Origin: Bacteroidota bacterium
GTDB lineage: Bacteria; Bacteroidota; Bacteroidia; UKL13-3
Direction: 5' to 3'
NCBI GenBank assembly: GCA_027488905.1
Contig: JAIYAT010000035.1
Span: forward strand, 186,001-250,000
Length of the DNA: 64,000 nt
Part shown: piece by piece, positions 1-64,000 of the stretch
How positions within the stretch are numbered: position 1 is the stretch's first letter
Layout: each line of letters begins with the position of its first letter
The notes under the pieces: generated by a model
The model's database searches: none
Seen by the model: the letters and a program-made list of their open reading frames with translations, nothing else
What the model was told of the DNA's origin: nothing
Made by a program: the position numbers and the translations under genes

Positions 1-1816
<1,816 letters not shown>

Positions 1817-1884
1817 TCAAGGGTTTTAAGCCACTTGTTATCCACATTTTATCCTTTTCTAACTTGCTGTAAAAAAGGTCTTTT

Positions 1885-1894
1885 GGTTCAAACC
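1885..1894 (+). repeat. Interspersed motif copy 1 (GGTTCAAACC)
   Basis: An exact copy in context TTTTGGTTCAAACCGAACC. On the minus strand it supplies the TGA stop codon of the asparaginase gene (GTT TGA). A weaker relative, GTTTGAACCAAA, lies at 1801-1812 in the same gap. Confidence 0.8.
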
Positions 1895-2949
1895 GAACCT
1901 AAATTTTTGAGATACTCCTCCCATGGTTTAAAAACCGCTTCATTTACCTTCATTTCTCCGCTTACTAACTTGTTGAAATTGTGGATAGAGAACTGCTCAT
2001 AATGTGCTATTTTTTGCAGAGCATCATCTGCGAATAAGTTTGTATTTCTTATCAAATGTTGGGCAACATTGTATTGTGGCTGCATTTTGCCATCGTCTAT
2101 TTTGATGCAAACGCCCAGCTTTAGGGATTGAATCCCTAAGCAGAAAATACCCTCTGCACCAGTTTTACCAATAATTTCTGGCGCACAAACTTCCATCATA
2201 TCAGTGCAATATCTTCCGCTACCTGCCACCATAAAAGGGTTTGCGCTTATGGCGTCTATCAAGTATTTACAAGCATTTTGTCTTTTCTCTTCAAACTTAG
2301 TGGGATAAATTAAATTCCTAAAACAAAGAGCTTGGTTATAAACGGGAATACTGTAAATAGGCGCTGTGCAGCCATCTAAAGCCGTTGTCATTTCTGCGCG
2401 TGGGTACTCATAAAAGGCTTCAACATAATCTAAAATGAGTTGCTGAATGGGATGTTGTGGATTTAAATAATCCTCGGTTTCATATCCCAATAACTTACAC
2501 AAAGCAAGCATACCGGCATGTTTGCCGCTGCAATTGTTATGAATATGATGTGGTTTCAGGTTGTTTTTAATTAAGTTATTTGCATCTTTTTTGCTGCTTG
2601 GATATTGTGCCCCACAATTTAAATAGGATTCGTCTAAGCCAATTTTAGCCAATATACTTTTTACTTCAATTAGATGCGCCTCTTCTGCATTGTGCGAACC
2701 ACACATCACAGCAATTTCTGAGGGAGTGAACCCAAATTTCTCCAAACCTCCCAGTTCTATTAAGGGTAGGGCTTGAACAAATTTCATGGCAGAGCGTGGG
2801 TAACACATTTGCATGGGATTGCCTAGGCTAAACACAATGTCGCCAAATTCATCTACCACACAAACTGCGCCTCTATGAAAACTTTCTAAAATACCTGCTC
2901 TATATACTTCTACTAAGATGGGATTGCTTTGATTTTCGTCTGAATACAT
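1888..2949 (-). CDS. L-asparaginase, Rhizobium etli type (Asparaginase_II family)
   Basis: The predicted 353-residue cytoplasmic enzyme hydrolyses L-asparagine to aspartate and ammonia. It belongs to the beta-lactamase-like asparaginase family known from R. etli, not to the bacterial AnsA/AnsB type. The family's catalytic and metal-binding residues are all visible: the SxxK pair at S53/K56 (RSAMKF), C140 and K143 in CSGKHAG, D192 and C194 in DGCTAP, and C258 in SGRYC. These are known in the R. etli enzyme as Ser48/Lys51, the Cys135/Lys138/Cys189 zinc site and Asp187. There is no signal peptide. The ATG at 2947-2949 is preceded only 4 bp upstream by a TATTTTCG element (minus strand of 2954-2961), so the transcript may be leaderless. 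It stands alone between gyrB and the divergent A-B-C-D cassette. Confidence 0.9.
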   Translation of the reverse strand: MYSDENQSNPILVEVYRAGILESFHRGAVCVVDEFGDIVFSLGNPMQMCYPRSAMKFVQALPLIELGGLEKFGFTPSEIAVMCGSHNAEEAHLIEVKSILAKIGLDESYLNCGAQYPSSKKDANNLIKNNLKPHHIHNNCSGKHAGMLALCKLLGYETEDYLNPQHPIQQLILDYVEAFYEYPRAEMTTALDGCTAPIYSIPVYNQALCFRNLIYPTKFEEKRQNACKYLIDAISANPFMVAGSGRYCTDMMEVCAPEIIGKTGAEGIFCLGIQSLKLGVCIKIDDGKMQPQYNVAQHLIRNTNLFADDALQKIAHYEQFSIHNFNKLVSGEMKVNEAVFKPWEEYLKNLGSV

Positions 2950-2953
2950 AAGG

Positions 2954-2961
2954 CGAAAATA
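2954..2961 (-). promoter_or_regulatory. Possible -7 element (TATTTTCG) of the asparaginase gene
   Basis: On the minus strand the sequence reads TATTTTCG, one base from the Bacteroidota -7 consensus TAnnTTTG. It is 4 bp from the ATG, so transcription would start at or next to the start codon. No clear TTTG lies 19-21 bp upstream, so this is weak. Confidence 0.3.
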
Positions 2962-3068
2962 AGAAATTATTAATATGTGCTTTTTGTTTTAAAACAAATA
3001 AATCCAAGTTTCGTGTTTTTTTAAATTGTCAAATTGGGTATATTCGATAGATAATAATAAAAAAATTA

Positions 3069-3494
3069 ATGTTTAAAATAGGCTTCGCTTTATTTGTTGT
3101 TTTGATATTGGCCTCCTGCGGATATGGATGGGATTCTGTTTACGGCTATTCTGCAGAAGAATATACCCATATGATTAAGCCTATGGACAATTTAACAATC
3201 ATAAAATCTATAGAATATCCAGAAGCCTCAAAGCTAATAACATATGATTCTGCCGGGGCGCAAAGGTTACTTGTTTCAGCCTATGCAAATACACTAGTTA
3301 AAATAACTACCAATAAAGGTGTATTTGAATTGTTGTTAAATCCAAATGTTACGAACTACTCAGACCCTTCTGCAATTTCCTACTCAGGGTATAGCATCTT
3401 AAATCATAATTTTAATGAATATATAAAAACACCAATAATTAAAAAAAAATACGATTATACTTGGTTATGTTCAGATACTCTATATTTTAAATGA
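3069..3494 (+). CDS. Cassette protein A: short lipoprotein of unknown function
   Basis: I do not recognise a family. The 141-residue product has a lipoprotein signal (LFVVLILASC, Cys at about residue 17) followed by a Tyr/Gly/Ser-rich linker and a compact soluble domain. It is homologous to A' at 6259-6711: both share the patterns H-(M/Y)-IKP-x-D, a (T/E)TNKG-x5-L-x-P block and the C-terminal (S/T)DTL-x-FK ending. It is the first gene of a four-gene unit and overlaps the next gene by 4 bp (ATGA at 3491-3494), which implies translational coupling. Export to the outer membrane or periplasm is inferred from the lipobox. Confidence 0.8.
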   Translation: MFKIGFALFVVLILASCGYGWDSVYGYSAEEYTHMIKPMDNLTIIKSIEYPEASKLITYDSAGAQRLLVSAYANTLVKITTNKGVFELLLNPNVTNYSDPSAISYSGYSILNHNFNEYIKTPIIKKKYDYTWLCSDTLYFK

Positions 3495-4171
3495 AGCAGT
3501 CTATTATAGCTTTCCTAACTATCGTTTTCGGTTTGAACCAAACCTTCGGACAGGTCTTTTTATCAGAAAGGCCTCAAAAGTTTATTGGGGCAGTACTTAC
3601 AACGGATGCTGGTAAACCCATAGAACTTAGATTCGCTTATTTAAGGCCAAGTGGTATAGGAGGTTTTCAATTTAAAGTATCGCCTGGATATAAAAGAGTA
3701 GATTTATTTACTGGAATAAACATTTATTCAGACTACTATGCAAATGGCTTAGGTGAAGTTAAAACCACTAAGGAGTTGAAATTCTTTTTCATGGAACCAG
3801 GAGTTTTATTTTTAACAAGTAAAAGTGAGTTTAAACGAACTTTTTTCGCTATAAACTTTCCGATGGGATTCAGCAAAATGAAAATTTATAAGCAATTTTT
3901 CAATGACCCTGTCTTTGACAATCAAACGAAGGTTGAATTCGACCCCAATATCAAAATGAATTATTCAGCTGAAATAGAGTTTTTATGGGCCTTTAACTTA
4001 AGTAATAAATCATTTCTAGAAACAGGTGTTTCTTTTACTTTACCGATTAAAAGTCAAGAATTGTTTGGTGCCTCTGGAACAAAAATAAACTATAACAATT
4101 ATATTCCAGGAGCTACTACTTTTCCTTTTTTGAATATCAGTTGCTCTTATAATTTTGCTCTACCAGAATGA
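3491..4171 (+). CDS. Cassette protein B: secreted, probable outer-membrane beta-barrel protein
   Basis: The 226-residue protein has a cleavable signal peptide ending in TFGQ and then alternating hydrophobic/polar stretches rich in Gly and aromatics, ending in SCSYNFALPE. This looks like a small outer-membrane barrel. It is homologous to B' (6708-7367): shared segments include DDGKPIE/DAGKPIE followed by an R-x-x-YL strand, the FxEPGxxL strand, the NFPxG strand, and the PGAxxFPFxN block near the C-terminus. The start overlaps gene A and the stop overlaps gene C (both ATGA). The signal-peptide coding region carries an exact GGTTTGAACC copy read as Gly-Leu-Asn; B' carries one at the same place. 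No known family was recognised. Confidence 0.8.
   Translation: MKQSIIAFLTIVFGLNQTFGQVFLSERPQKFIGAVLTTDAGKPIELRFAYLRPSGIGGFQFKVSPGYKRVDLFTGINIYSDYYANGLGEVKTTKELKFFFMEPGVLFLTSKSEFKRTFFAINFPMGFSKMKIYKQFFNDPVFDNQTKVEFDPNIKMNYSAEIEFLWAFNLSNKSFLETGVSFTLPIKSQELFGASGTKINYNNYIPGATTFPFLNISCSYNFALPE
3530..3539 (+). repeat. Interspersed motif copy 2 (GGTTTGAACC)
   Basis: Context TTTCGGTTTGAACCAAACC, inside the signal-peptide region of cassette gene B, read GGT TTG AAC (Gly-Leu-Asn). Confidence 0.8.
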
Positions 4172-4695
4172 TTAAGAAACTTTTTGTAATAGCATTTTTA
4201 TGTGCGATTCATTTAATGGTTTTGGGCCAAACTAACACAAATCTTGTTAGATCCTCTTTTAAGAAGACCTATACTATCAGACAAGGTAACAATGTTTTTG
4301 TACAACACATTACAGATGCGCCAGGTGAGGTACGGAAACTTAGAATATTAGATTTAAACGATTCGTTTATCACTTTGCGCCAAGACCAACATACAGCCTT
4401 GATTTTTCCAATTTCGGAAATAAGTGGCTTTTGGATTATCAATGGGAAGGCAAAGGTTAAAATGTTTGCAAAAACCACAGTTGGTTTAGCTTGGTTTATT
4501 GTAGGTTTGAGCCTATTTATTGTTTTAGTTGATGATGGAGAAGGCTATTTTAATCCATATTTCCTCAATCAAATGGCACATGTGGCAGCAGCAGCAGGTG
4601 GAATTTACATGGTTCTAAGCTCAAATGCCAAATCCAATGCTTCCAAGATAGATTTACAACGAGACAACATCATTTTTATAGGCAATGCAAGGTAA
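4168..4695 (+). CDS. Cassette protein C: signal-peptide protein with two membrane segments
   Basis: The 175-residue protein starts with a signal peptide ending in VLGQ, followed by a small domain with the segment VFVQHITDAPG and a strand-rich stretch (RILDLNDSFITLR, then EISGFW). This is the most conserved part in its paralogue C' (7364-7885), which has VYVQHITDAPG and NEISGFW. The C-terminal half has two hydrophobic segments at about residues 104-120 and 130-150. The pattern 'short ligand-like strand domain plus membrane hairpin' is seen directly; the function is unknown. It overlaps gene B by 4 bp and gene D by 11 bp. Confidence 0.8.
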   Translation: MIKKLFVIAFLCAIHLMVLGQTNTNLVRSSFKKTYTIRQGNNVFVQHITDAPGEVRKLRILDLNDSFITLRQDQHTALIFPISEISGFWIINGKAKVKMFAKTTVGLAWFIVGLSLFIVLVDDGEGYFNPYFLNQMAHVAAAAGGIYMVLSSNAKSNASKIDLQRDNIIFIGNAR

Positions 4696-5224
4696 AATAC
4701 TACTTCTAGTTTTGATGCTTAGTATTAGCCAAGTTAAGGCGCAATTGGGTAAAGTTCCTCACGCAACATTTTATAATAAGCTTAATGGAAAGAATGCACA
4801 ATTAGGATTCAATAAAAATTACTACATAAAATTAAAGCCAAGTGCAATTGATAAATTATACAATTTTAAAATTGAAAGTGGCAATCACGCTTATCTTAGA
4901 TTAATTAACCAAATAGGAGATACCCTAGTTTTTAATGAGGGTAAACTGCTTGCAAATGACATAGAAAAACTATTTAGTTCTAATACCGCAACAGGCTGGT
5001 ATGTTTCTATGGCGCTTACTATTTATGTGCCTTTTCTAGTTACCTATACATATATTCAGCCAGATGATAAGGTTATTATGGCAATTTTCTTTCCGCCAGC
5101 ATTAATAATTACTAATAGCCTTTTAGCTGCTTACCAAAGAAAGCAAATTCAGGTAATGCAGTATGAATTAATCCCCCAAAATATTTTGGGAAAAGAGCCA
5201 AAAAAGAGATGGTACCAGTTTTGA
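4685..5224 (+). CDS. Cassette protein D: signal-peptide protein with membrane hairpin
   Basis: The 179-residue product starts inside the end of gene C (ATG at 4685, 11-bp overlap). It has a signal peptide ending in VKAQ, a globular part with the segment NQIGDTLVFNEGKL, a hydrophobic hairpin at about residues 105-147, and a conserved C-terminal block YELIPQNILGKEPKK. Its paralogue D' (7882-8409) keeps NQIGDTLIFEEGKL and the YELIPQNIxGKxPxK ending almost unchanged, so these are likely functional. No known family was recognised. It is the last gene of the first cassette copy. Confidence 0.8.
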   Translation: MQGKILLLVLMLSISQVKAQLGKVPHATFYNKLNGKNAQLGFNKNYYIKLKPSAIDKLYNFKIESGNHAYLRLINQIGDTLVFNEGKLLANDIEKLFSSNTATGWYVSMALTIYVPFLVTYTYIQPDDKVIMAIFFPPALIITNSLLAAYQRKQIQVMQYELIPQNILGKEPKKRWYQF

Positions 5225-5301
5225 GTGAGCACTTTTTTAATTCTAAGTTTCTAGCTAAATTATTTACTTTCGATTTACTTTAAAATCTTTAGCCGTTTAA
5301 A

Positions 5302-6225
5302 ATGAAATCTAAAATTAGCTACCCAATTAAAGCTCCTCTTATTTTTCTATTTGTGTTTAATGTATTGGTGGCTAAAATCAACGCCCAAGATCAACTATTT
5401 TTGATTGGGCATTTAGAAGTAGTTTTAATTAAGGTTATAGAGATAAAAAAGAATGAGGTAGCTTTTAAATATTGGCCGATAGAAGAGAACCCTGAAATTA
5501 GGATTGAGCCAAAATCTAGCATACATAAAATAATATTTGAAAGCGGAAGTATCTTTATTTTTAATGATGTGTTATTGCCAAAACAAGTTTTGCAATATGA
5601 GCAAAGAAGAACAGCAATAAAAATAAAACCACTTGCAATTTTAAATAGTGCAATTTCACTTTCTGTAGAACATTTAATCAGGCCTAGGCTAAGTTTTGAG
5701 GGGAGTATTTGTTACCTAGGTCTTGGTGACTATGAAAGTCGAAACTTATATTTCAATAGTATTATTTCAGTAAAAGGTGGTTTTATTAAGGCAGGTGTAA
5801 AACTCATTGATACACCTAAAAAAAGTAAGAAAGTTAATCGGTATATGCATGTTTTAAAAGGAGCTTATTTTAAGCCAGAATTGGTATACCTTAATCATAC
5901 CAATATCTATTCGGATGGTTTTGGTTTTCAGAGTACAGCTGTAGAAGTTAACTATTCAGGTGCTGGTCTTTTCCTGAATTTTGGAAGGCAATGGGTGTTT
6001 AATGACAATTTTTTAATCGACATTTATCTAGGCCCTGGATTGGGTTATAAAAATGTAAATAAAATCCCTTCAATAATGACAACGAATATAAAGGTAGATT
6101 TAGATGTCTTTGATTCGGGTGGTTTTGGGTTTATAGAATTATCGGAAACGCCAGGAGTTGCTATACCATGTTTCCAAAGTGGGTTCAAAATAGGTTTCTT
6201 GATAGGAAAAAAAAGTAACAAATAA
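5302..6225 (+). CDS. Predicted outer-membrane beta-barrel protein between the two cassette copies
   Basis: The 307-residue protein has a signal peptide ending in INAQ. Next comes a short strand-rich domain (about 30-110) of a type common in Bacteroidota envelope proteins: a regulatory-looking repeat in which a polypeptide 'key' is followed by KIIFESGSIFIF. The C-terminal part (about 110-305) has alternating strands with many aromatic residues, consistent with an 8- to 10-stranded barrel. It has no counterpart in the duplicated units but sits exactly between them. It has its own upstream gap of 77 bp, with a TACTTTCG element at 5265-5272. Its function is unknown. Confidence 0.75.
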   Translation: MKSKISYPIKAPLIFLFVFNVLVAKINAQDQLFLIGHLEVVLIKVIEIKKNEVAFKYWPIEENPEIRIEPKSSIHKIIFESGSIFIFNDVLLPKQVLQYEQRRTAIKIKPLAILNSAISLSVEHLIRPRLSFEGSICYLGLGDYESRNLYFNSIISVKGGFIKAGVKLIDTPKKSKKVNRYMHVLKGAYFKPELVYLNHTNIYSDGFGFQSTAVEVNYSGAGLFLNFGRQWVFNDNFLIDIYLGPGLGYKNVNKIPSIMTTNIKVDLDVFDSGGFGFIELSETPGVAIPCFQSGFKIGFLIGKKSNK

Positions 6226-6239
6226 TTTAAATTGATTTA

Positions 6240-6247
6240 TATATTTG
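6240..6247 (+). promoter_or_regulatory. Possible -7 element (TATATTTG) of the second cassette copy
   Basis: TATATTTG matches TAnnTTTG exactly and ends 11 bp before the ATG of gene A', implying a leader of only a few bases. I see no good TTTG at the expected -33 position. Confidence 0.4.
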
Positions 6248-6258
6248 ATTAAACCATC

Positions 6259-6711
6259 ATGAAAATGAATAAAGTTTATTTAGTATTAATTCTGATTCAA
6301 TTTTATTCTTGTGGTAGTGGTGATGATTACTACAGCTATAATAACTATTATAAAAGGTATGGCTATTTACATTACATTAAACCTTCAGATACTGCTATTC
6401 AAATTTCAAAAATCCATTATGTAGGTGCTAATAGGGTGGATAATGTAAGCATTAATCATAATATTCCTTTGTTTGTTTCATTGTTTGAGAATACCCACAT
6501 CATCATTGAAACCAATAAAGGAAGTTACTATGCAATTTTGCAACCCAAAACTGATTACCGAACAGGCCAAAATTATGACCCAGGTACACAGAATATTTAT
6601 ACTGTGAAGGAAAGCAATTTCAATAAGCATAGCATTACAAATTTTGTATTAACTAAAATTGATTCAGCCAAAGGGTACTTTTTTGCAACTGATACCTTGC
6701 TATTTAAATGA
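6259..6711 (+). CDS. Cassette protein A': lipoprotein, paralogue of 3069-3494
   Basis: The 150-residue lipoprotein has a signal of the form LILIQFYSC and then a Gly/Asp/Tyr/Asn-rich linker. The body matches protein A: HYIKPSDTAIQISKI against HMIKPMDNLTIIKSI, ETNKG against TTNKG, and TDTLLFK against SDTLYFK at the C-terminus. ATG at 6259 or 6265 are both possible. It overlaps B' by 4 bp (ATGA), as in the first copy. The divergence between A and A' (roughly 30% identical by eye) means the duplication is old. Confidence 0.8.
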   Translation: MKMNKVYLVLILIQFYSCGSGDDYYSYNNYYKRYGYLHYIKPSDTAIQISKIHYVGANRVDNVSINHNIPLFVSLFENTHIIIETNKGSYYAILQPKTDYRTGQNYDPGTQNIYTVKESNFNKHSITNFVLTKIDSAKGYFFATDTLLFK

Positions 6712-7367
6712 AGTACTTGGTTTACATACTTTTGTTGTTTTTTGGTTTGAACCAAACTAAGGCACAGGTTTTTTTAATTAAAGAACCGCAACATTGCATA
6801 GGAATAGGTTTTGTATCTGACGATGGCAAACCGATTGAATTTCGTTATACGTATTTAAAGAAAAATGGGCCAATTAGTTTTCAACTAAAAGCGGCAAAAG
6901 GCTTTAAAAACATCTCTATTAAGTATGGTCCATATGAAGAAATCTTGTTCGGAGGAAGTTTAACAAGTACTAAAAGAATAAGCTTTTGGGTTTTTGAGCC
7001 TGGTATTATGCTTCATTTGGGGAATAAGAACTTTAAAAGGAGTTTTATAGCGGTTAATTTTCCTGTTGGCTTAGGCAAGGTTAAAACCTTTAATCAATTT
7101 AAGGATGACCCAGTTTATGGAAATAGTTTAATAACTCAAGCTGACCCAAAAACTTACTTAAATTATTCCTTGGAATTTGAACTTATATGGTCCTTTAACC
7201 TCATGAAAAAATCATTTTTGGACTTGGGTTTTTCAATTGGCATTCCTATAAAGTCTTATGAGGTATTTCCAGGTTCAGAGCCAAAGTATTATCAATATGT
7301 ACCAGGAGCCAATGTGTTTCCTTTTGTAAACATGTGCGTCTCATACAATTTTAGTTTAAGTAAATGA
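6708..7367 (+). CDS. Cassette protein B': probable outer-membrane beta-barrel, paralogue of 3491-4171
   Basis: The 219-residue protein has a signal peptide ending in TKAQ and the same strand blocks as B (SDDGKPIEFRY, the VFEPGIML strand, AVNFPVG, and PGANVFPFVN near the end). The mature N-terminus begins QVFL in both copies. It carries an exact GGTTTGAACC in the signal peptide, at the same position as B. Start and stop both overlap neighbours by 4 bp. Confidence 0.8.
   Translation: MKYLVYILLLFFGLNQTKAQVFLIKEPQHCIGIGFVSDDGKPIEFRYTYLKKNGPISFQLKAAKGFKNISIKYGPYEEILFGGSLTSTKRISFWVFEPGIMLHLGNKNFKRSFIAVNFPVGLGKVKTFNQFKDDPVYGNSLITQADPKTYLNYSLEFELIWSFNLMKKSFLDLGFSIGIPIKSYEVFPGSEPKYYQYVPGANVFPFVNMCVSYNFSLSK
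6744..6753 (+). repeat. Interspersed motif copy 3 (GGTTTGAACC)
   Basis: Context TTTTTTGGTTTGAACCAAAC, in the signal-peptide region of gene B', read Gly-Leu-Asn; positionally equivalent to copy 2. Confidence 0.8.
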
Positions 7368-7885
7368 GAAAAAGAATAATTTTACTTGGAGCGTTTTTGC
7401 TACTTATACTTCAACTAGGGTTGGGTCAAACCAAATCTATAAACGGAAACTTTGTTTATAAACCAACCCATAAATTAAAAAGTGGAATGAGTGTGTATGT
7501 GCAGCATATTACTGATGCGCCAGGGATAAAAAATCAATATAGACTCATTGATTTAAATGATTCCAACGTAACTTTAAAGTCAAGGGATAATTCAATTTTA
7601 GTTTTACAGAACAATGAAATTTCTGGGTTTTGGTACGTTAACTATAAAACAAAAATCACCACTGGACTGAAAATTTCTGGAGGTGTTTTGTTTTTTATAC
7701 TCACTATTCCGTATTTATCTAGTGAATTGTATGTTGGAGCAAGTGTTGCGGAAATATTAGTAACCTATGCCCTAACATTAACCTTGGCAGCACCTTCTGC
7801 AATATTTTTTGCTACTTCAGAAAACAAATATTCGGCTATTAAGCTAAATTTAAACGGCGATAATATTAAGTTCAAGAAGAAATGA
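7364..7885 (+). CDS. Cassette protein C': membrane-hairpin protein, paralogue of 4168-4695
   Basis: The 173-residue protein keeps the signal peptide (ending GLGQ), the VYVQHITDAPG segment, a LIDLNDSNVTLK strand, NNEISGFWYV and two C-terminal hydrophobic segments. The end of the protein (LNLNGDNIKF) mirrors LQRDNIIFIG in C. A one-mismatch relative of the interspersed motif (GGGTCAAACC, 7423-7432) lies in the signal-peptide codons, where C has the related GGGCCAAAC. It overlaps B' and D' by 4 bp each. Confidence 0.8.
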   Translation: MRKRIILLGAFLLLILQLGLGQTKSINGNFVYKPTHKLKSGMSVYVQHITDAPGIKNQYRLIDLNDSNVTLKSRDNSILVLQNNEISGFWYVNYKTKITTGLKISGGVLFFILTIPYLSSELYVGASVAEILVTYALTLTLAAPSAIFFATSENKYSAIKLNLNGDNIKFKKK

Positions 7886-8409
7886 AAAGTGCAACACTAG
7901 TTGTTTTCTTGTTCATTATGCCTTTGCTATTATTAGCGCAACTTGGGGCAGGAGCAAAGGTGAGTTTTTATATGCCAATTCTTGGGAAACATTTAGAGCT
8001 TAAGGTTAACAAGACCTATTATTTCAGTTTAAACCAAAAGGGCATGCAAAAACTATCGTTGCCAATTGGCGAAAGTCGACATAGGTTTATGAAAATAACT
8101 AATCAAATAGGAGACACCCTCATTTTTGAAGAAGGAAAGTTATTTAAAGAAGATTTAGATTCAGTACTCTATGTAAATCCCAAAAGGTATTGGTTTGTTG
8201 TAGCAGCGGGATATGCTTATGTACCATTTACTATAACCTATACTTACCTATTGCCAGAGGTTAAAGAATATTTATACTTATTAGTGCCTCCAATTACTGC
8301 AATACCTTATATCTTGTTATCAAGAGTGAAGAAAAAGTTTATTAACCTAAAGGATTACGAATTAATACCACAAAATATTCATGGTAAACCGCCTCAAAAG
8401 GGATGGTAG
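7882..8409 (+). CDS. Cassette protein D': membrane-hairpin protein, paralogue of 4685-5224
   Basis: The 175-residue protein has a signal peptide ending in LLAQ, the shared block NQIGDTLIFEEGKL, a hydrophobic hairpin at about residues 105-145 and the C-terminal YELIPQNIHGKPP. It ends the second cassette copy and converges on the yciO-like gene 13 bp away, so the two units must be terminated within a very short space. Function unknown. Confidence 0.8.
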   Translation: MKSATLVVFLFIMPLLLLAQLGAGAKVSFYMPILGKHLELKVNKTYYFSLNQKGMQKLSLPIGESRHRFMKITNQIGDTLIFEEGKLFKEDLDSVLYVNPKRYWFVVAAGYAYVPFTITYTYLLPEVKEYLYLLVPPITAIPYILLSRVKKKFINLKDYELIPQNIHGKPPQKGW

Positions 8410-8422
8410 TTTTTCTAATAGA

Positions 8423-9034
8423 TTAGGCGAGTATCCCTTTACCTTCTCTAATCACCTCAATTTCGTCTGTAGTGCAATTTACAATAGTAGAAGGGATATT
8501 TCCGCCAGCTCCACCATCGATAACCATGTCTACTTGGCGTTCAAACTTTTCATGAATTTCTTCTGGGTCTGTCATGTACTCAATTATTTCATCCTCGTGA
8601 TGTATGGTAGTAACAACTAAGGGTTGACCCAATTCTTTGATGAGGGTTTGGGCAATCACATTATCTGGAACGCGAATCCCTATCGTTTTTTTATTGCCTC
8701 CAAAGTATTTGCCTACTTGGTTGTTGGCATTTAATATAAAAGTAAAGGCTCCAGGAAGACTTGCTTTCAGGAGCCTAAATACATTTTTATCTATGTGTGA
8801 AGTGTAATCAGATATGGAGGATAAATCTGCACACAATAAAGAATAGTTTACCTTTTCAATTCGCTTACCAGACAATTTACTCATGCGTTCGATGGCTTTC
8901 TTGCTTTCAAGTTTACAAGCCATTGCATAGATAGTATCTGTTGGCAAAATTATTACCCCATCCTTGTTCAAAACCTCAATCACTTTTTTTATGTCACGAG
9001 GATTAGGATTATCAGGATGTAAGGTAAGTAACAT
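8423..9034 (-). CDS. Sua5/YciO/YrdC-family protein (YciO-like)
   Basis: The 203-residue protein has the fold of threonylcarbamoyl-AMP synthase, with the P-TDT-IYAM motif at about residue 32 and a SLPGAFTFIL segment. Its length, the KVNYSLLCADLSSISDY region and the GIRVPDN motif fit the YciO branch better than the true TsaC/Sua5 enzymes that make t6A37 in tRNA; YciO proteins have weak or unclear activity. The gene starts 1 bp after the stop of sucC and is therefore almost certainly co-transcribed with it. Confidence 0.85.
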   Translation of the reverse strand: MLLTLHPDNPNPRDIKKVIEVLNKDGVIILPTDTIYAMACKLESKKAIERMSKLSGKRIEKVNYSLLCADLSSISDYTSHIDKNVFRLLKASLPGAFTFILNANNQVGKYFGGNKKTIGIRVPDNVIAQTLIKELGQPLVVTTIHHEDEIIEYMTDPEEIHEKFERQVDMVIDGGAGGNIPSTIVNCTTDEIEVIREGKGILA

Positions 9035-9035
9035 T

Positions 9036-10259
9036 TTAGCTAAGCGTGCCAGCTACTGCTTTTTGCACTAAATCTGCCGCTTCTTTTAAGATAATCGCTG
9101 AATAAACCTTTAATCCTGATTCATCTATCAATTTCTTAGCTTCAGCAGCATTTGTACCTTGCAAACGAACGATAATTGGAACAGGGATGTTGCCAATGCT
9201 TTGGTAAGCATCTACAACGCCTTGCGCAACACGGTCGCAACGTACTATACCACCAAAAATATTAATTAAAATTGCTTTAACATTTGGATCTTTAAGGATG
9301 ATACGGAAACCAGCTTCAACTGTTTTTGCGTTTGCTGAACCACCTACATCTAAGAAGTTTGCAGGATCACCCCCAGATAATTTAATGATGTCCATGGTAG
9401 CCATAGCTAAGCCAGCACCATTTACCATACAACCTACATTTCCATCAAGCTTAACAAAGTTTAAGTTAAACGCTGCTGCTTCAACTTCTGTTGGATCTTC
9501 TTCTGCTTCATCTCTCATAGCAGCGTAATCTGCATGACGATAAAGAGCATTATCATCAATATTTACTTTTCCATCTACAGCAATGATTTTGTTATCAGAA
9601 GTGCGTAAAACTGGATTAATTTCAAACATCGCTGCATCAGATTTGTCATAAGCAGTATAAAGCGCAGTAACAAACTTTACCATTTGCTTAAATGACTCAC
9701 CTTCACAACCTAAGTTAAATGCAATTTTACGTGCTTGAAATCCTTGTAAACCAACCTTTGGGTCAATAGTTTCTTTAAAAATTAAGTGCGGCGCTGTTTC
9801 TGCCACATGCTCAATATCCATTCCACCTTCAGTAGAATAAACAATAATATTTTTCCCTTGTGAACGATCCAACATTACGCTCATGTAGTATTCTTTTGGT
9901 TCAGCCACACCAGGATAGTAAACATCTTGAGCAACTAAAACTTTACTAACTAACTTACCTTTAGGACCTGTTTGTATAGTTACTAGTGTTCCACCTAAAA
10001 GATTTCCTGCAATTTCTTTGGCCTTATCTGCATTCTTTGCAACTGCCACACCGCGTTGGTCTTTTCCAACTATTGTGCCTTTACCGCGTCCACCAGCGTG
10101 GATTTGAGCTTTTACAACAACAAAATCGCTGCCATATTGCTCTTTTAGTTTTAAAGCAGCAGAATGGGCTTCATCTGCAGTCTCGGCAACAATGCCTTCT
10201 TGTACAGCTACACCAAATGATTTTAAAATCTGTTTGGCTTGGTATTCGTGAATATTCAT
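9036..10259 (-). CDS. sucC: Succinyl-CoA ligase (ADP-forming) subunit beta
   Basis: The 407-residue TCA-cycle subunit carries the ATP-grasp and CoA-ligase domains. The start MNIHEYQAKQIL is typical. The nucleotide loop HAGGRGKG is at about residue 52, and the C-terminal domain has VGGSANA and the NIFGGIVRCD segment. It catalyses succinyl-CoA + ADP + Pi to succinate + ATP with SucD, which is not in the window. A TATTTTCG element lies 18-25 bp upstream on the minus strand (10277-10284). It is followed by the yciO-like gene. Confidence 0.97.
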   Translation of the reverse strand: MNIHEYQAKQILKSFGVAVQEGIVAETADEAHSAALKLKEQYGSDFVVVKAQIHAGGRGKGTIVGKDQRGVAVAKNADKAKEIAGNLLGGTLVTIQTGPKGKLVSKVLVAQDVYYPGVAEPKEYYMSVMLDRSQGKNIIVYSTEGGMDIEHVAETAPHLIFKETIDPKVGLQGFQARKIAFNLGCEGESFKQMVKFVTALYTAYDKSDAAMFEINPVLRTSDNKIIAVDGKVNIDDNALYRHADYAAMRDEAEEDPTEVEAAAFNLNFVKLDGNVGCMVNGAGLAMATMDIIKLSGGDPANFLDVGGSANAKTVEAGFRIILKDPNVKAILINIFGGIVRCDRVAQGVVDAYQSIGNIPVPIIVRLQGTNAAEAKKLIDESGLKVYSAIILKEAADLVQKAVAGTLS

Positions 10260-10276
10260 TTCAGAAAAATTTAGTG

Positions 10277-10284
10277 CGAAAATA
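10277..10284 (-). promoter_or_regulatory. Possible -7 element (TATTTTCG) of sucC
   Basis: On the minus strand TATTTTCG precedes the sucC ATG by 17 bp, with TTTC (not TTTG) about 18 bp further upstream. It is the same octamer as before the asparaginase and DUF6580 genes. Confidence 0.35.
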
Positions 10285-10351
10285 CATTTTCAGCCAACAA
10301 TTGAAAGAAAAAAGAATAAACTATTGTAAGTTAACATTAAAATTAATGCTT

Positions 10352-10879
10352 TTACTCCATAACAGGTGCTTCTTTTTGGGTTGAAGTATCTGAACTAGAC
10401 TTATTAGAAGAATGTCTATGTTTTCTGTGAGTGCGAGATGAACTGTGTTTTTTATCTAAAGAAGAAATTCCTCCATTGTCCTTTTCTGCACTAAAACCTT
10501 TCAAAAACAGCAGAAACCAACCTGCAATAAAGGAAACCCCACCTGCTGGAGTAATTGCACCCAGAAAAGTTAGTTTTTCACCTGCCCAAATTTCACTTGT
10601 AGCTAAAAGTAACAGACTCCCAGAAAAAAGTGCGATGCCTAAAATAAATAGGTTTAAGGATAGATTTAACTTCTTTTCGTCAAACTTTCTGTGCATTAAT
10701 CCCAAAAGTATTAATGCAGAAGCATGAATAATTAGATAACGCACGGCTGTTTCCCAAACTTCTATGTGTTTTTCTTCTACAAGATCTTTAAGACCATGCG
10801 CTCCAAAGGCCCCTAATCCAACAGCTATTGCCATGAATAAAAATCCTAACCTTACAAATTTTCTATGTGTATGCTTCAT
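10352..10879 (-). CDS. DUF423 membrane protein with Ser/His-rich tail
   Basis: The 175-residue inner-membrane protein belongs to the DUF423 (YgdD-like) family, identified by the GAFGAHGLK motif at about residue 23 and four predicted membrane segments (about 12-30, 47-62, 72-92, 98-122). The family is usually about 125 residues. This one adds about 50 residues, a hydrophilic tail very rich in Ser, His, Lys and Arg (SSSRTHRKHRHSS), which is unusual. Function of the family is unknown. It runs toward sucC, with a 92-bp gap. Confidence 0.85.
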   Translation of the reverse strand: MKHTHRKFVRLGFLFMAIAVGLGAFGAHGLKDLVEEKHIEVWETAVRYLIIHASALILLGLMHRKFDEKKLNLSLNLFILGIALFSGSLLLLATSEIWAGEKLTFLGAITPAGGVSFIAGWFLLFLKGFSAEKDNGGISSLDKKHSSSRTHRKHRHSSNKSSSDTSTQKEAPVME

Positions 10880-10952
10880 CGGAAGTTAGTTTAAACTTGT
10901 TAACAAATTAAGTGCAACTAATTGTTTTGACAAATTAATTTTGACCACATTC

Positions 10953-13466
10953 ATGAATAAGCAATTAGTAAGTTTAATAAGTATAACATTCTCAATAGTT
11001 TTAGCTATTGGAGCATGGCTGTACTTTACAAAAATTGACGATAAACGTATCAATCCAATCTTAGCCCTGCCCGATAACATGGCTTTGGCCATTGAAACAG
11101 ACAATAGTCATCAAAGACTAAAACAACTTAGTAATCCAGAATTTATGGATAGGTTGTTTATGAATGAAACCCTCCGTTTAAACTATCAAAATTTGCTTTA
11201 TATCGATAGTTTACTTCAAGAAAATGCCGAAATTTCAAATTGGTTCAACAATGGTAAAGCAGTATATTCAATACATGCTTTTGAAAATGGAAGTTCCGGA
11301 ATTCTGCTAAGTATTCAGACTTTGGAGGATATTGACCCTGATTTGTTACAAGAATTTTTTCAAAAACATTTTCCTGCAAGGTTCAAAATGAGTAAAAGGA
11401 AGTTTGTAAATGAAGAATTATATGATTTCACAGATTTTAAATCAGATTACAGTTTTACAATTGGTTTCAGAAATAAACTCATGTTTTTCTCCCCAAATGG
11501 CAACTTGGTAGAATCTGCTATTGTGAAGATAGGACAGCTCAATACAAGCCAACTAACAGAGGATAAGCTTTCATTTGTTAGGAAAAATGGAAATGGTATC
11601 TTATTTCATTTAAATTATAAAAACTTGGGGAAATTAATTAAAAGTCAAACGCAAGACCAATTAGCTTTACCCTTTGATATAATAGGAAACTTTGCTGAAC
11701 GAGCTGCTTATGAAGTTGAGATAGAAGATGAGGAAATAATGTTAAAAGGTGCTGCTATAACACATGAAACAAATTTCCAATTTTTAGATTTGTTAAATGC
11801 ACAAGCCCCCATTAAAAACACGCTGACAGAACATTTGCCTTCTGGGTTAAATTATGCAATGATACTTGGGTTTAATGGATACCGCAATTGGCATAAGAAT
11901 GTGCAAGAATATTTAATGAGCAAAGGGTTATACCAAAACTATAAGAACTATGCGGATAGCATTGAAAAGAACTTTCAAATTAAATTTGTGGAAAAATTTC
12001 CAGCATATTTTAACAAGCATGTAGCCTTGCTTTCTGCCAATGAACCAGGATTATGGAAAGACTCTTGCTATGTAATTGCAGTTGAAATAAATGAATCTGA
12101 AAAAGCTTTGGCGCTTTTGAAACAAATGGAAGAGGCATGGAAACTCAAAAATAATTCAGACACTATAAAGGTAAATAATGATTCAATTTATTTGGCTAGC
12201 CAATGTCACTTAGGAGATATTCTTAAATATTACTTTACCGATTTATTCGAAGGATTTTCTGCTGATTATTATATTTACCATTTGGGCTATATTTACTTTG
12301 CCAATAATCCTAAAATACTTCAAAGATTTCAAGAGAAATGGAATTTGAAAAGACTTTTAATGGAAGAACCAAATTATAAAGCCTTTGAAAACAAATTAGT
12401 TAGTGCTAGTAATCTAGAACTATCTATATACAATGACCACGCCCCAAAATATGCTTTAAACTTTGTTACAGAAAATTGGATTAACTTAATCAATAGAAAT
12501 ATGGGCACTTTCAAAAGAGCTCAATATACTTCTATTCAATTTGCAGGAAGCAATGACAAAGTTTTTGCTACTCAATGTTACATAAGGTTTAATACTAATA
12601 AACCTGAAAAGAACGAACAAGTTTGGGAAATTCAAATAGACACTGGACTTGCAATTGCTCCTTTTGTGGTGCAACATCATGGTCTTTTGGCGCCTGTTGT
12701 CCTAATTCAAGATTTAAAAAACCAACTTTATATGATTGACAGAGAAGGTAAACAACTCTGGAAAATAACATTGGATGGTCCTATCTTATCTGATATTAAA
12801 GAGCTAGATATATTTAAAAATGGTCGTAAATACTATGCCTTTAATACGTCAAAACAAATCTTTTTAATTGATGAAAATGGCAAAAATTTGGCAGGCTGGC
12901 CTGCTTGGATTCCAACAGGCACCAAATATCCTGTTGCAATAATAGACCCAAATCACGACAAGAACTACCAATTCATTGCAACTGGACAATATTACAAAGT
13001 AAGCGCTTTTTCGGCTCAAGGCAGACTTTTACCAGGCTGGAATCCAAAAGAAGTATTTCCAAATTTGGTTCAAACCTTAACCTATTTAACCTATAATGGA
13101 CAAGGCTTATTAACCGCATTAAATGAACAAGGTTACTTTAGCTGCTTTACGCTACAAGCCAAAAGCTTCAATGTTATACCTAAAGATTCTATGGTAATCT
13201 TTAGGCAGGCATCACTTGCACAAAAAGATACTGGAACTATAGAGATTTTAGCCCAAGATTCATTGCAAACTTATCAGATAGAAATTAGTAGCACTAAGCC
13301 AATTAAGCAATCAATTTACCCAATAAAACCAATAAAAACAGAAGAGAAAGTTTACCCAATACCTGTTTTTGGACCTGTTTTGAAAGGCAATATTTTTAAT
13401 GAAGCAGACGAATGGATGATATTTGCCGATGAAACCAATAAATTAAAATTGTACCATTTGCGTTAA
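10953..13466 (+). CDS. Large membrane-anchored protein of unknown function with C-terminal propeller-like part
   Basis: I chose ATG 10953 over a TTG at 10941. The 837-residue product has one N-terminal membrane anchor (about residues 7-27) and a long periplasmic part. The first 500 residues resemble the DUF3352-like proteins that bacteria export, but this is from memory and weak. From about residue 560 on there are repeated strand pairs of the type NQLYMIDREGKQLW and KQIFLIDENGKNLAGWP, followed by SAFSAQGRLLPGWNP, which look like PQQ- or FG-GAP-type propeller blades. It leads an operon with the flippase-like gene, 4 bp downstream. An exact motif copy is at 13067. Confidence 0.65.
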   Translation: MNKQLVSLISITFSIVLAIGAWLYFTKIDDKRINPILALPDNMALAIETDNSHQRLKQLSNPEFMDRLFMNETLRLNYQNLLYIDSLLQENAEISNWFNNGKAVYSIHAFENGSSGILLSIQTLEDIDPDLLQEFFQKHFPARFKMSKRKFVNEELYDFTDFKSDYSFTIGFRNKLMFFSPNGNLVESAIVKIGQLNTSQLTEDKLSFVRKNGNGILFHLNYKNLGKLIKSQTQDQLALPFDIIGNFAERAAYEVEIEDEEIMLKGAAITHETNFQFLDLLNAQAPIKNTLTEHLPSGLNYAMILGFNGYRNWHKNVQEYLMSKGLYQNYKNYADSIEKNFQIKFVEKFPAYFNKHVALLSANEPGLWKDSCYVIAVEINESEKALALLKQMEEAWKLKNNSDTIKVNNDSIYLASQCHLGDILKYYFTDLFEGFSADYYIYHLGYIYFANNPKILQRFQEKWNLKRLLMEEPNYKAFENKLVSASNLELSIYNDHAPKYALNFVTENWINLINRNMGTFKRAQYTSIQFAGSNDKVFATQCYIRFNTNKPEKNEQVWEIQIDTGLAIAPFVVQHHGLLAPVVLIQDLKNQLYMIDREGKQLWKITLDGPILSDIKELDIFKNGRKYYAFNTSKQIFLIDENGKNLAGWPAWIPTGTKYPVAIIDPNHDKNYQFIATGQYYKVSAFSAQGRLLPGWNPKEVFPNLVQTLTYLTYNGQGLLTALNEQGYFSCFTLQAKSFNVIPKDSMVIFRQASLAQKDTGTIEILAQDSLQTYQIEISSTKPIKQSIYPIKPIKTEEKVYPIPVFGPVLKGNIFNEADEWMIFADETNKLKLYHLR
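13067..13076 (+). repeat. Interspersed motif copy 4 (GGTTCAAACC)
   Basis: Context ATTTGGTTCAAACCTTAA inside the large anchored protein gene; read G GTT CAA ACC, giving Val-Gln-Thr. Confidence 0.75.
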
Positions 13467-13470
13467 TGTT

Positions 13471-14427
13471 TTGAAAAAGTCTGCATCCTTAATAAACTAT
13501 GTGTTATTGCCAGCTTTTGGACTGTTCTTACTTTGGCTAAGCCTTAAAGGAACTGATTTTAAAGAGATAAAGCAGGTACTGATTTCAGGTAATTATTGGA
13601 TAATGATTCCAGTATTAATTGTGTCAATTTTGGTTTACATTTTTAGGGTTGCTCGTTGGAAAATATTGTATAAAGGAATTCACCTAGAGGCAAAGCCAAA
13701 TGTACTTTTTGCTGCATTGGCAACAGGCTATTTGGTAAATTTTGCAATCCCACGATTAGGCGAATTAACTAGAGCAGTAATATTAAAACGACAACAGAAT
13801 TTTCAAGTAAACCATAGCTTATCTACAATTGTCTTTGAGCGAATAATCGACGTACTATGTTTAATGCTCATCATTATGGTAGCTTTTCTTGCAGAACTCG
13901 GAAAAGCAGAATCAATTTTCAAGCATTTTACAGAAAATGTAGATTGGTTCAACCCGAAAAAAATAATCTTTGTTGGTGCTGCACTAATAATAGGAAGCTT
14001 AGTTTTATTAGCCTTGCGCAAGTATAAAACTCAAATAGGCGAGTGGGTTCAAACCATTATAGAGAATATGTTTGTGCTTCTAAAAATGAAAGGTAAAGCT
14101 GGATTTTTAATCTATACGCTTTTTATTTGGATTGGCTTTTATCTAATGACATATCTATGGTTCTTTATGTTTGAAAGCTCTTCAAAACTATCAGCTTACG
14201 ATGCCTTTATTGTAATGGTTTTGGGTGTTATTGCCAGAACACTCCCAATACAAGCGGGCTCTGCGGGTGCCTATCATTATGTGGTTAGTAGCGCCTTAGT
14301 TTTAATGGGTTTGAACCTAGCAACTGGTAATGCTTTAGCCATAGTGATACATGGTTTTCAAACAGTCTTCACCATTATTTTTGGCTTTTCTGCTTACCTT
14401 TGGCTACTCAATCAAAAAAATGAATAA
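13471..14427 (+). CDS. UPF0104 / lysylphosphatidylglycerol-synthase-like transmembrane protein (flippase-like domain)
   Basis: The 318-residue polytopic membrane protein has about eight hydrophobic segments and the family's RVARWKIL motif at about 62, a GxLVNFxIPRLGE(L/I)TRA loop (about 88-108), an FERIIDVLCL segment and a C-terminal GSAGAYHYV. These mark the PF03706 domain shared with the membrane half of MprF. A role in lipid or lipid-linked substrate translocation is an inference. The start is TTG at 13471, 4 bp after the upstream stop: the ATG at 13466 is out of frame and stops after two codons. The stop overlaps the next gene by 8 bp. It contains two exact motif copies. Confidence 0.85.
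   Translation: MKKSASLINYVLLPAFGLFLLWLSLKGTDFKEIKQVLISGNYWIMIPVLIVSILVYIFRVARWKILYKGIHLEAKPNVLFAALATGYLVNFAIPRLGELTRAVILKRQQNFQVNHSLSTIVFERIIDVLCLMLIIMVAFLAELGKAESIFKHFTENVDWFNPKKIIFVGAALIIGSLVLLALRKYKTQIGEWVQTIIENMFVLLKMKGKAGFLIYTLFIWIGFYLMTYLWFFMFESSSKLSAYDAFIVMVLGVIARTLPIQAGSAGAYHYVVSSALVLMGLNLATGNALAIVIHGFQTVFTIIFGFSAYLWLLNQKNE
14046..14055 (+). repeat. Interspersed motif copy 5 (GGTTCAAACC)
   Basis: Context GAGTGGGTTCAAACCATTA in the flippase-like gene; read Val-Gln-Thr (WVQTI). Confidence 0.75.
14308..14317 (+). repeat. Interspersed motif copy 6 (GGTTTGAACC)
   Basis: Context AATGGGTTTGAACCTAGC in the same gene; read Gly-Leu-Asn (MGLNLA). Confidence 0.75.
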
Positions 14428-15577
14428 ACTAAACTATATTTTCTTCTTGGTTTTCGGTTTGAACCTAAGTACAGTTGCTGCTCAGAACTTCCCTAAACTA
14501 GGAAACGACACCTTATTGGATGTGGCTTGTTGGAATGTAGAATGGTTTGGTGATACAGGCAATGGCCCTAGTGATGAAACAACACAATTTAACAATGTAA
14601 AAGCCTTATTAGAAAAAACAGAATTTGACATCTTGGGCTTGTGCGAAATAAGTAATTTAACTAGTTACAACAATCTAAGCACGCAGCTTTCAAGTAAATA
14701 TGAAACTTATATATCTACCTTTTCTGCCACGCAGAAAATGGCTTTATATTGGCGTAAAAGCATGTTTGATGTGATTGGTTTTGAAACACTCAATATACTT
14801 GCTACCGAGAATTTTACTTTCGCATCAAGACCGCCCTTACAGGTTTGCCTTAAAACAAAAACAGGTAATAAAATAGATACCATATACTTTATTGTAGTTC
14901 ATTTAAAAGCCATTGCCGACCAAGATTCATATAACCGAAGAAAGGCAGCTTCTGCTTTGCTTAAAACTTACGTAGAAACTACACTAAAAGATAAAAAATA
15001 TATTATTTTGGGTGATTGGAATGACGACTTAGACGCCTCCACTTATCAGTCGGCAGAAACGCCATTTAAGAATTTCTTAGATGCTAAATATACCTTTCCA
15101 AGTAAGGAGTTAACCGATGCTGGAAAATCCAGTTATGCCTTTAATACCAATATGATTGACCATATTATGAATAGCAAAACCTTGGATTCTTTTTATTTAA
15201 AAGGTTCTGCAAAGGTGTTTGATAATGCTGCCACATACGCTACAAACTTTAGCAATACCACCTCAGACCATTGGCCTGTGTATGCCTTTTATGATTGGAA
15301 AAAGCTTACTACTTTAACAATACCAATTGGAAATGAAAGTTATGAAAAGCTAGCTGAAGTAAAAGCATGGCCAAACCCATTTAGTAATGAAATTACCATT
15401 CAATTAAGTGCTGCTGGATTTGAAGTGCAAGTTTTTAATATAAATGGAAAAAAGTTGTATGAGGTATTTACAACACAAACAGAAAAGACTATAAATACAG
15501 AAGATTTTCCCTCAGGCGTATATTTTATAAGTGTAAATAAGAAAGGCCAAACTTTTCATGCCAAAATGATTAAGTAA
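14420..15577 (+). CDS. Secreted endonuclease/exonuclease/phosphatase-family protein with T9SS sorting domain
   Basis: The 385-residue product starts at ATG 14420; an earlier in-frame ATG at 14351 would bury the signal peptide (MNKLNYIFFLVFGLNLSTVAAQ, cleaved near 22). The mature protein shows EEP-fold motifs: CWNVEWFG (about 40), GLCEI (about 78), VVHLKA (about 165), LGDWND (about 200) and SDHWPV (about 288), with the catalytic Asp/Asn/His set visible. This suggests a secreted nuclease or phosphodiesterase. The last about 75 residues are a type A T9SS sorting domain (AWPNPFSNEITIQL, then INGKKLYE, then FPSGVYFISV). It overlaps the preceding gene by 8 bp. Confidence 0.88.
   Translation: MNKLNYIFFLVFGLNLSTVAAQNFPKLGNDTLLDVACWNVEWFGDTGNGPSDETTQFNNVKALLEKTEFDILGLCEISNLTSYNNLSTQLSSKYETYISTFSATQKMALYWRKSMFDVIGFETLNILATENFTFASRPPLQVCLKTKTGNKIDTIYFIVVHLKAIADQDSYNRRKAASALLKTYVETTLKDKKYIILGDWNDDLDASTYQSAETPFKNFLDAKYTFPSKELTDAGKSSYAFNTNMIDHIMNSKTLDSFYLKGSAKVFDNAATYATNFSNTTSDHWPVYAFYDWKKLTTLTIPIGNESYEKLAEVKAWPNPFSNEITIQLSAAGFEVQVFNINGKKLYEVFTTQTEKTINTEDFPSGVYFISVNKKGQTFHAKMIK
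14456..14465 (+). repeat. Interspersed motif copy 7 (GGTTTGAACC)
   Basis: Context TTTTCGGTTTGAACCTAAG in the signal-peptide region of the secreted EEP-family protein; read Gly-Leu-Asn. Confidence 0.75.
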
Positions 15578-15652
15578 GCATAATGTTTGCATAACAAGTA
15601 AATTAAAATAGGTATATAAGTTTGTTGACTGAAGGTGTAATACTAAAGCTCA

Positions 15653-15841
15653 ATGAACTTAGAAAATCTTAAATATGAAAGCGAAACAGTTTGCTCGCGG
15701 TGTAAGGCTCAAAAAGAATTAGTTAGGATAAAGAGAAGCTTTTTGGAACGTTTGATATTTCCAAATAAGGGAAAATTCAAATGCCTGAAATGTTATAAAA
15801 TAACCTACCAAAGGTTGACACCAAATTTAATTGGCAACTAA
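15653..15841 (+). CDS. Small CxxC...CxxC (zinc-ribbon-like) protein
   Basis: The 62-residue basic protein has two CxxC pairs (CSRC at about 15-18 and CLKC at about 44-47), the spacing of a small zinc ribbon. Between them lies a KRSFLERLIFP segment. No family was recognised. It sits in the gap between the secreted nuclease and the convergent S24-type regulator, ending 15 bp from that regulator's stop. A nucleic-acid-binding role is a guess. Confidence 0.6.
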   Translation: MNLENLKYESETVCSRCKAQKELVRIKRSFLERLIFPNKGKFKCLKCYKITYQRLTPNLIGN

Positions 15842-15856
15842 ATTACACCTTGAGGC

Positions 15857-16570
15857 TTACTCCAAGGTTTTACTGTGATCCATTACATACTTCCAAATTT
15901 CAATTACCTCTTCAATGTTTACTTCGTAAGGCTTGTATAAAGGATTGTTTGAAACTAAGACCAACTTCTTGCTTTTGGCAATTTCATTGTACACACGCTT
16001 AAAAACAATACCATCTTCTTTGGTAAGGATAACATAGCAAAGGCCATCTTTTAGGCTGAACCAATCTTCTACATACTCGCAAGTAACATAGGTTTTATCC
16101 TGAATGGGAAGCATAGAATCTCCACTAATCTGGAAGCTTCTGTACTTTTTACGATGGTCTAAAAAGGGTAGGCTAAACTGCGGTAATTCAGATATAAACT
16201 TGCTGTCTGAATAGCCAGCTGTATAGCCAGCCCTAGCTTTTTCAGAAACTAACTCAATGTTTTCTCTATTGTCTGGCGTAACCGTGGTAGCAATTACGCG
16301 GAGATATTTCCCTTTAATATAATCTTCTAAGCCTCGCTCCAATTCAGAGACTTTTGACTCTTGCATACGTGTGAGGTCTATGCGAAGCAAGGTGTCTAAG
16401 CTAATTCTAAAAAAGTCTGAAATGCGCATGGCCATATCTAAGGGAGGAGAAGCCACATTGTTCTCGTAGCTATTAAGCACAGAGCGCTTTGAGTCTAGGG
16501 CAACGGCCATTTCTTCCTGACTCATACTTCTTCGTTTCCGTAGAAACTTTATATTGCTAGATAAATACAT
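15857..16570 (-). CDS. XRE-type, S24-peptidase (LexA/CI-like) transcriptional regulator
   Basis: The 237-residue protein joins an N-terminal helix-turn-helix of XRE type (about residues 5-60) to a C-terminal S24 peptidase domain. The catalytic dyad is visible as S152 in ISGDSMLP and K191 in GIVFKR (39 residues apart), with a candidate self-cleavage bond A114-G115 (KARAGYTAGY; A118-G119 is an alternative). This is the layout of phage CI and LexA-type repressors, which cleave themselves on RecA filaments. It is divergent from dinB, and the 248-bp region between them carries two GTTA-N7-TAAC dyads. I infer that it represses itself, dinB and the polymerase at 22058 until DNA damage occurs. Confidence 0.88.
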   Translation of the reverse strand: MYLSSNIKFLRKRRSMSQEEMAVALDSKRSVLNSYENNVASPPLDMAMRISDFFRISLDTLLRIDLTRMQESKVSELERGLEDYIKGKYLRVIATTVTPDNRENIELVSEKARAGYTAGYSDSKFISELPQFSLPFLDHRKKYRSFQISGDSMLPIQDKTYVTCEYVEDWFSLKDGLCYVILTKEDGIVFKRVYNEIAKSKKLVLVSNNPLYKPYEVNIEEVIEIWKYVMDHSKTLE

Positions 16571-16614
16571 AACAAACGCAAGGTAGTAATTGACAGATTA
16601 AATGTCAATATAAT

Positions 16615-16629
16615 GTTATTTATATTAAC
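16615..16629. promoter_or_regulatory. Candidate operator 1, GTTA-N7-TAAC
   Basis: The sequence GTTATTTATATTAAC lies 45 bp upstream of the regulator's ATG, in a longer dyad (AATGTTA at 16612-16618, TAACATT at 16626-16632). It fits autoregulation of the S24 regulator. Confidence 0.6.
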
Positions 16630-16803
16630 ATTTATATTTTAAAACATTAGCAATAAGAGGTTTAAAATTTAAAAATCTTAGTAAAAGTGCGTTTTTAAAA
16701 GCAAAATTTTACCATTGTTTCCTAATGTTTAGAAATGTAGGTTGTTAAATGATTTCAACTTGCATAATTACTTTTTAAGTGTTAATTTATAAGACTCAAA
16801 ACT

Positions 16804-16818
16804 GTTACTTTAATTAAC
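16804..16818. promoter_or_regulatory. Candidate operator 2, GTTA-N7-TAAC, abutting dinB
   Basis: The sequence GTTACTTTAATTAAC ends at the base before the dinB ATG (16819), so a bound repressor would cover the transcription or translation start. Confidence 0.6.
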
Positions 16819-17997
16819 ATGTCTTTAAAGCAAATTGCCCATTTAGATTTGGATACTTTTTTTGTGTCGGCGGAGCGCTTAGAGAATACTGCGCTTTTTG
16901 GAAAGCCAATTATCATTGGAGGCTTTTCGGACAGAGGAGTGGTGGCCAGTTGCAGTTACGAAGCCAGAAAGTTTGGCGTTCACTCTGCCATGCCGGGTAA
17001 ATTGGCACGCCGCCTTTGCCCGCAAGCCATTTGGATTAGAGGCGATATGGATAAGTATAGCAAGCTCTCGCATACCGTAACCGAAATTATTGAAGAAGAA
17101 GCGCCTTTGGTAGAAAAAGCATCCATAGATGAGCATTACTTAGATGTGAGTGGAATGGATAGGTTTTTTGGCACGTATAAATGGATGCAAGCGCTTAAGC
17201 ATAAAGTTATAAGAGAAACAGGCTTACCCATTTCTTTTGGTTTATCGGTTAATAAAACGGTTTCTAAGATTGCCACTGGAGAGTCTAAGCCCAATGGGCA
17301 ATTGCAGGTACCATCGCCCGAGGTTAAGCCGTTTTTGTATCCCTTGTCTATTCGTAAAATTCCGGGTATTGGCGATAAATCCTATCACACCCTGCGTGAT
17401 ATGGGCATTGTATACATCGAAACCTTGGCCAATATGCCGCTAGAGCTATTGGGCAAAGTGATGGGAGAGAACGGCAAGGCCATTTGGGAAAAGGCCAACG
17501 GCATAGACACCCGGCCCATAGAACCTTATCATGCCCAAAAGTCTATTGGTGCCGAGCAAACCTTTGAGATAGACACTACCGACATGAAGTTTTTGCACAA
17601 TGTATTGTCTAAAATGGTGCAAGACATTTGCTTTGACATGCGCAAACAAAACAGGCTGTGCGCTACGGTAACGGTTAAATTGAGGTACACCGATTTTCAA
17701 ACACATACCATGCAAGCAAGGGTTCCTTATACGTCATACGACCATGTGATATTGAACAAGGCCAAAGAACTGCTGCAAAAGCTGTACGACCGAAGGCTAT
17801 TGGTACGATTGGTAGGAGTGAAGGTAAGCAATTTGGTGTATGGCGCGCAGCAAATAGATTTATTTGAAGACAGTGAAGAACTAGTGAAACTATATCAAGC
17901 TTTAGATAGCATTAAATTTTGGTATGGCAAAGATGCCGTAGGAAGGGGCGGGGTAGAGCAAAATCACCGAAAGATAAAGCCCGAAAAAGAAACTTAG
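16819..17997 (+). CDS. dinB: Y-family DNA polymerase (DNA polymerase IV)
   Basis: The 392-residue translesion polymerase has the Y-family metal ligands: D10 in HLDLDTFFV, and D104/E105 in ASIDEHYLDVSG. The steric/nucleotide-contact segment CSYEARKFGVHSAMP is at about 45-59, and a helix-hairpin-helix is at about 180-200 (IRKIPGIGDKSYHTL). The C-terminal little-finger domain follows. The last residues have no clear beta-clamp-binding QLxLF; the closest is QQIDLFED at about 350, which fits the clamp motif. The gene is preceded directly by operator 2 and is divergent from the S24 regulator. In this phylum a DnaE-type polymerase normally accompanies it; here that gene is 4 kb downstream. Confidence 0.93.
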   Translation: MSLKQIAHLDLDTFFVSAERLENTALFGKPIIIGGFSDRGVVASCSYEARKFGVHSAMPGKLARRLCPQAIWIRGDMDKYSKLSHTVTEIIEEEAPLVEKASIDEHYLDVSGMDRFFGTYKWMQALKHKVIRETGLPISFGLSVNKTVSKIATGESKPNGQLQVPSPEVKPFLYPLSIRKIPGIGDKSYHTLRDMGIVYIETLANMPLELLGKVMGENGKAIWEKANGIDTRPIEPYHAQKSIGAEQTFEIDTTDMKFLHNVLSKMVQDICFDMRKQNRLCATVTVKLRYTDFQTHTMQARVPYTSYDHVILNKAKELLQKLYDRRLLVRLVGVKVSNLVYGAQQIDLFEDSEELVKLYQALDSIKFWYGKDAVGRGGVEQNHRKIKPEKET

Positions 17998-18359
17998 CTG
18001 AGGTAGCGGTTTACTTCTTGTTCTAGCTTTTGCTTGACGTCTGACCAGGAAGTATTGATTAACATTTCTGGCATTGGATTTTGTTCAGCATCTTCAAAGT
18101 AGTTCAAGCTTTTGAGTGCTAAATAAATAGATCCATCTGAATATTTACTTTCAAATAAACCTAGAATTTCTTCAAGAGAAAATCGTTTTAACAATTCAAA
18201 TAAATCAATAAAGTCTTTTTTTGTTCCTCGTCCTGTTATAGCTGAAATTTTCATTGCAGCAATATCTTCTGGCTGGGCAAGCCTCAAGCCATCTTCTAGT
18301 AAAGTTGGGCTGATCCAAGGATAGTGATAGTTGACAATATCAACTTTGATTCCATTCAC
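17994..18359 (-). pseudogene. Remnant of an AbiEii/AbiGii-type nucleotidyltransferase toxin (C-terminal half)
   Basis: The readable part (121 codons from a GTG at 18359) begins at the family's internal NGIKVD segment and carries the helical C-terminal signature DIAAMKISAITGRGTKKDF-(I/V)D. Complete members are about 200 residues and have the GG-T-L and DxDLF nucleotidyltransferase motifs at the N-terminus; these are absent. The frame continues upstream for about 26 more codons without an ATG until an in-frame TAG near 18440, and it then meets unrelated sequence. Its stop overlaps the dinB stop (convergent, 4 bp). I infer a decayed fragment of an abortive-infection toxin system; no AbiEi antitoxin is nearby. 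Confidence 0.7.
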
Positions 18360-18376
18360 ACTAAAAATATGTATTT

Positions 18377-18634
18377 TTGCAGAACGCTTTAAATGGCTTG
18401 ACTTCCCGCAGGTCGAAAGTAAATTGTAGTAATGCTAAAGAATTTGCCAGAAGACAATACATTAGAACTCCTGATGCTACAATAAATCTAACAATAGAAG
18501 GTGATGATCAAACTCCTGATGGTAGTTTTACCATTGAATTTACTAATTTTGTAACTATTGAAATCCCAAGAATGCAAGTAAAAAATGTGAGTGAAGGTTT
18601 TAAAGGAAATAATTATTATTTAGAATTTAAATAA
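18377..18634 (+). pseudogene. C-terminal fragment of an unknown protein
   Basis: The frame is open from about 18377 (TTG, no ATG) to the TAA at 18632-18634. Its last 55 residues (after about 18470) look like real coding sequence with a strand-rich, Thr/Glu-rich composition (TINLTIEGDDQTPDG, FTIEFTNF), but the first 30 codons overlap the AbiEii remnant on the other strand. I read it as the 3' end of a gene that lost its beginning at the same junction. No function is assigned. Confidence 0.35.
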
Positions 18635-18818
18635 CTAAAATAATGATAAGCAAACTAATTTTTTTAATTTATATCACAAATTTTTAACTAAACTAATTCC
18701 CTTTTTGCAAGTGCATGAACCAATGGTAAAATTATCTGCCTTTGGGTCGAACCAAACCATAAACACAATTAGGATTTTATCCTTGAGATGAGTATTTTAA
18801 CCATTCATCAAGAATAGT

Positions 18819-20561
18819 TTAATTAATCTTATATAAATATAACCTTCTGTGAGAAAGAGATGTTGTATAAGTTTTGAGCATCTCTAAACCAATCTGTTTG
18901 TTGTTTAAAATTGGTACAGCAGAAATAACATGGGTCGCTTTCATTTTCTTGGCCTGATCAAAATTATAGTCTAAGTTTCTAATCTTATTGGTATCCGTCT
19001 TACCATATTGTTTTATGTTATCTAACTCCACAGAAAAACTATAACACCTGCTCGCATATTTGGTATAATAATTATATAGCCCAGCGGTATCTTTCGCAAT
19101 CTCCTTCTCAATGATCTTATAGAAATCCCATTTATACGATTTTAAAAAGTTATTCTGATAGCTATCTAGGGTTCTAATCCCATTAAATTGAACTATGTTG
19201 GGATAAATACCCAAACAAAGTGCATTGCTTTTTTCGGTTACCAATTCAGGATGTTCATGTAAAACCTCTTTGAACAATTCTTCATCCATCGTTAAGCGAA
19301 AATTTAGTTCTTCTGTTTTTTGTCCAAACAAAATATTCATGTTAACCATATACTCCGTATTATATTTAAATGTGCTTATGATTGCCAAGGCCCATACAAG
19401 AAAAGTTAAGACACCTGCAATTATGTTCTTTTGGCTCAGCCGATCATAAATTGAGGCCATAAGTAAAACCAAAATAAATGGGGTGAGAAGGTAAAACCTC
19501 GAAAAATTAAATGATCGTATACTAAGAGGTAGCAAGTTAAAATTAAAGAAGCATTCGAATAGCGTAATTGCCAAAAACAATCCAACCAATATCAATTGAA
19601 GAGTATTGGGTTTCGTTCTAAAAATAAACAAAAGCAAAAGTGCTAAACCGATGGGATACATCTCAATGATTCCAGCATGAGAATATGTCGTCTTTAACAG
19701 CCTAGTTTGTAATTTATATATGGCAGCATTTAAATCAGCCGTAGCCCAATAAACCTTTTCCCAATCTTGTCTATGAGAAACCAAGCCACTAAAAAACATG
19801 TTATAAAACAAGGGAAACTCCAATAGGATACTAACGCTTGTAAATAGCAGCATAGCTAGGATATATGACTTGTTTATTTTTTTTGTTTGAAAGTAATAAT
19901 AGAAGCCAATACCTGCAATGATGGGTAAAAAGAAAGGCACAGACATAACAAAATAATTATAAAATGGAAACAAAAAAAGTAAAATCCAATCCAGCCTTGT
20001 ACCTTTTTGCTTGGCAAAATTTAAAAATATATAAAGAAGTAAAGGTTGTCCAGCTGTACACAATCCATAATTAGAATAATGTGAAATTAGCGCAAAAACC
20101 ATCGAAAACATAGCTGCTGGTGTTCTCCTAATGTTGAAATGTTGAATGGCCAAAACATAAAATCCAACAAACCCGATTAGATGTACTAGATAGCTATTAA
20201 AAATATGGGCATTAATCGGACTGAACAAAGCATACCACAAAAATGTTAAATTGATTCCCGACCTAAAAAAGCTCCGTGGAATGCCATTCATTGCACCATA
20301 AACGTTCTCTTTCAGATTAAATCCAAGTGCATTACCCGATTCAACCAATAATTTTATATAGCAAAACTCACTATCAAGATTATCATGATACAAAATATAA
20401 GAGTTATCTCCCATGAAAAACCATATCAAATAACCCAAGGTAAGTATGAGAGTCCCAAAGTAAAAGAGTTTGTTGCGTTTAAAATGTTCCATATTCATGG
20501 CTACTTTGTAATAGTACAATAATATCAGAAATGAAATTAAAAATATACTAAATATAATCAC
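18819..20561 (-). CDS. Polytopic membrane protein, DUF6044-like
   Basis: The 580-residue protein has about 11 hydrophobic segments covering residues 1-390 and a soluble C-terminal part (about 400-580). The motif YILYHDNLDSE at about 56-66, in the first extracytoplasmic loop, is the kind of acidic loop seen in GT-C glycosyltransferase-like and YfhO-like membrane enzymes. I recall it as typical of DUF6044 proteins. The start at 20561 is GTG; ATG at 20498 would cut the first membrane segment. It lies in the accessory block between dinB and the DnaE-type gene. A role in cell-surface glycan or lipid modification is inference. Confidence 0.7.
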   Translation of the reverse strand: MIIFSIFLISFLILLYYYKVAMNMEHFKRNKLFYFGTLILTLGYLIWFFMGDNSYILYHDNLDSEFCYIKLLVESGNALGFNLKENVYGAMNGIPRSFFRSGINLTFLWYALFSPINAHIFNSYLVHLIGFVGFYVLAIQHFNIRRTPAAMFSMVFALISHYSNYGLCTAGQPLLLYIFLNFAKQKGTRLDWILLFLFPFYNYFVMSVPFFLPIIAGIGFYYYFQTKKINKSYILAMLLFTSVSILLEFPLFYNMFFSGLVSHRQDWEKVYWATADLNAAIYKLQTRLLKTTYSHAGIIEMYPIGLALLLLFIFRTKPNTLQLILVGLFLAITLFECFFNFNLLPLSIRSFNFSRFYLLTPFILVLLMASIYDRLSQKNIIAGVLTFLVWALAIISTFKYNTEYMVNMNILFGQKTEELNFRLTMDEELFKEVLHEHPELVTEKSNALCLGIYPNIVQFNGIRTLDSYQNNFLKSYKWDFYKIIEKEIAKDTAGLYNYYTKYASRCYSFSVELDNIKQYGKTDTNKIRNLDYNFDQAKKMKATHVISAVPILNNKQIGLEMLKTYTTSLSHRRLYLYKIN

Positions 20562-21249
20562 AAGCGGTGCATTGTTTTAAGTTCTTTGAAACCGCTGATA
20601 ATCCATTTTACAGCCGATTTAAAATCAGTGAACTTGAGCCATAGGCATTAAGGTGCCTTAATTTCAAGTATTCTATTAATTTTATTTCTATTTGTGGCGT
20701 CGATTGAATTTTCAAATCTTAAGCATTCTGCATGGGATCTTTTGAAAATTCCCAATAATACTAATGAATTAACAAATGAGCCAAACCAGTCTTTAGGCAC
20801 AGATTTTTCTATAAATAATATTGGAAATACAATTTATCTTCTATGCCTAAAAACTTTCATAGATTTACATTTTACCCTTTACCTTCTTTTTCTAGGGCAA
20901 TAGCTTCTAATAAATAGGTTTTTATAGTGTCGGTTTGATCCAAAATCTGCGCATGCTATGTAAATTTAAGGATGCCACTTGCAACGCATGCAACCATCTA
21001 CCAAATATTGTGCGACACTGCTAACCATGTTCTTGTGCTTATAAATGTTTTGACTTTATTTAATAGCTATATTAAAACTGATAATGTTGCCCCCGTATTC
21101 CAAAAATAAGGAAAATCTCATGTTAATATAATAAATTAAGCGGTTATATAGTATACAGAAAACACGACAGATTTTGTAATTTCTTAAAAAACCAAATTCT
21201 TCTTTAGACTCGATACCCCAATTGTAAAATTAATAAATAACCAAATTAA
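20562..21249. other. 688-bp gap in the accessory block, no convincing gene
   Basis: I see no supportable gene. A 69-codon open frame at 20694-20903 has no conserved look. The gap holds a perfect inverted repeat ATTAAGG-TG-CCTTAAT at 20647-20662, 86 bp upstream of the membrane-protein start, and a one-mismatch relative of the interspersed motif, GGTTTGATCC, at 20932-20941. Confidence 0.5.
20647..20662. repeat. 16-bp inverted repeat (ATTAAGG-TG-CCTTAAT)
   Basis: The two 7-base arms pair exactly around a TG centre. It could be an operator for the divergent 580-residue membrane-protein gene, but there is no second copy that I noticed. Confidence 0.45.
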
Positions 21250-21879
21250 TTAATCCTTAAGGCAACGACAAGAAAACCCCGTCATCTTAGCGTAGAAGAA
21301 CCTATAAACACTGCCATTCTCGAAATACAGGCCAGGGCCCCATGCAATGTCTGTATCTCGTTCCGTTGAACTCCACCAATAACTGTACAAACCAATGCCA
21401 TTAAATCTTCCATCGTAACTACGGGAGCCACTTGGAAGACCTGAAAAACTACTACTGTTTGTTGCAGCTGTATTAGGTGCATTCCATTTGGCAATGCTTT
21501 TCATTTTGCCACCCGCAACGCTCTCGCCACCTAAAAAGTTTGTTAGTTGTGTCCACTCGGCATCGCTTGGCAGATGCCAGCCTTGAGGGCAAGCTGTTTT
21601 GGCTGTTTCCCAATCATATAATCTGCCATAATTAGCACAATTAGAAGGGTTATTGCCATAACACCAGCTGTTTCCAATGGCATAATTCAAGTTTTCTGCA
21701 AACCACCATTGCTCGCCAATTTTTACTATACCATAAACTTGTCCATCTCTAGGGTCAGTAAAGGTTTTAGGGATATTGGTATCCTCGTTCTTCTTGCAAG
21801 CATTAAAAGTTAAAATGAATGTCGAGGCAATTACTGCAAATGCAATGAGCTGAGTTAATTTATTTTCTTTGGTAAGCAC
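21250..21879 (-). CDS. FISUMP-domain lipoprotein
   Basis: The 209-residue lipoprotein has its lipobox at about residue 28 (ILTFNAC-KK) and then a FISUMP (Fibrobacter succinogenes major paralogous) domain over nearly the whole mature part. The characteristic blocks are visible: DPRDGQVYG-VKIGEQWWFAENLN (about 43-66), YGRLYDWETA, CPQGWHLPSDAEWTQL, and WWSSTE near the end. The domain is common in surface proteins of this phylum; its function is unclear. The start is GTG at 21879. It ends the accessory block, 179 bp before the DnaE-type gene. Confidence 0.85.
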   Translation of the reverse strand: MLTKENKLTQLIAFAVIASTFILTFNACKKNEDTNIPKTFTDPRDGQVYGIVKIGEQWWFAENLNYAIGNSWCYGNNPSNCANYGRLYDWETAKTACPQGWHLPSDAEWTQLTNFLGGESVAGGKMKSIAKWNAPNTAATNSSSFSGLPSGSRSYDGRFNGIGLYSYWWSSTERDTDIAWGPGLYFENGSVYRFFYAKMTGFSCRCLKD

Positions 21880-22040
21880 ATCTCAAAAATACAATATTTA
21901 TTTTTGATTCGGGAAAAGCTATCTACGAATTCGATATGAAGTTTAACTATAACCTACTTGCTTTCAGCTTTCAATTGCTCAGTTGAAAAATACTTGCTTT
22001 GTTTTTTAGTTTTTTTTGTTATATTAATTAACTTATTATA

Positions 22041-22055
22041 GTTAACAATATTAAC
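22041..22055. promoter_or_regulatory. Candidate operator 3, GTTA-N7-TAAC, upstream of the DnaE-type polymerase
   Basis: The sequence GTTAACAATATTAAC lies 2 bp before the ATG at 22058, the same arrangement as at dinB. It lies next to the gene although 4 kb of unrelated DNA now separates this gene from the regulator. Confidence 0.6.
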
Positions 22056-22057
22056 AA

Positions 22058-25000
22058 ATGCTTTGGAACATTCACACTTACTACAGTTTACGCTTTGGAA
22101 CTTTCTCTGTTGAGGAGTTGGTTCAAACCGCCAAAAACTTAGGCTTTACCACCTTGGGAATTACCGATATCAATTGCTCTACTGGCATTTTTGAATTTGT
22201 AAAATGCTGCGAACAACATGGCATTAAACCCGTTGCTGGCATAGAATTTAGAGAGGGTAGCCACCTTGTGTTTACGGCCGTGGCTAAAAGTATTGATGGT
22301 ATCGAAGAAATTAACCGCATGCTTTCTGAGTTTAATTTATATGGTAAATCTTACATCGATAGCGCTAGACACTTGAAGAACAGCTTTGTGGTGTATCCTT
22401 TGTCTAATTACCCTGCCACCCTCCAAAGCCACGAACTCATTGGCGTAAGGTTATCTGAGTTGAACCGACTGATACGAAACGACCTCAGCAAAATTAAGCA
22501 TAAGCTTATCTTGCAACAACCCGTTACGTTTAAAGATGCCAGTAGCTATACGGTTCACCTACACCTTCGTGCCATTGATAATAACGTGTTGTTAAGTAGG
22601 CTTGAACCAAATTCCATTGCTGCTGCCGATGAATATTTGATTTCAGAGGCGGATATCATTCATACCTGCCGACACCATCACTACCTCATTAGCAACACCC
22701 TTGCGTTTTTAGACAGGTGCCAAATTACTTTCGACTTTCACACGCATAAAAACAAAAAAGTATATTCATCTTCGGTGTACGACGACAAAGAGCTGTTGGC
22801 CAAATTGGCTTGGGACGGACTAGAATACCGCTATGGTACCAATCATTCTGTTGCGCGCCAAAGGGTACAGAAGGAGTTAGAAATTATTGATAGACTGGGC
22901 TTCTCGGCTTATTTTTTAATTACTTGGGACATCATTCGCTATTCTATGTCTAAGGGGTTTTACCATGTGGGGCGGGGCAGTGGAGCCAACAGCGTGGTGG
23001 CCTATTGCCTTAGAATTACCGATGTAGATCCCATAGAGTTGAACCTGTATTTTGAGCGTTTCCTAAACCCCAAGCGTACCTCGCCTCCAGATTTTGACAT
23101 TGACTATAGTTGGAAAGAACGTCCGCAAGTGCACGATTATATCTTTAAACGCTATGGCAGAGATCACACCGCTTTGCTAGGCACCATGTCTACGTTTAGG
23201 AGCAGCTCTATCTTTAGAGAACTTGGTAAAGTATATGGCTTGCCCAAAAGAGAGATAGATATTTTGAGCGATTACCCGCACAAAGCAGATAGAAACTCGC
23301 CCATCATTGCACGCATCTTGCACATGGCCGATAAAATACAAGACTTCCCTAATCACCGCTCCATCCATGCTGGGGGCGTACTCATTTCAGAAGAACCTAT
23401 CTTTAAATACTCGGCACTTGATTTGCCTCCAGTGGGCTTGCCAACCGTGCAGTGGGATATGTACATGTCTGAAGACCTTGGCTTCGAAAAATTTGATATC
23501 CTTTCTCAAAGAGGCATTGGTCATATTAAAGATGCGGCCGACTTGGTTTGGAAAAACCAGCGCATAAAAGTGGATGTGCACGATGTAGCAAGCTTTAAAA
23601 ACGACCCGCTCATTAAGCAGCAACTTAAAGAAGCGAACAGCATTGGTTGTTTTTATATAGAAAGTCCTGCCATGAGCGGATTGCTGAAGAAGCTGAAGTG
23701 CGACACTTATATTCACTTGGTGGCTGCAAGCTCAATCATTAGGCCAGGTGTGGCAAAATCGGGTATGATGAAAGCTTATATTCACCGCTTTCACCATCCA
23801 GAAAGCATAGAATATTTACACCCAGTGATGAAGGAGCAGTTGGAAGAAACATATGGCGTAATGGTGTTTCAGGAAGACGTGTTAAAAGTATGCCACCATT
23901 TTGCTGGACTTGATTTGGCAGATGCAGATGTGTTGCGCAGAGCCATGAGCGGCAAGTTTAGGTCTAAAGCAGAGTTTCAGCGCATCATTGACAAGTTTTT
24001 TGCAGGTTGCAAGGCTAATGGGCATCCCGAAGAAATTAGCAAAGAAGTATGGCGACAAGTAGAAAGCTTTGCTGGCTACTCGTTTAGCAAAGCACATTCT
24101 GCCTCCTTTGCGGTAGAAAGTTTTCAAAGCTTGTTTCTAAAAACATATTACCCTAAAGAATTTATGGTAGCTGTAATTAATAATTTTGGAGGCTTTTACA
24201 AAACCTGGGTGTATGTGCAAGAACTACTTAAAACTGGCGTAAACCTTCATGTGCCCGACATTAATGAGTCTGAACAGTTAACCGTAATCAAAGGCAATGA
24301 GGTTTACTTGGGTTTTGGATTAATAGAAAGCTTAGAGCATAAAACCATAGAAGCTTTGTTAGTAGAGCGCAATTTTAATGGACCCTTTGCCAGTTTATCC
24401 GACTTTATGGACAGGGTGCGCGTAAGTGTCATACAAACCAAAATTCTAATAAAAGTGGGAGCATTTTCATTTACAGGTTTGGGTAAAAAGCAATTGATGT
24501 GGCAAGCACACATGTTTTTTAATGAGAAGCAGGGCTTAGGTTCAACCCGAAAACAATTAACCGCAAATACTAGCAGTAGCTATACTGCGCAAAACGGACA
24601 ACCAACCTTATTGGCTGAAACACTACAAACCATATTGTTTGAGAAGCCTCACAAAGAATTTACCTTACCTAGTCTGGTGCACAATGCCATAGAAGACGCC
24701 TATGACGAAATTGAGTTATTGGGTTTCTCTGTGAGTATGACAGACTTTGAACTACTAGAAGAAAATCTACAGCTACTTGAGGAGAAGCGTCAAGTTCTAT
24801 TATCAGCCAAGCAACTCAATCATTATTTGCACAAGAATGTGCACATTATTGGCAATTACGTAACCACCAAAGGTGTTAAAACCAGTAGGGGAGATTATAT
24901 GGCGTTTGGAACTTTTTACGATACCGAAAGCAATTTTTTTGACACCACGCATTTTCCACCTAGCCTTAAGGATAGCCCTTTTGCAGGTAAGGGCGTTTAT

Positions 25001-25096
25001 TTGATACAAGGCAGGGTGGTAGAAGAGTTTGGCTTTTATTCTCTTGAAGTAGCGCAAATGAAAAAACTTGCAACCAAGCCCGACCCGCGGTATTAA
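22058..25096 (+). CDS. DnaE-type DNA polymerase III alpha subunit, probably error-prone
   Basis: This 1012-residue C-family polymerase is shorter than the replicative DnaE (about 1160 or more). The palm motifs are visible: VGRGSGANSVVAY (about 306-318) and PDFDIDYSW (about 344-352), which supplies the catalytic aspartates. A helix-hairpin-helix/OB part follows. The N-terminal PHP domain looks degenerate: the HxH motif is NIH and the TDHx motif is TDIN, so proofreading or pyrophosphatase activity is unlikely. By context it is the DnaE2-like partner of dinB. Operator 3 adjoins the start. A weak hairpin with a T-run (25113-25130) follows the stop. An exact motif copy is at 22120. Confidence 0.92.
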   Translation: MLWNIHTYYSLRFGTFSVEELVQTAKNLGFTTLGITDINCSTGIFEFVKCCEQHGIKPVAGIEFREGSHLVFTAVAKSIDGIEEINRMLSEFNLYGKSYIDSARHLKNSFVVYPLSNYPATLQSHELIGVRLSELNRLIRNDLSKIKHKLILQQPVTFKDASSYTVHLHLRAIDNNVLLSRLEPNSIAAADEYLISEADIIHTCRHHHYLISNTLAFLDRCQITFDFHTHKNKKVYSSSVYDDKELLAKLAWDGLEYRYGTNHSVARQRVQKELEIIDRLGFSAYFLITWDIIRYSMSKGFYHVGRGSGANSVVAYCLRITDVDPIELNLYFERFLNPKRTSPPDFDIDYSWKERPQVHDYIFKRYGRDHTALLGTMSTFRSSSIFRELGKVYGLPKREIDILSDYPHKADRNSPIIARILHMADKIQDFPNHRSIHAGGVLISEEPIFKYSALDLPPVGLPTVQWDMYMSEDLGFEKFDILSQRGIGHIKDAADLVWKNQRIKVDVHDVASFKNDPLIKQQLKEANSIGCFYIESPAMSGLLKKLKCDTYIHLVAASSIIRPGVAKSGMMKAYIHRFHHPESIEYLHPVMKEQLEETYGVMVFQEDVLKVCHHFAGLDLADADVLRRAMSGKFRSKAEFQRIIDKFFAGCKANGHPEEISKEVWRQVESFAGYSFSKAHSASFAVESFQSLFLKTYYPKEFMVAVINNFGGFYKTWVYVQELLKTGVNLHVPDINESEQLTVIKGNEVYLGFGLIESLEHKTIEALLVERNFNGPFASLSDFMDRVRVSVIQTKILIKVGAFSFTGLGKKQLMWQAHMFFNEKQGLGSTRKQLTANTSSSYTAQNGQPTLLAETLQTILFEKPHKEFTLPSLVHNAIEDAYDEIELLGFSVSMTDFELLEENLQLLEEKRQVLLSAKQLNHYLHKNVHIIGNYVTTKGVKTSRGDYMAFGTFYDTESNFFDTTHFPPSLKDSPFAGKGVYLIQGRVVEEFGFYSLEVAQMKKLATKPDPRY
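22120..22129 (+). repeat. Interspersed motif copy 8 (GGTTCAAACC)
   Basis: Context GAGTTGGTTCAAACCGCC at codon 21-24 of the DnaE-type gene; read Val-Gln-Thr. Confidence 0.75.
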
Positions 25097-25126
25097 TCTC
25101 TTCTCTTTCTCTTCATGCTTAGCATG

Positions 25127-27958
25127 TTATTTTTTTATAAATTTAATTGTTTGGTGTTTTTCTTGATGTGTCAACTGAAGCAGATATACGCCGGGTAATA
25201 ATGTTTCTGTGTTTAACATCTCGGTTTGGTTCAACCTAAAATTAAACGCCCCACTTTGCATGGTTTCGCCTAATAAATTGCAGATGGTGTATTGGCAAGT
25301 AGATAAGCTGTTTTCAACTGTGCTTATCATGAGTACATCGCTGCAAGGGTTAGGCGAGATGTTGAAATAGTTTGATCCAATGGGTTCCCAAATGCCTGTG
25401 GTTGACTTTTTAAAAACCAGTTCAAAGCGGTTGTCGCCTTTAGTGCTAGCATCAGGGCTAATAGTAAAATCATAACTAAAATTGGCGCTAAGATTTTGGA
25501 TTTTTTGCAGATACTTATCCTTGAGCGCAATAGCAATGTCTGGGTTGAATGTTTCTAACTCTGTAAATTTTAGTTGAAAATTTCCTGTAACATCAGATTG
25601 CACCGAAAGTGGCACTATTACTGCATCTTGGCTTATGTCTGGTAGCGTTTGAATGGCAAGTCGATTGGTATCCTTTAGGCTACATATGCCAAAAATGTTA
25701 GAACCTAAACTATTGGCATCATAGTTTAAGTCATATGCTTTTTGCCCATCTGGTCTAAACCTAATAACGATATCGTCTGCGTGCACACCATTAAGTTGCA
25801 AGGCCACACGCAGGTGATTACTCTGAGATTTTTTGAAAAACCCACCTGTTTGATTGGTTACTTTATATGATTGGGTAAAAGTGAGGGTAGTCCATGAGGT
25901 GGTTCTTATAAAGAATGCCTGTCCAGAGCGGATAATGGCATCTGTCATACCATTGGTGCCACTACCATTGTTCCAAGTGGCATATACCGTTCCGCTTGTA
26001 GAGGCAGTTACTGCTGGATCATATATCCAAATGGTATTGGTGATATTAGACCTAGCGCTGGCCCAGCCACTTGCATCCCAATTGATGGCGCAGGCATAAG
26101 GGTTTCCAATGAGGTTATAGCCTGTAGGTAATGTTGCAGTAGTTACATTGCCAGTTGCAAGCGAACCAGTAGCGCGCAAAACGGTTGGGTTGGGCGTTGG
26201 ATTTGGAATAGCATTTAAATCGATGGTTCTATCGCCTCTTATTAACACCCTATAGCCTACGCCCGGGGTCAGGCCAGTGGTTTTTGTATTGGTTATGGCT
26301 CGCCATGTTGGTGTAACAAAGGTAAACATGGAGCTTCCTCCAATGATTGTTCTGTCTAAGCCTGTTGTGGCATCATTACCTGGCGTAGCACTGGCAATAC
26401 CAGTTATGTGTGTTCCGCATCCCGAGATAGCAGCACCACTTTCTTGCCAATTGCTCCAAATATCTGCTGTTGTTACTGGCGATGCTAAGAATCGGTAGGC
26501 CCTGCGTGTATTTGGAATGTATCGTTCTACCGTAACATTTCCAGAAATGGTGGCTCCATTGGTATTGCCAATATAGGCAGATCCCGTGCTATTGGATTTT
26601 AATGTTAGATTACCCGCTATGGTAAGTGACTTGGTGCCAGCTGCATGAAAGGTAATGCTACCAGTTGGTGGTATTATTAAGGCATTTCCAATAGTCATGC
26701 TGGCATCCGAACCTGTGCCCATAACAATATGGTGAAAGATATTGCTTGAGCCAGGATTGGATTGGTCGAATAACAATGTTCCTACATAATTAGCTATTGT
26801 TAAGGTACTTGTGCTTGAGCCTCTAATTACACCTCCATTAGTCGTAACATTACCATTGATGGTTAAATTTTTTCCAGCATCTAAAATATACCTTCCACCA
26901 ACCATATTGGCGCTTCCTATTACCTGATTTACATTAGCATAAAACAAACTACCGCTATCTAGCTGTAATAGCGCTCCTGTTGCCATGGTAATCGCATGGT
27001 TGGCATTAAATATAGCATCTCTTTGTATAACCAATCTGGCACCTTCTGTTCCAAATGTATAGTTGGCAGTTGTGGTCATCACATGACCGCCTTGTACCAC
27101 ATAATAATTGGGTGAGTTTAAATTAATGGCGTTGGTGCCACTTCCATCTGGTCTAGAGTTCCATTTATTTGCTATAAATGGATCACCACCGCTTTGTGAG
27201 TAATAACTAAGGTGGGCACCCGAATAAACCCAATTTGAGTTGCTGCCAGTTAGGGTAAAATTCTCTAATGTACCATGGAATGCATTTGATGTTATATCTG
27301 TTAGAGTTGCACCACTACTAGTATTAAATTGATAATTGGCAATTAAACCAGAGGTACTTGCACTTAGCTCGGTGTTTTTTTGATTGGCAATTTCGCTAGA
27401 AGTTCGGGCAGTATTCCATATACGCATCTCATCTATGATACCATTGAAAAATAAAGACTCATTTCGGTCTGTTCCTATGAGCAGGGAAGCACTGTTGCTA
27501 ATATTATTTCGTATCGAATCATGTTTAATACTTGCCTCTAGAACACCATCTACAAAAAGCCTGCAAACCGTGTCTGTTCGGCTTACTACAAGTGCTACAT
27601 GGTGCCATGCGTCGTCATTTAAATAGCTTAGTCCAATAAAGCCATTTGATACCCCAATGAGCGCGTTTCCCGTATTTATGCTGGCTGTAATTCGATTATC
27701 AAACAATGATAGTTGATAACCTTGCCATGAGCCACCTGTGCTCGCCTTTCCAATAATCACGGTATTGTTAGCTTGACTGCCATCCAATTTTATCCATGTC
27801 TCGATGGTAAAATTTAGAGTATTTCCGAAATTCAGTGTTGTGGCATTTGGAATAATCACTTTGTCATTGATACCATCAAAATCCAATGCATATTGATTTT
27901 GCGCTTTACCACCTATTGCTAAACCAATTAAGCTTAATAGCAAGTATCCATATTTCAT
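25127..27958 (-). CDS. Secreted LamG-domain protein with T9SS sorting domain
   Basis: The 943-residue product starts at ATG 27958 (a GTG at 27967 is also possible). It has a signal peptide ending in GKAQ. A LamG/concanavalin-like domain follows (about 22-215; NFTIETWIK, AWHHVALVV, IDEMRIWN). Then come long strand-rich repeats with many Gly, Thr and Asn (about 240-620), resembling an adhesin or glycan-binding stalk. The last about 80 residues are a T9SS type A domain (NYFNISPNPCSDVLMI, LLGETMQSG, LLPGVYLLQL). It is predicted to be displayed on or released from the surface. Such proteins usually bind polysaccharides or mediate gliding adhesion; neither is shown here. Confidence 0.85.
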   Translation of the reverse strand: MKYGYLLLSLIGLAIGGKAQNQYALDFDGINDKVIIPNATTLNFGNTLNFTIETWIKLDGSQANNTVIIGKASTGGSWQGYQLSLFDNRITASINTGNALIGVSNGFIGLSYLNDDAWHHVALVVSRTDTVCRLFVDGVLEASIKHDSIRNNISNSASLLIGTDRNESLFFNGIIDEMRIWNTARTSSEIANQKNTELSASTSGLIANYQFNTSSGATLTDITSNAFHGTLENFTLTGSNSNWVYSGAHLSYYSQSGGDPFIANKWNSRPDGSGTNAINLNSPNYYVVQGGHVMTTTANYTFGTEGARLVIQRDAIFNANHAITMATGALLQLDSGSLFYANVNQVIGSANMVGGRYILDAGKNLTINGNVTTNGGVIRGSSTSTLTIANYVGTLLFDQSNPGSSNIFHHIVMGTGSDASMTIGNALIIPPTGSITFHAAGTKSLTIAGNLTLKSNSTGSAYIGNTNGATISGNVTVERYIPNTRRAYRFLASPVTTADIWSNWQESGAAISGCGTHITGIASATPGNDATTGLDRTIIGGSSMFTFVTPTWRAITNTKTTGLTPGVGYRVLIRGDRTIDLNAIPNPTPNPTVLRATGSLATGNVTTATLPTGYNLIGNPYACAINWDASGWASARSNITNTIWIYDPAVTASTSGTVYATWNNGSGTNGMTDAIIRSGQAFFIRTTSWTTLTFTQSYKVTNQTGGFFKKSQSNHLRVALQLNGVHADDIVIRFRPDGQKAYDLNYDANSLGSNIFGICSLKDTNRLAIQTLPDISQDAVIVPLSVQSDVTGNFQLKFTELETFNPDIAIALKDKYLQKIQNLSANFSYDFTISPDASTKGDNRFELVFKKSTTGIWEPIGSNYFNISPNPCSDVLMISTVENSLSTCQYTICNLLGETMQSGAFNFRLNQTEMLNTETLLPGVYLLQLTHQEKHQTIKFIKK

Positions 27959-28422
27959 ATTCTGCACGTTGTTATTTATTTGTTTTCTGAACTATTTTTC
28001 TGATATTAAACACACTTCATATAGTTTCAGGGCAATGATATTGGCAGTGTTTGCGGACTTCCACCTTTTTATGTAAGGCAGTGATTAAACCACGAATGCA
28101 GTTGTAATTTTGATACTAATGGGAAGGAGTTACAGTTATTTTTAACTAAACAACCATTTAATGTTACCAGATTCTGTGATTTTGAGTAGTCATTAATTTT
28201 GACATTAATAACATGAATTTCAACACAAAGGCTTGTCAGATATAGATAAATTCCCTTTTATTGGCAAAAAAATCCTTCTTAAATTTGGGAATTTTACAGG
28301 TGAATTTTATGCGGATTTAATCGCATTTGTGGTGTTGTTAATTGTGGAAAACTTGCTTGGTTCAAAAAAATACAACTTGCAGGCAAAATACTGCTATCTA
28401 AAATGTATTTTTTTTGAACCTA
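27959..28422. other. 464-bp gap, no convincing gene
   Basis: A 66-codon frame (28233-28433, TTG start) overlaps the toxin's 3' end and has no visible signature; I do not call it. Half-copies of the interspersed motif (GGTTCAAA at 28360-28367, TTTGAACC at 28413-28420) occur. Otherwise the region is AT-rich without recognisable structure. Confidence 0.5.
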
Positions 28423-28755
28423 TCAATAGTTAAGCAAATCATTTATGGTTTGCTTTAATTCTAAGATTACCTGCTTTGGCACTTCTCCGATTTTTTCTTT
28501 AAGCCTACTTTTAGCAAGACTTCGGATGTGTATTACCATGATTTCTGACGTGTTTGTTAACCCATTTTGTTTGTTGGGTTCAAGAATGGGATCGCCTTTA
28601 TAATTTTTCAATTTTGAAGTAAGTGGGCAGCATACCACCACTGGTGCATAGGTATTGGCCAAGTTTCCACTCACAATTACAACTGGCCTAAAACCAGCTT
28701 GTTCGCTTCCTTCTGTTGGGTTAAGGTTGGCATTCCAAATTTCCCCTTGCCTCAT
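28423..28755 (-). CDS. PemK/MazF-type toxin (type II toxin-antitoxin)
   Basis: The 110-residue protein has the family start GEIWNANLNPTEGSEQAGFRPVVIVS and the PxTS (CCPLTSKL) and S-IMV-HIRSL blocks. Known members are ribosome-independent endoribonucleases cutting mRNA. The conserved Arg in FRPVVIVS and Thr in PLTS are present, so it looks intact. It overlaps its antitoxin by 4 bp (28752-28755), typical for such pairs. Confidence 0.9.
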   Translation of the reverse strand: MRQGEIWNANLNPTEGSEQAGFRPVVIVSGNLANTYAPVVVCCPLTSKLKNYKGDPILEPNKQNGLTNTSEIMVIHIRSLAKSRLKEKIGEVPKQVILELKQTINDLLNY

Positions 28756-28991
28756 CCTTGTGTGTTTATTTCTTGCAGGTATTCTGCCATGCCTTCTTCT
28801 GCCATCATTAAAACGTCAGTATCATCAGCCATTGCTTTGTAAGATTTTATGTACTCGGCTTTGTTGAGTTGATCCAAATAGATGCGCAGTGCCTTCTCAA
28901 TGAGCTTGTTTTTAGGCATCGATAAATTATTTGCCGCTTCTTGCAACTTCTTGAGGAGGTCATCAGGCAATGTGCTAGTGAAGGTTGACAT
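28752..28991 (-). CDS. Ribbon-helix-helix antitoxin of the PemK pair
   Basis: I start at ATG 28991 (79 residues); a longer frame from 29096 is mostly hydrophobic and unlikely. The N-terminus TFTSTLPDDLLKKLQEAA has the strand-plus-helix pattern of a ribbon-helix-helix DNA-binding domain, followed by a helical toxin-binding tail (LMMAEEGMAEYLQEI). Autoregulation of the pair is known for the family. The gene is upstream of and coupled to the toxin. Confidence 0.85.
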   Translation of the reverse strand: MSTFTSTLPDDLLKKLQEAANNLSMPKNKLIEKALRIYLDQLNKAEYIKSYKAMADDTDVLMMAEEGMAEYLQEINTQG

Positions 28992-29158
28992 AATTTTAAA
29001 GGTTATTTGCCATACAAAAATATAATTCATAAATATAAAATACAAATAAACATATAATATTACCTTTGGATTGCTTATTTTAGACTCATCTTCCACTCAT
29101 CAAACTTTATTTGGCTCAAATCGATACTTTGTTTTAATTGCATTCAAAACAATATTAC

Positions 29159-31678
29159 ATGAAGCCAATTTCCTTCCTTCTTGCCTTACTGATTACCTTA
29201 TCTGCCTGCGCTAGTTCAAAAAAAAAGAAACCCACCACAACTGCGCAAACACCTTCTGTTTCAAAAACAACAACTATTGCTGAAAAAATAAAATCCTGCA
29301 AAAAGCTTGATGGCCTTTTTCCGCTTTATCAAGATACAGCCAATGGAAATGTTTATTTTTTGCTTAAAAATGAGCAATTAGATAAAGAGTATATTTACTT
29401 TTCTTATACCGTAGATGGGGTAGTGGCAGCTGGACATTTTAGAGGAAGCTTTAGAGATAACAAGGTATTTAACATTACTCGCTATTTTGATAAAATTGAG
29501 TTTTCTGTAATTAATACTGGCTTTTATTTTGATCCGACTAATCCTATACACAAAGCCGCACAAGCAAATATTAGCAAAGCTGTTTTGAGTTCTCAAAAAA
29601 TTGTCGCAGAAGACACAAAAAAAGGTGAAATGCTGTTAGACGGTAATAGCCTCTTTTTAAGTGAGAGTCTCCAACAAATTAAGCCTTCTTCAATGCCAGG
29701 TTTTCAAGGATTTCAACTGGGTCAATTAAGTAAGGAAAAAACCAAGTTTGTAAGTTTACGCAATTACGAGAAAAACACCGACGTAATTGTTGAATATGTT
29801 TATGATAATCCTTATCCCACCCAAGGCGGGGGTAAGGAAGTAACAGACGAACGTGCTGTGAGCATTACAGTTCAACATACCTTAATTGAAGCGCCTAACA
29901 ACAGTTTTAAACCAAGATTAGACGACCCGCGTATCGGCTATTTCTCTGAGCAGGTAAATGACATGACTACCACCGAAGCCGTTAACTATAAAGACTTAAT
30001 TCACCGTTGGCATCTTGAAAAGAAAGATCCCTCTGCTGCCATTTCTGAGCCAGTAGAACCTATTGTTTGGTGGATAGAAAATACAACTCCACAAGAGTTT
30101 AGGGCCACTATTAAAGAAGCTGGTGAAAAATGGAATTTAGCCTTTGAAAAAGCTGGCTTTAAAAATGCAGTTATTTTGAAAGAACAGCCTGACTCAGCCG
30201 ATTGGGATGCAGGCGATATCCGTTACAATGTTTTACGTTGGACCAGCTCGCCACAACCTCCATTTGGCGGGTATGGACCAAGTTTTGTTGACCCAAGAAC
30301 TGGGCAAATTTTGGGTGCTGATATTATGTTGGAGTATATTTTTGTTACCAATCGTTTAAAACAAGAAGACCTATTTGTGAATGGCAATAATGCTTCACAA
30401 GCTCTTAAAGCGATGCATTTTTGCGATGCAGGCGAATACCTGCACCAAACTTCTTTGTTTGGCAAACAGGTTCTTGAAGCTCAAGGTTTAAGCGATATTG
30501 ATAAAAGAGAATACTTGAAACAATCTTTATACTATTTGGTATTGCACGAAATGGGACATACGCTTGGCCTTAATCATAACATGAAAGCTAGCCAAATGTT
30601 GAGTCCTACCGAATTACACAACAAGTCACTAACCCAAAAGATAGGTTTAACTGCCTCTGTAATGGATTACCCTGCAGCTAATGTAGCCTTAGACAAAAGC
30701 AAACAAGGTGATTATTTCACCACCCGCCCCGGTCCATACGATTTATGGGCAATTGAGTTTGGTTATACACCCTCTTTGCTTGACCCAAATGCAGAAGCAG
30801 AGCGCAGTTTGAAATTACTTTCAAAATCGGGAGATAGTTTGCTAATTTTTGGGAATGATGCAGACGATATGCGTGGCGTAGGTTCTGGTATTGACCCAAG
30901 AGTGAATGTGAACGATTTAAGTGACGATGCTATTAGATATTCTATTGAAAGAATGAAGTTGAGTTTAGACTTAACTGCTAAACTTAAAGCAAAATACATT
31001 AAACCAAATCAAAGCTATCAAGAGTTAAGGCAAGCCTATAATATTGTTCAAAATGAGTATTTCCAAGCAGCCAATGTAACTGTAAAATATATTGGTGGAG
31101 TTTATGTTAATCGTGTGTTTGCCAATCAGCCGGGTGCTGGAAAAGCTTTTGTGCCTGTTCCTCTTGCCGATCAACGTCGCGCTATGAATGCACTTTCGAT
31201 ATACGCATTTTCTGCCAATGCCTTTGGTGTTCAAAACGAGCTATATCCATATCTTCAGCCACAGCGTCGCGGATTCGGATTTTTTGGTTCAAACGAAGAC
31301 CCTAAAATTCACGAGCGTATCCTAGACTATCAAAAAATGTTGTTAATGCATTTACTAAGTCCAACTGTTCACAAAAGGATGAGCGATACTAGGCTATATG
31401 GAAACACTTACTCGGTAATGAGCATGATGTCCGACTTAACCAGTGCCATCATGAAAGGCGAAAATGGGGTAGTGCCAACCTTGAGATTTAATCTACAAGT
31501 AACCTACACAGAAATGCTTATTCAAGTATTTTCAAGCAAAGCCTTTGATGGTAGTTCTCAAGCGGCTGCATTGGCGCAGTTAAAAAGTATTGAGAAATTA
31601 CCAGCTGTAGGCTCAGAAGAATACAAAGCGCATATAGAATTGCTTAAGAATAAAATTAAAGTAGCCCTTGAAAAATAG
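29159..31678 (+). CDS. Zinc-dependent metalloprotease lipoprotein (DUF5117/DUF4953 type)
   Basis: I start at ATG 29159 (839 residues), since the TTG at 29138 adds residues before the signal. The lipobox is LSAC (Cys about 18). The central part carries the metzincin signature HEMGHTLGLNHN (His about 463) with the downstream VMDY Met-turn, which defines the DUF4953 family of exported zinc proteases. The N-terminal DUF5117/5118-like strands cover about 60-290. The 820-850 length fits the family. It is probably attached to the outer membrane and digests proteins outside the cell. It is preceded by the divergent toxin-antitoxin pair, with the motif relative GGCTCAAATC at 29112. Confidence 0.88.
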   Translation: MKPISFLLALLITLSACASSKKKKPTTTAQTPSVSKTTTIAEKIKSCKKLDGLFPLYQDTANGNVYFLLKNEQLDKEYIYFSYTVDGVVAAGHFRGSFRDNKVFNITRYFDKIEFSVINTGFYFDPTNPIHKAAQANISKAVLSSQKIVAEDTKKGEMLLDGNSLFLSESLQQIKPSSMPGFQGFQLGQLSKEKTKFVSLRNYEKNTDVIVEYVYDNPYPTQGGGKEVTDERAVSITVQHTLIEAPNNSFKPRLDDPRIGYFSEQVNDMTTTEAVNYKDLIHRWHLEKKDPSAAISEPVEPIVWWIENTTPQEFRATIKEAGEKWNLAFEKAGFKNAVILKEQPDSADWDAGDIRYNVLRWTSSPQPPFGGYGPSFVDPRTGQILGADIMLEYIFVTNRLKQEDLFVNGNNASQALKAMHFCDAGEYLHQTSLFGKQVLEAQGLSDIDKREYLKQSLYYLVLHEMGHTLGLNHNMKASQMLSPTELHNKSLTQKIGLTASVMDYPAANVALDKSKQGDYFTTRPGPYDLWAIEFGYTPSLLDPNAEAERSLKLLSKSGDSLLIFGNDADDMRGVGSGIDPRVNVNDLSDDAIRYSIERMKLSLDLTAKLKAKYIKPNQSYQELRQAYNIVQNEYFQAANVTVKYIGGVYVNRVFANQPGAGKAFVPVPLADQRRAMNALSIYAFSANAFGVQNELYPYLQPQRRGFGFFGSNEDPKIHERILDYQKMLLMHLLSPTVHKRMSDTRLYGNTYSVMSMMSDLTSAIMKGENGVVPTLRFNLQVTYTEMLIQVFSSKAFDGSSQAAALAQLKSIEKLPAVGSEEYKAHIELLKNKIKVALEK

Positions 31679-31835
31679 TGCATCTATTTGAATATTAAAT
31701 AAATGTATATTTTTTATTAATTTTCAGAGGCAAACGGTAAATGTGACCTTACATTTGCATCCAGAATTTTTGGTATTTGGGTAAATTATGCCCTTTTCAA
31801 TGATTCTATTTACTCTTTAAACAGTTTTTTACATA

Positions 31836-32882
31836 ATGAAATTAAGCCAATTTAAATTTGCCTTCAATGAAAGCCTAATTGCCAAACACCCTACTGATGC
31901 TCGCGATGAATCTAAATTAATGGTTGTAAATCGTAGCACAGGTAAAATAGAGCACAAAAAATTCTCTGACATATTAGGTATGTTCTCAGACAGAGATGTA
32001 ATGATTCTTAATAACACTAAAGTTTTTCCAGCTCGTTTATATGGTTCTAAAGAGAAAACTGGTGCTAAGATTGAAGTTTTCTTGTTGCGTGAATTAAACA
32101 AAGAAATGAAACTCTGGGATGTTTTGGTTGATCCAGCGCGTAAAATTAGAGTTGGGAATAAGCTTTATTTTGGAAATGACGATTTAGTAGCGGAAGTTGT
32201 AGACAATACTACCAGCAGAGGACGAACCATTCGTTTTCTATTTGATGGTAGCGATGAGGAATTACGCAAACTAATTGACAAGTTAGGCGAAATGCCACTT
32301 CCAAAATATATGGATAGGCCTGTAGAGAAAGCTGATAAAGACCGTTTCAATACCATTTTTGCTAGTAGAGTAGGCGCTGTTATTCCTCCTACAGCAGGAC
32401 TTCACTTTAGCAGGGAGTTAATGATGCGTTTAGAAATTAAAGGTGTTCGATTTGCAGAATTAACTTTGCACAATGGTTTGGGTTCTTTTAGAACTGTAGA
32501 AGTTGAAGACCTGACTAAACATAAAATGGATTCAGAGTTTTATGAAGTGCCACAAGTAACAACTGATATTGTAAATAATGCTATTAACGAAAAGCGCAAG
32601 ATTGTTGCTGTTGGAAACTCAGTTATGAGAGCCTTAGAATCCTCTGTTTCCTCTGCAGATAGATTAAACCCTTTGAGCGGTTGGACAGATAAGTTTCTTT
32701 TTCCTCCACATGATTTCAAAATCGCTAATGTTTTGATTTCAAATTTTCACCCACCAGAGTCTACCTTGTTAATGGCTACTGCTGCTTTTGCTGGATTTGA
32801 ATTACTAGAAGAAGCATACAATGAAGCCATTAAAAAGAAATACCGTTTCCTTGCTTATGGAGACGCCATGATAATCATTTAA
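31836..32882 (+). CDS. queA: S-adenosylmethionine:tRNA ribosyltransferase-isomerase
   Basis: The 348-residue enzyme transfers and isomerises the ribose of SAM onto preQ1 in tRNA to give epoxyqueuosine at position 34. The family start (FxFxxxLIAxHPxxxRDxSKLMVV), [17 protein letters not shown] (about 49-65), the [12 protein letters not shown] motif (about 181-193), the [13 protein letters not shown] segment and the C-terminal GDAMII are all present. It is followed 8 bp later by ispD and is probably co-transcribed. Confidence 0.95.
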
Positions 32883-32890
32883 TTTTAATC

Positions 32891-33556
32891 ATGAATAGGC
32901 ATGCCATCATTGTTGCTGGGGGGAAAGGCTTGCGCATGGGAGCTCAAATACCTAAGCAATTTCTTGAACTCAATGGCATGCCTGTTCTTATGCATACTAT
33001 CAAATCGTTTCGGTTTGACCCAAATATATTTGTAACTGTAGTTTTGCCTTCCGACCAGTTTGAATATTGGAATTGGCTTTGTCAAAAACATCGTTTCAAC
33101 TTGCCTCATCAATTGGTAAAAGGCGGAGACACTCGCTTTCAATCTGTGCGCAATGGACTAAAATCTCTCCCCCAAAATGCAGATTTAGTAGCTATTCATG
33201 ATGGTGTTAGACCTATTTTAAGCCAACTAATTATTGAAAATGGATTTGAAGTTGCTAGTCAAAAAGGAAATGCCATTGCAGTGGTTCGACTTAAAGATTC
33301 TATTCGTAAACAAGAATTAACAGGTAATAACCACAGTGTTAATCGTGCTAATTATTTCTTGGTTCAAACCCCACAAACTTTTGAATATAAGGTTCTTTGG
33401 GAGGCATATCAACAAGCAGAAGACGATAACTTCACAGACGATGCCTCAGTGGTTGAAGCAATGGGAGAGAAAATAAATCTTATTGAAGGAGATTATAAAA
33501 ACATCAAAATTACTACACCAGAAGATTTGCTTGTAGCAGCAGTTTTCTTACAATAA
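32891..33556 (+). CDS. ispD: 2-C-methyl-D-erythritol 4-phosphate cytidylyltransferase
   Basis: The 221-residue MEP-pathway enzyme makes CDP-ME from MEP and CTP. The nucleotide loop AGGKGLRMGAQIPKQF (about 8-23) and the HDGVRP motif (about 101-106) are present, as are QTPQTF (about 156-161) and the C-terminal NIKITTPEDL. It shows isoprenoids are made by the MEP route. It ends by overlapping the small convergent membrane gene by 9 bp. An exact motif copy at 33361 forms part of FLVQTPQTF, where the VQT codons are also functionally constrained. Confidence 0.95.
   Translation: MNRHAIIVAGGKGLRMGAQIPKQFLELNGMPVLMHTIKSFRFDPNIFVTVVLPSDQFEYWNWLCQKHRFNLPHQLVKGGDTRFQSVRNGLKSLPQNADLVAIHDGVRPILSQLIIENGFEVASQKGNAIAVVRLKDSIRKQELTGNNHSVNRANYFLVQTPQTFEYKVLWEAYQQAEDDNFTDDASVVEAMGEKINLIEGDYKNIKITTPEDLLVAAVFLQ
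33361..33370 (+). repeat. Interspersed motif copy 9 (GGTTCAAACC)
   Basis: Context TTCTTGGTTCAAACCCCAC in ispD; read Val-Gln-Thr within the conserved QTPQTF motif, so this copy may be there by coding necessity alone. Confidence 0.65.
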
Positions 33557-33730
33557 ACCCTTTGCAAGCAAATAAGGGATAATTAACCAAAGCAATCCTT
33601 TGATAAGAAAAAAGAAGAATCCAGCCACTCCAATTTTCTTAATCCATGTCACCATTTTCCCACGTTCTTTATGAGGAACTGGGCATTGTAGCGGTTTTTC
33701 TTTAACGGTTTCGGTAATTGGATGCTGCAT
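33548..33730 (-). CDS. Small single-span membrane protein
   Basis: The 60-residue protein (ATG 33730) has a charged N-terminus with two Cys-Pro and Pro-rich turns (QCPVPHKERGK) and one long hydrophobic segment (about 33-58). It is predicted to be in the inner membrane. I do not recognise the family with certainty. It converges on ispD with a 9-bp overlap, and the overlap region encodes both C-termini. Confidence 0.65.
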   Translation of the reverse strand: MQHPITETVKEKPLQCPVPHKERGKMVTWIKKIGVAGFFFFLIKGLLWLIIPYLLAKGLL

Positions 33731-33798
33731 AAAACTTAAACACAACAAAGGTAATTGAGTTTAGCACTTTTACAAATTTGACAAAAGGATCATTAATT

Positions 33799-35127
33799 TT
33801 ACTTTTTAGCAAACCTGTAAATGGTTACAATGCTCTTTTTTGTATCTAAGCTGAGTATAATTAATGTTTCATTTCCTGCAGCGTCAAGGTCTATGTCTAT
33901 TACATCTGAGTTTTGCTGCTCACAGGTTGGCTTCAAAATAGTTGACATTTGTAGCTTATTTAACCTGCTATACATATTGCTATTGTCTACACAATAATTA
34001 TCATAATTTAAACTTTCAAAAGTTCCATTCTGAATTTCATTGAAAAGCACATTTCCTTGCCCATCAAAAACCAATAACTGATTAACAGTTTCCTCAAATG
34101 GATTAAACTCTGTATTTGCAACCGAAACAATTACCTGACTACCTTTATGAAATACCTTTGGCGGCACAGGTGCTCCAACTGCATTCATATCTACCAGTCC
34201 ATATTTTGAATTTTCTTTAATCACAAACTCTTTTTGCCATGACCTTAGCAATAGGTTATTGTTTTTTCCCAATCCAAATGAAGCGGTCATAAAAGCAGGA
34301 GTTCCAGCTCTATTGATTAAACAAGAAACAATAAAACTTTGTGTTGTAGTATTCAGGCTTAAACTGACGTCTTTTCCTAATAAACTTGAACCTGGCAATA
34401 AAAAATTATCCAATAATAATTCCCTAAAAAGTTGAAAATCCTCATCATAAAAAGTGATATGATAAGCAATAGCACTAGGGTTAAACTGCGAGTTTGCACC
34501 CTTTCTTGCCATGATATAATAACCCATATGTTGTCCAATAAACCGCCATTCTCCTTTGAAATTCATAGACTTTAAAGGTTCAGAACTTGGTCTTTGCCAA
34601 TCTATTTCTTGAAAATCATTGTCTTTTGAATTTAATAAATTTGAAGAAAACAAATGCAAATCTCCAAGTCCGTCATAGGTTTCAAATACTACATCGCCTA
34701 GATAAGTAAAGTGTAATCTTTCAATTTGATTTTGGGTCAAACCAACTATATTTAAATCTAATTTCTTTTTAAAAAGCTCCTTTCCCGTGAAATCTAATAC
34801 CCTAAAAATGTATTTCTCTGAATCTACATCCTGAACAAATAGATAGTTTTTGTTTGAGGTTATTTTTAAAACACCTGTAGTAGTGATTTTAAAATTTGCC
34901 CTTTTGCTGAGGTCCTTACTATAATATAAAAGATTGTGCAACAGTTCTTTTCCGCCTTCATTAAGTTCCTTGTTTTCATTAAATCCTAATACAAACCCTT
35001 GCTCTCCTAAGTCGAAATAGGAATTGCAAAAACCACCTGCCGATTTAGTATTTATTACTAATTTCGTTTGCGCGCCAGCTAATGCGGCTATAATCAGCAA
35101 TTGTAACAGGATTATTAGTCTTTTCAT
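33799..35127 (-). CDS. Secreted protein of unknown function
   Basis: The 442-residue product (ATG 35127; ATG 35136 would add three residues) has a signal peptide ending in LAGAQ, then strand-rich sequence with repeated strand-turn-strand pairs (KNYLFVQDVDSEKYIFRVLD, then LVFDGQGNVLFN), suggesting a propeller-like fold. It has no T9SS tail and no known family. A one-mismatch motif relative (GGGTCAAACC) is at 34734. It is separated from accC by a terminator at 35157-35188. Confidence 0.7.
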   Translation of the reverse strand: MKRLIILLQLLIIAALAGAQTKLVINTKSAGGFCNSYFDLGEQGFVLGFNENKELNEGGKELLHNLLYYSKDLSKRANFKITTTGVLKITSNKNYLFVQDVDSEKYIFRVLDFTGKELFKKKLDLNIVGLTQNQIERLHFTYLGDVVFETYDGLGDLHLFSSNLLNSKDNDFQEIDWQRPSSEPLKSMNFKGEWRFIGQHMGYYIMARKGANSQFNPSAIAYHITFYDEDFQLFRELLLDNFLLPGSSLLGKDVSLSLNTTTQSFIVSCLINRAGTPAFMTASFGLGKNNNLLLRSWQKEFVIKENSKYGLVDMNAVGAPVPPKVFHKGSQVIVSVANTEFNPFEETVNQLLVFDGQGNVLFNEIQNGTFESLNYDNYCVDNSNMYSRLNKLQMSTILKPTCEQQNSDVIDIDLDAAGNETLIILSLDTKKSIVTIYRFAKK

Positions 35128-35156
35128 TATGAGCATTTCAATCGGTCAAATTTCAC

Positions 35157-35188
35157 AAAAAAGCCATCATTTAAAAATGATGCCTTTT
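35157..35188 (-). terminator. Probable rho-independent terminator after accC
   Basis: Read on the minus strand, an imperfect stem (CATCATTT at 35165-35172 pairing with AAATGATG at 35175-35182) is followed by a U-run (35157-35162 are all A on the plus strand). It lies 33 bp after the accC stop and before the next gene. Confidence 0.6.
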
Positions 35189-35220
35189 AACATTTTACCA
35201 AAACTGTCTATTTAAAAATA

Positions 35221-36702
35221 TTAATTTGTTTTTCTCCTTAACTGCCAATTACTTGGGTCGTTTTTTACCTCGGTTTGAACCGAGCTGCCTTGGTTCAGAA
35301 ATAAATGACCAGCGCTAAAAGCTGCTGCTGAATGTAAGTCTGGACGCGTTTGATTCAATATTTCTGGCTCATAGTACTTTTCAATGAATTTAGTGTCAAA
35401 ATCTCCTTTTAAAAATGCCTCGTGATGCATTACAAAATTTCCAAAAGGAAGGGTAGTAGCAATACCGCTAATTTGATAATCGGCTATTGCCCTAATCATT
35501 CTTTGTATTGCCTCTTCACGCGTTGCTCCAAAAGTTACTAATTTTGCTATCATTGGATCATACTGAATTGGGATTTCCATGCCTGCCTCAAAACTATCAT
35601 CAACACGAACACCTAAACCTTGCGGCAGTTTATAAGTTAGAAGCTTGCCAATATCTGGAAGGAAGTTATTTTGAGGGTCTTCTGCACAAACTCTTAATTC
35701 CATCGCATGGCCATGAATTTTTAAATCTTCTTGAGCATAACCCAATTTTTCACCCCTTGCCACCTTTATTTGTTCTTTCACTAAATCTAGACCTACTATT
35801 TGCTCTGTAACAGGGTGTTCCACTTGAAGCCTAGTATTCATTTCTAGAAAATAGAAGTTCAATTCATGGTCAACTAAAAACTCCACCGTACCAGCGCCAT
35901 AATAATTTGCAGCTTTGGCAACATTAACAGCCGCTTCTCCCATGGCCTTTCTAATTTCAGGCGTAAGACAACTTGAAGGAGCCTCTTCTACCAATTTTTG
36001 ATGGCGCCTTTGAATGCTACATTCTCTTTCAAATAGATATACAACATTTCCGTGTTGATCGCCAAGTATTTGAATTTCTATGTGCTTAGGCGAGCCTACA
36101 AATTTTTCAATAAATACACTATCATCACCAAAGGAAGCAAGTGCTTCTGACTGCGCCATCCTAATTGCCTCTTCGAATTCCGACTCATCATTTACAAGTC
36201 GCATTCCCTTTCCACCACCGCCAGCAGAGGCTTTAATTAAAACTGGATATCCAATTGCATCTGCAATTTTCTTACCTTCTTTTATATCTCTTAAAGCTTC
36301 ATGGGTGCCAGGGACTAAAGGTACATTGAATTTTGCAACAGCTTGTTTAGCCTCAATCTTACTGCCCATGATTTCCATGCTTTCAGCTGATGGCCCAATA
36401 AATATAAGCCCTGCTTCTTTTACTCTTCGAGCAAAATGTGCATTCTCACTTAAAAATCCATAACCTGGGTGAATAGCATCTGCGCCTGTTTGCTTTGCCA
36501 CTTCAATAATTTTATCGCCTAAAAGATAACTTTGGTTGCTGGGTGGTGGACCAATACAAACAGCCTCGTCAGCATATCTTACGTGTAATGCTTTTCTATC
36601 TGCCTCACTAAATACAGCCACGGTTTTAATGCCCATTTCTTTGGCTGTGCGCATTACTCTTAAAGCAATTTCGCCTCTATTTGCAATTAGAATCTTTTTC
36701 AT
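35221..36702 (-). CDS. accC: Biotin carboxylase (acetyl-CoA carboxylase subunit)
   Basis: The 493-residue ATP-grasp enzyme starts at ATG 36702 (KKILIANRGEIALRV, the standard start; a TTG at 36711 is less likely). Visible motifs are the glycine loop KASAGGGGKGMR (about 160-171), the E-(C)-SIQRRHQK carboxylation motif (about 233), the EMNTRLQVEHPVTE segment (about 290-303) and the C-terminal domain. It carboxylates biotin on AccB in fatty-acid synthesis or in a propionyl-type carboxylase. Neither accB nor a carboxyltransferase subunit is next to it. A motif copy sits near the C-terminus. Confidence 0.95.
   Translation of the reverse strand: MKKILIANRGEIALRVMRTAKEMGIKTVAVFSEADRKALHVRYADEAVCIGPPPSNQSYLLGDKIIEVAKQTGADAIHPGYGFLSENAHFARRVKEAGLIFIGPSAESMEIMGSKIEAKQAVAKFNVPLVPGTHEALRDIKEGKKIADAIGYPVLIKASAGGGGKGMRLVNDESEFEEAIRMAQSEALASFGDDSVFIEKFVGSPKHIEIQILGDQHGNVVYLFERECSIQRRHQKLVEEAPSSCLTPEIRKAMGEAAVNVAKAANYYGAGTVEFLVDHELNFYFLEMNTRLQVEHPVTEQIVGLDLVKEQIKVARGEKLGYAQEDLKIHGHAMELRVCAEDPQNNFLPDIGKLLTYKLPQGLGVRVDDSFEAGMEIPIQYDPMIAKLVTFGATREEAIQRMIRAIADYQISGIATTLPFGNFVMHHEAFLKGDFDTKFIEKYYEPEILNQTRPDLHSAAAFSAGHLFLNQGSSVQTEVKNDPSNWQLRRKTN
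35272..35281 (+). repeat. Interspersed motif copy 10 (GGTTTGAACC)
   Basis: A fully symmetric 16-mer, CTCGGTTTGAACCGAG (35269-35284), apart from its TG centre, near the C-terminus of accC; read Val-Gln-Thr on the minus strand. A half-site GGTTCAG follows at 35292. Confidence 0.8.
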
Positions 36703-36751
36703 GATGGGCAAATGTATAAAGATTTGATTGAATTCTTAACTTGCACCTCAA

Positions 36752-37405
36752 ATGAAAATTGGCATTAAACAACTACTGCTTAAAGAACTTTTAATCGAAT
36801 GGCGTCAGCGGTATGCTATTAATGGAATTCTACTTCAAGTAATCTCCTCTGTTTTTGTTGTTTTTCTTGCCTTAAAGGCAGTTAATGCTAATACTTGGAA
36901 TGGCATATTCTGGATTATCATGCTTTTTGTAAGTATTAATTCAATTGCAAAAAGTTTTATTGGAGAAAGCAAAGGTAAAAACCTTTACTACCATGGTTTG
37001 GTGAAACCACAAGTGTTGCTAATCTCTAAATTCATTTATAATGGGCTACTAAATATACTATTGGCTATTTTATGTTTAACTACTTTCAGCCTTTGGATGG
37101 GTAATGAAATTCAAAATGAACTTTTGTATTACTCAGCCACACTTTTAGGCTGTCTTGGATTTGCAGCCACGTTTACCATGCTTTCTGCCATCGCCTCGAA
37201 GGCTGGAAACAGTAATTTATTAATGTCAGTGCTTAGCTTGCCCATTATTATTCCTTTACTTTTGGTATTAATTAAAGCTTGCAAACGCGCAATGGACGGC
37301 TTAGATACTGATTTAATCCTAAAAGATTTAGGGGTGTTACTTCTTTTTAATATACTTATTGTATCATTAGCTTACTTACTCTTTCCTTCAATTTGGAAGG
37401 AGTAA
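36752..37405 (+). CDS. ccmB: Heme exporter subunit CcmB
   Basis: The 217-residue integral membrane protein has six hydrophobic segments and the family's N-terminal amphipathic LLxKELxxEWRQRYAxNG stretch, which identifies CcmB. With CcmA it moves or delivers heme for cytochrome c maturation. CcmA and the other Ccm genes are not beside it, a scattered arrangement seen elsewhere in the phylum. It is divergent from accC (49-bp gap). Confidence 0.85.
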   Translation: MKIGIKQLLLKELLIEWRQRYAINGILLQVISSVFVVFLALKAVNANTWNGIFWIIMLFVSINSIAKSFIGESKGKNLYYHGLVKPQVLLISKFIYNGLLNILLAILCLTTFSLWMGNEIQNELLYYSATLLGCLGFAATFTMLSAIASKAGNSNLLMSVLSLPIIIPLLLVLIKACKRAMDGLDTDLILKDLGVLLLFNILIVSLAYLLFPSIWKE

Positions 37406-37463
37406 AAAAAATTAATCCTTGTTTTGGAGATTACTTTTTTCTGAGTTGAATACTTCTGCTCAG

Positions 37464-37495
37464 TTGAAATAACCAAAAATAAATCTATACTTTTG
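37464..37495 (+). promoter_or_regulatory. Probable promoter of mnmA (TTG-N21-TACTTTTG)
   Basis: TTG at 37464-37466 and TACTTTTG at 37488-37495 match the Bacteroidota consensus with a 21-bp spacer. The ATG at 37538 follows 43 bp later. Confidence 0.5.
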
Positions 37496-37537
37496 CAACT
37501 CAATCATACGGGCTTTTTACCCGATAATGTTTTGTTT

Positions 37538-38638
37538 ATGAGTAAAAAAGGAAGAATATTAGTCGCCATGAGCGGCGGAATTGACAGTACCGTTGCAGCT
37601 GTTATGCTAGCAGAAGAAGGGTATGAAGTAGTAGGAGTTACCATGAAAACATGGGATTACCAAAACAGCGGTGGCAGTAAAAAAGAAACAGGCTGTTGCA
37701 GTCTCGATTCAATTAACGATGCACGTGCCATTGCCGTTAAATATGGTATTCACCATTTAATATTAGATATCAGAGATGAATTTGGTGATTTTGTAATCGA
37801 TAATTTTGTTGAGGAATATCTCGCCGGAAGAACCCCAAACCCTTGTGTGTTATGCAATACCCACATCAAATGGGAAGCACTATTGAAAAGAGCCAACCAA
37901 TTAGATTGTGAATTTATTGCCACCGGGCATTATGCACAAATCAGGCAAGAGAATAACAGATTTGTTGTGAGCAAAGGCTTAGATCATAATAAAGATCAAA
38001 GTTATGTTTTATGGGGTTTGACCCAAGAAAGTTTGGGTCGAACCAAATTCCCTTTAGGTGGATTTCATAAATCAGAAATCAAACAAATGGCGCTTGATAG
38101 AGGCTTTGACGAATTGGTTAAAAAACCAGAAAGTTATGAAATTTGCTTTGTACCTGACAATGATTACCGTGGTTTTCTTAAAAGAAAAGTTGAAGGTTTA
38201 GAGGAAAAAGTTGATGGTGGATTATTTGTGGACGCCACTGGTAAAATTCTTGGCAAGCATCGTGGGTACCCATTTTACACTGTGGGACAGCGAAAAGGTT
38301 TAGAAATTGCCTTAGGTGAACCCATGTTTGTACTAGAAATTAAGCCCGAAACAAATACAGTTATTTTGGGAAGAGAGGAGGAGTTGAACCGAAATGGAAT
38401 GTGGGTAAGAAACATTAATTTGCAAAAGTATGCTCAAATAAACCAACCTATGGAAGCGTTAACAAAAGTTAGATACAAAGACCCTGGTTCTATTGCCAAT
38501 ATTATGCAAGAGGAAACACGCATGAAAGTTGAATTTAATTCGAAAGTTAAAGGCATTGCGCCTGGCCAAAGTGCAGTATTCTATGAAGGAAATGATGTAA
38601 TTGGTGGTGGCTGGATTCAATCAAGTTTTGATTTATAA
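37538..38638 (+). CDS. mnmA: tRNA-specific 2-thiouridylase
   Basis: The 366-residue enzyme inserts sulfur at position 2 of U34 in tRNA-Lys, tRNA-Glu and tRNA-Gln. I start at ATG 37538; the TTG at 37493 would add 15 residues lying in the promoter. The PP-loop AMSGGIDSTVAA (about 10-21), the catalytic Cys in NPCVLCN (about 103) and the second Cys in YEICFVPDN (about 203) are all present. It is followed 2 bp later by the lipoprotein gene. Two one- to two-mismatch relatives of the interspersed motif lie close together (38015-38044), plus GAGTTGAACC at 38381. Confidence 0.95.
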   Translation: MSKKGRILVAMSGGIDSTVAAVMLAEEGYEVVGVTMKTWDYQNSGGSKKETGCCSLDSINDARAIAVKYGIHHLILDIRDEFGDFVIDNFVEEYLAGRTPNPCVLCNTHIKWEALLKRANQLDCEFIATGHYAQIRQENNRFVVSKGLDHNKDQSYVLWGLTQESLGRTKFPLGGFHKSEIKQMALDRGFDELVKKPESYEICFVPDNDYRGFLKRKVEGLEEKVDGGLFVDATGKILGKHRGYPFYTVGQRKGLEIALGEPMFVLEIKPETNTVILGREEELNRNGMWVRNINLQKYAQINQPMEALTKVRYKDPGSIANIMQEETRMKVEFNSKVKGIAPGQSAVFYEGNDVIGGGWIQSSFDL

Positions 38639-38640
38639 GC

Positions 38641-39318
38641 ATGAAGTTATCAATTGGATTTGCTTGTTTGGTTTTATTATTTTCAAATAGTTGTAAAACC
38701 AATGGAGACGATAGAGTTATACCACCCTCATTAGGTTATGAATACTTTCCATTAGAAAAAGGACTAACAAGAATTTACCAAGTTGATTCAATTGCTTATG
38801 ATGATAACACAGGTAGAATAGATACTTTTCAATTTTATATCAAAGAAATTGTTTCAGAAACTATTTTGGGTCAAACCGAAACCAATGCACATACCGAAAT
38901 ACTTAGATATGCCAGCGCAGATACAAATGGCATCTGGCAGCCACGTTCAGGCAATTTTGCTTTGCAAACCCCTAATAATTTGCAAGTAGTTGAAGATAAT
39001 ATTCGATATGTAAAACTTACTTTTCCGCTAGGCAATATTGCATCTTGGAATGGAAACATGTACAATAGTCTTGGCCGAAGAACTTTCCTGTTTCAGAAAA
39101 AAGACTTCTTTTATACTTTAGAAAGCGGAATGTCATTTTCAAATTGTGCACAAATTCAGGAGGCAAACATCAATAATGCCATTGAAGAGATTTTTGTGAA
39201 AAGTATTTATGCTGAAAACATTGGTTTAATAGAGTTTACCAGTATTAATATTAATACGCAAGGGGTTAAAAAGAGCGGTTTTTCGTTTAAACAAGTGCTT
39301 ATTTCACATTCAAAATAA
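38641..39318 (+). CDS. Lipoprotein of unknown function
   Basis: The 225-residue protein has a lipoprotein signal (LLFSNSC-K, Cys about 18) and a strand-rich mature part with no known family that I recognise. It begins 2 bp after mnmA and ends overlapping the S8 peptidase start (TAATG). A GGGTCAAACC relative is at 38868. Co-transcription with the peptidase suggests a shared envelope role. Confidence 0.75.
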   Translation: MKLSIGFACLVLLFSNSCKTNGDDRVIPPSLGYEYFPLEKGLTRIYQVDSIAYDDNTGRIDTFQFYIKEIVSETILGQTETNAHTEILRYASADTNGIWQPRSGNFALQTPNNLQVVEDNIRYVKLTFPLGNIASWNGNMYNSLGRRTFLFQKKDFFYTLESGMSFSNCAQIQEANINNAIEEIFVKSIYAENIGLIEFTSININTQGVKKSGFSFKQVLISHSK

Positions 39319-40976
39319 TGTCAAAATACTTTTCTGTTTTTGTTATTTTTATTTTTTTCGGTTTGAGCCAAACCTTCGGACAACAGTTTTATTATTTCGT
39401 TGGGTTCAAGGATAAGCCTTATTATAAGGAAATTGTTTTTAGTCCTTCTTTATACCTATCCCCAAAAGCCATAGAGAGGAGAACCATCAATGGAGTACCT
39501 TTAAATCCAAATGATGTACCGCCAGATACTTCATACATAAATGCTTTGGCAAAACTGCCTTTATATATTCATGCCAAAAGCAGGTGGTTCAATGGTTGTG
39601 TAGTATTAGTAAATAACAAATCAATTGAAAGTGAAATTAAGTTACTTCCTTTTGTAAGTTCAGTTAAATACTTGGGTCCTGCCAACTTTTTAAGCGAAGA
39701 AAAAGGATCCAGAGAAGCATCAATAAAAACGCAACTAAGTATTTTAGAGCAATCCTTCACTTCGCGTAAAACAGCAACTGACAGTATCTTTTCAGGGAAA
39801 AGCCATCCTCAAATATCTTTAATTAATGCTGATAGTTTATTGATGGGTGAAGTGAATGGAGAAGGTGTTTTAATTGCTGTTTTAGATGCTGGTTTTTATA
39901 ATTTAGATCTGATTCCAGCCTTTAAACACTTATTCAAAGAAAAAAGAATTATTGCCGCTTGGGATTTAGTAGCTAACGAAGAAGATGTTTTTAATGATGA
40001 TGACCATGGCTTGGCAGTTATGAGTTGCTTAGCCGCTTGGCAACCAGGTAAAATTATGGGAACTGCGCCAAAAGCAAATTATCTTTTACTTAGAACAGAA
40101 AACTCTTACAGCGAATATTTATCTGAAGAATATTTTTGGGCTATTGCAGCCGAATACGCAGATAGTGCTGGTGCTGATATCATAAATTCGTCCCTAGGCT
40201 ACACAAAACATGATGAAAAATCAATGGGGCATAAGTATTCAGAATTGGATGGAAAAACAACAATTATCACACAGGCGGCAGAAATAGCAGCTTCTAAAGG
40301 TGTAATTGTGGTGGCAAGTGCTGGAAATGAAGGAGATAAATCGTGGCGTCAAATTAGTGCACCTGCCGATGGCCCAAATGTAGTGGCAGTTGGAGCCGTT
40401 GATAAAGATGGGCAATATGTAGGATTTAGTTCTGTAGGTCCAACCGCCGACAAACGCCTAAAACCTGATTTAGCCGCAATGGGGAAAAATGCTGCCTTAA
40501 TTGACAAAAATGGAACAATTTACGAGGGAAATGGCACATCTTATGCCTGTCCGATTGTTAGTGGAACATTTGCCCAAATAATGCAATTGGCACCAAATGC
40601 AGGTAGTAACAAGATAAAAGAAGCCTTAAGATTAAGCTCTTTAACATTTTATGAGCCAGATAAATACATAGGTGCTGGGGTGCCAAATGTTAATTTAGCT
40701 GCTAAAATGGTGAAAGCCTTTGGAGATTCTATTATTGACATTGAAACTTCTGAAGATAGTAAGCATTTATTAATTGCTTTAAATACAAGAAGAACTCAAA
40801 AAGTTGAATTGAAAATAATTCATTCTATCAGTGGAGAACTTTCAAGTGAATCAGTAACTTTACAAAAAGGTTTGAACCGAGTGGCAATTAAAATAAACAA
40901 AAAACGACCAAAAGGCTTGTGCCGTTTGATCGTTTCTTTTGGACAGAGAAGCTCTGAAGTAGTATTTATGCTTTAA
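39318..40976 (+). CDS. Secreted S8 (subtilisin-like) serine peptidase
   Basis: The 552-residue peptidase has a signal peptide ending in TFGQ, an N-terminal propeptide-like part and the catalytic triad of the family: Asp about 191 in VLDAGFY, His about 230 in DDHGLAVMS, and Ser about 406 in GTSYACPIVSG. The oxyanion Asn lies in VASAGNEG (about 337). The last 65 residues are strand-rich with an ending (GLNRVAIKINKKRPKG) that resembles a T9SS tail but is not certain. Its 3' end overlaps the convergent DUF6580 gene by 11 bp. Confidence 0.92.
   Translation: MSKYFSVFVIFIFFGLSQTFGQQFYYFVGFKDKPYYKEIVFSPSLYLSPKAIERRTINGVPLNPNDVPPDTSYINALAKLPLYIHAKSRWFNGCVVLVNNKSIESEIKLLPFVSSVKYLGPANFLSEEKGSREASIKTQLSILEQSFTSRKTATDSIFSGKSHPQISLINADSLLMGEVNGEGVLIAVLDAGFYNLDLIPAFKHLFKEKRIIAAWDLVANEEDVFNDDDHGLAVMSCLAAWQPGKIMGTAPKANYLLLRTENSYSEYLSEEYFWAIAAEYADSAGADIINSSLGYTKHDEKSMGHKYSELDGKTTIITQAAEIAASKGVIVVASAGNEGDKSWRQISAPADGPNVVAVGAVDKDGQYVGFSSVGPTADKRLKPDLAAMGKNAALIDKNGTIYEGNGTSYACPIVSGTFAQIMQLAPNAGSNKIKEALRLSSLTFYEPDKYIGAGVPNVNLAAKMVKAFGDSIIDIETSEDSKHLLIALNTRRTQKVELKIIHSISGELSSESVTLQKGLNRVAIKINKKRPKGLCRLIVSFGQRSSEVVFML
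40869..40878 (+). repeat. Interspersed motif copy 11 (GGTTTGAACC)
   Basis: Context AAAAGGTTTGAACCGAGTG in the C-terminal part of the S8 peptidase gene; read Gly-Leu-Asn. Confidence 0.75.
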
Positions 40977-41499
40977 TCTTTTCTGATTGGAGAGAAGGAA
41001 TATTTACTTGTAATAAGTAGAATGAACCAAAAAGAATAGCGCTATATACCAAATCAGACAAAAATGTATTTTGAAAGAAAGGCCATCCTGCTACATAACT
41101 ATTGATTAATCCAGCAAAATCATGTGTGTAAATTGGTCCTAAGGAAGTTGGATAAAAGAACACACAATTGGTAATTAAGAAGAAAGCTATAGAAGAAGCT
41201 ATGGCTGAAAATCCAACATTGTACCAAGTTATATTTTTACGTAATTGAGTACCTATAAATATAGAAGTTACAAAACCAGCATAAGTAATTAGCATTTCTG
41301 GGCCATAAAAACCAAGGAATAAGTCACTAATTAGCATAGCGGCTAAAGGTAACAAATATGCCAAAACTCTTTTGCTTAGATAGGCACCTCCAAATAAGGC
41401 TATGGCTCCAATCGGAGAGAAGTTTGGCGCGTGTGGTAACAAACGCAATAAGGCGGCACTAAAAATAAGTGCCACGATGGTTAATAATCTATTGTTCAT
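40966..41499 (-). CDS. DUF6580-type integral membrane protein
   Basis: I start at ATG 41499 (177 residues); the longer frame from 41577 includes a promoter. Five to six hydrophobic segments are visible, with the conserved LRLLPHAPNFSPIGAIALFGGAYL loop at about 15-38 that identifies the family. It resembles the membrane component of an ECF-type transporter, but no ECF genes are near. The last codons overlap the S8 peptidase gene by 11 bp on the opposite strand. Confidence 0.8.
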   Translation of the reverse strand: MNNRLLTIVALIFSAALLRLLPHAPNFSPIGAIALFGGAYLSKRVLAYLLPLAAMLISDLFLGFYGPEMLITYAGFVTSIFIGTQLRKNITWYNVGFSAIASSIAFFLITNCVFFYPTSLGPIYTHDFAGLINSYVAGWPFFQNTFLSDLVYSAILFGSFYLLQVNIPSLQSEKIKA

Positions 41500-41519
41500 G
41501 TTTAAGTTTTTCCAATATG

Positions 41520-41550
41520 CGAAAATAAAAAGCTTTTCCTTTAAACCAAA
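41520..41550 (-). promoter_or_regulatory. Probable promoter of the DUF6580 gene (TTTG-N19-TATTTTCG)
   Basis: On the minus strand TTTG (41550-41547) is separated by 19 bp from TATTTTCG (41527-41520), the best-spaced promoter noted in the window. The ATG at 41499 is 20 bp further. Confidence 0.55.
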
Positions 41551-41690
41551 AACAAAGCATATAGTTGTTAACAACATTAGGGGAAAACTAAAATTATACC
41601 GCTCCCATAAAACTTAGTCCTTTTAAATTAATGTGTTGTTGCCCTAGTTCTAAAGTCTTTAATTTGCGTTACTAACCAATCTAAATTCCA

Positions 41691-44597
41691 ATGAAAAAAG
41701 GACTTTTACTTGCCGGTGTGCTAGCGTTCTCAGGAATTGCCTCAAATATTTGGGCGCAAACTCCTGCTGCTGCAACGGCCAACCCAAATCAAACCCAACT
41801 ACTTGAAAAAGTAGCTGCTAATCCAGGTGAGCTAAAAATTTCTTACGAGAAGTACAGATTACCCAATGGACTTACACTAATTATTCATGAGGATCATTCA
41901 GACCCAATTGTGCATGTAGAGGTAACCTACCACGTTGGATCAGCGCGTGAGTCTGCTGGAAAATCAGGGTTTGCACATTTCTTTGAGCACATGATGTTCC
42001 AAGGTTCTGTTAATGTAAAAGACGAAGAGCACTTTAAAATAGTGTCTGGTGCAGGCGGGCAAATGAATGGAACTACAAACCGCGACCGTACAAACTATTT
42101 TGAAACAATGCCTTCAAATTATCTTGAAACTGCTTTGTGGCTAGAGGCTGATAGAATGGGCTTTTTACTAGATTCTGTTACTCAAAAGAAATTTGAAGTT
42201 CAACGTGCAACTGTAAAAAATGAAAAAGGACAGCGTGTAGACAATGTTCCTTACGGTAAAGTTGACGAAATAAAAGATGCAGCATTATATCCAAAAGGAC
42301 ATTCTTACAATTGGCCTGTAATTGGCTATTTAGAAGATTTAGACCGCGTAGATGTTGAAGATCTTAAGAACTTCTTTATGCGTTGGTATGGACCAAACAA
42401 TGCTTGTTTAGTTGTAGCTGGTGATGTTAACCCTTCAGATGTAATCAAATTAGCAGAAAAGTATTTTGGACCAATTCCTAGAGGTCCAGAAGTGAAACCT
42501 ATGCGCCTAGAGCCTGTTAGGTTGCCAGACACACGTTACAGTAATTATGCCGACAATGTGTTTGCTCCAATGCATATGTTTGTATGGCCTTCTCCTAAAG
42601 CATATTCTCCTGATGAACCAGCAATGGATGTTTTAGGATATATTCTTGGTACTGGAAATAACTCAATTATTTATAAAACGTTTACAAAACCAGAAAGAGC
42701 ATTCCAAGCATACAGTTACAACTACAGTTCTGAGTTAGCAGGTGAGCTTGCAATAGCTTTTATAGCTAATCCATTTTTTGACGGTGAAAATGATTTTGAG
42801 AAGAATCTTCAAACCATGTTCAATGAATTTGATACAAAAGGTATTTCTGATGATGACCTAAATCGCGCCAAAGGACAATTTGAAACCAATATTTATGGCG
42901 TAATGAACAGTGTTGGTTCAAAAGCATCTATCCTAAGTCAAACTTGGTATTTAAGCCATGGAAACCCTAGATTAGAGAAAAACTACAATTTAAATGACGA
43001 ATTGGCGCGCTACCAAAAAGTAACTAAAGAAGATGTTATGCGTGTTTTCCGTCAATATGTTAAGGGAAAGAATTATGTTATGGTTACAGCATTCCCTAAA
43101 CGTGGAAATGCAGCAGTAAACAAAGAAGAAACCAAAGAAACTACAACTTCTGGAACTGCTGTTAAATCAGAATTAGAGTATAAAGGTTTAAGCTACACTT
43201 CTCCAAAAGACAACTTTGATAGAAGCAAAAGACCAGAACCAGGACCAGCTAAAATCACCAATGTGCCTGATTTCTATACTACTAATTGGACAAACGGTCT
43301 TAAAGTTATTGGTACTGTAACCAAAGAAACGCCAATGGTTACTATTTTGCTTAACATGAAAGGCGGTAATATAGCTGCTGGTGACCCTGCAAAAGCTGGC
43401 CTTGCCTCTATTACTTCTTACATGATGCAAGAAGCAACTCAAAATTATACCAGTGAAGCTTTTGAAAACGAACTTTCTAAACTAGGTGCTTCAATTAATT
43501 TTGGGGCAGGAACAGATAACCATTACATGCAGGTTGTTGCTCCTAAGAAAAACCTAGATGCTACTTTAAAATTAGTAGAAGAGAAACTATTGCGTCCTAA
43601 ATTCAATCAAGATGAGTTCAAACTAAATCAATCTCAAGCTTACCAAGGTGTAAATGCAGAAAAATATGATGCTGGTGCAACTGCAGATTTAGCTTTCGCA
43701 AAATTGGTTTATGGAAAATCTATTGCAGCTGAGCCTGTAAGTGGAACTTTGAAAACTATTAAATCGTTTACTTTAAAGGATGTTCAAAACTTTTATGACC
43801 GTTACTTTGCACCTGATTTTGCAACGTTAACCATTGTAGGTGATGTGAACGAGCAAGAAATCATGGGTAAACTAAAATTCTTGCAAGATTGGAAAAAGAA
43901 AGGCGTGGTAATTCCTGCAGTTCCAACACCTGTTGTTGCAGCCGGCTCTAATAAAAATGTAATGTTGGTAGATAAATACAAAGCAGCACAATCTGAAATT
44001 CGTGTAGGTATGTTAGGTCAGAAATACGATTTTAATGGCAAGTACTTTAAAACAGGCGCTATGAACTTCCCACTTGGAGGAGCATTCAACAGTCGTTTAA
44101 ATTTAAATCTACGCGAAGACAAAGGTTTCACTTATGGCATTCGTTCATATAATTCTGGATATAAAGACAGAGTAGGTGTTTTCCAAATTGCGACAGGTGT
44201 GCGCACCTCTGCAACTGATAGTGCTTTGCGTGAAATTATGTATGAGGTTTCTAACTACAGAGACAATGGAATTACAGATGAAGAATTACAATTCATGAAA
44301 AATTCTATTACCCAAAGTGATGCGCTTAGGTATGAATCTAATTTCCAAAAAGCATCTTTCTTAAACAGACTTTTAGATCTTGAATTGCCAAAAGATTATA
44401 TCGCCCAACAAAATGCAACTGTTAAATCTTTAACCAAAGAAGAAATTAACGCATTGGCTAAAGAGGTGCTAAAACTTGAGCAAATGACTATTCTAATTGT
44501 AGGTGACAAAGAAAAAATCAAAGCACCATTAGAAAAATCAGGTTACAAAATAACTGATTACAAAGAAGTTGAAGTTGCTTCTTACGAGAAGAACTAA
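41691..44597 (+). CDS. M16-family zinc metallopeptidase (two-domain)
   Basis: The 968-residue protein has a signal peptide ending in IWAQ and carries the inverted zinc motif HxxEH (HFFEH, about 96-100, in GFAHFFEHMMF) followed by the downstream Glu of the active half (about 173). The second half (about 510-960) repeats the fold without a zinc motif, as expected for pitrilysin-type proteins. It acts outside the cytoplasm on peptides or protein fragments. It is followed by a strong terminator at 44620-44655. Confidence 0.93.
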   Translation: MKKGLLLAGVLAFSGIASNIWAQTPAAATANPNQTQLLEKVAANPGELKISYEKYRLPNGLTLIIHEDHSDPIVHVEVTYHVGSARESAGKSGFAHFFEHMMFQGSVNVKDEEHFKIVSGAGGQMNGTTNRDRTNYFETMPSNYLETALWLEADRMGFLLDSVTQKKFEVQRATVKNEKGQRVDNVPYGKVDEIKDAALYPKGHSYNWPVIGYLEDLDRVDVEDLKNFFMRWYGPNNACLVVAGDVNPSDVIKLAEKYFGPIPRGPEVKPMRLEPVRLPDTRYSNYADNVFAPMHMFVWPSPKAYSPDEPAMDVLGYILGTGNNSIIYKTFTKPERAFQAYSYNYSSELAGELAIAFIANPFFDGENDFEKNLQTMFNEFDTKGISDDDLNRAKGQFETNIYGVMNSVGSKASILSQTWYLSHGNPRLEKNYNLNDELARYQKVTKEDVMRVFRQYVKGKNYVMVTAFPKRGNAAVNKEETKETTTSGTAVKSELEYKGLSYTSPKDNFDRSKRPEPGPAKITNVPDFYTTNWTNGLKVIGTVTKETPMVTILLNMKGGNIAAGDPAKAGLASITSYMMQEATQNYTSEAFENELSKLGASINFGAGTDNHYMQVVAPKKNLDATLKLVEEKLLRPKFNQDEFKLNQSQAYQGVNAEKYDAGATADLAFAKLVYGKSIAAEPVSGTLKTIKSFTLKDVQNFYDRYFAPDFATLTIVGDVNEQEIMGKLKFLQDWKKKGVVIPAVPTPVVAAGSNKNVMLVDKYKAAQSEIRVGMLGQKYDFNGKYFKTGAMNFPLGGAFNSRLNLNLREDKGFTYGIRSYNSGYKDRVGVFQIATGVRTSATDSALREIMYEVSNYRDNGITDEELQFMKNSITQSDALRYESNFQKASFLNRLLDLELPKDYIAQQNATVKSLTKEEINALAKEVLKLEQMTILIVGDKEKIKAPLEKSGYKITDYKEVEVASYEKN

Positions 44598-44619
44598 TTA
44601 ATTTCAATTATATTTATAA

Positions 44620-44655
44620 GGGTCGGCAAACATTTGCCGGCCCTTTCTTATTTTT
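44620..44655 (+). terminator. Rho-independent terminator after the M16 peptidase
   Basis: The stem GGGTCGGCAAA (44620-44630) pairs with TTTGCCGGCCC (44633-44643) with one G-T wobble and is followed by the T-rich TTTCTTATTTTTAT. It overlaps a possible TTG start of the downstream helicase at 44634, which argues for the GTG at 44661. Confidence 0.75.
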
Positions 44656-44660
44656 ATAGG

Positions 44661-47099
44661 GTGTCAATTCAACAAATCAAAGATTGGTTCAAAAAAAACA
44701 ATAGAAAGCCATTTCCTTTTCAGGAAGAGGCGTGGGAGGCCTTTCTGAGTGGACATAGTGGTTTGGTTAATGCCCCAACAGGAAGCGGTAAAACCTATTC
44801 GTTGGCTCTTCCAATATTGTTACATTGTAAAAACTCGAAAAAATCTGGATTAAAAGCAATATGGATTACACCTATTCGCGCCTTAAGTCTTGATATTGCA
44901 AATGCATTTAAGTCTGCCGCCGAAGCAATAGCGCCAAATGTTACAATTGAAGTAAGAAATGGAGATACCAGTGTTAAAGATAGAAAAAGGCAAAAAGAAA
45001 AAATGCCTGATATTTTAATTACAACCCCAGAAAGCTTACATCTACTCATTTCATCAAAGAACAGTTATACTGAATTAGCATCGGTTCAAACCGTAATTAT
45101 AGATGAATGGCATGAATTATTGGGAAGTAAAAGGGGAGTGCAAATTGAACTTGCATTGGCTTGGTTAAAATCTTGGTTGCCCCAGCTTCAAATTTGGGGA
45201 ATTAGCGCAACCATTGGCAACTTGGATCAGGCATTAGAAGTATTATTAGGAAATCATTTTGAACCAAACAATATAAAATTAATAAAGGCTCACCACAAAA
45301 AGAAAATTGAAATAATTAGCGTTTTGCCCGAGCAAATAGATGAATTGCCGTGGGCAGGTCATTTAGGTTTAAAGCTTTTGACACATGTTTTACCCATACT
45401 TTCCCAAGCTAAAACTACTTTGCTTTTTACCAATACAAGGGCTCAAACAGAGATTTGGTATCAAGCATTACTCGAACAAAATCCTATGCTTGCTGGCCAA
45501 ATGGCCATGCACCATGGCTCCTTAAGTCAGGAAATTAGAAATTGGGTAGAGGAACAAATTCATGCCGGATATTTAAAACTGGTGGTTTGCACTTCGAGCC
45601 TTGATTTAGGCGTTGATTTTAGACCAGTGGAGCAAATCATTCAAATTGGCAGTCCAAAAGGTATTGCAAGATTTTTGCAAAGAGCGGGGAGAAGTGGACA
45701 TCAGCCGGGAGCTGTTTCAAAAATTTATTTTGTACCTACGCATGCCATTGAACTATTGGAATTGGAAGCCATTAGAGAGGCAATTGAGAAAGAACATATT
45801 GAAAGTAGAATCCCCCTAATCAGGTGTTTTGATGTGCTTTCTCAATTCTTATTAACATTGGGCATTGGACCAGGTTTTAAGTCAGAAGAAATGTTTGGAA
45901 TAGCTCAAAAAACTTATTGCTTTCAAACTATCAATTATTCTGAATGGAATTGGCTCATGCAATACTTAGTAGCAGGAGGGAAGAGCTTGGAAGCTTATAA
46001 TGAATTCTCAAAGTTACAACAAAATGAAGAGGGAAATTGGCATCTTCTGGGTCGTAAAGAGTCAATGCAACATAGGCTTAGCATGGGAACTATAGTTGGA
46101 AGCAATGCTATGAGTGTAAAATTTTTAAGTGGCGGCACCTTAGGAACAATTGAAGAATATTTTGCAGCTAATCTTGCCGTTGGAGATGTATTTGGATTTG
46201 CGGGCAAGAACCTCGAAATGGTTCAAATAAAAGACAATACAGTTTTGGTTCGGAAATCAAATTCAAAAGCAAGTAAAATTCCGAGTTGGCAAGGAGGGAG
46301 AATGCCTTTGAGTCTAGAACTTGGCAATTTATTAAGGGATAAATTCGGTTTGAACCGAAGCGATGAATCTATAGAATATGCCCTAATTAAACCATTACTG
46401 GAAAAGCAAAAAGAAATTTCTTTTCTACCAAGCCCAAATCAATTCTTAATTGAGCAATTAGAAAGCAAAGAAGGCTTTCATTTATTCTTTTATCCGTTTG
46501 AAGGAAGATTAGTTCATGAAGGGCTTTCTGCACTTGCCTCTTATAGAATTGCAAAACAAATCCCTATTAGTATTTCAATGGCTATGAATGATTATGGGTT
46601 TGAATTATTAAGTGATCAATTATTAGAAGCTGAGGAAATAATGAGCTTTGATGTTTTCTCAGAAGATAACCTCAGAAATGATTTATTGAACAGTTTAAAT
46701 TCAGGCGAAATGGCCAAAAGAAAATTCAGAGACATCGCTCATATTGCAGGACTTATTTTCAGAGGGTATCCTGGAAAGCCAGTAAAATCAAGACATTTGC
46801 AGGCCAATAGTAGCTTGTTTTTTGAGGTTTTTAAAACTTATGAGCCAGATAATTTATTGTATCAACAAGCATTCGAAGAAGTGTTAGAACAACAGTATGA
46901 AGAATTGAGATTGCGCTCAACCCTTAAAAGAATTGGTAGAAGTGAGGTTGTTATAAAAAAGCTGGAAAGGCCAGGGCCATTAGCGTTTCCAATTTTAGTA
47001 GATAGATTAAGGCAAAGTGTGACCTCCGAAACACTAGCAGACAGAGTAAAACGTTTAGAATTGAGTTTTATTAATAAAAAAGACAAAAAGAAAAAGTAG
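44661..47099 (+). CDS. Lhr-like DEXH-box helicase (ligase-associated DNA damage response type)
   Basis: The GTG at 44661 begins an 812-residue helicase; a TTG at 44634 is excluded because it lies within a terminator hairpin. Motif I is APTGSGKT (about 38-45), motif II is DEWH (about 148), and motif VI is RFLQRAGRSGHQPG. The length and C-terminal DUF1998-less domain match the helicase of the ligase-associated DNA repair set, which usually has an ATP-dependent DNA ligase and a metallo-beta-lactamase-like exonuclease nearby. Those are not in this window. It probably unwinds or remodels damaged DNA. Two motif copies lie inside, and a third overlaps the stop codon. Confidence 0.85.
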   Translation: MSIQQIKDWFKKNNRKPFPFQEEAWEAFLSGHSGLVNAPTGSGKTYSLALPILLHCKNSKKSGLKAIWITPIRALSLDIANAFKSAAEAIAPNVTIEVRNGDTSVKDRKRQKEKMPDILITTPESLHLLISSKNSYTELASVQTVIIDEWHELLGSKRGVQIELALAWLKSWLPQLQIWGISATIGNLDQALEVLLGNHFEPNNIKLIKAHHKKKIEIISVLPEQIDELPWAGHLGLKLLTHVLPILSQAKTTLLFTNTRAQTEIWYQALLEQNPMLAGQMAMHHGSLSQEIRNWVEEQIHAGYLKLVVCTSSLDLGVDFRPVEQIIQIGSPKGIARFLQRAGRSGHQPGAVSKIYFVPTHAIELLELEAIREAIEKEHIESRIPLIRCFDVLSQFLLTLGIGPGFKSEEMFGIAQKTYCFQTINYSEWNWLMQYLVAGGKSLEAYNEFSKLQQNEEGNWHLLGRKESMQHRLSMGTIVGSNAMSVKFLSGGTLGTIEEYFAANLAVGDVFGFAGKNLEMVQIKDNTVLVRKSNSKASKIPSWQGGRMPLSLELGNLLRDKFGLNRSDESIEYALIKPLLEKQKEISFLPSPNQFLIEQLESKEGFHLFFYPFEGRLVHEGLSALASYRIAKQIPISISMAMNDYGFELLSDQLLEAEEIMSFDVFSEDNLRNDLLNSLNSGEMAKRKFRDIAHIAGLIFRGYPGKPVKSRHLQANSSLFFEVFKTYEPDNLLYQQAFEEVLEQQYEELRLRSTLKRIGRSEVVIKKLERPGPLAFPILVDRLRQSVTSETLADRVKRLELSFINKKDKKKK
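45083..45092 (+). repeat. Interspersed motif copy 12 (GGTTCAAACC)
   Basis: Context CATCGGTTCAAACCGTAA in the helicase gene; read Val-Gln-Thr (SVQTVI), just before the DEWH box. Confidence 0.75.
46347..46356 (+). repeat. Interspersed motif copy 13 (GGTTTGAACC)
   Basis: The most symmetric copy: TTCGGTT-TG-AACCGAA (46344-46359) in the helicase gene; read Gly-Leu-Asn. Confidence 0.8.
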
Positions 47100-47108
47100 G
47101 TTTGAACC
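47099..47108 (+). repeat. Interspersed motif copy 14 (GGTTTGAACC)
   Basis: Context AGTAGGTTTGAACCAAGTG. Its first base is the last base of the helicase TAG stop, and its TTTG (47101-47104) is positioned as the -33 element of the next promoter. Confidence 0.75.
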
Positions 47109-47132
47109 AAGTGAAAAATCCGATTACTTTTG
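47101..47132 (+). promoter_or_regulatory. Probable promoter of the TPR gene (TTTG-N20-TACTTTTG)
   Basis: TTTG at 47101-47104 and TACTTTTG at 47125-47132 have a 20-bp spacer; the ATG at 47180 follows 47 bp later. The -33 part is contained in motif copy 14. Confidence 0.5.
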
Positions 47133-47179
47133 CAATAAATAAATTTATAAATTCGACTAAAATTTTTAAACTTTCATAC

Positions 47180-48565
47180 ATGAAGAAACTGATGTTATTT
47201 GCGTTGCTGGCAATTAGCTTAGCCGCAGGAGCCCAAACTAATCGCGTTAATGATGCAGCAATTTATTTGCGCAATGGAGAAATTGAAGATGCAAAAAAAG
47301 CTGCTGAGGAGGCCATTGAGCATCCTGATACAAAAGCAGACGTAAAGGCTTGGTATTATTATGTATCCATTTTAGATACTATAATTAAGAATCCAACTGC
47401 TTATTCAAAACTAGCAGATAATGTGAATGAAAAGTTTTATGGAGCTTGCATGAATTGTGTGAAATTCGATGCCAAAAACAAATATGGATACTATTGCAAA
47501 GAACAGGCTTTAATTAATAGTGCATTTTTGAGTTTTAATTCAGGTATTGCCGCTTATGAAGCAAAGGATTATGCAAAAGCAATTGCTTATTATCAAATGG
47601 TATTAGATGTTATCCCATTTGACAAGAATGAAGATTTAAAGAAAAACAACCTGTCTGAAAAGAACATTTATTTATACATGGCTTATTCTGCGGTTCAATC
47701 CAAAAACAATGAGAAGGCTAAAATTTATTTGGGTAAATTAATTGAAATGAATTATGATGACCATTTGATTTTCTCACAAATGGTAAATATTCATTTAGAA
47801 GAAGGCGATACAACAAAAGCTTTGACTGTTTTAGATGATGCCCGCAAACGTTATCCATCTGAAAAGGATTTGATTAATCAAGAGTTGAATATTTACCTTG
47901 CTGCTGGTAAGCAAGAAGTTTTAATTGATAAAATAACTGCAGCCTTAGAATTAAATCCTGATGATGCAACTTTACTATACGTTCGCGGTAATATCTATGA
48001 TAACTTTAGCAATGACTTTAATAAGAGATATAGAGCTCAAAGAGATTCAGTAAGCATTTGGAAGCGTAAAGCAAATACAGAAAAGGTTCCGGCTAAAAAG
48101 ACAATATTTATTACAAATGCAGGAAATTGCCAAAAAAGAGCTGATGCTTTACTTGTGACAAGCAAAGAATACGCCGCAAAGGCAGAAATTGATTACAAGA
48201 AAGTAGTAGAATTAAACCCAGAATACATTGATGCCTTTTTTAATTTAGGAGCACTTACCAACAATAAGAGTACAGAAATCGCTGAGAAAATAAATAACTT
48301 ACCAAATAATATTTCGCAAGCTGAGTATGATAAAAGATTAGCACCACTTAAAAAGGAACAAATAGTAATCCTAAATCAAGCCTTAAGTTATTTTAATCAA
48401 GCACTTTCAATAGCAGAAGCAAAGCCAGAAGACACAGATGCCGCTAAAAAGGAAAAAAGAGCATATTTAATTGATATTTTATACAGTATTCAACAGGTTT
48501 ATGCTAATTTAGGTGATGAAAAGAAAACGATGGAAGTTATGAATAGAAGAAAAGAATTAGAGTAG
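47180..48565 (+). CDS. Exported tetratricopeptide-repeat protein
   Basis: I start at ATG 47180 (461 residues); the frame from 47102 runs through the promoter. A signal peptide ending in AGAQ precedes about six TPR-like helical repeats (for example about 95-200 and 200-280) with the typical small/large residue spacing, then a helical middle with a long Lys-rich segment. It probably scaffolds proteins in the periplasm or at the outer membrane. The specific partner is not visible. A terminator follows at 48591. Confidence 0.85.
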   Translation: MKKLMLFALLAISLAAGAQTNRVNDAAIYLRNGEIEDAKKAAEEAIEHPDTKADVKAWYYYVSILDTIIKNPTAYSKLADNVNEKFYGACMNCVKFDAKNKYGYYCKEQALINSAFLSFNSGIAAYEAKDYAKAIAYYQMVLDVIPFDKNEDLKKNNLSEKNIYLYMAYSAVQSKNNEKAKIYLGKLIEMNYDDHLIFSQMVNIHLEEGDTTKALTVLDDARKRYPSEKDLINQELNIYLAAGKQEVLIDKITAALELNPDDATLLYVRGNIYDNFSNDFNKRYRAQRDSVSIWKRKANTEKVPAKKTIFITNAGNCQKRADALLVTSKEYAAKAEIDYKKVVELNPEYIDAFFNLGALTNNKSTEIAEKINNLPNNISQAEYDKRLAPLKKEQIVILNQALSYFNQALSIAEAKPEDTDAAKKEKRAYLIDILYSIQQVYANLGDEKKTMEVMNRRKELE

Positions 48566-48590
48566 ACTCAAGGTTATAAATAGATAAAAA

Positions 48591-48619
48591 GGTGCTTGAG
48601 TTTTCAAGCACCTTTTTTT
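48591..48619 (+). terminator. Rho-independent terminator after the TPR gene
   Basis: A perfect 9-bp stem (GGTGCTTGA at 48591-48599 and TCAAGCACC at 48604-48612) with a 4-base loop is followed by seven T. Confidence 0.85.
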
Positions 48620-48789
48620 ATTTAAATCTTAAGGATTCAAACTAAATAGGGAGGAACTAGTTTGAATTAAATCTTAATCAAATAATAGGAATGTAATTAG
48701 CAATACGATTTTGATACTCCTATTTAACATAATATTAATTATAGGGTAAAACATACTAGCTGTTTATACTCGTTTTCATAGGTGTATTT

Positions 48790-50133
48790 CTAAGCAAACT
48801 TAAAATTAGATCCAATTACTTCAGCTTTAGAACCTTCTTTAATGGTGAATGTAATCTTGGTGCCATTGCCTAACTTACTTTCTGCAGTAATCTTACCACC
48901 ATTGGCTTCGGTAAACATTTTACTTAATTTTAAACCTAAGCCAGTTCCTTTTTCTTTTTTGGTACCCTCGGTAGTTTTACCCATCACAAATATTTGGCTA
49001 AGTTGAGCTTCACTCATACCAATACCCTCATCGATAACTTGAATTTCTATTTCTCCGCGATAATTTTTGAAATTATTTATTGTAATGATAGATCCGGTAT
49101 CTGAAAATTTGATGGCATTGTTAACCAAATTCCTAAGGATAATATAAAACAAATCCTTGTCACCAAAAGCATACATTAAATCAGAAGCGTTGTTTTGAAT
49201 AAAAATTTTCTTCTTTTTAATAGAATTCTGGCTACCCTCAATAATGGTTTGAACAGCCTTGTTTACTTCAAAATTTATATTGTTCACATGTAAGCCACCC
49301 ATTTGGCTCCTAGCCCAAAACAAAATATTCTCAACTAGTGCCGCCGTTTCCTCCATTTGGGAACTTGCAACCTTTATCAGTTCTTCCTTTTGCGTTTTGC
49401 TAATTTCGTCGTCAATTAATAGATCGAACAACCCTTTAGCGTTATTTATTGGTCCGCGTAAATCATGACCCAAAGTAGCAAAAATGCTGTTTTTATAGGT
49501 ATCCAAGTCCTTTAAAGCGCCAAATTGCAATTGAATTACTTCGTTTTTCGCTTCAATTTCACTTCTTATGCGATTGTTTTGTTCTTTAAAATAAATTGAA
49601 AATTCTCCGAGGATTATCCCAGAAATAATAATTGAAATAATTATATCTAATAACTGGATTTCCCTAGACGAATATGGAACAACCTCTTCTGGGTATTTAA
49701 AATAGTAGATAAGCATTGATATCAAACCAATGTAAATAACAGATATCATATAATAATAATGCCTTCTGTTTAGAAAGTAGGCTAAATATACGGGCACTGA
49801 AAGAAAGTAAAGTAGAATAGGTCCTTCAAATCCACCGTTCAAAGGCCAAAACAAAATTAAGAAAAATAGGATTGTTGCCGCCAATAATATCCCATCAGTG
49901 CATGTAGCCTTCTTATTTTTTCTAACTCGAAAAAAGTAAGCTGTTGTTATTAAAGTAATAAGAAGACAAAAGAAGCTGAGTAATAAATCAAATCCTAGTA
50001 AATAATTGCTAATCACGCCTGTAAAAGATGCAATAGCGATAGCAGAAGAAACAATTAAAAATAGCCTAGAGGTAACATCGTCTTGCGATATCCCATTGTA
50101 AAACCATTTTAAAAATGTTTCTTTTGCCTTCAA
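48790..50133 (-). CDS. Membrane-bound sensor histidine kinase
   Basis: The 447-residue kinase has six hydrophobic segments in residues 18-185, no obvious periplasmic sensor domain, then a coiled linker and a HisKA domain with the phosphoacceptor H223 in GHDLRGPINN. The HATPase_c domain follows with the N box (LVNNAIKFS, about 325), the G1 box (DEGIGMS) and the G2 box (GTGLGLKL). No response regulator is next to it, so it is an orphan kinase. The start is TTG at 50133, 13 bp after the gyrA stop; it is probably co-transcribed with gyrA. No upstream ATG is available. Confidence 0.9.
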   Translation of the reverse strand: MKAKETFLKWFYNGISQDDVTSRLFLIVSSAIAIASFTGVISNYLLGFDLLLSFFCLLITLITTAYFFRVRKNKKATCTDGILLAATILFFLILFWPLNGGFEGPILLYFLSVPVYLAYFLNRRHYYYMISVIYIGLISMLIYYFKYPEEVVPYSSREIQLLDIIISIIISGIILGEFSIYFKEQNNRIRSEIEAKNEVIQLQFGALKDLDTYKNSIFATLGHDLRGPINNAKGLFDLLIDDEISKTQKEELIKVASSQMEETAALVENILFWARSQMGGLHVNNINFEVNKAVQTIIEGSQNSIKKKKIFIQNNASDLMYAFGDKDLFYIILRNLVNNAIKFSDTGSIITINNFKNYRGEIEIQVIDEGIGMSEAQLSQIFVMGKTTEGTKKEKGTGLGLKLSKMFTEANGGKITAESKLGNGTKITFTIKEGSKAEVIGSNFKFA

Positions 50134-50146
50134 AGTTTAAAATTTA

Positions 50147-52669
50147 TTATTCTGGTGAATCAGTATCTATTATAGCATCATCAGAACCTTCAATTTGCTC
50201 ACCCTCAATTCCTTCTTCCTCTTCTACCCCAGGTATATAATTAATTTTAGCCACACTTGCGATTTCATCTTTATCGCCAATATTAATTAAACGAACCCCT
50301 TGAGTAACCCTGCCTAAAATACGAAGTTCCTTTACACTTAATCTAATGGTTATGCCACTTTTATTAATAATCATGATATCATTGGTATCATCAACATCTT
50401 TGATGGTTACCAATTTACCTGTCTTATCAGTAACTTTCATGGCGCTTACACCTTTTCCGCCCCTATTTGTAATTCTGTAATCTTCTACCTCTGAGCGTTT
50501 TCCCATACCATTTTCAGTTACCACTAAAACATTAGTTTTAGAAGCATCCTCAATTGAAGCCATACCAATTACTTCATCCCCTTCTTCTAATCTGATTGCC
50601 CTCACTCCTGTTGCGTTTCTACCCATTGGTCTTACTGTGCCTTCATTGAACCTAATGGCTTTACCCTCACGACTGGCAATAATAATCTCACTGGTGCCAT
50701 TGGTTAATCTTGCTTCAACCAAATTATCTCCTTCTCTTACATTTATGGCATTAATACCATTTGCCCTTGGTCTGCTATATGCTTCTAGAGTAGTTTTCTT
50801 TATGGTTCCTTTTTGGGTTACCATTATGATATTATTTTGATTGATGTATTCCTCATCTACCAATGTTCTTACACATAAAAATGCTTTTACCTTTTCTTCT
50901 ACAGGAATATTTATTAGATTTTGAACCGCTCTTCCTTTGGTATTCTTCTCTCCTTCAGGAATTTCATAAACTCTTAACCAGAAACATCTTCCTTGTTCAG
51001 TAAACAACATCAAGTAATTATGATTGGTTGCCATGAAAATATGTTCAACAAAATCTTCCTGACGTTTTGCAACGCCCTTACTACCTCTACCTCCTCTGGC
51101 TTGTGTTCTATATTCATTTAATGAAGTACGTTTTACATATCCCAAATGTGAAATGGTAATTACCACCTCTTCATCTGGAATTAAATCTTCCATACTCATT
51201 TCATTGCCAGCCATTTCTATAACTGACCTGCGTTCATCTCCGTATTTGCTCTTCATCTCAGCTAATTCGTCTTTGATGATTTGCATTCTGAGTGGTTCAT
51301 TGCTAAGAATCTCTTGTAATCTAGCAATTAACTCCATGATTTGAGCATACTCTTCTTTTATTTTGTCGCGTTCAAGACCTGTTAATCTTTGCAAACGCAT
51401 ATCAAGTATAGCTTTTGATTGGATATCAGAAAGCTTAAATCGCTCCATTAAGCCATTTTTAGCTTCTTCAGGTGTTGTAGCTGCCCTGATTAGCGCAATT
51501 ACTTCATCTAAATGATCAAGCGCAATTAATAATCCTTCTAAAATATGCGCACGTTTTTGAGCCTCTTCTAAATCGTACTGCGTACGCTTTATAATTACTT
51601 GATGCCTGTGCTCTACAAAATGAACAATTAAGTCTTTTAGATTTAAAGTTTCTGGTCGGCCTTTTACCAACGCAACATTATTAACACTGAAAGAGGTTTG
51701 CAACTGTGTGTATTTGAATAGTTTATTCAATACAACATTTGGCACAGCATCTCTTTTCAAATCAAATACCATGCGCATACCATCTCTATCACTTTCATCA
51801 CGCACATCGCTAATGCCTTCAATTACCTTTTCATTAACCAAATCGGCAATTTGTTTAATCAAAGTGGCCTTGTTAACTTGGTAAGGAATCTCATGCACAA
51901 CAATTTGGTCTTTGCCAGTTTTTGAAGTTTCAAATCCAGCTTGCGCACGCATTACTATTCTGCCTCTACCAGTTTCAAAAGCTTGCTTTACGCCCTCATA
52001 TCCGTAAATAATGCCACCTGTTGGGAAATCTGGCGCTTTAATGTACTTCATTAAATCGGCAATGGTAATTTCGCGATTGTCGATATAAGCCACGATGCCA
52101 TCCACAACTTCCGACAAATTATGCGGAGCCATATTGGTTGCCATACCTACCGCAATCCCTGAAGCACCGTTCATTAGCAAATTTGGAACTTTTGCTGGGA
52201 GCACAGTAGGTTCAGTTAAACTATCGTCAAAATTTGATCTGAAATCAACCGTGTTTTTTTCAATATCAGTTAATAGTTCTTCAGCAATTTTTCTTAACCT
52301 AGCTTCGGTATAACGCATTGCTGCAGGTGGATCACCATCTACTGAACCAAAGTTTCCTTGGCCATCTACCAACATATAGCGCATGTTCCACTCCTGCGCC
52401 ATCCTTACCATGGTATCATAAACCGAACTGTCTCCATGCGGATGATATTTACCTAAAACCTCCCCAACAATACGTGCACTCTTCTTATAGGGCCTGTTTG
52501 AAGCCAAACCCAATTCTGTCATACCATACAATACCCTGCGATGCACAGGCTTTAATCCATCTCGCACATCTGGTAAAGCTCTACTCACAATAACCGACAT
52601 CGAATAATCGATGTAGGCGGTTTTCATTTCATCTTCGATGTTAATCTGTATAATTCTATCTTCTGCCAT
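50147..52669 (-). CDS. gyrA: DNA gyrase subunit A
   Basis: The 840-residue subunit contains the DNA-cutting tyrosine in [10 protein letters not shown] (about 122) and the quinolone-determining loop [17 protein letters not shown] (about 80-96), with Ser and Asp at the positions where resistance changes arise; both are the sensitive type. The C-terminal beta-pinwheel contains the GyrA-box-like stretch [10 protein letters not shown] (about 530), which separates it from ParC. The last 20 residues are an acidic tail. It works with GyrB (1-1756). It is upstream of the histidine kinase. Confidence 0.97.
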
Positions 52670-52834
52670 AATTCTTTTTAAATTAAGCGCCTAATTCAAT
52701 TCAACTTTGAAACAAACTAAGCCACTTATTTCCTATAAATCATTGCAAAATAAGGATTAGATAACGATTTGTACATATAAAATTCCCACAAATTTGATAG
52801 TGAATGTGGATAAGCATTTAAAGGTTTTTATCTT

Positions 52835-52842
52835 TATATTTG
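52835..52842 (+). promoter_or_regulatory. Possible -7 element (TATATTTG) of the M1 peptidase gene
   Basis: TATATTTG matches TAnnTTTG and ends 7 bp before the ATG at 52850, so the transcript would have almost no leader. I do not see a good -33 element. Confidence 0.4.
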
Positions 52843-52849
52843 AGGTAAT

Positions 52850-55198
52850 ATGATTTCAAAATTTAAGACAAATTTCTTAGCCCTTTTGCTAAGTATTCTT
52901 TACCTAAACATTAATGCCCAAAGAATTGATTCTATTGATGTTGTACACTATAATCTCAACCTTAAAATACAGCAATTGCCAACAAAGCAAATTCATGGCT
53001 TTGCCAAGCTAAAAGTTAAAGTAAATTTTGCCGGTTTGAACCGATTTTATTTAGACCTTCAAAAACTTTCAGTGGATAGTATTTTATTGAAAGATAAAAA
53101 AGTTTCATTTACGCGTTCCGATTCAACAATATTGGTTCAAACCGAAACCATATTAAACGTAGGTGACACCTTTGATTTGCAAGTATTTTATGCTGGGACA
53201 CCAGTTACCGACCCGCGTTGGGGTGGATTTTTCTTCAGTGGGAATTACGCTTACAATATGGGTGTTGGAATGGGTTCAAACCCTCCTACTTTTGGAAGAT
53301 GCTGGTTTCCTTGTATCGACAATTTTACCGATCGTGCAACATACGAATTTCATATCACTACAGATTCAGGATTTATGGCAGTATGCTGTGGCTTGCAATC
53401 TCCTGCTTCCATAAACACGGATGGCTCGATAACTTGGAATTGGAACCTATCACAAACTATCCCAACCTATTTAGCAAATGTTGCTGTAAGTAAATATGTG
53501 CTCCTAAATAGCAGTTATGCTGGCTTGCAAAGAAATATTCCTATGATATTGGCCGTTAGTCCTTCCGATACCTCAAAAGCAAAGGCTTCCTTTTCTCGTT
53601 TGGCTAATGCGATGCAGTGTTTTGAAGATAAATTTGGCCCTTATCTATTTGACCGTGTTGGATTTGTTGGAGTTCCATTTAATTCAGGTGCAATGGAACA
53701 TGCCTGTAATATTTCATACCCGCTATATGCGGTTGATGGTGCCGCAACCTATGAAACCTTAATGGCTCACGAACTATCCCATCATTGGTGGGGTAATTTG
53801 GTGACCACCAGAACCGCCTCTGATATGTGGTTGAATGAAGGTTGGGCAAGTTATTGCGAGGCCTTGTTTCTTGAATGTGTTTACGGGAAAAACGCCTATG
53901 ATGAAAAAATAGCTTCTGAATTGTTTGATGCCTTGAGAAACGCAACAGTCAGAGATCAGGGCTATAAGCCTGTTTCTGGCGTTCCTCTTGCCCAAACCTA
54001 TGGCACACATGTTTACACAAAAGGTGGCTTAATGGCGCATAATCTAAGGTTGTTAATGGGCGACCAAAACTTTTTTGCAGCTTGTAGAAGCTATTTATCG
54101 GCCCATAAGTTTAAAGATGTAAGCTCAATTGATTTGAAAAATGAATTTCAAAAGTTCACCAACCAAGATTTAAACTCATTTTTTAATTCATTCATTTTTG
54201 ATAAGGGGCATTTAGATGCGCAATATTATTCATCCAATACAAATACAGGTGCTATTTCGGGTAATGTTATGTCGAGATACAAAACACAATTTGCCAATAG
54301 CCTATTACTTCACCTTGGTATTTATTATAAAGATGGTAGTAAAAAACTTCTACCAAAGTTAATAGCTGCTCCAAACAGCGCTGGTACTTTTAATTTTAAT
54401 ATCTCTAAAGAAGATCTAGATAATATAGCTTTTTTAGTAGTAAATGAAAATTCCGGAATGGCCTTAGGAAGTATTTCAGAGGCCAGATGGATTAAAACTA
54501 TGGGTGTCCAAAATTTCGCAAGCACACTTTTTACCGCTACTGTTCAAACTAATTCAGATTCAAGCTTTCTGCATGTTCAACACCATTATGCTGGCCCTTG
54601 GATTGCATCGAACCAATTACCAGCAAACGTTTTTGTAAGTGCTGAAAGGTTTTGGCAAGTAAATGGTATTTTGAGTAAAGATTTTAAAGCCACCGCTTTT
54701 TTTAATTATGATGGATCAGCAAATAGCAGACTAGATGCCGAATTAATAGGCTTAACAGAGGATAGTTTGGTTTTACTCTACCGCAGCTCCCCTGCTGAAA
54801 AATTTAAAATAATTACAGATTTAACCTTTCAACCAGGCCCAAGTAAAACTGATAAGGTGGGCAGATTTTGGGTAAATGACTTGAAAATTGGAGAATATGC
54901 ATTTGGTTATAAAGCGGTATCTACCTCAATTTTTGAAAACGAGTCTGAGATTGAAAAGTTATTAGTTTATCCTAATCCTTCTGAGACTGGCAAATACACC
55001 ATTGATTTACCTTTAATGGATAAAACTGCCCAATTGAGTGTTTTTACGAATGAAGGTAAATTAATTCTAACCAAGAGCATTAAAAAGAATCTTCAAAATA
55101 CAGAAATAGACTTAGGTGAAATTTCTAACATCAATTTAGCATATGTAATTCTTGAGGTTGGAAACAAAAAATACAAAGCCACACTTCTAAGTAAATGA
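52850..55198 (+). CDS. M1-family aminopeptidase with T9SS sorting domain
   Basis: The 782-residue protein has a signal peptide ending in INAQ, the zinc motif HELSHHWWG (about 307-315) with the third ligand E in NEGWASY (about 329), and the exopeptidase loop in the form GAMEH (about 280), where classical members have GxMEN. The C-terminal about 85 residues are a T9SS type A domain (LLVYPNPSETGKYTI, then the ending YKATLLSK). It is a secreted or surface aminopeptidase. Three exact motif copies lie within the first 450 bp. The stop overlaps fdhD by 4 bp. Confidence 0.92.
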   Translation: MISKFKTNFLALLLSILYLNINAQRIDSIDVVHYNLNLKIQQLPTKQIHGFAKLKVKVNFAGLNRFYLDLQKLSVDSILLKDKKVSFTRSDSTILVQTETILNVGDTFDLQVFYAGTPVTDPRWGGFFFSGNYAYNMGVGMGSNPPTFGRCWFPCIDNFTDRATYEFHITTDSGFMAVCCGLQSPASINTDGSITWNWNLSQTIPTYLANVAVSKYVLLNSSYAGLQRNIPMILAVSPSDTSKAKASFSRLANAMQCFEDKFGPYLFDRVGFVGVPFNSGAMEHACNISYPLYAVDGAATYETLMAHELSHHWWGNLVTTRTASDMWLNEGWASYCEALFLECVYGKNAYDEKIASELFDALRNATVRDQGYKPVSGVPLAQTYGTHVYTKGGLMAHNLRLLMGDQNFFAACRSYLSAHKFKDVSSIDLKNEFQKFTNQDLNSFFNSFIFDKGHLDAQYYSSNTNTGAISGNVMSRYKTQFANSLLLHLGIYYKDGSKKLLPKLIAAPNSAGTFNFNISKEDLDNIAFLVVNENSGMALGSISEARWIKTMGVQNFASTLFTATVQTNSDSSFLHVQHHYAGPWIASNQLPANVFVSAERFWQVNGILSKDFKATAFFNYDGSANSRLDAELIGLTEDSLVLLYRSSPAEKFKIITDLTFQPGPSKTDKVGRFWVNDLKIGEYAFGYKAVSTSIFENESEIEKLLVYPNPSETGKYTIDLPLMDKTAQLSVFTNEGKLILTKSIKKNLQNTEIDLGEISNINLAYVILEVGNKKYKATLLSK
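53033..53042 (+). repeat. Interspersed motif copy 15 (GGTTTGAACC)
   Basis: Context TGCCGGTTTGAACCGATT in the M1 peptidase gene; read Gly-Leu-Asn. Confidence 0.75.
53134..53143 (+). repeat. Interspersed motif copy 16 (GGTTCAAACC)
   Basis: Context TATTGGTTCAAACCGAAACC, 101 bp after copy 15; read Val-Gln-Thr. Confidence 0.8.
53273..53282 (+). repeat. Interspersed motif copy 17 (GGTTCAAACC)
   Basis: Context AATGGGTTCAAACCCTCC, read in a third frame (Gly-Ser-Asn-Pro), so not tied to a VQT or GLN codon pattern. Confidence 0.75.
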
Positions 55199-56019
55199 AA
55201 AAAGCCTCAGTTGCTCCTATTTCTTTAAGTAAATTCAATAATGGTATCTTTTCACAAGAGGAGGATTTATTAGCCATTGAAGAACCAATGGAGATAAGGT
55301 TGATTCATGGCCCCTCAACTCATCGAGAAACCTTGGCAGTTTCTGTTACCATGCGAACCCCTGGAAACGACTTTGAATTAGCTGTTGGATTTTTATTTAC
55401 AGAAGGTATTATTCAAAGTTTTGATGAAATAATCCATGTCAGGTATTGTCATTCTGATGCAGAAAATTCAAAAGCCTTTAATGTGGTAAAAGTTGAAATC
55501 AGTGAGGAAGTTCAAATTAATAAATCCACACTTCAAAGAAATTTCTATACTACTTCAAGCTGCGGAGTTTGTGGGAAAGCAAGCATCGACAGTATAAAAC
55601 AGCATTGCGACAGATTAGAAATATTAAGTTTCCGGGTTGAACCAAATGTACTTTTAAGTTTATCAGAAAAACTTGCTTCGGTTCAAACCGTATTTAAACA
55701 CACTGGCGGCATACATGCGAGTGCTTTGTTTGATAGCAAAGGAAATTTGCTTTTTCACAGAGAAGATGTGGGTCGCCACAATGCTTTAGACAAACTCATT
55801 GGTTACCTTATTTCCCAGAAAGAAATCAATCCAAATGAAACCATTTTACTATTAAGCGGTAGAGCGAGTTTTGAGTTGGTTCAAAAAGCGGCAATGGCTA
55901 AAATTCCTGTAATTGCAGCAGTGGGTGCTCCAAGCAGTTTGGCTGTAAGCACAGCAAGTGAATTTGGAATAAGCCTTTATGGATTTTTACGAGAAGGCAA
56001 ATACAACCAATATACTTAA
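55195..56019 (+). CDS. fdhD: Formate dehydrogenase accessory sulfurtransferase FdhD
   Basis: The 274-residue protein transfers sulfur from a cysteine desulfurase to the molybdenum cofactor of formate dehydrogenase. The catalytic CxxC motif is visible in TTSSCGVCGKAS (about 121-132), the substrate-binding loop FTEGI is at about 68, and the C-terminal SGRASFELVQKAA and GAPSSLAV blocks are present. It overlaps the M1 gene by ATGA. No formate dehydrogenase lies in the window. A motif copy is at 55680 and a one-mismatch relative (GGGTTGAACC) at 55634. Confidence 0.95.
   Translation: MKKASVAPISLSKFNNGIFSQEEDLLAIEEPMEIRLIHGPSTHRETLAVSVTMRTPGNDFELAVGFLFTEGIIQSFDEIIHVRYCHSDAENSKAFNVVKVEISEEVQINKSTLQRNFYTTSSCGVCGKASIDSIKQHCDRLEILSFRVEPNVLLSLSEKLASVQTVFKHTGGIHASALFDSKGNLLFHREDVGRHNALDKLIGYLISQKEINPNETILLLSGRASFELVQKAAMAKIPVIAAVGAPSSLAVSTASEFGISLYGFLREGKYNQYT
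55680..55689 (+). repeat. Interspersed motif copy 18 (GGTTCAAACC)
   Basis: Context CTTCGGTTCAAACCGTAT in fdhD; read Val-Gln-Thr (SVQTVF). GGGTTGAACC lies 46 bp upstream. Confidence 0.75.
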
Positions 56020-56048
56020 TTTTTAAATGTAAAAGACGTTTATACTTA

Positions 56049-56741
56049 TTATTTAATTGATTTGGATAAATCTATTACCACTTCTTCGTAAACTTTGCAA
56101 GGATTAAGTTCGAAACCTTGATGGTTCTTTCTTTCTCGATCAAAATAACTAGATCCCAATCTCCATTCATTATAAACTGGCGTTTTAACCGTTTGGCTTG
56201 TTTTGCTATAACTTAATAAACTTGCTTTTTCTATTGTATCAAGAATTTGACCATCTTTAAAGGGGCCAATAACATAAGGGGCCTCCATTTTATATGGAGG
56301 TATAAAATTACTGGCTGTTATACCATAAAATAGTGTATCTGTATTCGAATAAGGTTTTTTCGTACCTATCTTGTAGATAACATAACTATTAATACCCTTA
56401 ACAATATTACCCAGATTTACGGACTTATTAAGGGGTAAATCAGAAACTAAAGAAGTATTTGCATATCCAGCTACAAAAGAAATAGAAAGGTTGCCATTAA
56501 TTAAATCTGAAACAGTTTCATAGGTTCCAGAAAATTCCCCTTTGTCATTTGTGGTAAGCGCTAATTCAAAGGATTCTTCAAATAAACTATTGGTATTATA
56601 TTCTAAAATAAGCGGATAATTAGCAAAAGGGGTTTTTTTCTCACAATCTTTATAAAGCACGCCATTAACTGCAAATTTCTCCTTTTCCTTTTTACAAGAA
56701 AAAAGTAAAAGCACTATAAATACTAAAGTAAATAACCGCAT
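56049..56741 (-). CDS. Lipoprotein of unknown function
   Basis: The 230-residue protein (ATG 56741) has a clear lipobox (LLLFSC-KKEK, Cys about 16). The mature N-terminal half (about 25-110) looks like a transthyretin- or carboxypeptidase-regulatory-like strand domain (NGVLYKDCEKKTPFANYPLILE, then TTNDKGEFSGTYE), which in this phylum often forms outer-membrane surface modules. It converges on fdhD and is 19 bp downstream of parE, so probably co-transcribed with parE. Confidence 0.75.
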   Translation of the reverse strand: MRLFTLVFIVLLLFSCKKEKEKFAVNGVLYKDCEKKTPFANYPLILEYNTNSLFEESFELALTTNDKGEFSGTYETVSDLINGNLSISFVAGYANTSLVSDLPLNKSVNLGNIVKGINSYVIYKIGTKKPYSNTDTLFYGITASNFIPPYKMEAPYVIGPFKDGQILDTIEKASLLSYSKTSQTVKTPVYNEWRLGSSYFDRERKNHQGFELNPCKVYEEVVIDLSKSIK

Positions 56742-56765
56742 ATTCAAATTTAAAAAAAATAATGA

Positions 56766-58649
56766 TTAAATCAACTCTTCTTCTAACTCCTCCTCATAAA
56801 CGCTATCCTTTTCGATTCTTAAGTTATCAATAATAAAGTTTTGCCTATCCATGGTATTTTTGCCCATGTAATATTCTAACATCTTTTGAATAGATAACTC
56901 TGGATTGAGCACAACAGGTTGCAGTTTCATGTCTTCGCCAATGAACAAACCAAATTCTTCAGGAGAAATTTCACCTAATCCTTTAAACCTTGTTATCTCT
57001 GGTCGTGTACCTAATTTAGTAATAGCCTTTTGCTTTTCTTCTTCGCTGTAACAGTAGAAAGTCTTTTGTTTATTTCTGACCCTAAACAAAGGTGTTTCTA
57101 GTATAAAAAGGTGCCCATTTTTTGCCAAATCTGGGAAAAACTGTAGAAAGAAAGTAAGCAACAATAAACGAATATGCATGCCATCAACATCGGCATCGGT
57201 TGCGATTACAATTCTATTATACCTCAAATCTTCAATGCTTTCTTCGATGTTTAAAGCATGTTGAAGCAGGTTAAATTCCTCATTTTCATAAACAATCTTC
57301 TTTGTTAAACCATACGAATTAAGGGGTTTACCTCTTAGCGAAAAAACTGCTTGCGTTTCTACATTTCTACTTTTGGTAATAGAACCACTTGCCGAGTCTC
57401 CTTCTGTGATGAATAAAGTGGTTTCAAGTTTTTTCTCCTCATTTTTGCCTTCATTAAAATGTAAGCGGCAATCTCTAAGTTTTTTGTTGTGCAAATTGGC
57501 TTTTTTAGCCCTTTCGTTGGCTAGTTTTTTAATGCCAGCCATTTCTTTGCGTTCTCTTTCACTTTGATTGATTCGGCGTTGAAGCGCATCAGCAGTTTCT
57601 GGGTGTTTATGCAAATAATCATCAAGACTTTTCTTTAAAAAGTCGATGATAAATTGCTTAACTGTTGGCGAATCTGTTGGCGCCATATTAACAGAACCAA
57701 GTTTTGTTTTAGTTTGACTTTCAAAAACTGGTTCTTGAACTCTTAAACTAACAGCTGCAATAATACTAGCCCTGATGTCGGCTAAATCGAAATCTTTTTT
57801 ATAAAAATCCCTTACAGTTTTTGCGAAGGCTTCTCTAAATGCATTAAGATGGGTGCCTCCCATTGTGGTATGCTGACCATTTACAAACGAGTAGTATTCC
57901 TCGCCATATTGATTTTCGTGGGTAATAGCAACCTCAATATCTTCGCCTTTTAAGTGAATAATTGGATAACGTAATTCTTCTTCAGTGGTTTTTCGCTTTA
58001 ATAAATCTAGTAAGCCATCTTTAGAATAGAACTTTTTATCGTTGAACCAAATGGTTAAACCCGAATTTAGGTAAACATAATTCCAAAGCAAGTTTTCGAT
58101 ATACTCATTTACAAACCTAAAATGCTTAAAAATAGTATCATCTGCAATAAAAGTGATTGCTGTTCCATTAGGTTCTATGGTATCTTGAAGCTTGTGGTCT
58201 TGGGCTAATTGACCTTTTTCAAATTCAGCAATTTTAGTTTTACCTTCTCTAAAACTTTGTGCTTTAAAAAAGATAGAAAGTGCATTAACTGCTTTTGTAC
58301 CCACACCGTTTAATCCAACCGACTTTTTAAATGCAGCTGAATCATATTTACCACCTGTGTTTATTTGGGAGACACATTCAATAACTTTTCCCAAAGGAAT
58401 GCCACGCCCATAATCTCTAACGATTACTTTATTATCTACAATTTTGATATCGATTTGCTTGCCATTTCCCATAACAAACTCATCAATGGAATTATCGATA
58501 ATCTCTTTAAGTAAAATGTAAATACCATCATCCATGGCACTTCCATCCCCTAGTTTTCCAATGTACATACCTGGCCTAAGCCTAATATGTTCTCGCCAAT
58601 CTAGTGATCGAATACTACTTTCGTCGTATTTAACTTCTTCCTCTGCCAT
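56766..58649 (-). CDS. parE: DNA topoisomerase IV subunit B
   Basis: The 627-residue GHKL ATPase/TOPRIM protein has [10 protein letters not shown] (about 48-57), the RDYGRGIP and [11 protein letters not shown] loops, EGDSASG (TOPRIM) at about 410 and the [12 protein letters not shown] stretch at about 480. The start ([15 protein letters not shown]) and the short length place it with ParE rather than GyrB, which is the partial gene at 1-1756. It decatenates chromosomes together with ParC. The usual parC partner is not adjacent here. The next downstream gene, a lipoprotein, starts only 24 bp after its stop. Confidence 0.92.
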
Positions 58650-58726
58650 AAACCCATTTTAATCTTGTAAAAATACAATTCAAATAATTAGCTTATTTAA
58701 TGTCTTATTCACAAAACCTGTGGAAA

Positions 58727-58758
58727 ACAAAAAAGCCTTCTCGATTTCTCGAGAAGGC
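58727..58758 (-). terminator. Rho-independent terminator of the OmpA/TPR lipoprotein gene
   Basis: On the minus strand a perfect 10-bp stem (GCCTTCTCGA at 58735-58744 with TCGAGAAGGC at 58749-58758) around a 4-base loop is followed by a U-run (complement of the A-rich 58727-58734). Confidence 0.8.
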
Positions 58759-58780
58759 TTTCAAATATAATGTTGTTTAA

Positions 58781-60511
58781 CTAGCGAATTGCTGCTTGAA
58801 ACAATGCATTGTTAAAGAAGTTTCTAAATTCTAGATCTTCTTTAGCCATATTTCTAGCGTCATTGCTTAATTGTACAGCTTTTGCAAGATTTGTAGTGCA
58901 CACATCTTGGTTATTCATTCTAGCACCTGCAATAGCTCTCACATAATAGTGCTTCCAAGTTAAATCATCTGGGTTTACCTTATCGATAGTATTTTTAGCA
59001 CCATTTGCATCTCCATTTAGTATTTGGGCCAAAGCTAAGTTATAAGGACTTTTGCCGCTTTTGGTTAAGTTGCTAACAGCTGAAGAATAATTTCCACGCT
59101 TGATATCCATTAAACCTTTGTTTAAAGATGTATTAGCGCCATTGCTTTCAGCTTTTGCCAAATATTCATTGGCTTTTGCCAAATTACCTTGCATGCGAGC
59201 TAATGCTGATAAGTTTACAAGCACAACTCCATTATTTGGTGCAATTGCGGCCGCTTTTTCTAGGTTAGAAATTGCTTCAACATTTTTATTTTGAGCATAA
59301 TTTAAAAGAGCTAAGTCGTTGAAACCTCTCCAATCAGAAGAGAAATAAGTATTGTAAGCATTCAATACTTCTTCTTTTTTAGTTAAGTCTGTTGTGATTC
59401 TGCTTAAGTGATATAATTCCATTTGGCTCAATTCTGCATATTTACCATAGAAGTTCATCAAAGTGGCATCATCTTTAAATGGCTTACCACCAATTACCAA
59501 TAATTCAGAACGTCGAAGTTTAGGTAAAAAATTATCTGCAGCATATTTCCAAGAATCAACATGGTTTCTGCGCAATAAACTTTCGCGTTCTTCATCGCTG
59601 ATTCCTTTGTTATTAATTATTTGAAGCATTGCATCTTTGTCTGCTAAGTTTGAGGTAGCGAGCATTTCACCAAAACCTTTCCAATCTTCTGCTAACATAT
59701 AACCCATACTAAAGTTAGAGTCATTTACTTCTGAAAAGCCTAATTTCTTAAGCTCTTTGCGGAAATATGCAAAAGTGCTTGCAGAACGGCCACTTGAAAG
59801 GTTATTATTTCTGCTTAATTCACCATCAGGTGATGCAAATGCATTAATTGAAATTCCTTTTACTATCCAATTCGGATCTTTTTTCAATAAATTTTTAAGT
59901 TCAGCAATTTGAGTTTTATTACTCAAATTCTTACCAGCCTTATAATTCAAATTAAATTTTTCAACATCCATTGGGAAATAGATACTTACTGATTTTGGAT
60001 TAAGTTCTTGTTGGTAAACATCTTCAGAAATTTGAGTTTCATTATTGTATTGAACCAAATTAGCAGTAGTAATAGTACCTAAAACCATGATACTATCTGG
60101 AACTGGCAATACTTTATCTTCAAAAGTAAATTTAGGAAGAAGCTTAACATTTTTTAAATCAGAGGTATAAGCAATTTTGTCTGTGTAAGTAACAGATCCT
60201 CCTGTTTTGCTATTAATCGTAAAATCAGCACTTCCTTCAGCTTTTTCACCTTTTAATTTAATTGCTTTTAATGGGATTTCTTTCCCTTCAGCAGTTTTTA
60301 AATAAGGTTGAAAGCCTACAATAGCTTTTGCTTTCATAGATTTCTCCGGAATGGTACCAGAAATAGTTACTAATACAGAATCTCCTTTTAATTCAAGTGG
60401 ATTAGGAGTTACTGAATAGTTGTTTTTCGAGAAGTTAACCGTTCCACATGCAGATGCAAAAATTGAAAGGGCTAAACCAATAGGGAGAACTTTTTGTGAA
60501 AAATCCTTCAT
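58781..60511 (-). CDS. Lipoprotein with OmpA-like and TPR parts
   Basis: The 576-residue protein has a lipobox (IFASAC, Cys about 22). After a strand-rich N-terminal part (about 30-150) comes a stretch VKGISINAFASPDGELSRNN followed by LSSGRSAS (about 220-250), which has the peptidoglycan-binding OmpA-C signature pattern. The C-terminal third (about 400-570) contains TPR-like helix pairs (IAPNNGVVLVNLSALARMQGNLAKANEYL). An outer-membrane lipoprotein that links the membrane to peptidoglycan is a fair inference. It is divergent from the ftsE unit and is followed by a strong terminator. Confidence 0.8.
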   Translation of the reverse strand: MKDFSQKVLPIGLALSIFASACGTVNFSKNNYSVTPNPLELKGDSVLVTISGTIPEKSMKAKAIVGFQPYLKTAEGKEIPLKAIKLKGEKAEGSADFTINSKTGGSVTYTDKIAYTSDLKNVKLLPKFTFEDKVLPVPDSIMVLGTITTANLVQYNNETQISEDVYQQELNPKSVSIYFPMDVEKFNLNYKAGKNLSNKTQIAELKNLLKKDPNWIVKGISINAFASPDGELSRNNNLSSGRSASTFAYFRKELKKLGFSEVNDSNFSMGYMLAEDWKGFGEMLATSNLADKDAMLQIINNKGISDEERESLLRRNHVDSWKYAADNFLPKLRRSELLVIGGKPFKDDATLMNFYGKYAELSQMELYHLSRITTDLTKKEEVLNAYNTYFSSDWRGFNDLALLNYAQNKNVEAISNLEKAAAIAPNNGVVLVNLSALARMQGNLAKANEYLAKAESNGANTSLNKGLMDIKRGNYSSAVSNLTKSGKSPYNLALAQILNGDANGAKNTIDKVNPDDLTWKHYYVRAIAGARMNNQDVCTTNLAKAVQLSNDARNMAKEDLEFRNFFNNALFQAAIR

Positions 60512-60570
60512 TGTTAATTATGTTTGTTGCGCAATATTAAGTTTTTGAGGTTAAAAAAGAAATAAATACT

Positions 60571-60768
60571 TTGTATATAATTAAAATCAAAGGCAAAGCC
60601 AAAATTCCAGACTATCTTCAAGTAAGAGATGACAACTTCACGCTCATCGCTTATACGCGCACAGATCGTCCAGAAAAAGCGCTCGAAAAATGCGGCTTAG
60701 GCGAACGAATTGAAGAAATTAAAGCTAAAATGAATGAAATTTCTTTTGGCAAAATGACTAAAATTTAA
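60571..60768 (+). CDS. Small conserved-looking protein upstream of ftsE
   Basis: The 65-residue protein begins with TTG at 60571, since no ATG is in frame until near the end. It has a strand-rich, basic N-terminus (IIKIKGKAKIPDYLQVRDDNFTL) and a helical C-terminus (PEKALEKCGLGERIEEIKAKM). It ends 1 bp before the ftsE ATG, so it is very probably co-translated. I do not recognise the family. Confidence 0.6.
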   Translation: MYIIKIKGKAKIPDYLQVRDDNFTLIAYTRTDRPEKALEKCGLGERIEEIKAKMNEISFGKMTKI

Positions 60769-60769
60769 A

Positions 60770-61447
60770 ATGAATTTGGAAGACAGTATTATCAAATACC
60801 ATCAAGTTAGCTTGTTTCAACAAAACAACCTTGTATTATCTGATGTTAACCTAGAACTTAAACAAGGTGAATTTCTGTACCTTATTGGGACAACCGGAAG
60901 TGGAAAAAGCACCCTGCTTAAATCTTTGTATGCCGAATTGCCAATAGAAAGAGGCGAGGCTTCTATTTCTGGGTTTAATCTTAGAAAAATTAAGAAATCT
61001 GAAATCCCCTACCTAAGAAGAAAAATTGGAATTGTATTTCAAGATTTTCAACTGCTATTCGACAGAGATATTGAAGATAACCTGGAATTTGTATTAAAAG
61101 CCACAGGCTGGAAAAATAAAACCGAAATGTCGGCTCGTATTAATGAGGTGCTAAGTCTTGTTGGTATTGAAACAAAAATGCATAAAATGCCTAATGAACT
61201 TAGTGGCGGTGAACAACAAAGATTAGTAATCGCAAGGGCTTTACTTAATAAACCTTCCCTAATTTTGGCAGATGAACCTACTGGTAACCTCGACCCAAAA
61301 ACAAGTGATGAAATTTTAAGTCTATTACATAAGATTAGCAAAGAAGGAACAAGTGTATTAATGGCTACTCATGATTATAGAATTTTGGAGAAATTCCCTG
61401 CTAAGGTTATTAAATGCGAAGATGGATTTTTGCAGGTTAATGCCTAG
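60770..61447 (+). CDS. ftsE: Cell-division ABC ATPase FtsE
   Basis: The 225-residue ATPase has Walker A GTTGSGKST (about 39-47), signature LSGGEQQR (about 143-150), Walker B LILADEP (about 162-168), and the H-loop His in MATHDYR. FtsE and the membrane protein FtsX activate cell-wall hydrolysis at the septum. FtsX is not adjacent. The FtsE call rather than a LolD/MacB ATPase rests on length and on the small upstream partner; a generic lipoprotein-export ATPase cannot be fully excluded. It overlaps the convergent glycosyltransferase by 11 bp. Confidence 0.8.
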   Translation: MNLEDSIIKYHQVSLFQQNNLVLSDVNLELKQGEFLYLIGTTGSGKSTLLKSLYAELPIERGEASISGFNLRKIKKSEIPYLRRKIGIVFQDFQLLFDRDIEDNLEFVLKATGWKNKTEMSARINEVLSLVGIETKMHKMPNELSGGEQQRLVIARALLNKPSLILADEPTGNLDPKTSDEILSLLHKISKEGTSVLMATHDYRILEKFPAKVIKCEDGFLQVNA

Positions 61448-62552
61448 CAATTAAGTTCATTATAATTTTTGCACTTGCTACATTGCAAAAACTTTTTGAA
61501 ACAATTTCTTTACGTTTTTCAATTTCATTAGCTTCAAATGGCTTTAGCATTAATTCATCTAATTTAATTGCCATTTCCTTTCCTGTTTCTGCTAAGGTTA
61601 CTGCCATAGTTAAACCTGCAGCTTCCACCATTTGACGGTTTGCCAATAAGTGTTTTCCTAAAAACAAACAATTTACTAGTTTTAATTTAATTCCTGTTGG
61701 CTGAAATGTTGGCAATAAATTCACTTGCGCAGTTTGAATAAGATGATCAATTTCTTTTGGACTAAACCCTTCAACTAAACTTACATTTTTGGATTGGAGG
61801 ATAAGCGACTTTAAACTCTCCTTTGCGCCATCGCCAGCTATTACAAGCTTTGCACTCGAATGCGGCATAACTTCCTTTAGCAAAAACATCGCCGAAACAT
61901 GGTTTTCAACCACACTAAGTTTCCCATGATAAAAAGCAAAATCTCCCATTTCAGGGTTTATCGAAACTTGGGATTGAGCATGAAACGGTGGAACTAAAAT
62001 AACTTTATCTCCAAACCTCTCCATTAACTCTATTTTATCCTTTAAGGAAATCGCTAGTATTTTATCCGCGTGGTTTAAGATTGGTTCAAACCGAAACAAA
62101 AGTACACCCTCTATAATAAGATACAGTTTTTTTAGTAACGACTCCTCACCTTTTGCTAATAATTTGTAATAGTCATGCTCAATATTATGCATTCTCACGA
62201 TTTTGAAACGAGACTTTAAATCAGGATGGTTTAGAAAAAAACAACTATGCAATGCTTCAAAAAGTATTGGAAAATTATTAGATTTTAGGTTGTTTAACAA
62301 CTCTTTGCTTCCTCTGCTGCTAACAATAAAGGGTTTAAAAGACAAATTGAAACCGCTTCGTTTGTAATAAAACACCTTTTCGCAATACTCTTCTAATTCA
62401 AGGGATGGTTTTCGGTTTCCATATTGAAAGACATGCAAATATATCTTAAAACCAGCCTTATGAAGTGCGGTAATTTTATAAAAAACATCAATAACACCGC
62501 CATAATTGGCCGGAAATGGAATGTCAAAACTTACAATATTAATTTCGTTCAA
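61437..62552 (-). CDS. Glycosyltransferase, GT4-like
   Basis: The 371-residue enzyme has a GT-B fold: the N-terminal domain begins NIVSFDIPFPANYGGVIDVFY (about 4-24), and the C-terminal domain carries VNLLPTFQPTGIKLKLVNCL with the sugar-nucleotide-binding area (about 290-315). It is probably cytoplasmic and acts on a polysaccharide or glycolipid. The start is TTG at 62552, 2 bp after the end of the next glycosyltransferase gene, implying co-translation. An exact motif copy is at 62083, where it is read Arg-Phe-Glu-Pro. The acceptor is unknown. Confidence 0.85.
   Translation of the reverse strand: MNEINIVSFDIPFPANYGGVIDVFYKITALHKAGFKIYLHVFQYGNRKPSLELEEYCEKVFYYKRSGFNLSFKPFIVSSRGSKELLNNLKSNNFPILFEALHSCFFLNHPDLKSRFKIVRMHNIEHDYYKLLAKGEESLLKKLYLIIEGVLLFRFEPILNHADKILAISLKDKIELMERFGDKVILVPPFHAQSQVSINPEMGDFAFYHGKLSVVENHVSAMFLLKEVMPHSSAKLVIAGDGAKESLKSLILQSKNVSLVEGFSPKEIDHLIQTAQVNLLPTFQPTGIKLKLVNCLFLGKHLLANRQMVEAAGLTMAVTLAETGKEMAIKLDELMLKPFEANEIEKRKEIVSKSFCNVASAKIIMNLIARH
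62083..62092 (+). repeat. Interspersed motif copy 19 (GGTTCAAACC)
   Basis: Context GATTGGTTCAAACCGAAAC in the first glycosyltransferase gene; on the coding strand read Phe-Glu-Pro, a frame different from most copies. Confidence 0.75.
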
Positions 62553-62554
62553 AA

Positions 62555-63646
62555 CTATAATGCTTCAAAAATCCTTTTCAATTTTTCGGATTCAAGCTGC
62601 AAATTATATGCTTTAGCAGCCAATCTGCAATTCTTTTGTAGTTTTTTGTATAACTCGCTATCCTCAAGTAAATTCTGAATGGCAAAAGCAATTTCCGTTG
62701 TTTTCGCATCGCAAAATACAGTAACTTCAAATTGTTTATTAATGCCAATATACTCTGGAAAAGGTGGACAAAGTTGAGGAATTTCAGCATGCATATAATC
62801 AAAAAATTTATTTGCCAATGAGAAGTAATAACTTCTGCTTTCTTCTTCTAATAAATTATAGCCTAACCAAGCTTTTTGAGTAAATTCTGGTAACTCTGTA
62901 GGCCTTATCCAACCTGTAAATTCAACCTTATCTGTTAGGTTTTCGGTTTGAACCAATTGTCGAAGCGACCTACTTAAATCTCCTTCTCCAATTAAAATCA
63001 ATTTACAATCAACTTCTTTCATAGCTAAAATCAATTGTTCTAAGGCTCTACCTTTGTTTAGCGCACCTTGGTAAACAATAAACTTTTCCTCTTTAATTAT
63101 ATTATTAGGTAGATTTTGCAATAAAGGAACATTTCTAATTACCCCAAAAGGATGAGTATATTTTAGAGACAATTCAATTGCCAAAGCCTCACCAACAGTA
63201 TAAGCCACATCTGCATAAGGAATGCAGGTTTTTGCAATTTTATCCCAAATCAATTTGGTAGTTGTTCTATTGATTAACTCAGGAACTTCCGTAAAATATT
63301 CATGAGAATCAAATACTAATTTTGAATGATGAACTATTGAAGCTAAAGTGTTTGGTAGAAGGGTATCTAAGTCAACCGACAAATAAATAGCTGATTTTGT
63401 CTTAAGTAAAAACAATAAAAGCCTAAAATTAAATTCTAAATAAAAAAGCTTACCCCTTTCAAAAAAGCAGTTTAATCTTACTTGAGAGAAAGCTTGTTGA
63501 CTTAAAGCTGTGGAGCTTTTTTTGTTTCTGCCAACCAAAATTACAGTAAATCCCGCATCAACTAAAATGCCTGCATGCCTTTGCATCCGTTGGTCGTAAT
63601 TTAAGTCATTCGTTACGCTGATAACTATTCTTTTGCCTTTATCCAA
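62555..63646 (-). CDS. Glycosyltransferase, GT4-like
   Basis: The 363-residue GT-B enzyme opens with VISVTNDLNYDQRMQRHAGIL (about 8-28, the N-terminal domain of GT4-type enzymes). The middle has YQGALNKGRALEQLILAM (about 193-210), typical of the C-terminal nucleotide-sugar domain, and the E-x7-E-like region near 280. The start is TTG at 63646, inside the recQ tail (22-bp overlap); the recQ end and both glycosyltransferases form one minus-strand unit. An exact motif copy is at 62945. Confidence 0.85.
   Translation of the reverse strand: MDKGKRIVISVTNDLNYDQRMQRHAGILVDAGFTVILVGRNKKSSTALSQQAFSQVRLNCFFERGKLFYLEFNFRLLLFLLKTKSAIYLSVDLDTLLPNTLASIVHHSKLVFDSHEYFTEVPELINRTTTKLIWDKIAKTCIPYADVAYTVGEALAIELSLKYTHPFGVIRNVPLLQNLPNNIIKEEKFIVYQGALNKGRALEQLILAMKEVDCKLILIGEGDLSRSLRQLVQTENLTDKVEFTGWIRPTELPEFTQKAWLGYNLLEEESRSYYFSLANKFFDYMHAEIPQLCPPFPEYIGINKQFEVTVFCDAKTTEIAFAIQNLLEDSELYKKLQKNCRLAAKAYNLQLESEKLKRIFEAL
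62945..62954 (+). repeat. Interspersed motif copy 20 (GGTTTGAACC)
   Basis: Context TTTTCGGTTTGAACCAATTG; on the coding (minus) strand read Val-Gln-Thr (LVQTEN). Confidence 0.75.
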
Positions 63647-64000
63647 CTTATTTCTTGCTTTTCATTTATCAATAAAATACCTTTATCTGCCAAGTACCTG
63701 CAAACTATTAACAAATCCGATGATGCAGTTAATCCCATTAAATTGCTCAACTCTTTGATATCGTAACTTTTATTCCAATTCAAGTTGCTTAATTTAGTTT
63801 CAATTAATTTAAATTTATCATTCGGTAATCCTTCCCTTTTCCTTTCAAAACAAACATCACATGTGCCACAATCAACAATATTTGTTTCTCCGAAATAAGT
63901 TAAAATTTGTCTACTCCTGCAAATATGATTATTTCTTCCAAATGAAATCATAGCTTCCAATTTTTCCATTTCGTCTTGTTTGCGCTCTAACAGTAACTTT
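63625..64000 (-). CDS. recQ: RecQ DNA helicase, C-terminal part (5' end beyond window)
   Basis: The frame is open to the window edge; 125 codons are visible. The zinc-binding RecQ-Ct signature is clear: a CRSRQILTYFGE segment followed by CGTCDVC, giving four Cys ligands, then a winged-helix-like region. The HRDC domain is absent, since the protein ends soon after, as in the shorter RecQ forms. RecQ unwinds DNA in recombination repair. The gene is co-linear with the two glycosyltransferases. Confidence 0.88.
   Translation of the reverse strand, partial: KLLLERKQDEMEKLEAMISFGRNNHICRSRQILTYFGETNIVDCGTCDVCFERKREGLPNDKFKLIETKLSNLNWNKSYDIKELSNLMGLTASSDLLIVCRYLADKGILLINEKQEISWIKAKE

Follow-up and report, generated by a model that had tools for sequence, protein, structure and literature searches.

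An island of nine genes was tentatively interpreted, with slightly less than even confidence, as a lineage-restricted version of the barrel-surface-lipoprotein complexes of Bacteroidota and a probable surface recognition or adhesion module. The island was found in a 64,000-nucleotide stretch of DNA (the window, meaning the whole stretch that was analyzed). Its anatomy is well supported, and its function is inferred. The carriers were apparently some uncultured Bacteroidota of fresh water.

The island occupied the forward strand between two genes of the reverse strand, both of which were common neighbours in related genomes. The left border was a gene (1888..2949, −) adjoining gyrB, the latter named from an NCBIfam match; the product of 1888..2949 matched no model scanned, and by its sequence it appears to be asparaginase-like. 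The right border was a tsaC/Sua5-type L-threonylcarbamoyladenylate synthase gene (8423..9034, −), followed by sucC (TIGR00057 and sucC models). Copy 1 started with A1 (3069..3494, +), a lipoprotein of 141 aa in which ASC was followed by GYGWDS and which was 68% identical to its ortholog in the nearest relative, G009. Next came B1 (3491..4171, +), a predicted 8-stranded outer-membrane beta-barrel of 226 aa including the signal peptide; C1 (4168..4695, +; 175 aa), with a signal peptide, a small beta domain carrying VQHITDAPG and a membrane hairpin; and D1 (4685..5224, +; 179 aa; 93% identical to its G009 ortholog), with a signal peptide, a small beta domain (NQIGDTL), a predicted transmembrane hairpin (101-124/129-149) and a YELIPQNI tail. 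Copy 2 consisted of A2 (6259..6711, +), a lipoprotein of 150 aa with YSC followed by GSGDDY, B2 (6708..7367, +), a predicted outer-membrane barrel of 219 aa, C2 (7364..7885, +; 173 aa) and D2 (7882..8409, +; 175 aa), the last two again with a signal peptide, a small beta domain and a membrane hairpin. Between the copies, 77 bp past D1 and 33 bp ahead of A2, lay E (5302..6225, +), encoding a secreted 307-aa protein whose N-terminal segment is followed by a barrel-like C-terminal part. A2, C1 and the architecture of E were assigned from sequence, B1 and D1 with the help of models, and B2, C2 and D2 by identity to copy 1, together with trees for B2 and D2. A promoter-like TAnnTTYG pattern was present upstream of A1, E and A2; counting both strands, however, the window contains 128 such sites, and the pattern is therefore no evidence for promoters.

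The two copies were homologous gene by gene. Pairwise blastp gave E values of 1e-14 for A1/A2, 2e-64 for B1/B2, 1e-28 for C1/C2 and 2e-42 for D1/D2, global identities were 35%, 44%, 34% and 39%, respectively, 12-34 SD above shuffled sequence. The C/D overlap of copy 1 was 11 bp long; the five other junctions (A/B and B/C of each copy, C/D of copy 2) were 4-bp ATGA overlaps. A preliminary description had reported the eight reading frames, their duplicated order and these six junctions, all of which were recovered. It had described the unit as A-B-C-D twice, which held, and had missed the ninth gene, E. Strong divergence with order and coupling retained, as it had claimed, was also borne out, dN between the copies being 0.51-0.76 with dS saturated or nearly so.

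A and B were nearly inseparable and diverged together. Thirty-three of the 35 A matches listed reached E ≤ 1e-6; B lay no more than 50 bp away in 32 of them, and the remaining one had B by its ORFs. The 46 listed B matches included 37 at E ≤ 1e-6, the nine weaker rows being dropped before pairs were counted, and 32 of these 37 had A within 50 bp. Among the five without a counted A, two had A by ORF, one was a 72-position fragment, another began 141 bp into its contig, immediately preceded by the tail of an A (E 4e-4), and another was overlapped by 4 bp by an unrecognised lipoprotein ORF. Five loci from the weaker rows (L101-L105) encoded matching barrels without a recognised A, and three of their clusters resembled E-type barrels; the B profile therefore also reaches other barrels. 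A match of the B search within the family, in G019, belonged to one cluster of that type (L102). The A and B distances were correlated over 27 pairs (Mantel r 0.897, 0/5000 permutations), a correlation that partly reflects shared ancestry.

At least two acidic residues were found among the six after the Cys in 15 of 27 A proteins versus 11 of 41 other lipobox ORFs, in an analysis that took a wrong Cys for L063; A1 has only one acid in this stretch. Acid-rich starts after the Cys mark surface export of lipoproteins in Bacteroidota, according to PMC5080379 and PMC12578637, but the acids of A were located farther from the Cys than in the Capnocytophaga signal tested in the former. It was considered that A is probably surface-exposed and that A and B most likely form one barrel-surface-lipoprotein complex. 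Such complexes are presented as a hallmark of Bacteroidota in PMC12578637.

The AlphaFold2 model of B1 had eight strands (pLDDT 77, pTM 0.70, from an alignment of 6 sequences), and the predicted barrel took up the whole mature protein, leaving no domain for the periplasm. With its signal peptide and eight predicted strands, B1 fits the class of 8-stranded outer-membrane barrels. Fold matches were the OprF N-domain (4rlc; Z 14.7, rmsd 2.5, 134 aligned) and OmpA (1qjp; Z 14.6). By model, B is the same barrel as the small 8-stranded ones (OmpA transmembrane domain, OprF N-domain, OmpX/Ail and OmpW), but it shared 6-9% identity with the 4rlc and 1qjp barrels and, unlike them, was encoded beside a lipoprotein. 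Membership of the OmpA family was rejected, as B is all barrel after the signal peptide and the 28 B members gave no Pfam match to the OmpA C-terminal peptidoglycan-binding domain at E ≤ 0.01; the whole Pfam search of these members gave one match (E 0.0098). The most conserved columns of the 28 B proteins included D139 (28/28), F192 (28/28) and P206 (27/28), in L3/L4. Mean column entropy was 2.35 for strands and 2.46, 2.54, 1.82 and 2.19 for L1, L2, L3 and L4. Opa-like hypervariable loops were considered with a mixed result: L3 and L4 were below the strands in entropy, but in the comparison of B1 with G009 L4 retained 14/24 residues versus 106/134 for the strands.

B and A resembled the SusC/SusD, BtuB/BtuG and BamG/BamH pairs in the adjacency of barrel and lipoprotein genes and in the often acid-rich lipoprotein start. 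However, SusC and BtuB belong to the large TonB-dependent transporters, whereas the model of B shows 8 strands and A is about 150 aa long; identity with a SusC/SusD-type or BamG/BamH pair was rejected on the 8-stranded model and on the lack of any such Pfam or NCBIfam match. BamG is a 14-stranded FadL homologue according to PMC12578637.

It was proposed that B resides in the outer membrane and would hold A outside through the conserved L3/L4 loop residues. Together, A and the B loops would recognise or bind something extracellular, in adhesion, recognition or shielding. Bulk transport is unlikely because barrels of 8 strands lack a wide pore. E would be the second barrel of the island. To our knowledge, the barrel-surface-lipoprotein complexes that have been described either transport nutrients or belong to the BAM machine. 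If the proposal is correct, the island would provide a minimal pair whose barrel has 8 strands and practically no pore, and which has multiplied and diverged at a single chromosomal spot, and a simple model for lipoprotein docking on barrels and the gain of new specificities.

C and D, compared without signal peptides, gave an hhalign probability of 95.8% versus at most 0.9% for shuffled columns in 40 trials, and by this comparison they are two diverged paralogs. The D1 model had two long helices (pLDDT 71, pTM 0.54, alignment of 6 sequences). The best Foldseek hit of the D model had an E of 0.37, and alignment by VIA-align gave Z 6.5 for the hairpin and Z ≤ 4.7 for Sm-like domains, which is too weak to name a fold. 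C and D would be anchored in the inner membrane by the hairpin, with the small beta domain in the periplasm, and from there they might hold A-B or assist its assembly. Their partnership with A-B is weak because they are absent beside most A-B pairs: 20 of the 37 B matches had no D within 2.5 kb, a few of them near contig ends. C/D (signal peptide, small beta domain, hairpin) and the stand-alone arrays formed by related genes make up a second unnamed family.

The island lay at a chromosomal hot spot. Of the 14 B-carrying genomes in the genus, 11 had B between tsaC/Sua5-sucC and the asparaginase-like gene by gyrB, and B was present, where it occurred, in one to three copies per genome. E relatives lay upstream of A in G001, G007, G010, G012, G013 (gap 387 bp) and G015; the full unit is therefore E-A-B-C-D. 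E appears to be an optional barrel. Its family weakly resembles DUF3575 (6/10 members at E ≤ 0.01, best 5.6e-5), but the window E was not assigned to it, as its score against PF12099 was 15.1 bits, below the gathering score of 21.1, over residues 217-257 only. Hhalign probabilities for homology of E were 26% with B and 29% with C, which does not establish either relationship.

The related genomes showed optional modules: single copies, A-B alone, E alone and C/D-like genes alone all occurred. The first proposal, taken as a set assembly of four proteins in two variants, was therefore not supported. A less probable though serious alternative is that A-B is a functional pair, while C/D and E are independent envelope families which gather at the site without sharing a complex. 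In its favour, E occurred alone two or three times at the same site (L110, L111, L112) and in arrays elsewhere, C/D-like genes were found without A-B (G074, G072, G068), A-B stood at the site without C/D (G004, G006, G007, G014), and the site was empty or held other genes in L114, L108, L109 and L116. It is opposed by the overlapping gene junctions, by the presence of B within 2.5 kb of 17/18 D and 12/15 C matches at E ≤ 1e-6 (counts that omit weaker rows, 5/23 for D and 15/30 for C), and by the A-B-C-D order kept at other sites (G013, G015, G067, G034).

It is improbable that B, with C/D, is a dedicated export pair carrying A to the surface in a role like that of Slam. A and B are closely adjacent, as a Slam barrel gene often adjoins its lipoprotein gene, and, according to PMC7857515, Slam is absent from Bacteroidetes and the crossing of surface lipoproteins was open in 2020. 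However, Slam is described there as a predicted 14-stranded barrel with TPRs, which the size and the 8-stranded, periplasmic-domain-free model of B do not fit, and a Slam identity was rejected. Moreover, surface lipoproteins are widespread in the phylum, but A-B was clearly found in one Bacteroidota family only, an absence elsewhere that is limited because the class-wide search scored only 7-9 candidates per genome.

About equally doubtful is that E-A-B-C-D is an undescribed trans-envelope apparatus, in which a surface lipoprotein and barrel would be linked via the periplasm to inner-membrane hairpin proteins, and tandem copies would diverge as separate specificities (e.g. recognition of kin, predator or phage). 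For the gliding/T9SS core, no GldK/L/M/N or PorKLMN names appeared among the Pfam and NCBIfam matches of the nine proteins at E ≤ 1; GldK/L/M/N family models are included in these collections. That the genes are mobile or come from phages, or that they form a unit of anti-phage defence, would agree with one variably occupied chromosomal spot and fast divergence but is very unlikely, given that PHROGs yielded nothing at E ≤ 0.1 with the nine island proteins, a single PADLOC match (E 0.017), short of a known anti-phage system, and no integrase or transposase among eight neighbouring proteins scanned.

The barrel-surface-lipoprotein interpretation was preferred, and no checked described system matched the island. 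The preliminary description had known no named system either, and this was supported: A-D of the window and relatives gave nothing above the curated cut-offs of Pfam or NCBIfam, PDB sequence searches with five families gave nothing convincing, and a literature search by title found no paper describing such a cassette.

Finally, the history of the copies was considered. Full-length relatives of the island proteins were present in other genomes, and dN/dS of copy 1 versus G009 was 0.13-0.25, because of which the genes look functional; versus G005 it was 0.32 for A and 0.29 for B, the two computable genes. The nearest species, G009 and G005, each had a single copy-1-type ABCD with no E at the site and no ortholog of copy 2, so copy-1-type ABCD occurs there without copy 2, another point against two matched variants. 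In the D tree, D1 grouped with its G009 ortholog and joining D1 with D2 was rejected (p-AU 0.006); joining B1 with B2 was borderline (p-AU 0.061), in a B tree already inspected before the test. A recent duplication within the source genome is contradicted by the D tree, B being borderline, and the trees suggest that the duplication predates the species of G009 and G005. Alternatively, copy 2 may have been gained from a relative. In the preferred interpretation, the window copies are one pair from repeated duplication, trimming and divergence at a favoured chromosomal spot. Positive selection had no support at gene level, dN/dS being below 1 in every computable comparison; dS was raised to 1.0 for A and was 0.60 for B versus 0.58 for a neighbouring gene, and the value for A suggests instead an exchange of alleles or a locally faster rate of change.

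Nine co-directional genes were found at positions 3069–8409 in the order A1 B1 C1 D1 E A2 B2 C2 D2, where A is a small lipoprotein, B a predicted outer-membrane barrel, C and D are proteins with a signal peptide, a small beta domain and a membrane hairpin, and E is a secreted barrel-like protein. The preliminary description of a duplicated four-gene cassette held for the gene pairs, all four of which were homologous between the copies (E 1e-14 to 2e-64, identity 34–44%), and for the internal junctions, where five of six were 4-bp ATGA overlaps and C1/D1 was an 11-bp overlap. It had omitted gene E (5302–6225), located between copies 1 and 2. None of the nine proteins scored above the curated cut-offs of Pfam and NCBIfam, none matched PHROGs at E<=0.1, and a PADLOC scan returned a single match (E 0.017). 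Family scans of their relatives added weak matches only, of which that of E to DUF3575 was the strongest (E<=0.01 in 6 of 10 members), and PDB sequence searches with the cassette families gave no convincing match.

Gene association was counted from matches at E<=1e-6 across 64 genomes of the order (33 of 35 rows for A, 37 of 46 for B, 18 of 23 for D and 15 of 30 for C, the rest being weaker). B was located within 50 bp of A in 32 of 33 cases, and the last A had a B by ORF. Reciprocally, 32 of 37 B had A within 50 bp; of the other five, two had A by ORF, one lay at the edge of its contig, just after the end of an A, one accompanied an unrecognised lipoprotein ORF and one was a fragment. Five loci (L101–L105) of the nine weaker B rows were inspected; these were barrels without a recognised A, three being E-like clusters. 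The A and B distances correlated over 27 pairs (r 0.897, 0 of 5000 permutations) and the two trees agreed on the placement of most units, an agreement to which shared ancestry contributes.

The predicted model of B1 was an 8-stranded barrel (pLDDT 77, pTM 0.70) with structural matches to the domains of OprF (Z 14.7) and OmpA (Z 14.6) and, by Foldseek, to OmpX (E 1.2e-4). With the topology read as in OmpA, extracellular loops L3/L4 carried D139 and F192, both invariant, and P206, which is nearly so, a face that in the model is a possible docking surface. L4 as a whole was less conserved, keeping 14 of 24 residues between the window and its near relative G009 against 106 of 134 in the strands. 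The A proteins carried a lipobox, and an acid-rich start was found in 15 of 27 A against 11 of 41 controls; according to PMC5080379 and PMC12578637, such a start is the kind of signal that routes Bacteroidota lipoproteins to the surface.

Most likely, A and B form the core as a minimal complex of barrel and surface lipoprotein, whose proposed role is binding or recognition. Such complexes, as a broad class, are a Bacteroidota hallmark according to PMC12578637. The proposed complex differs from the described ones in predicted barrel size, partners and protein families. C and D would be possible inner-membrane partners of the core, and E would be a second barrel.

The main rival explanation is that C/D and E merely share an insertion site with A-B. 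Within 2.5 kb of B, D was present at 17 of 37 loci and C at 14 of 37; conversely, most D (17 of 18) and C (12 of 15) had a B nearby. Six C/D-like ORFs stood in a row without A-B at L160 5891-8938 (G074:C15), with a best C or D match at E<=1e-7 for three and 0.002–0.012 for the others, on a small set, and pairs without A-B occurred at L161 5996-6938 (G072:C5) and L162 1873-2815 (G068:C302). The E profile ranged wider than A-B, with matches at E<=0.001 in 42 of 64 genomes, many of them spanning just part of the profile, and E-type barrels formed tandem arrays with two to four members in G015:C96, G013:C12, G003:C9, G008:C24, G064:C22 and G076:C78. The C/D-like genes form a family without a name, whose proteins combine a signal peptide with a small beta domain and a hairpin in the membrane, and by profile comparison C and D are paralogous (hhalign 97.7%, 95.8% minus signal peptides, <=0.9% with shuffled columns). 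The D1 model comprised a signal helix, a beta domain, two long helices (101-124, 129-149) and a short tail (pLDDT 71, pTM 0.54), and its structure comparisons, including Foldseek, gave no nameable fold. With the signal peptide cut off ahead of the conserved Q, the beta domain and tail of C/D would be periplasmic.

Within the genus, the B profile had matches in 14 of 19 genomes. In 11 of them (G000, the genome of the window, and G001, G004, G005, G006, G007, G009, G010, G012, G014 and G017) the cassette adjoined the same tsaC/Sua5 gene; contigs that extended far enough also shared the asparaginase-like gene and gyrB on the other side. The content of this site was ABCD in G009 and G005, ABCD-E-ABCD in the window, AB-E-ABCD in G001, EEE-ABCD in G012 and, as far as its contig end, G010, EE-AB in G007, and AB alone in G004, G006 and G014. 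At the same site, loci without A-B held EE (L110, L111), EEE adjoining gyrB (L112) or other genes (L108, L109, L116), and L114 was empty, with 12 bp between Sua5 and the asparaginase-like gene. The site has the character of a hot spot for insertion or expansion. The cassette was at other sites in G003, G013 and G015; off-site units were EABCD in G013 and G015, three consecutive A-B-D in G003 and an additional A-B pair in each of G001, G004 and G006. The G003 triplet (L056 5360-11865, contig C113) immediately followed a multi-pass membrane protein that resembles an exosortase.

In the A, B and D trees the two copies of the window grouped with G009 and G005, the two nearest species (support 98/92, 100/99 and 100/99). 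Copy 2 fell outside the other three in the A and B trees (100/94 and 98/98), and D1 paired with the G009 protein (95/99). A D1+D2 sister pair was rejected (p-AU 0.006); holding B1+B2 together in the same test gave p-AU 0.061. The 11-bp C/D overlap was common to copy 1, G009 and G005; it was 4 bp in copy 2, G001, G010, G012, G013 and G015, with a 6-bp gap in G017. The simplest account is that the duplication predates the split of these species and that copy 2 and E were lost later in G009 and G005; copy 2 may instead have been acquired by transfer from a relative. Between copy 1 and G009, dN/dS was 0.13–0.25, against 0.01–0.15 for seven flanking genes. The dS (window 3069-5224 against L011, the G009 locus) dropped along the cassette from 1.0 in A through 0.60 in B and 0.37 in C to 0.25 in D, a gradient that could reflect exchange of alleles at the 5' end.

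A D-profile search of the window's genome (3.55 Mb, 40 contigs) recovered the two copies already known, plus one hit at E 0.25. The 64 genomes of the order all belong to one family; 30 of them matched B at E<=0.001, and among the better genomes those with B came from 4 of 14 genera. Across 395 genomes of the class, with 7–9 candidates scored per genome, B matched 14, eight of the same family (one, G019, probably an E-type barrel) and six marginal ones outside it (E 9e-5 to 9e-4); A matched nine, two of them outside and marginal, and D matched 11, including seven weak ones from outside the family (E 6e-6 to 6e-4).

TIGR04183, a type 9 secretion sorting domain, was matched in a protein at 14351-15577, which suggests a T9SS in the organism. 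The named relatives were Bacteroidota MAGs, and the isolate names of several indicate ponds or lakes as the probable habitat; the Chitinophaga pinensis label on the records of two closer relatives is probably wrong.
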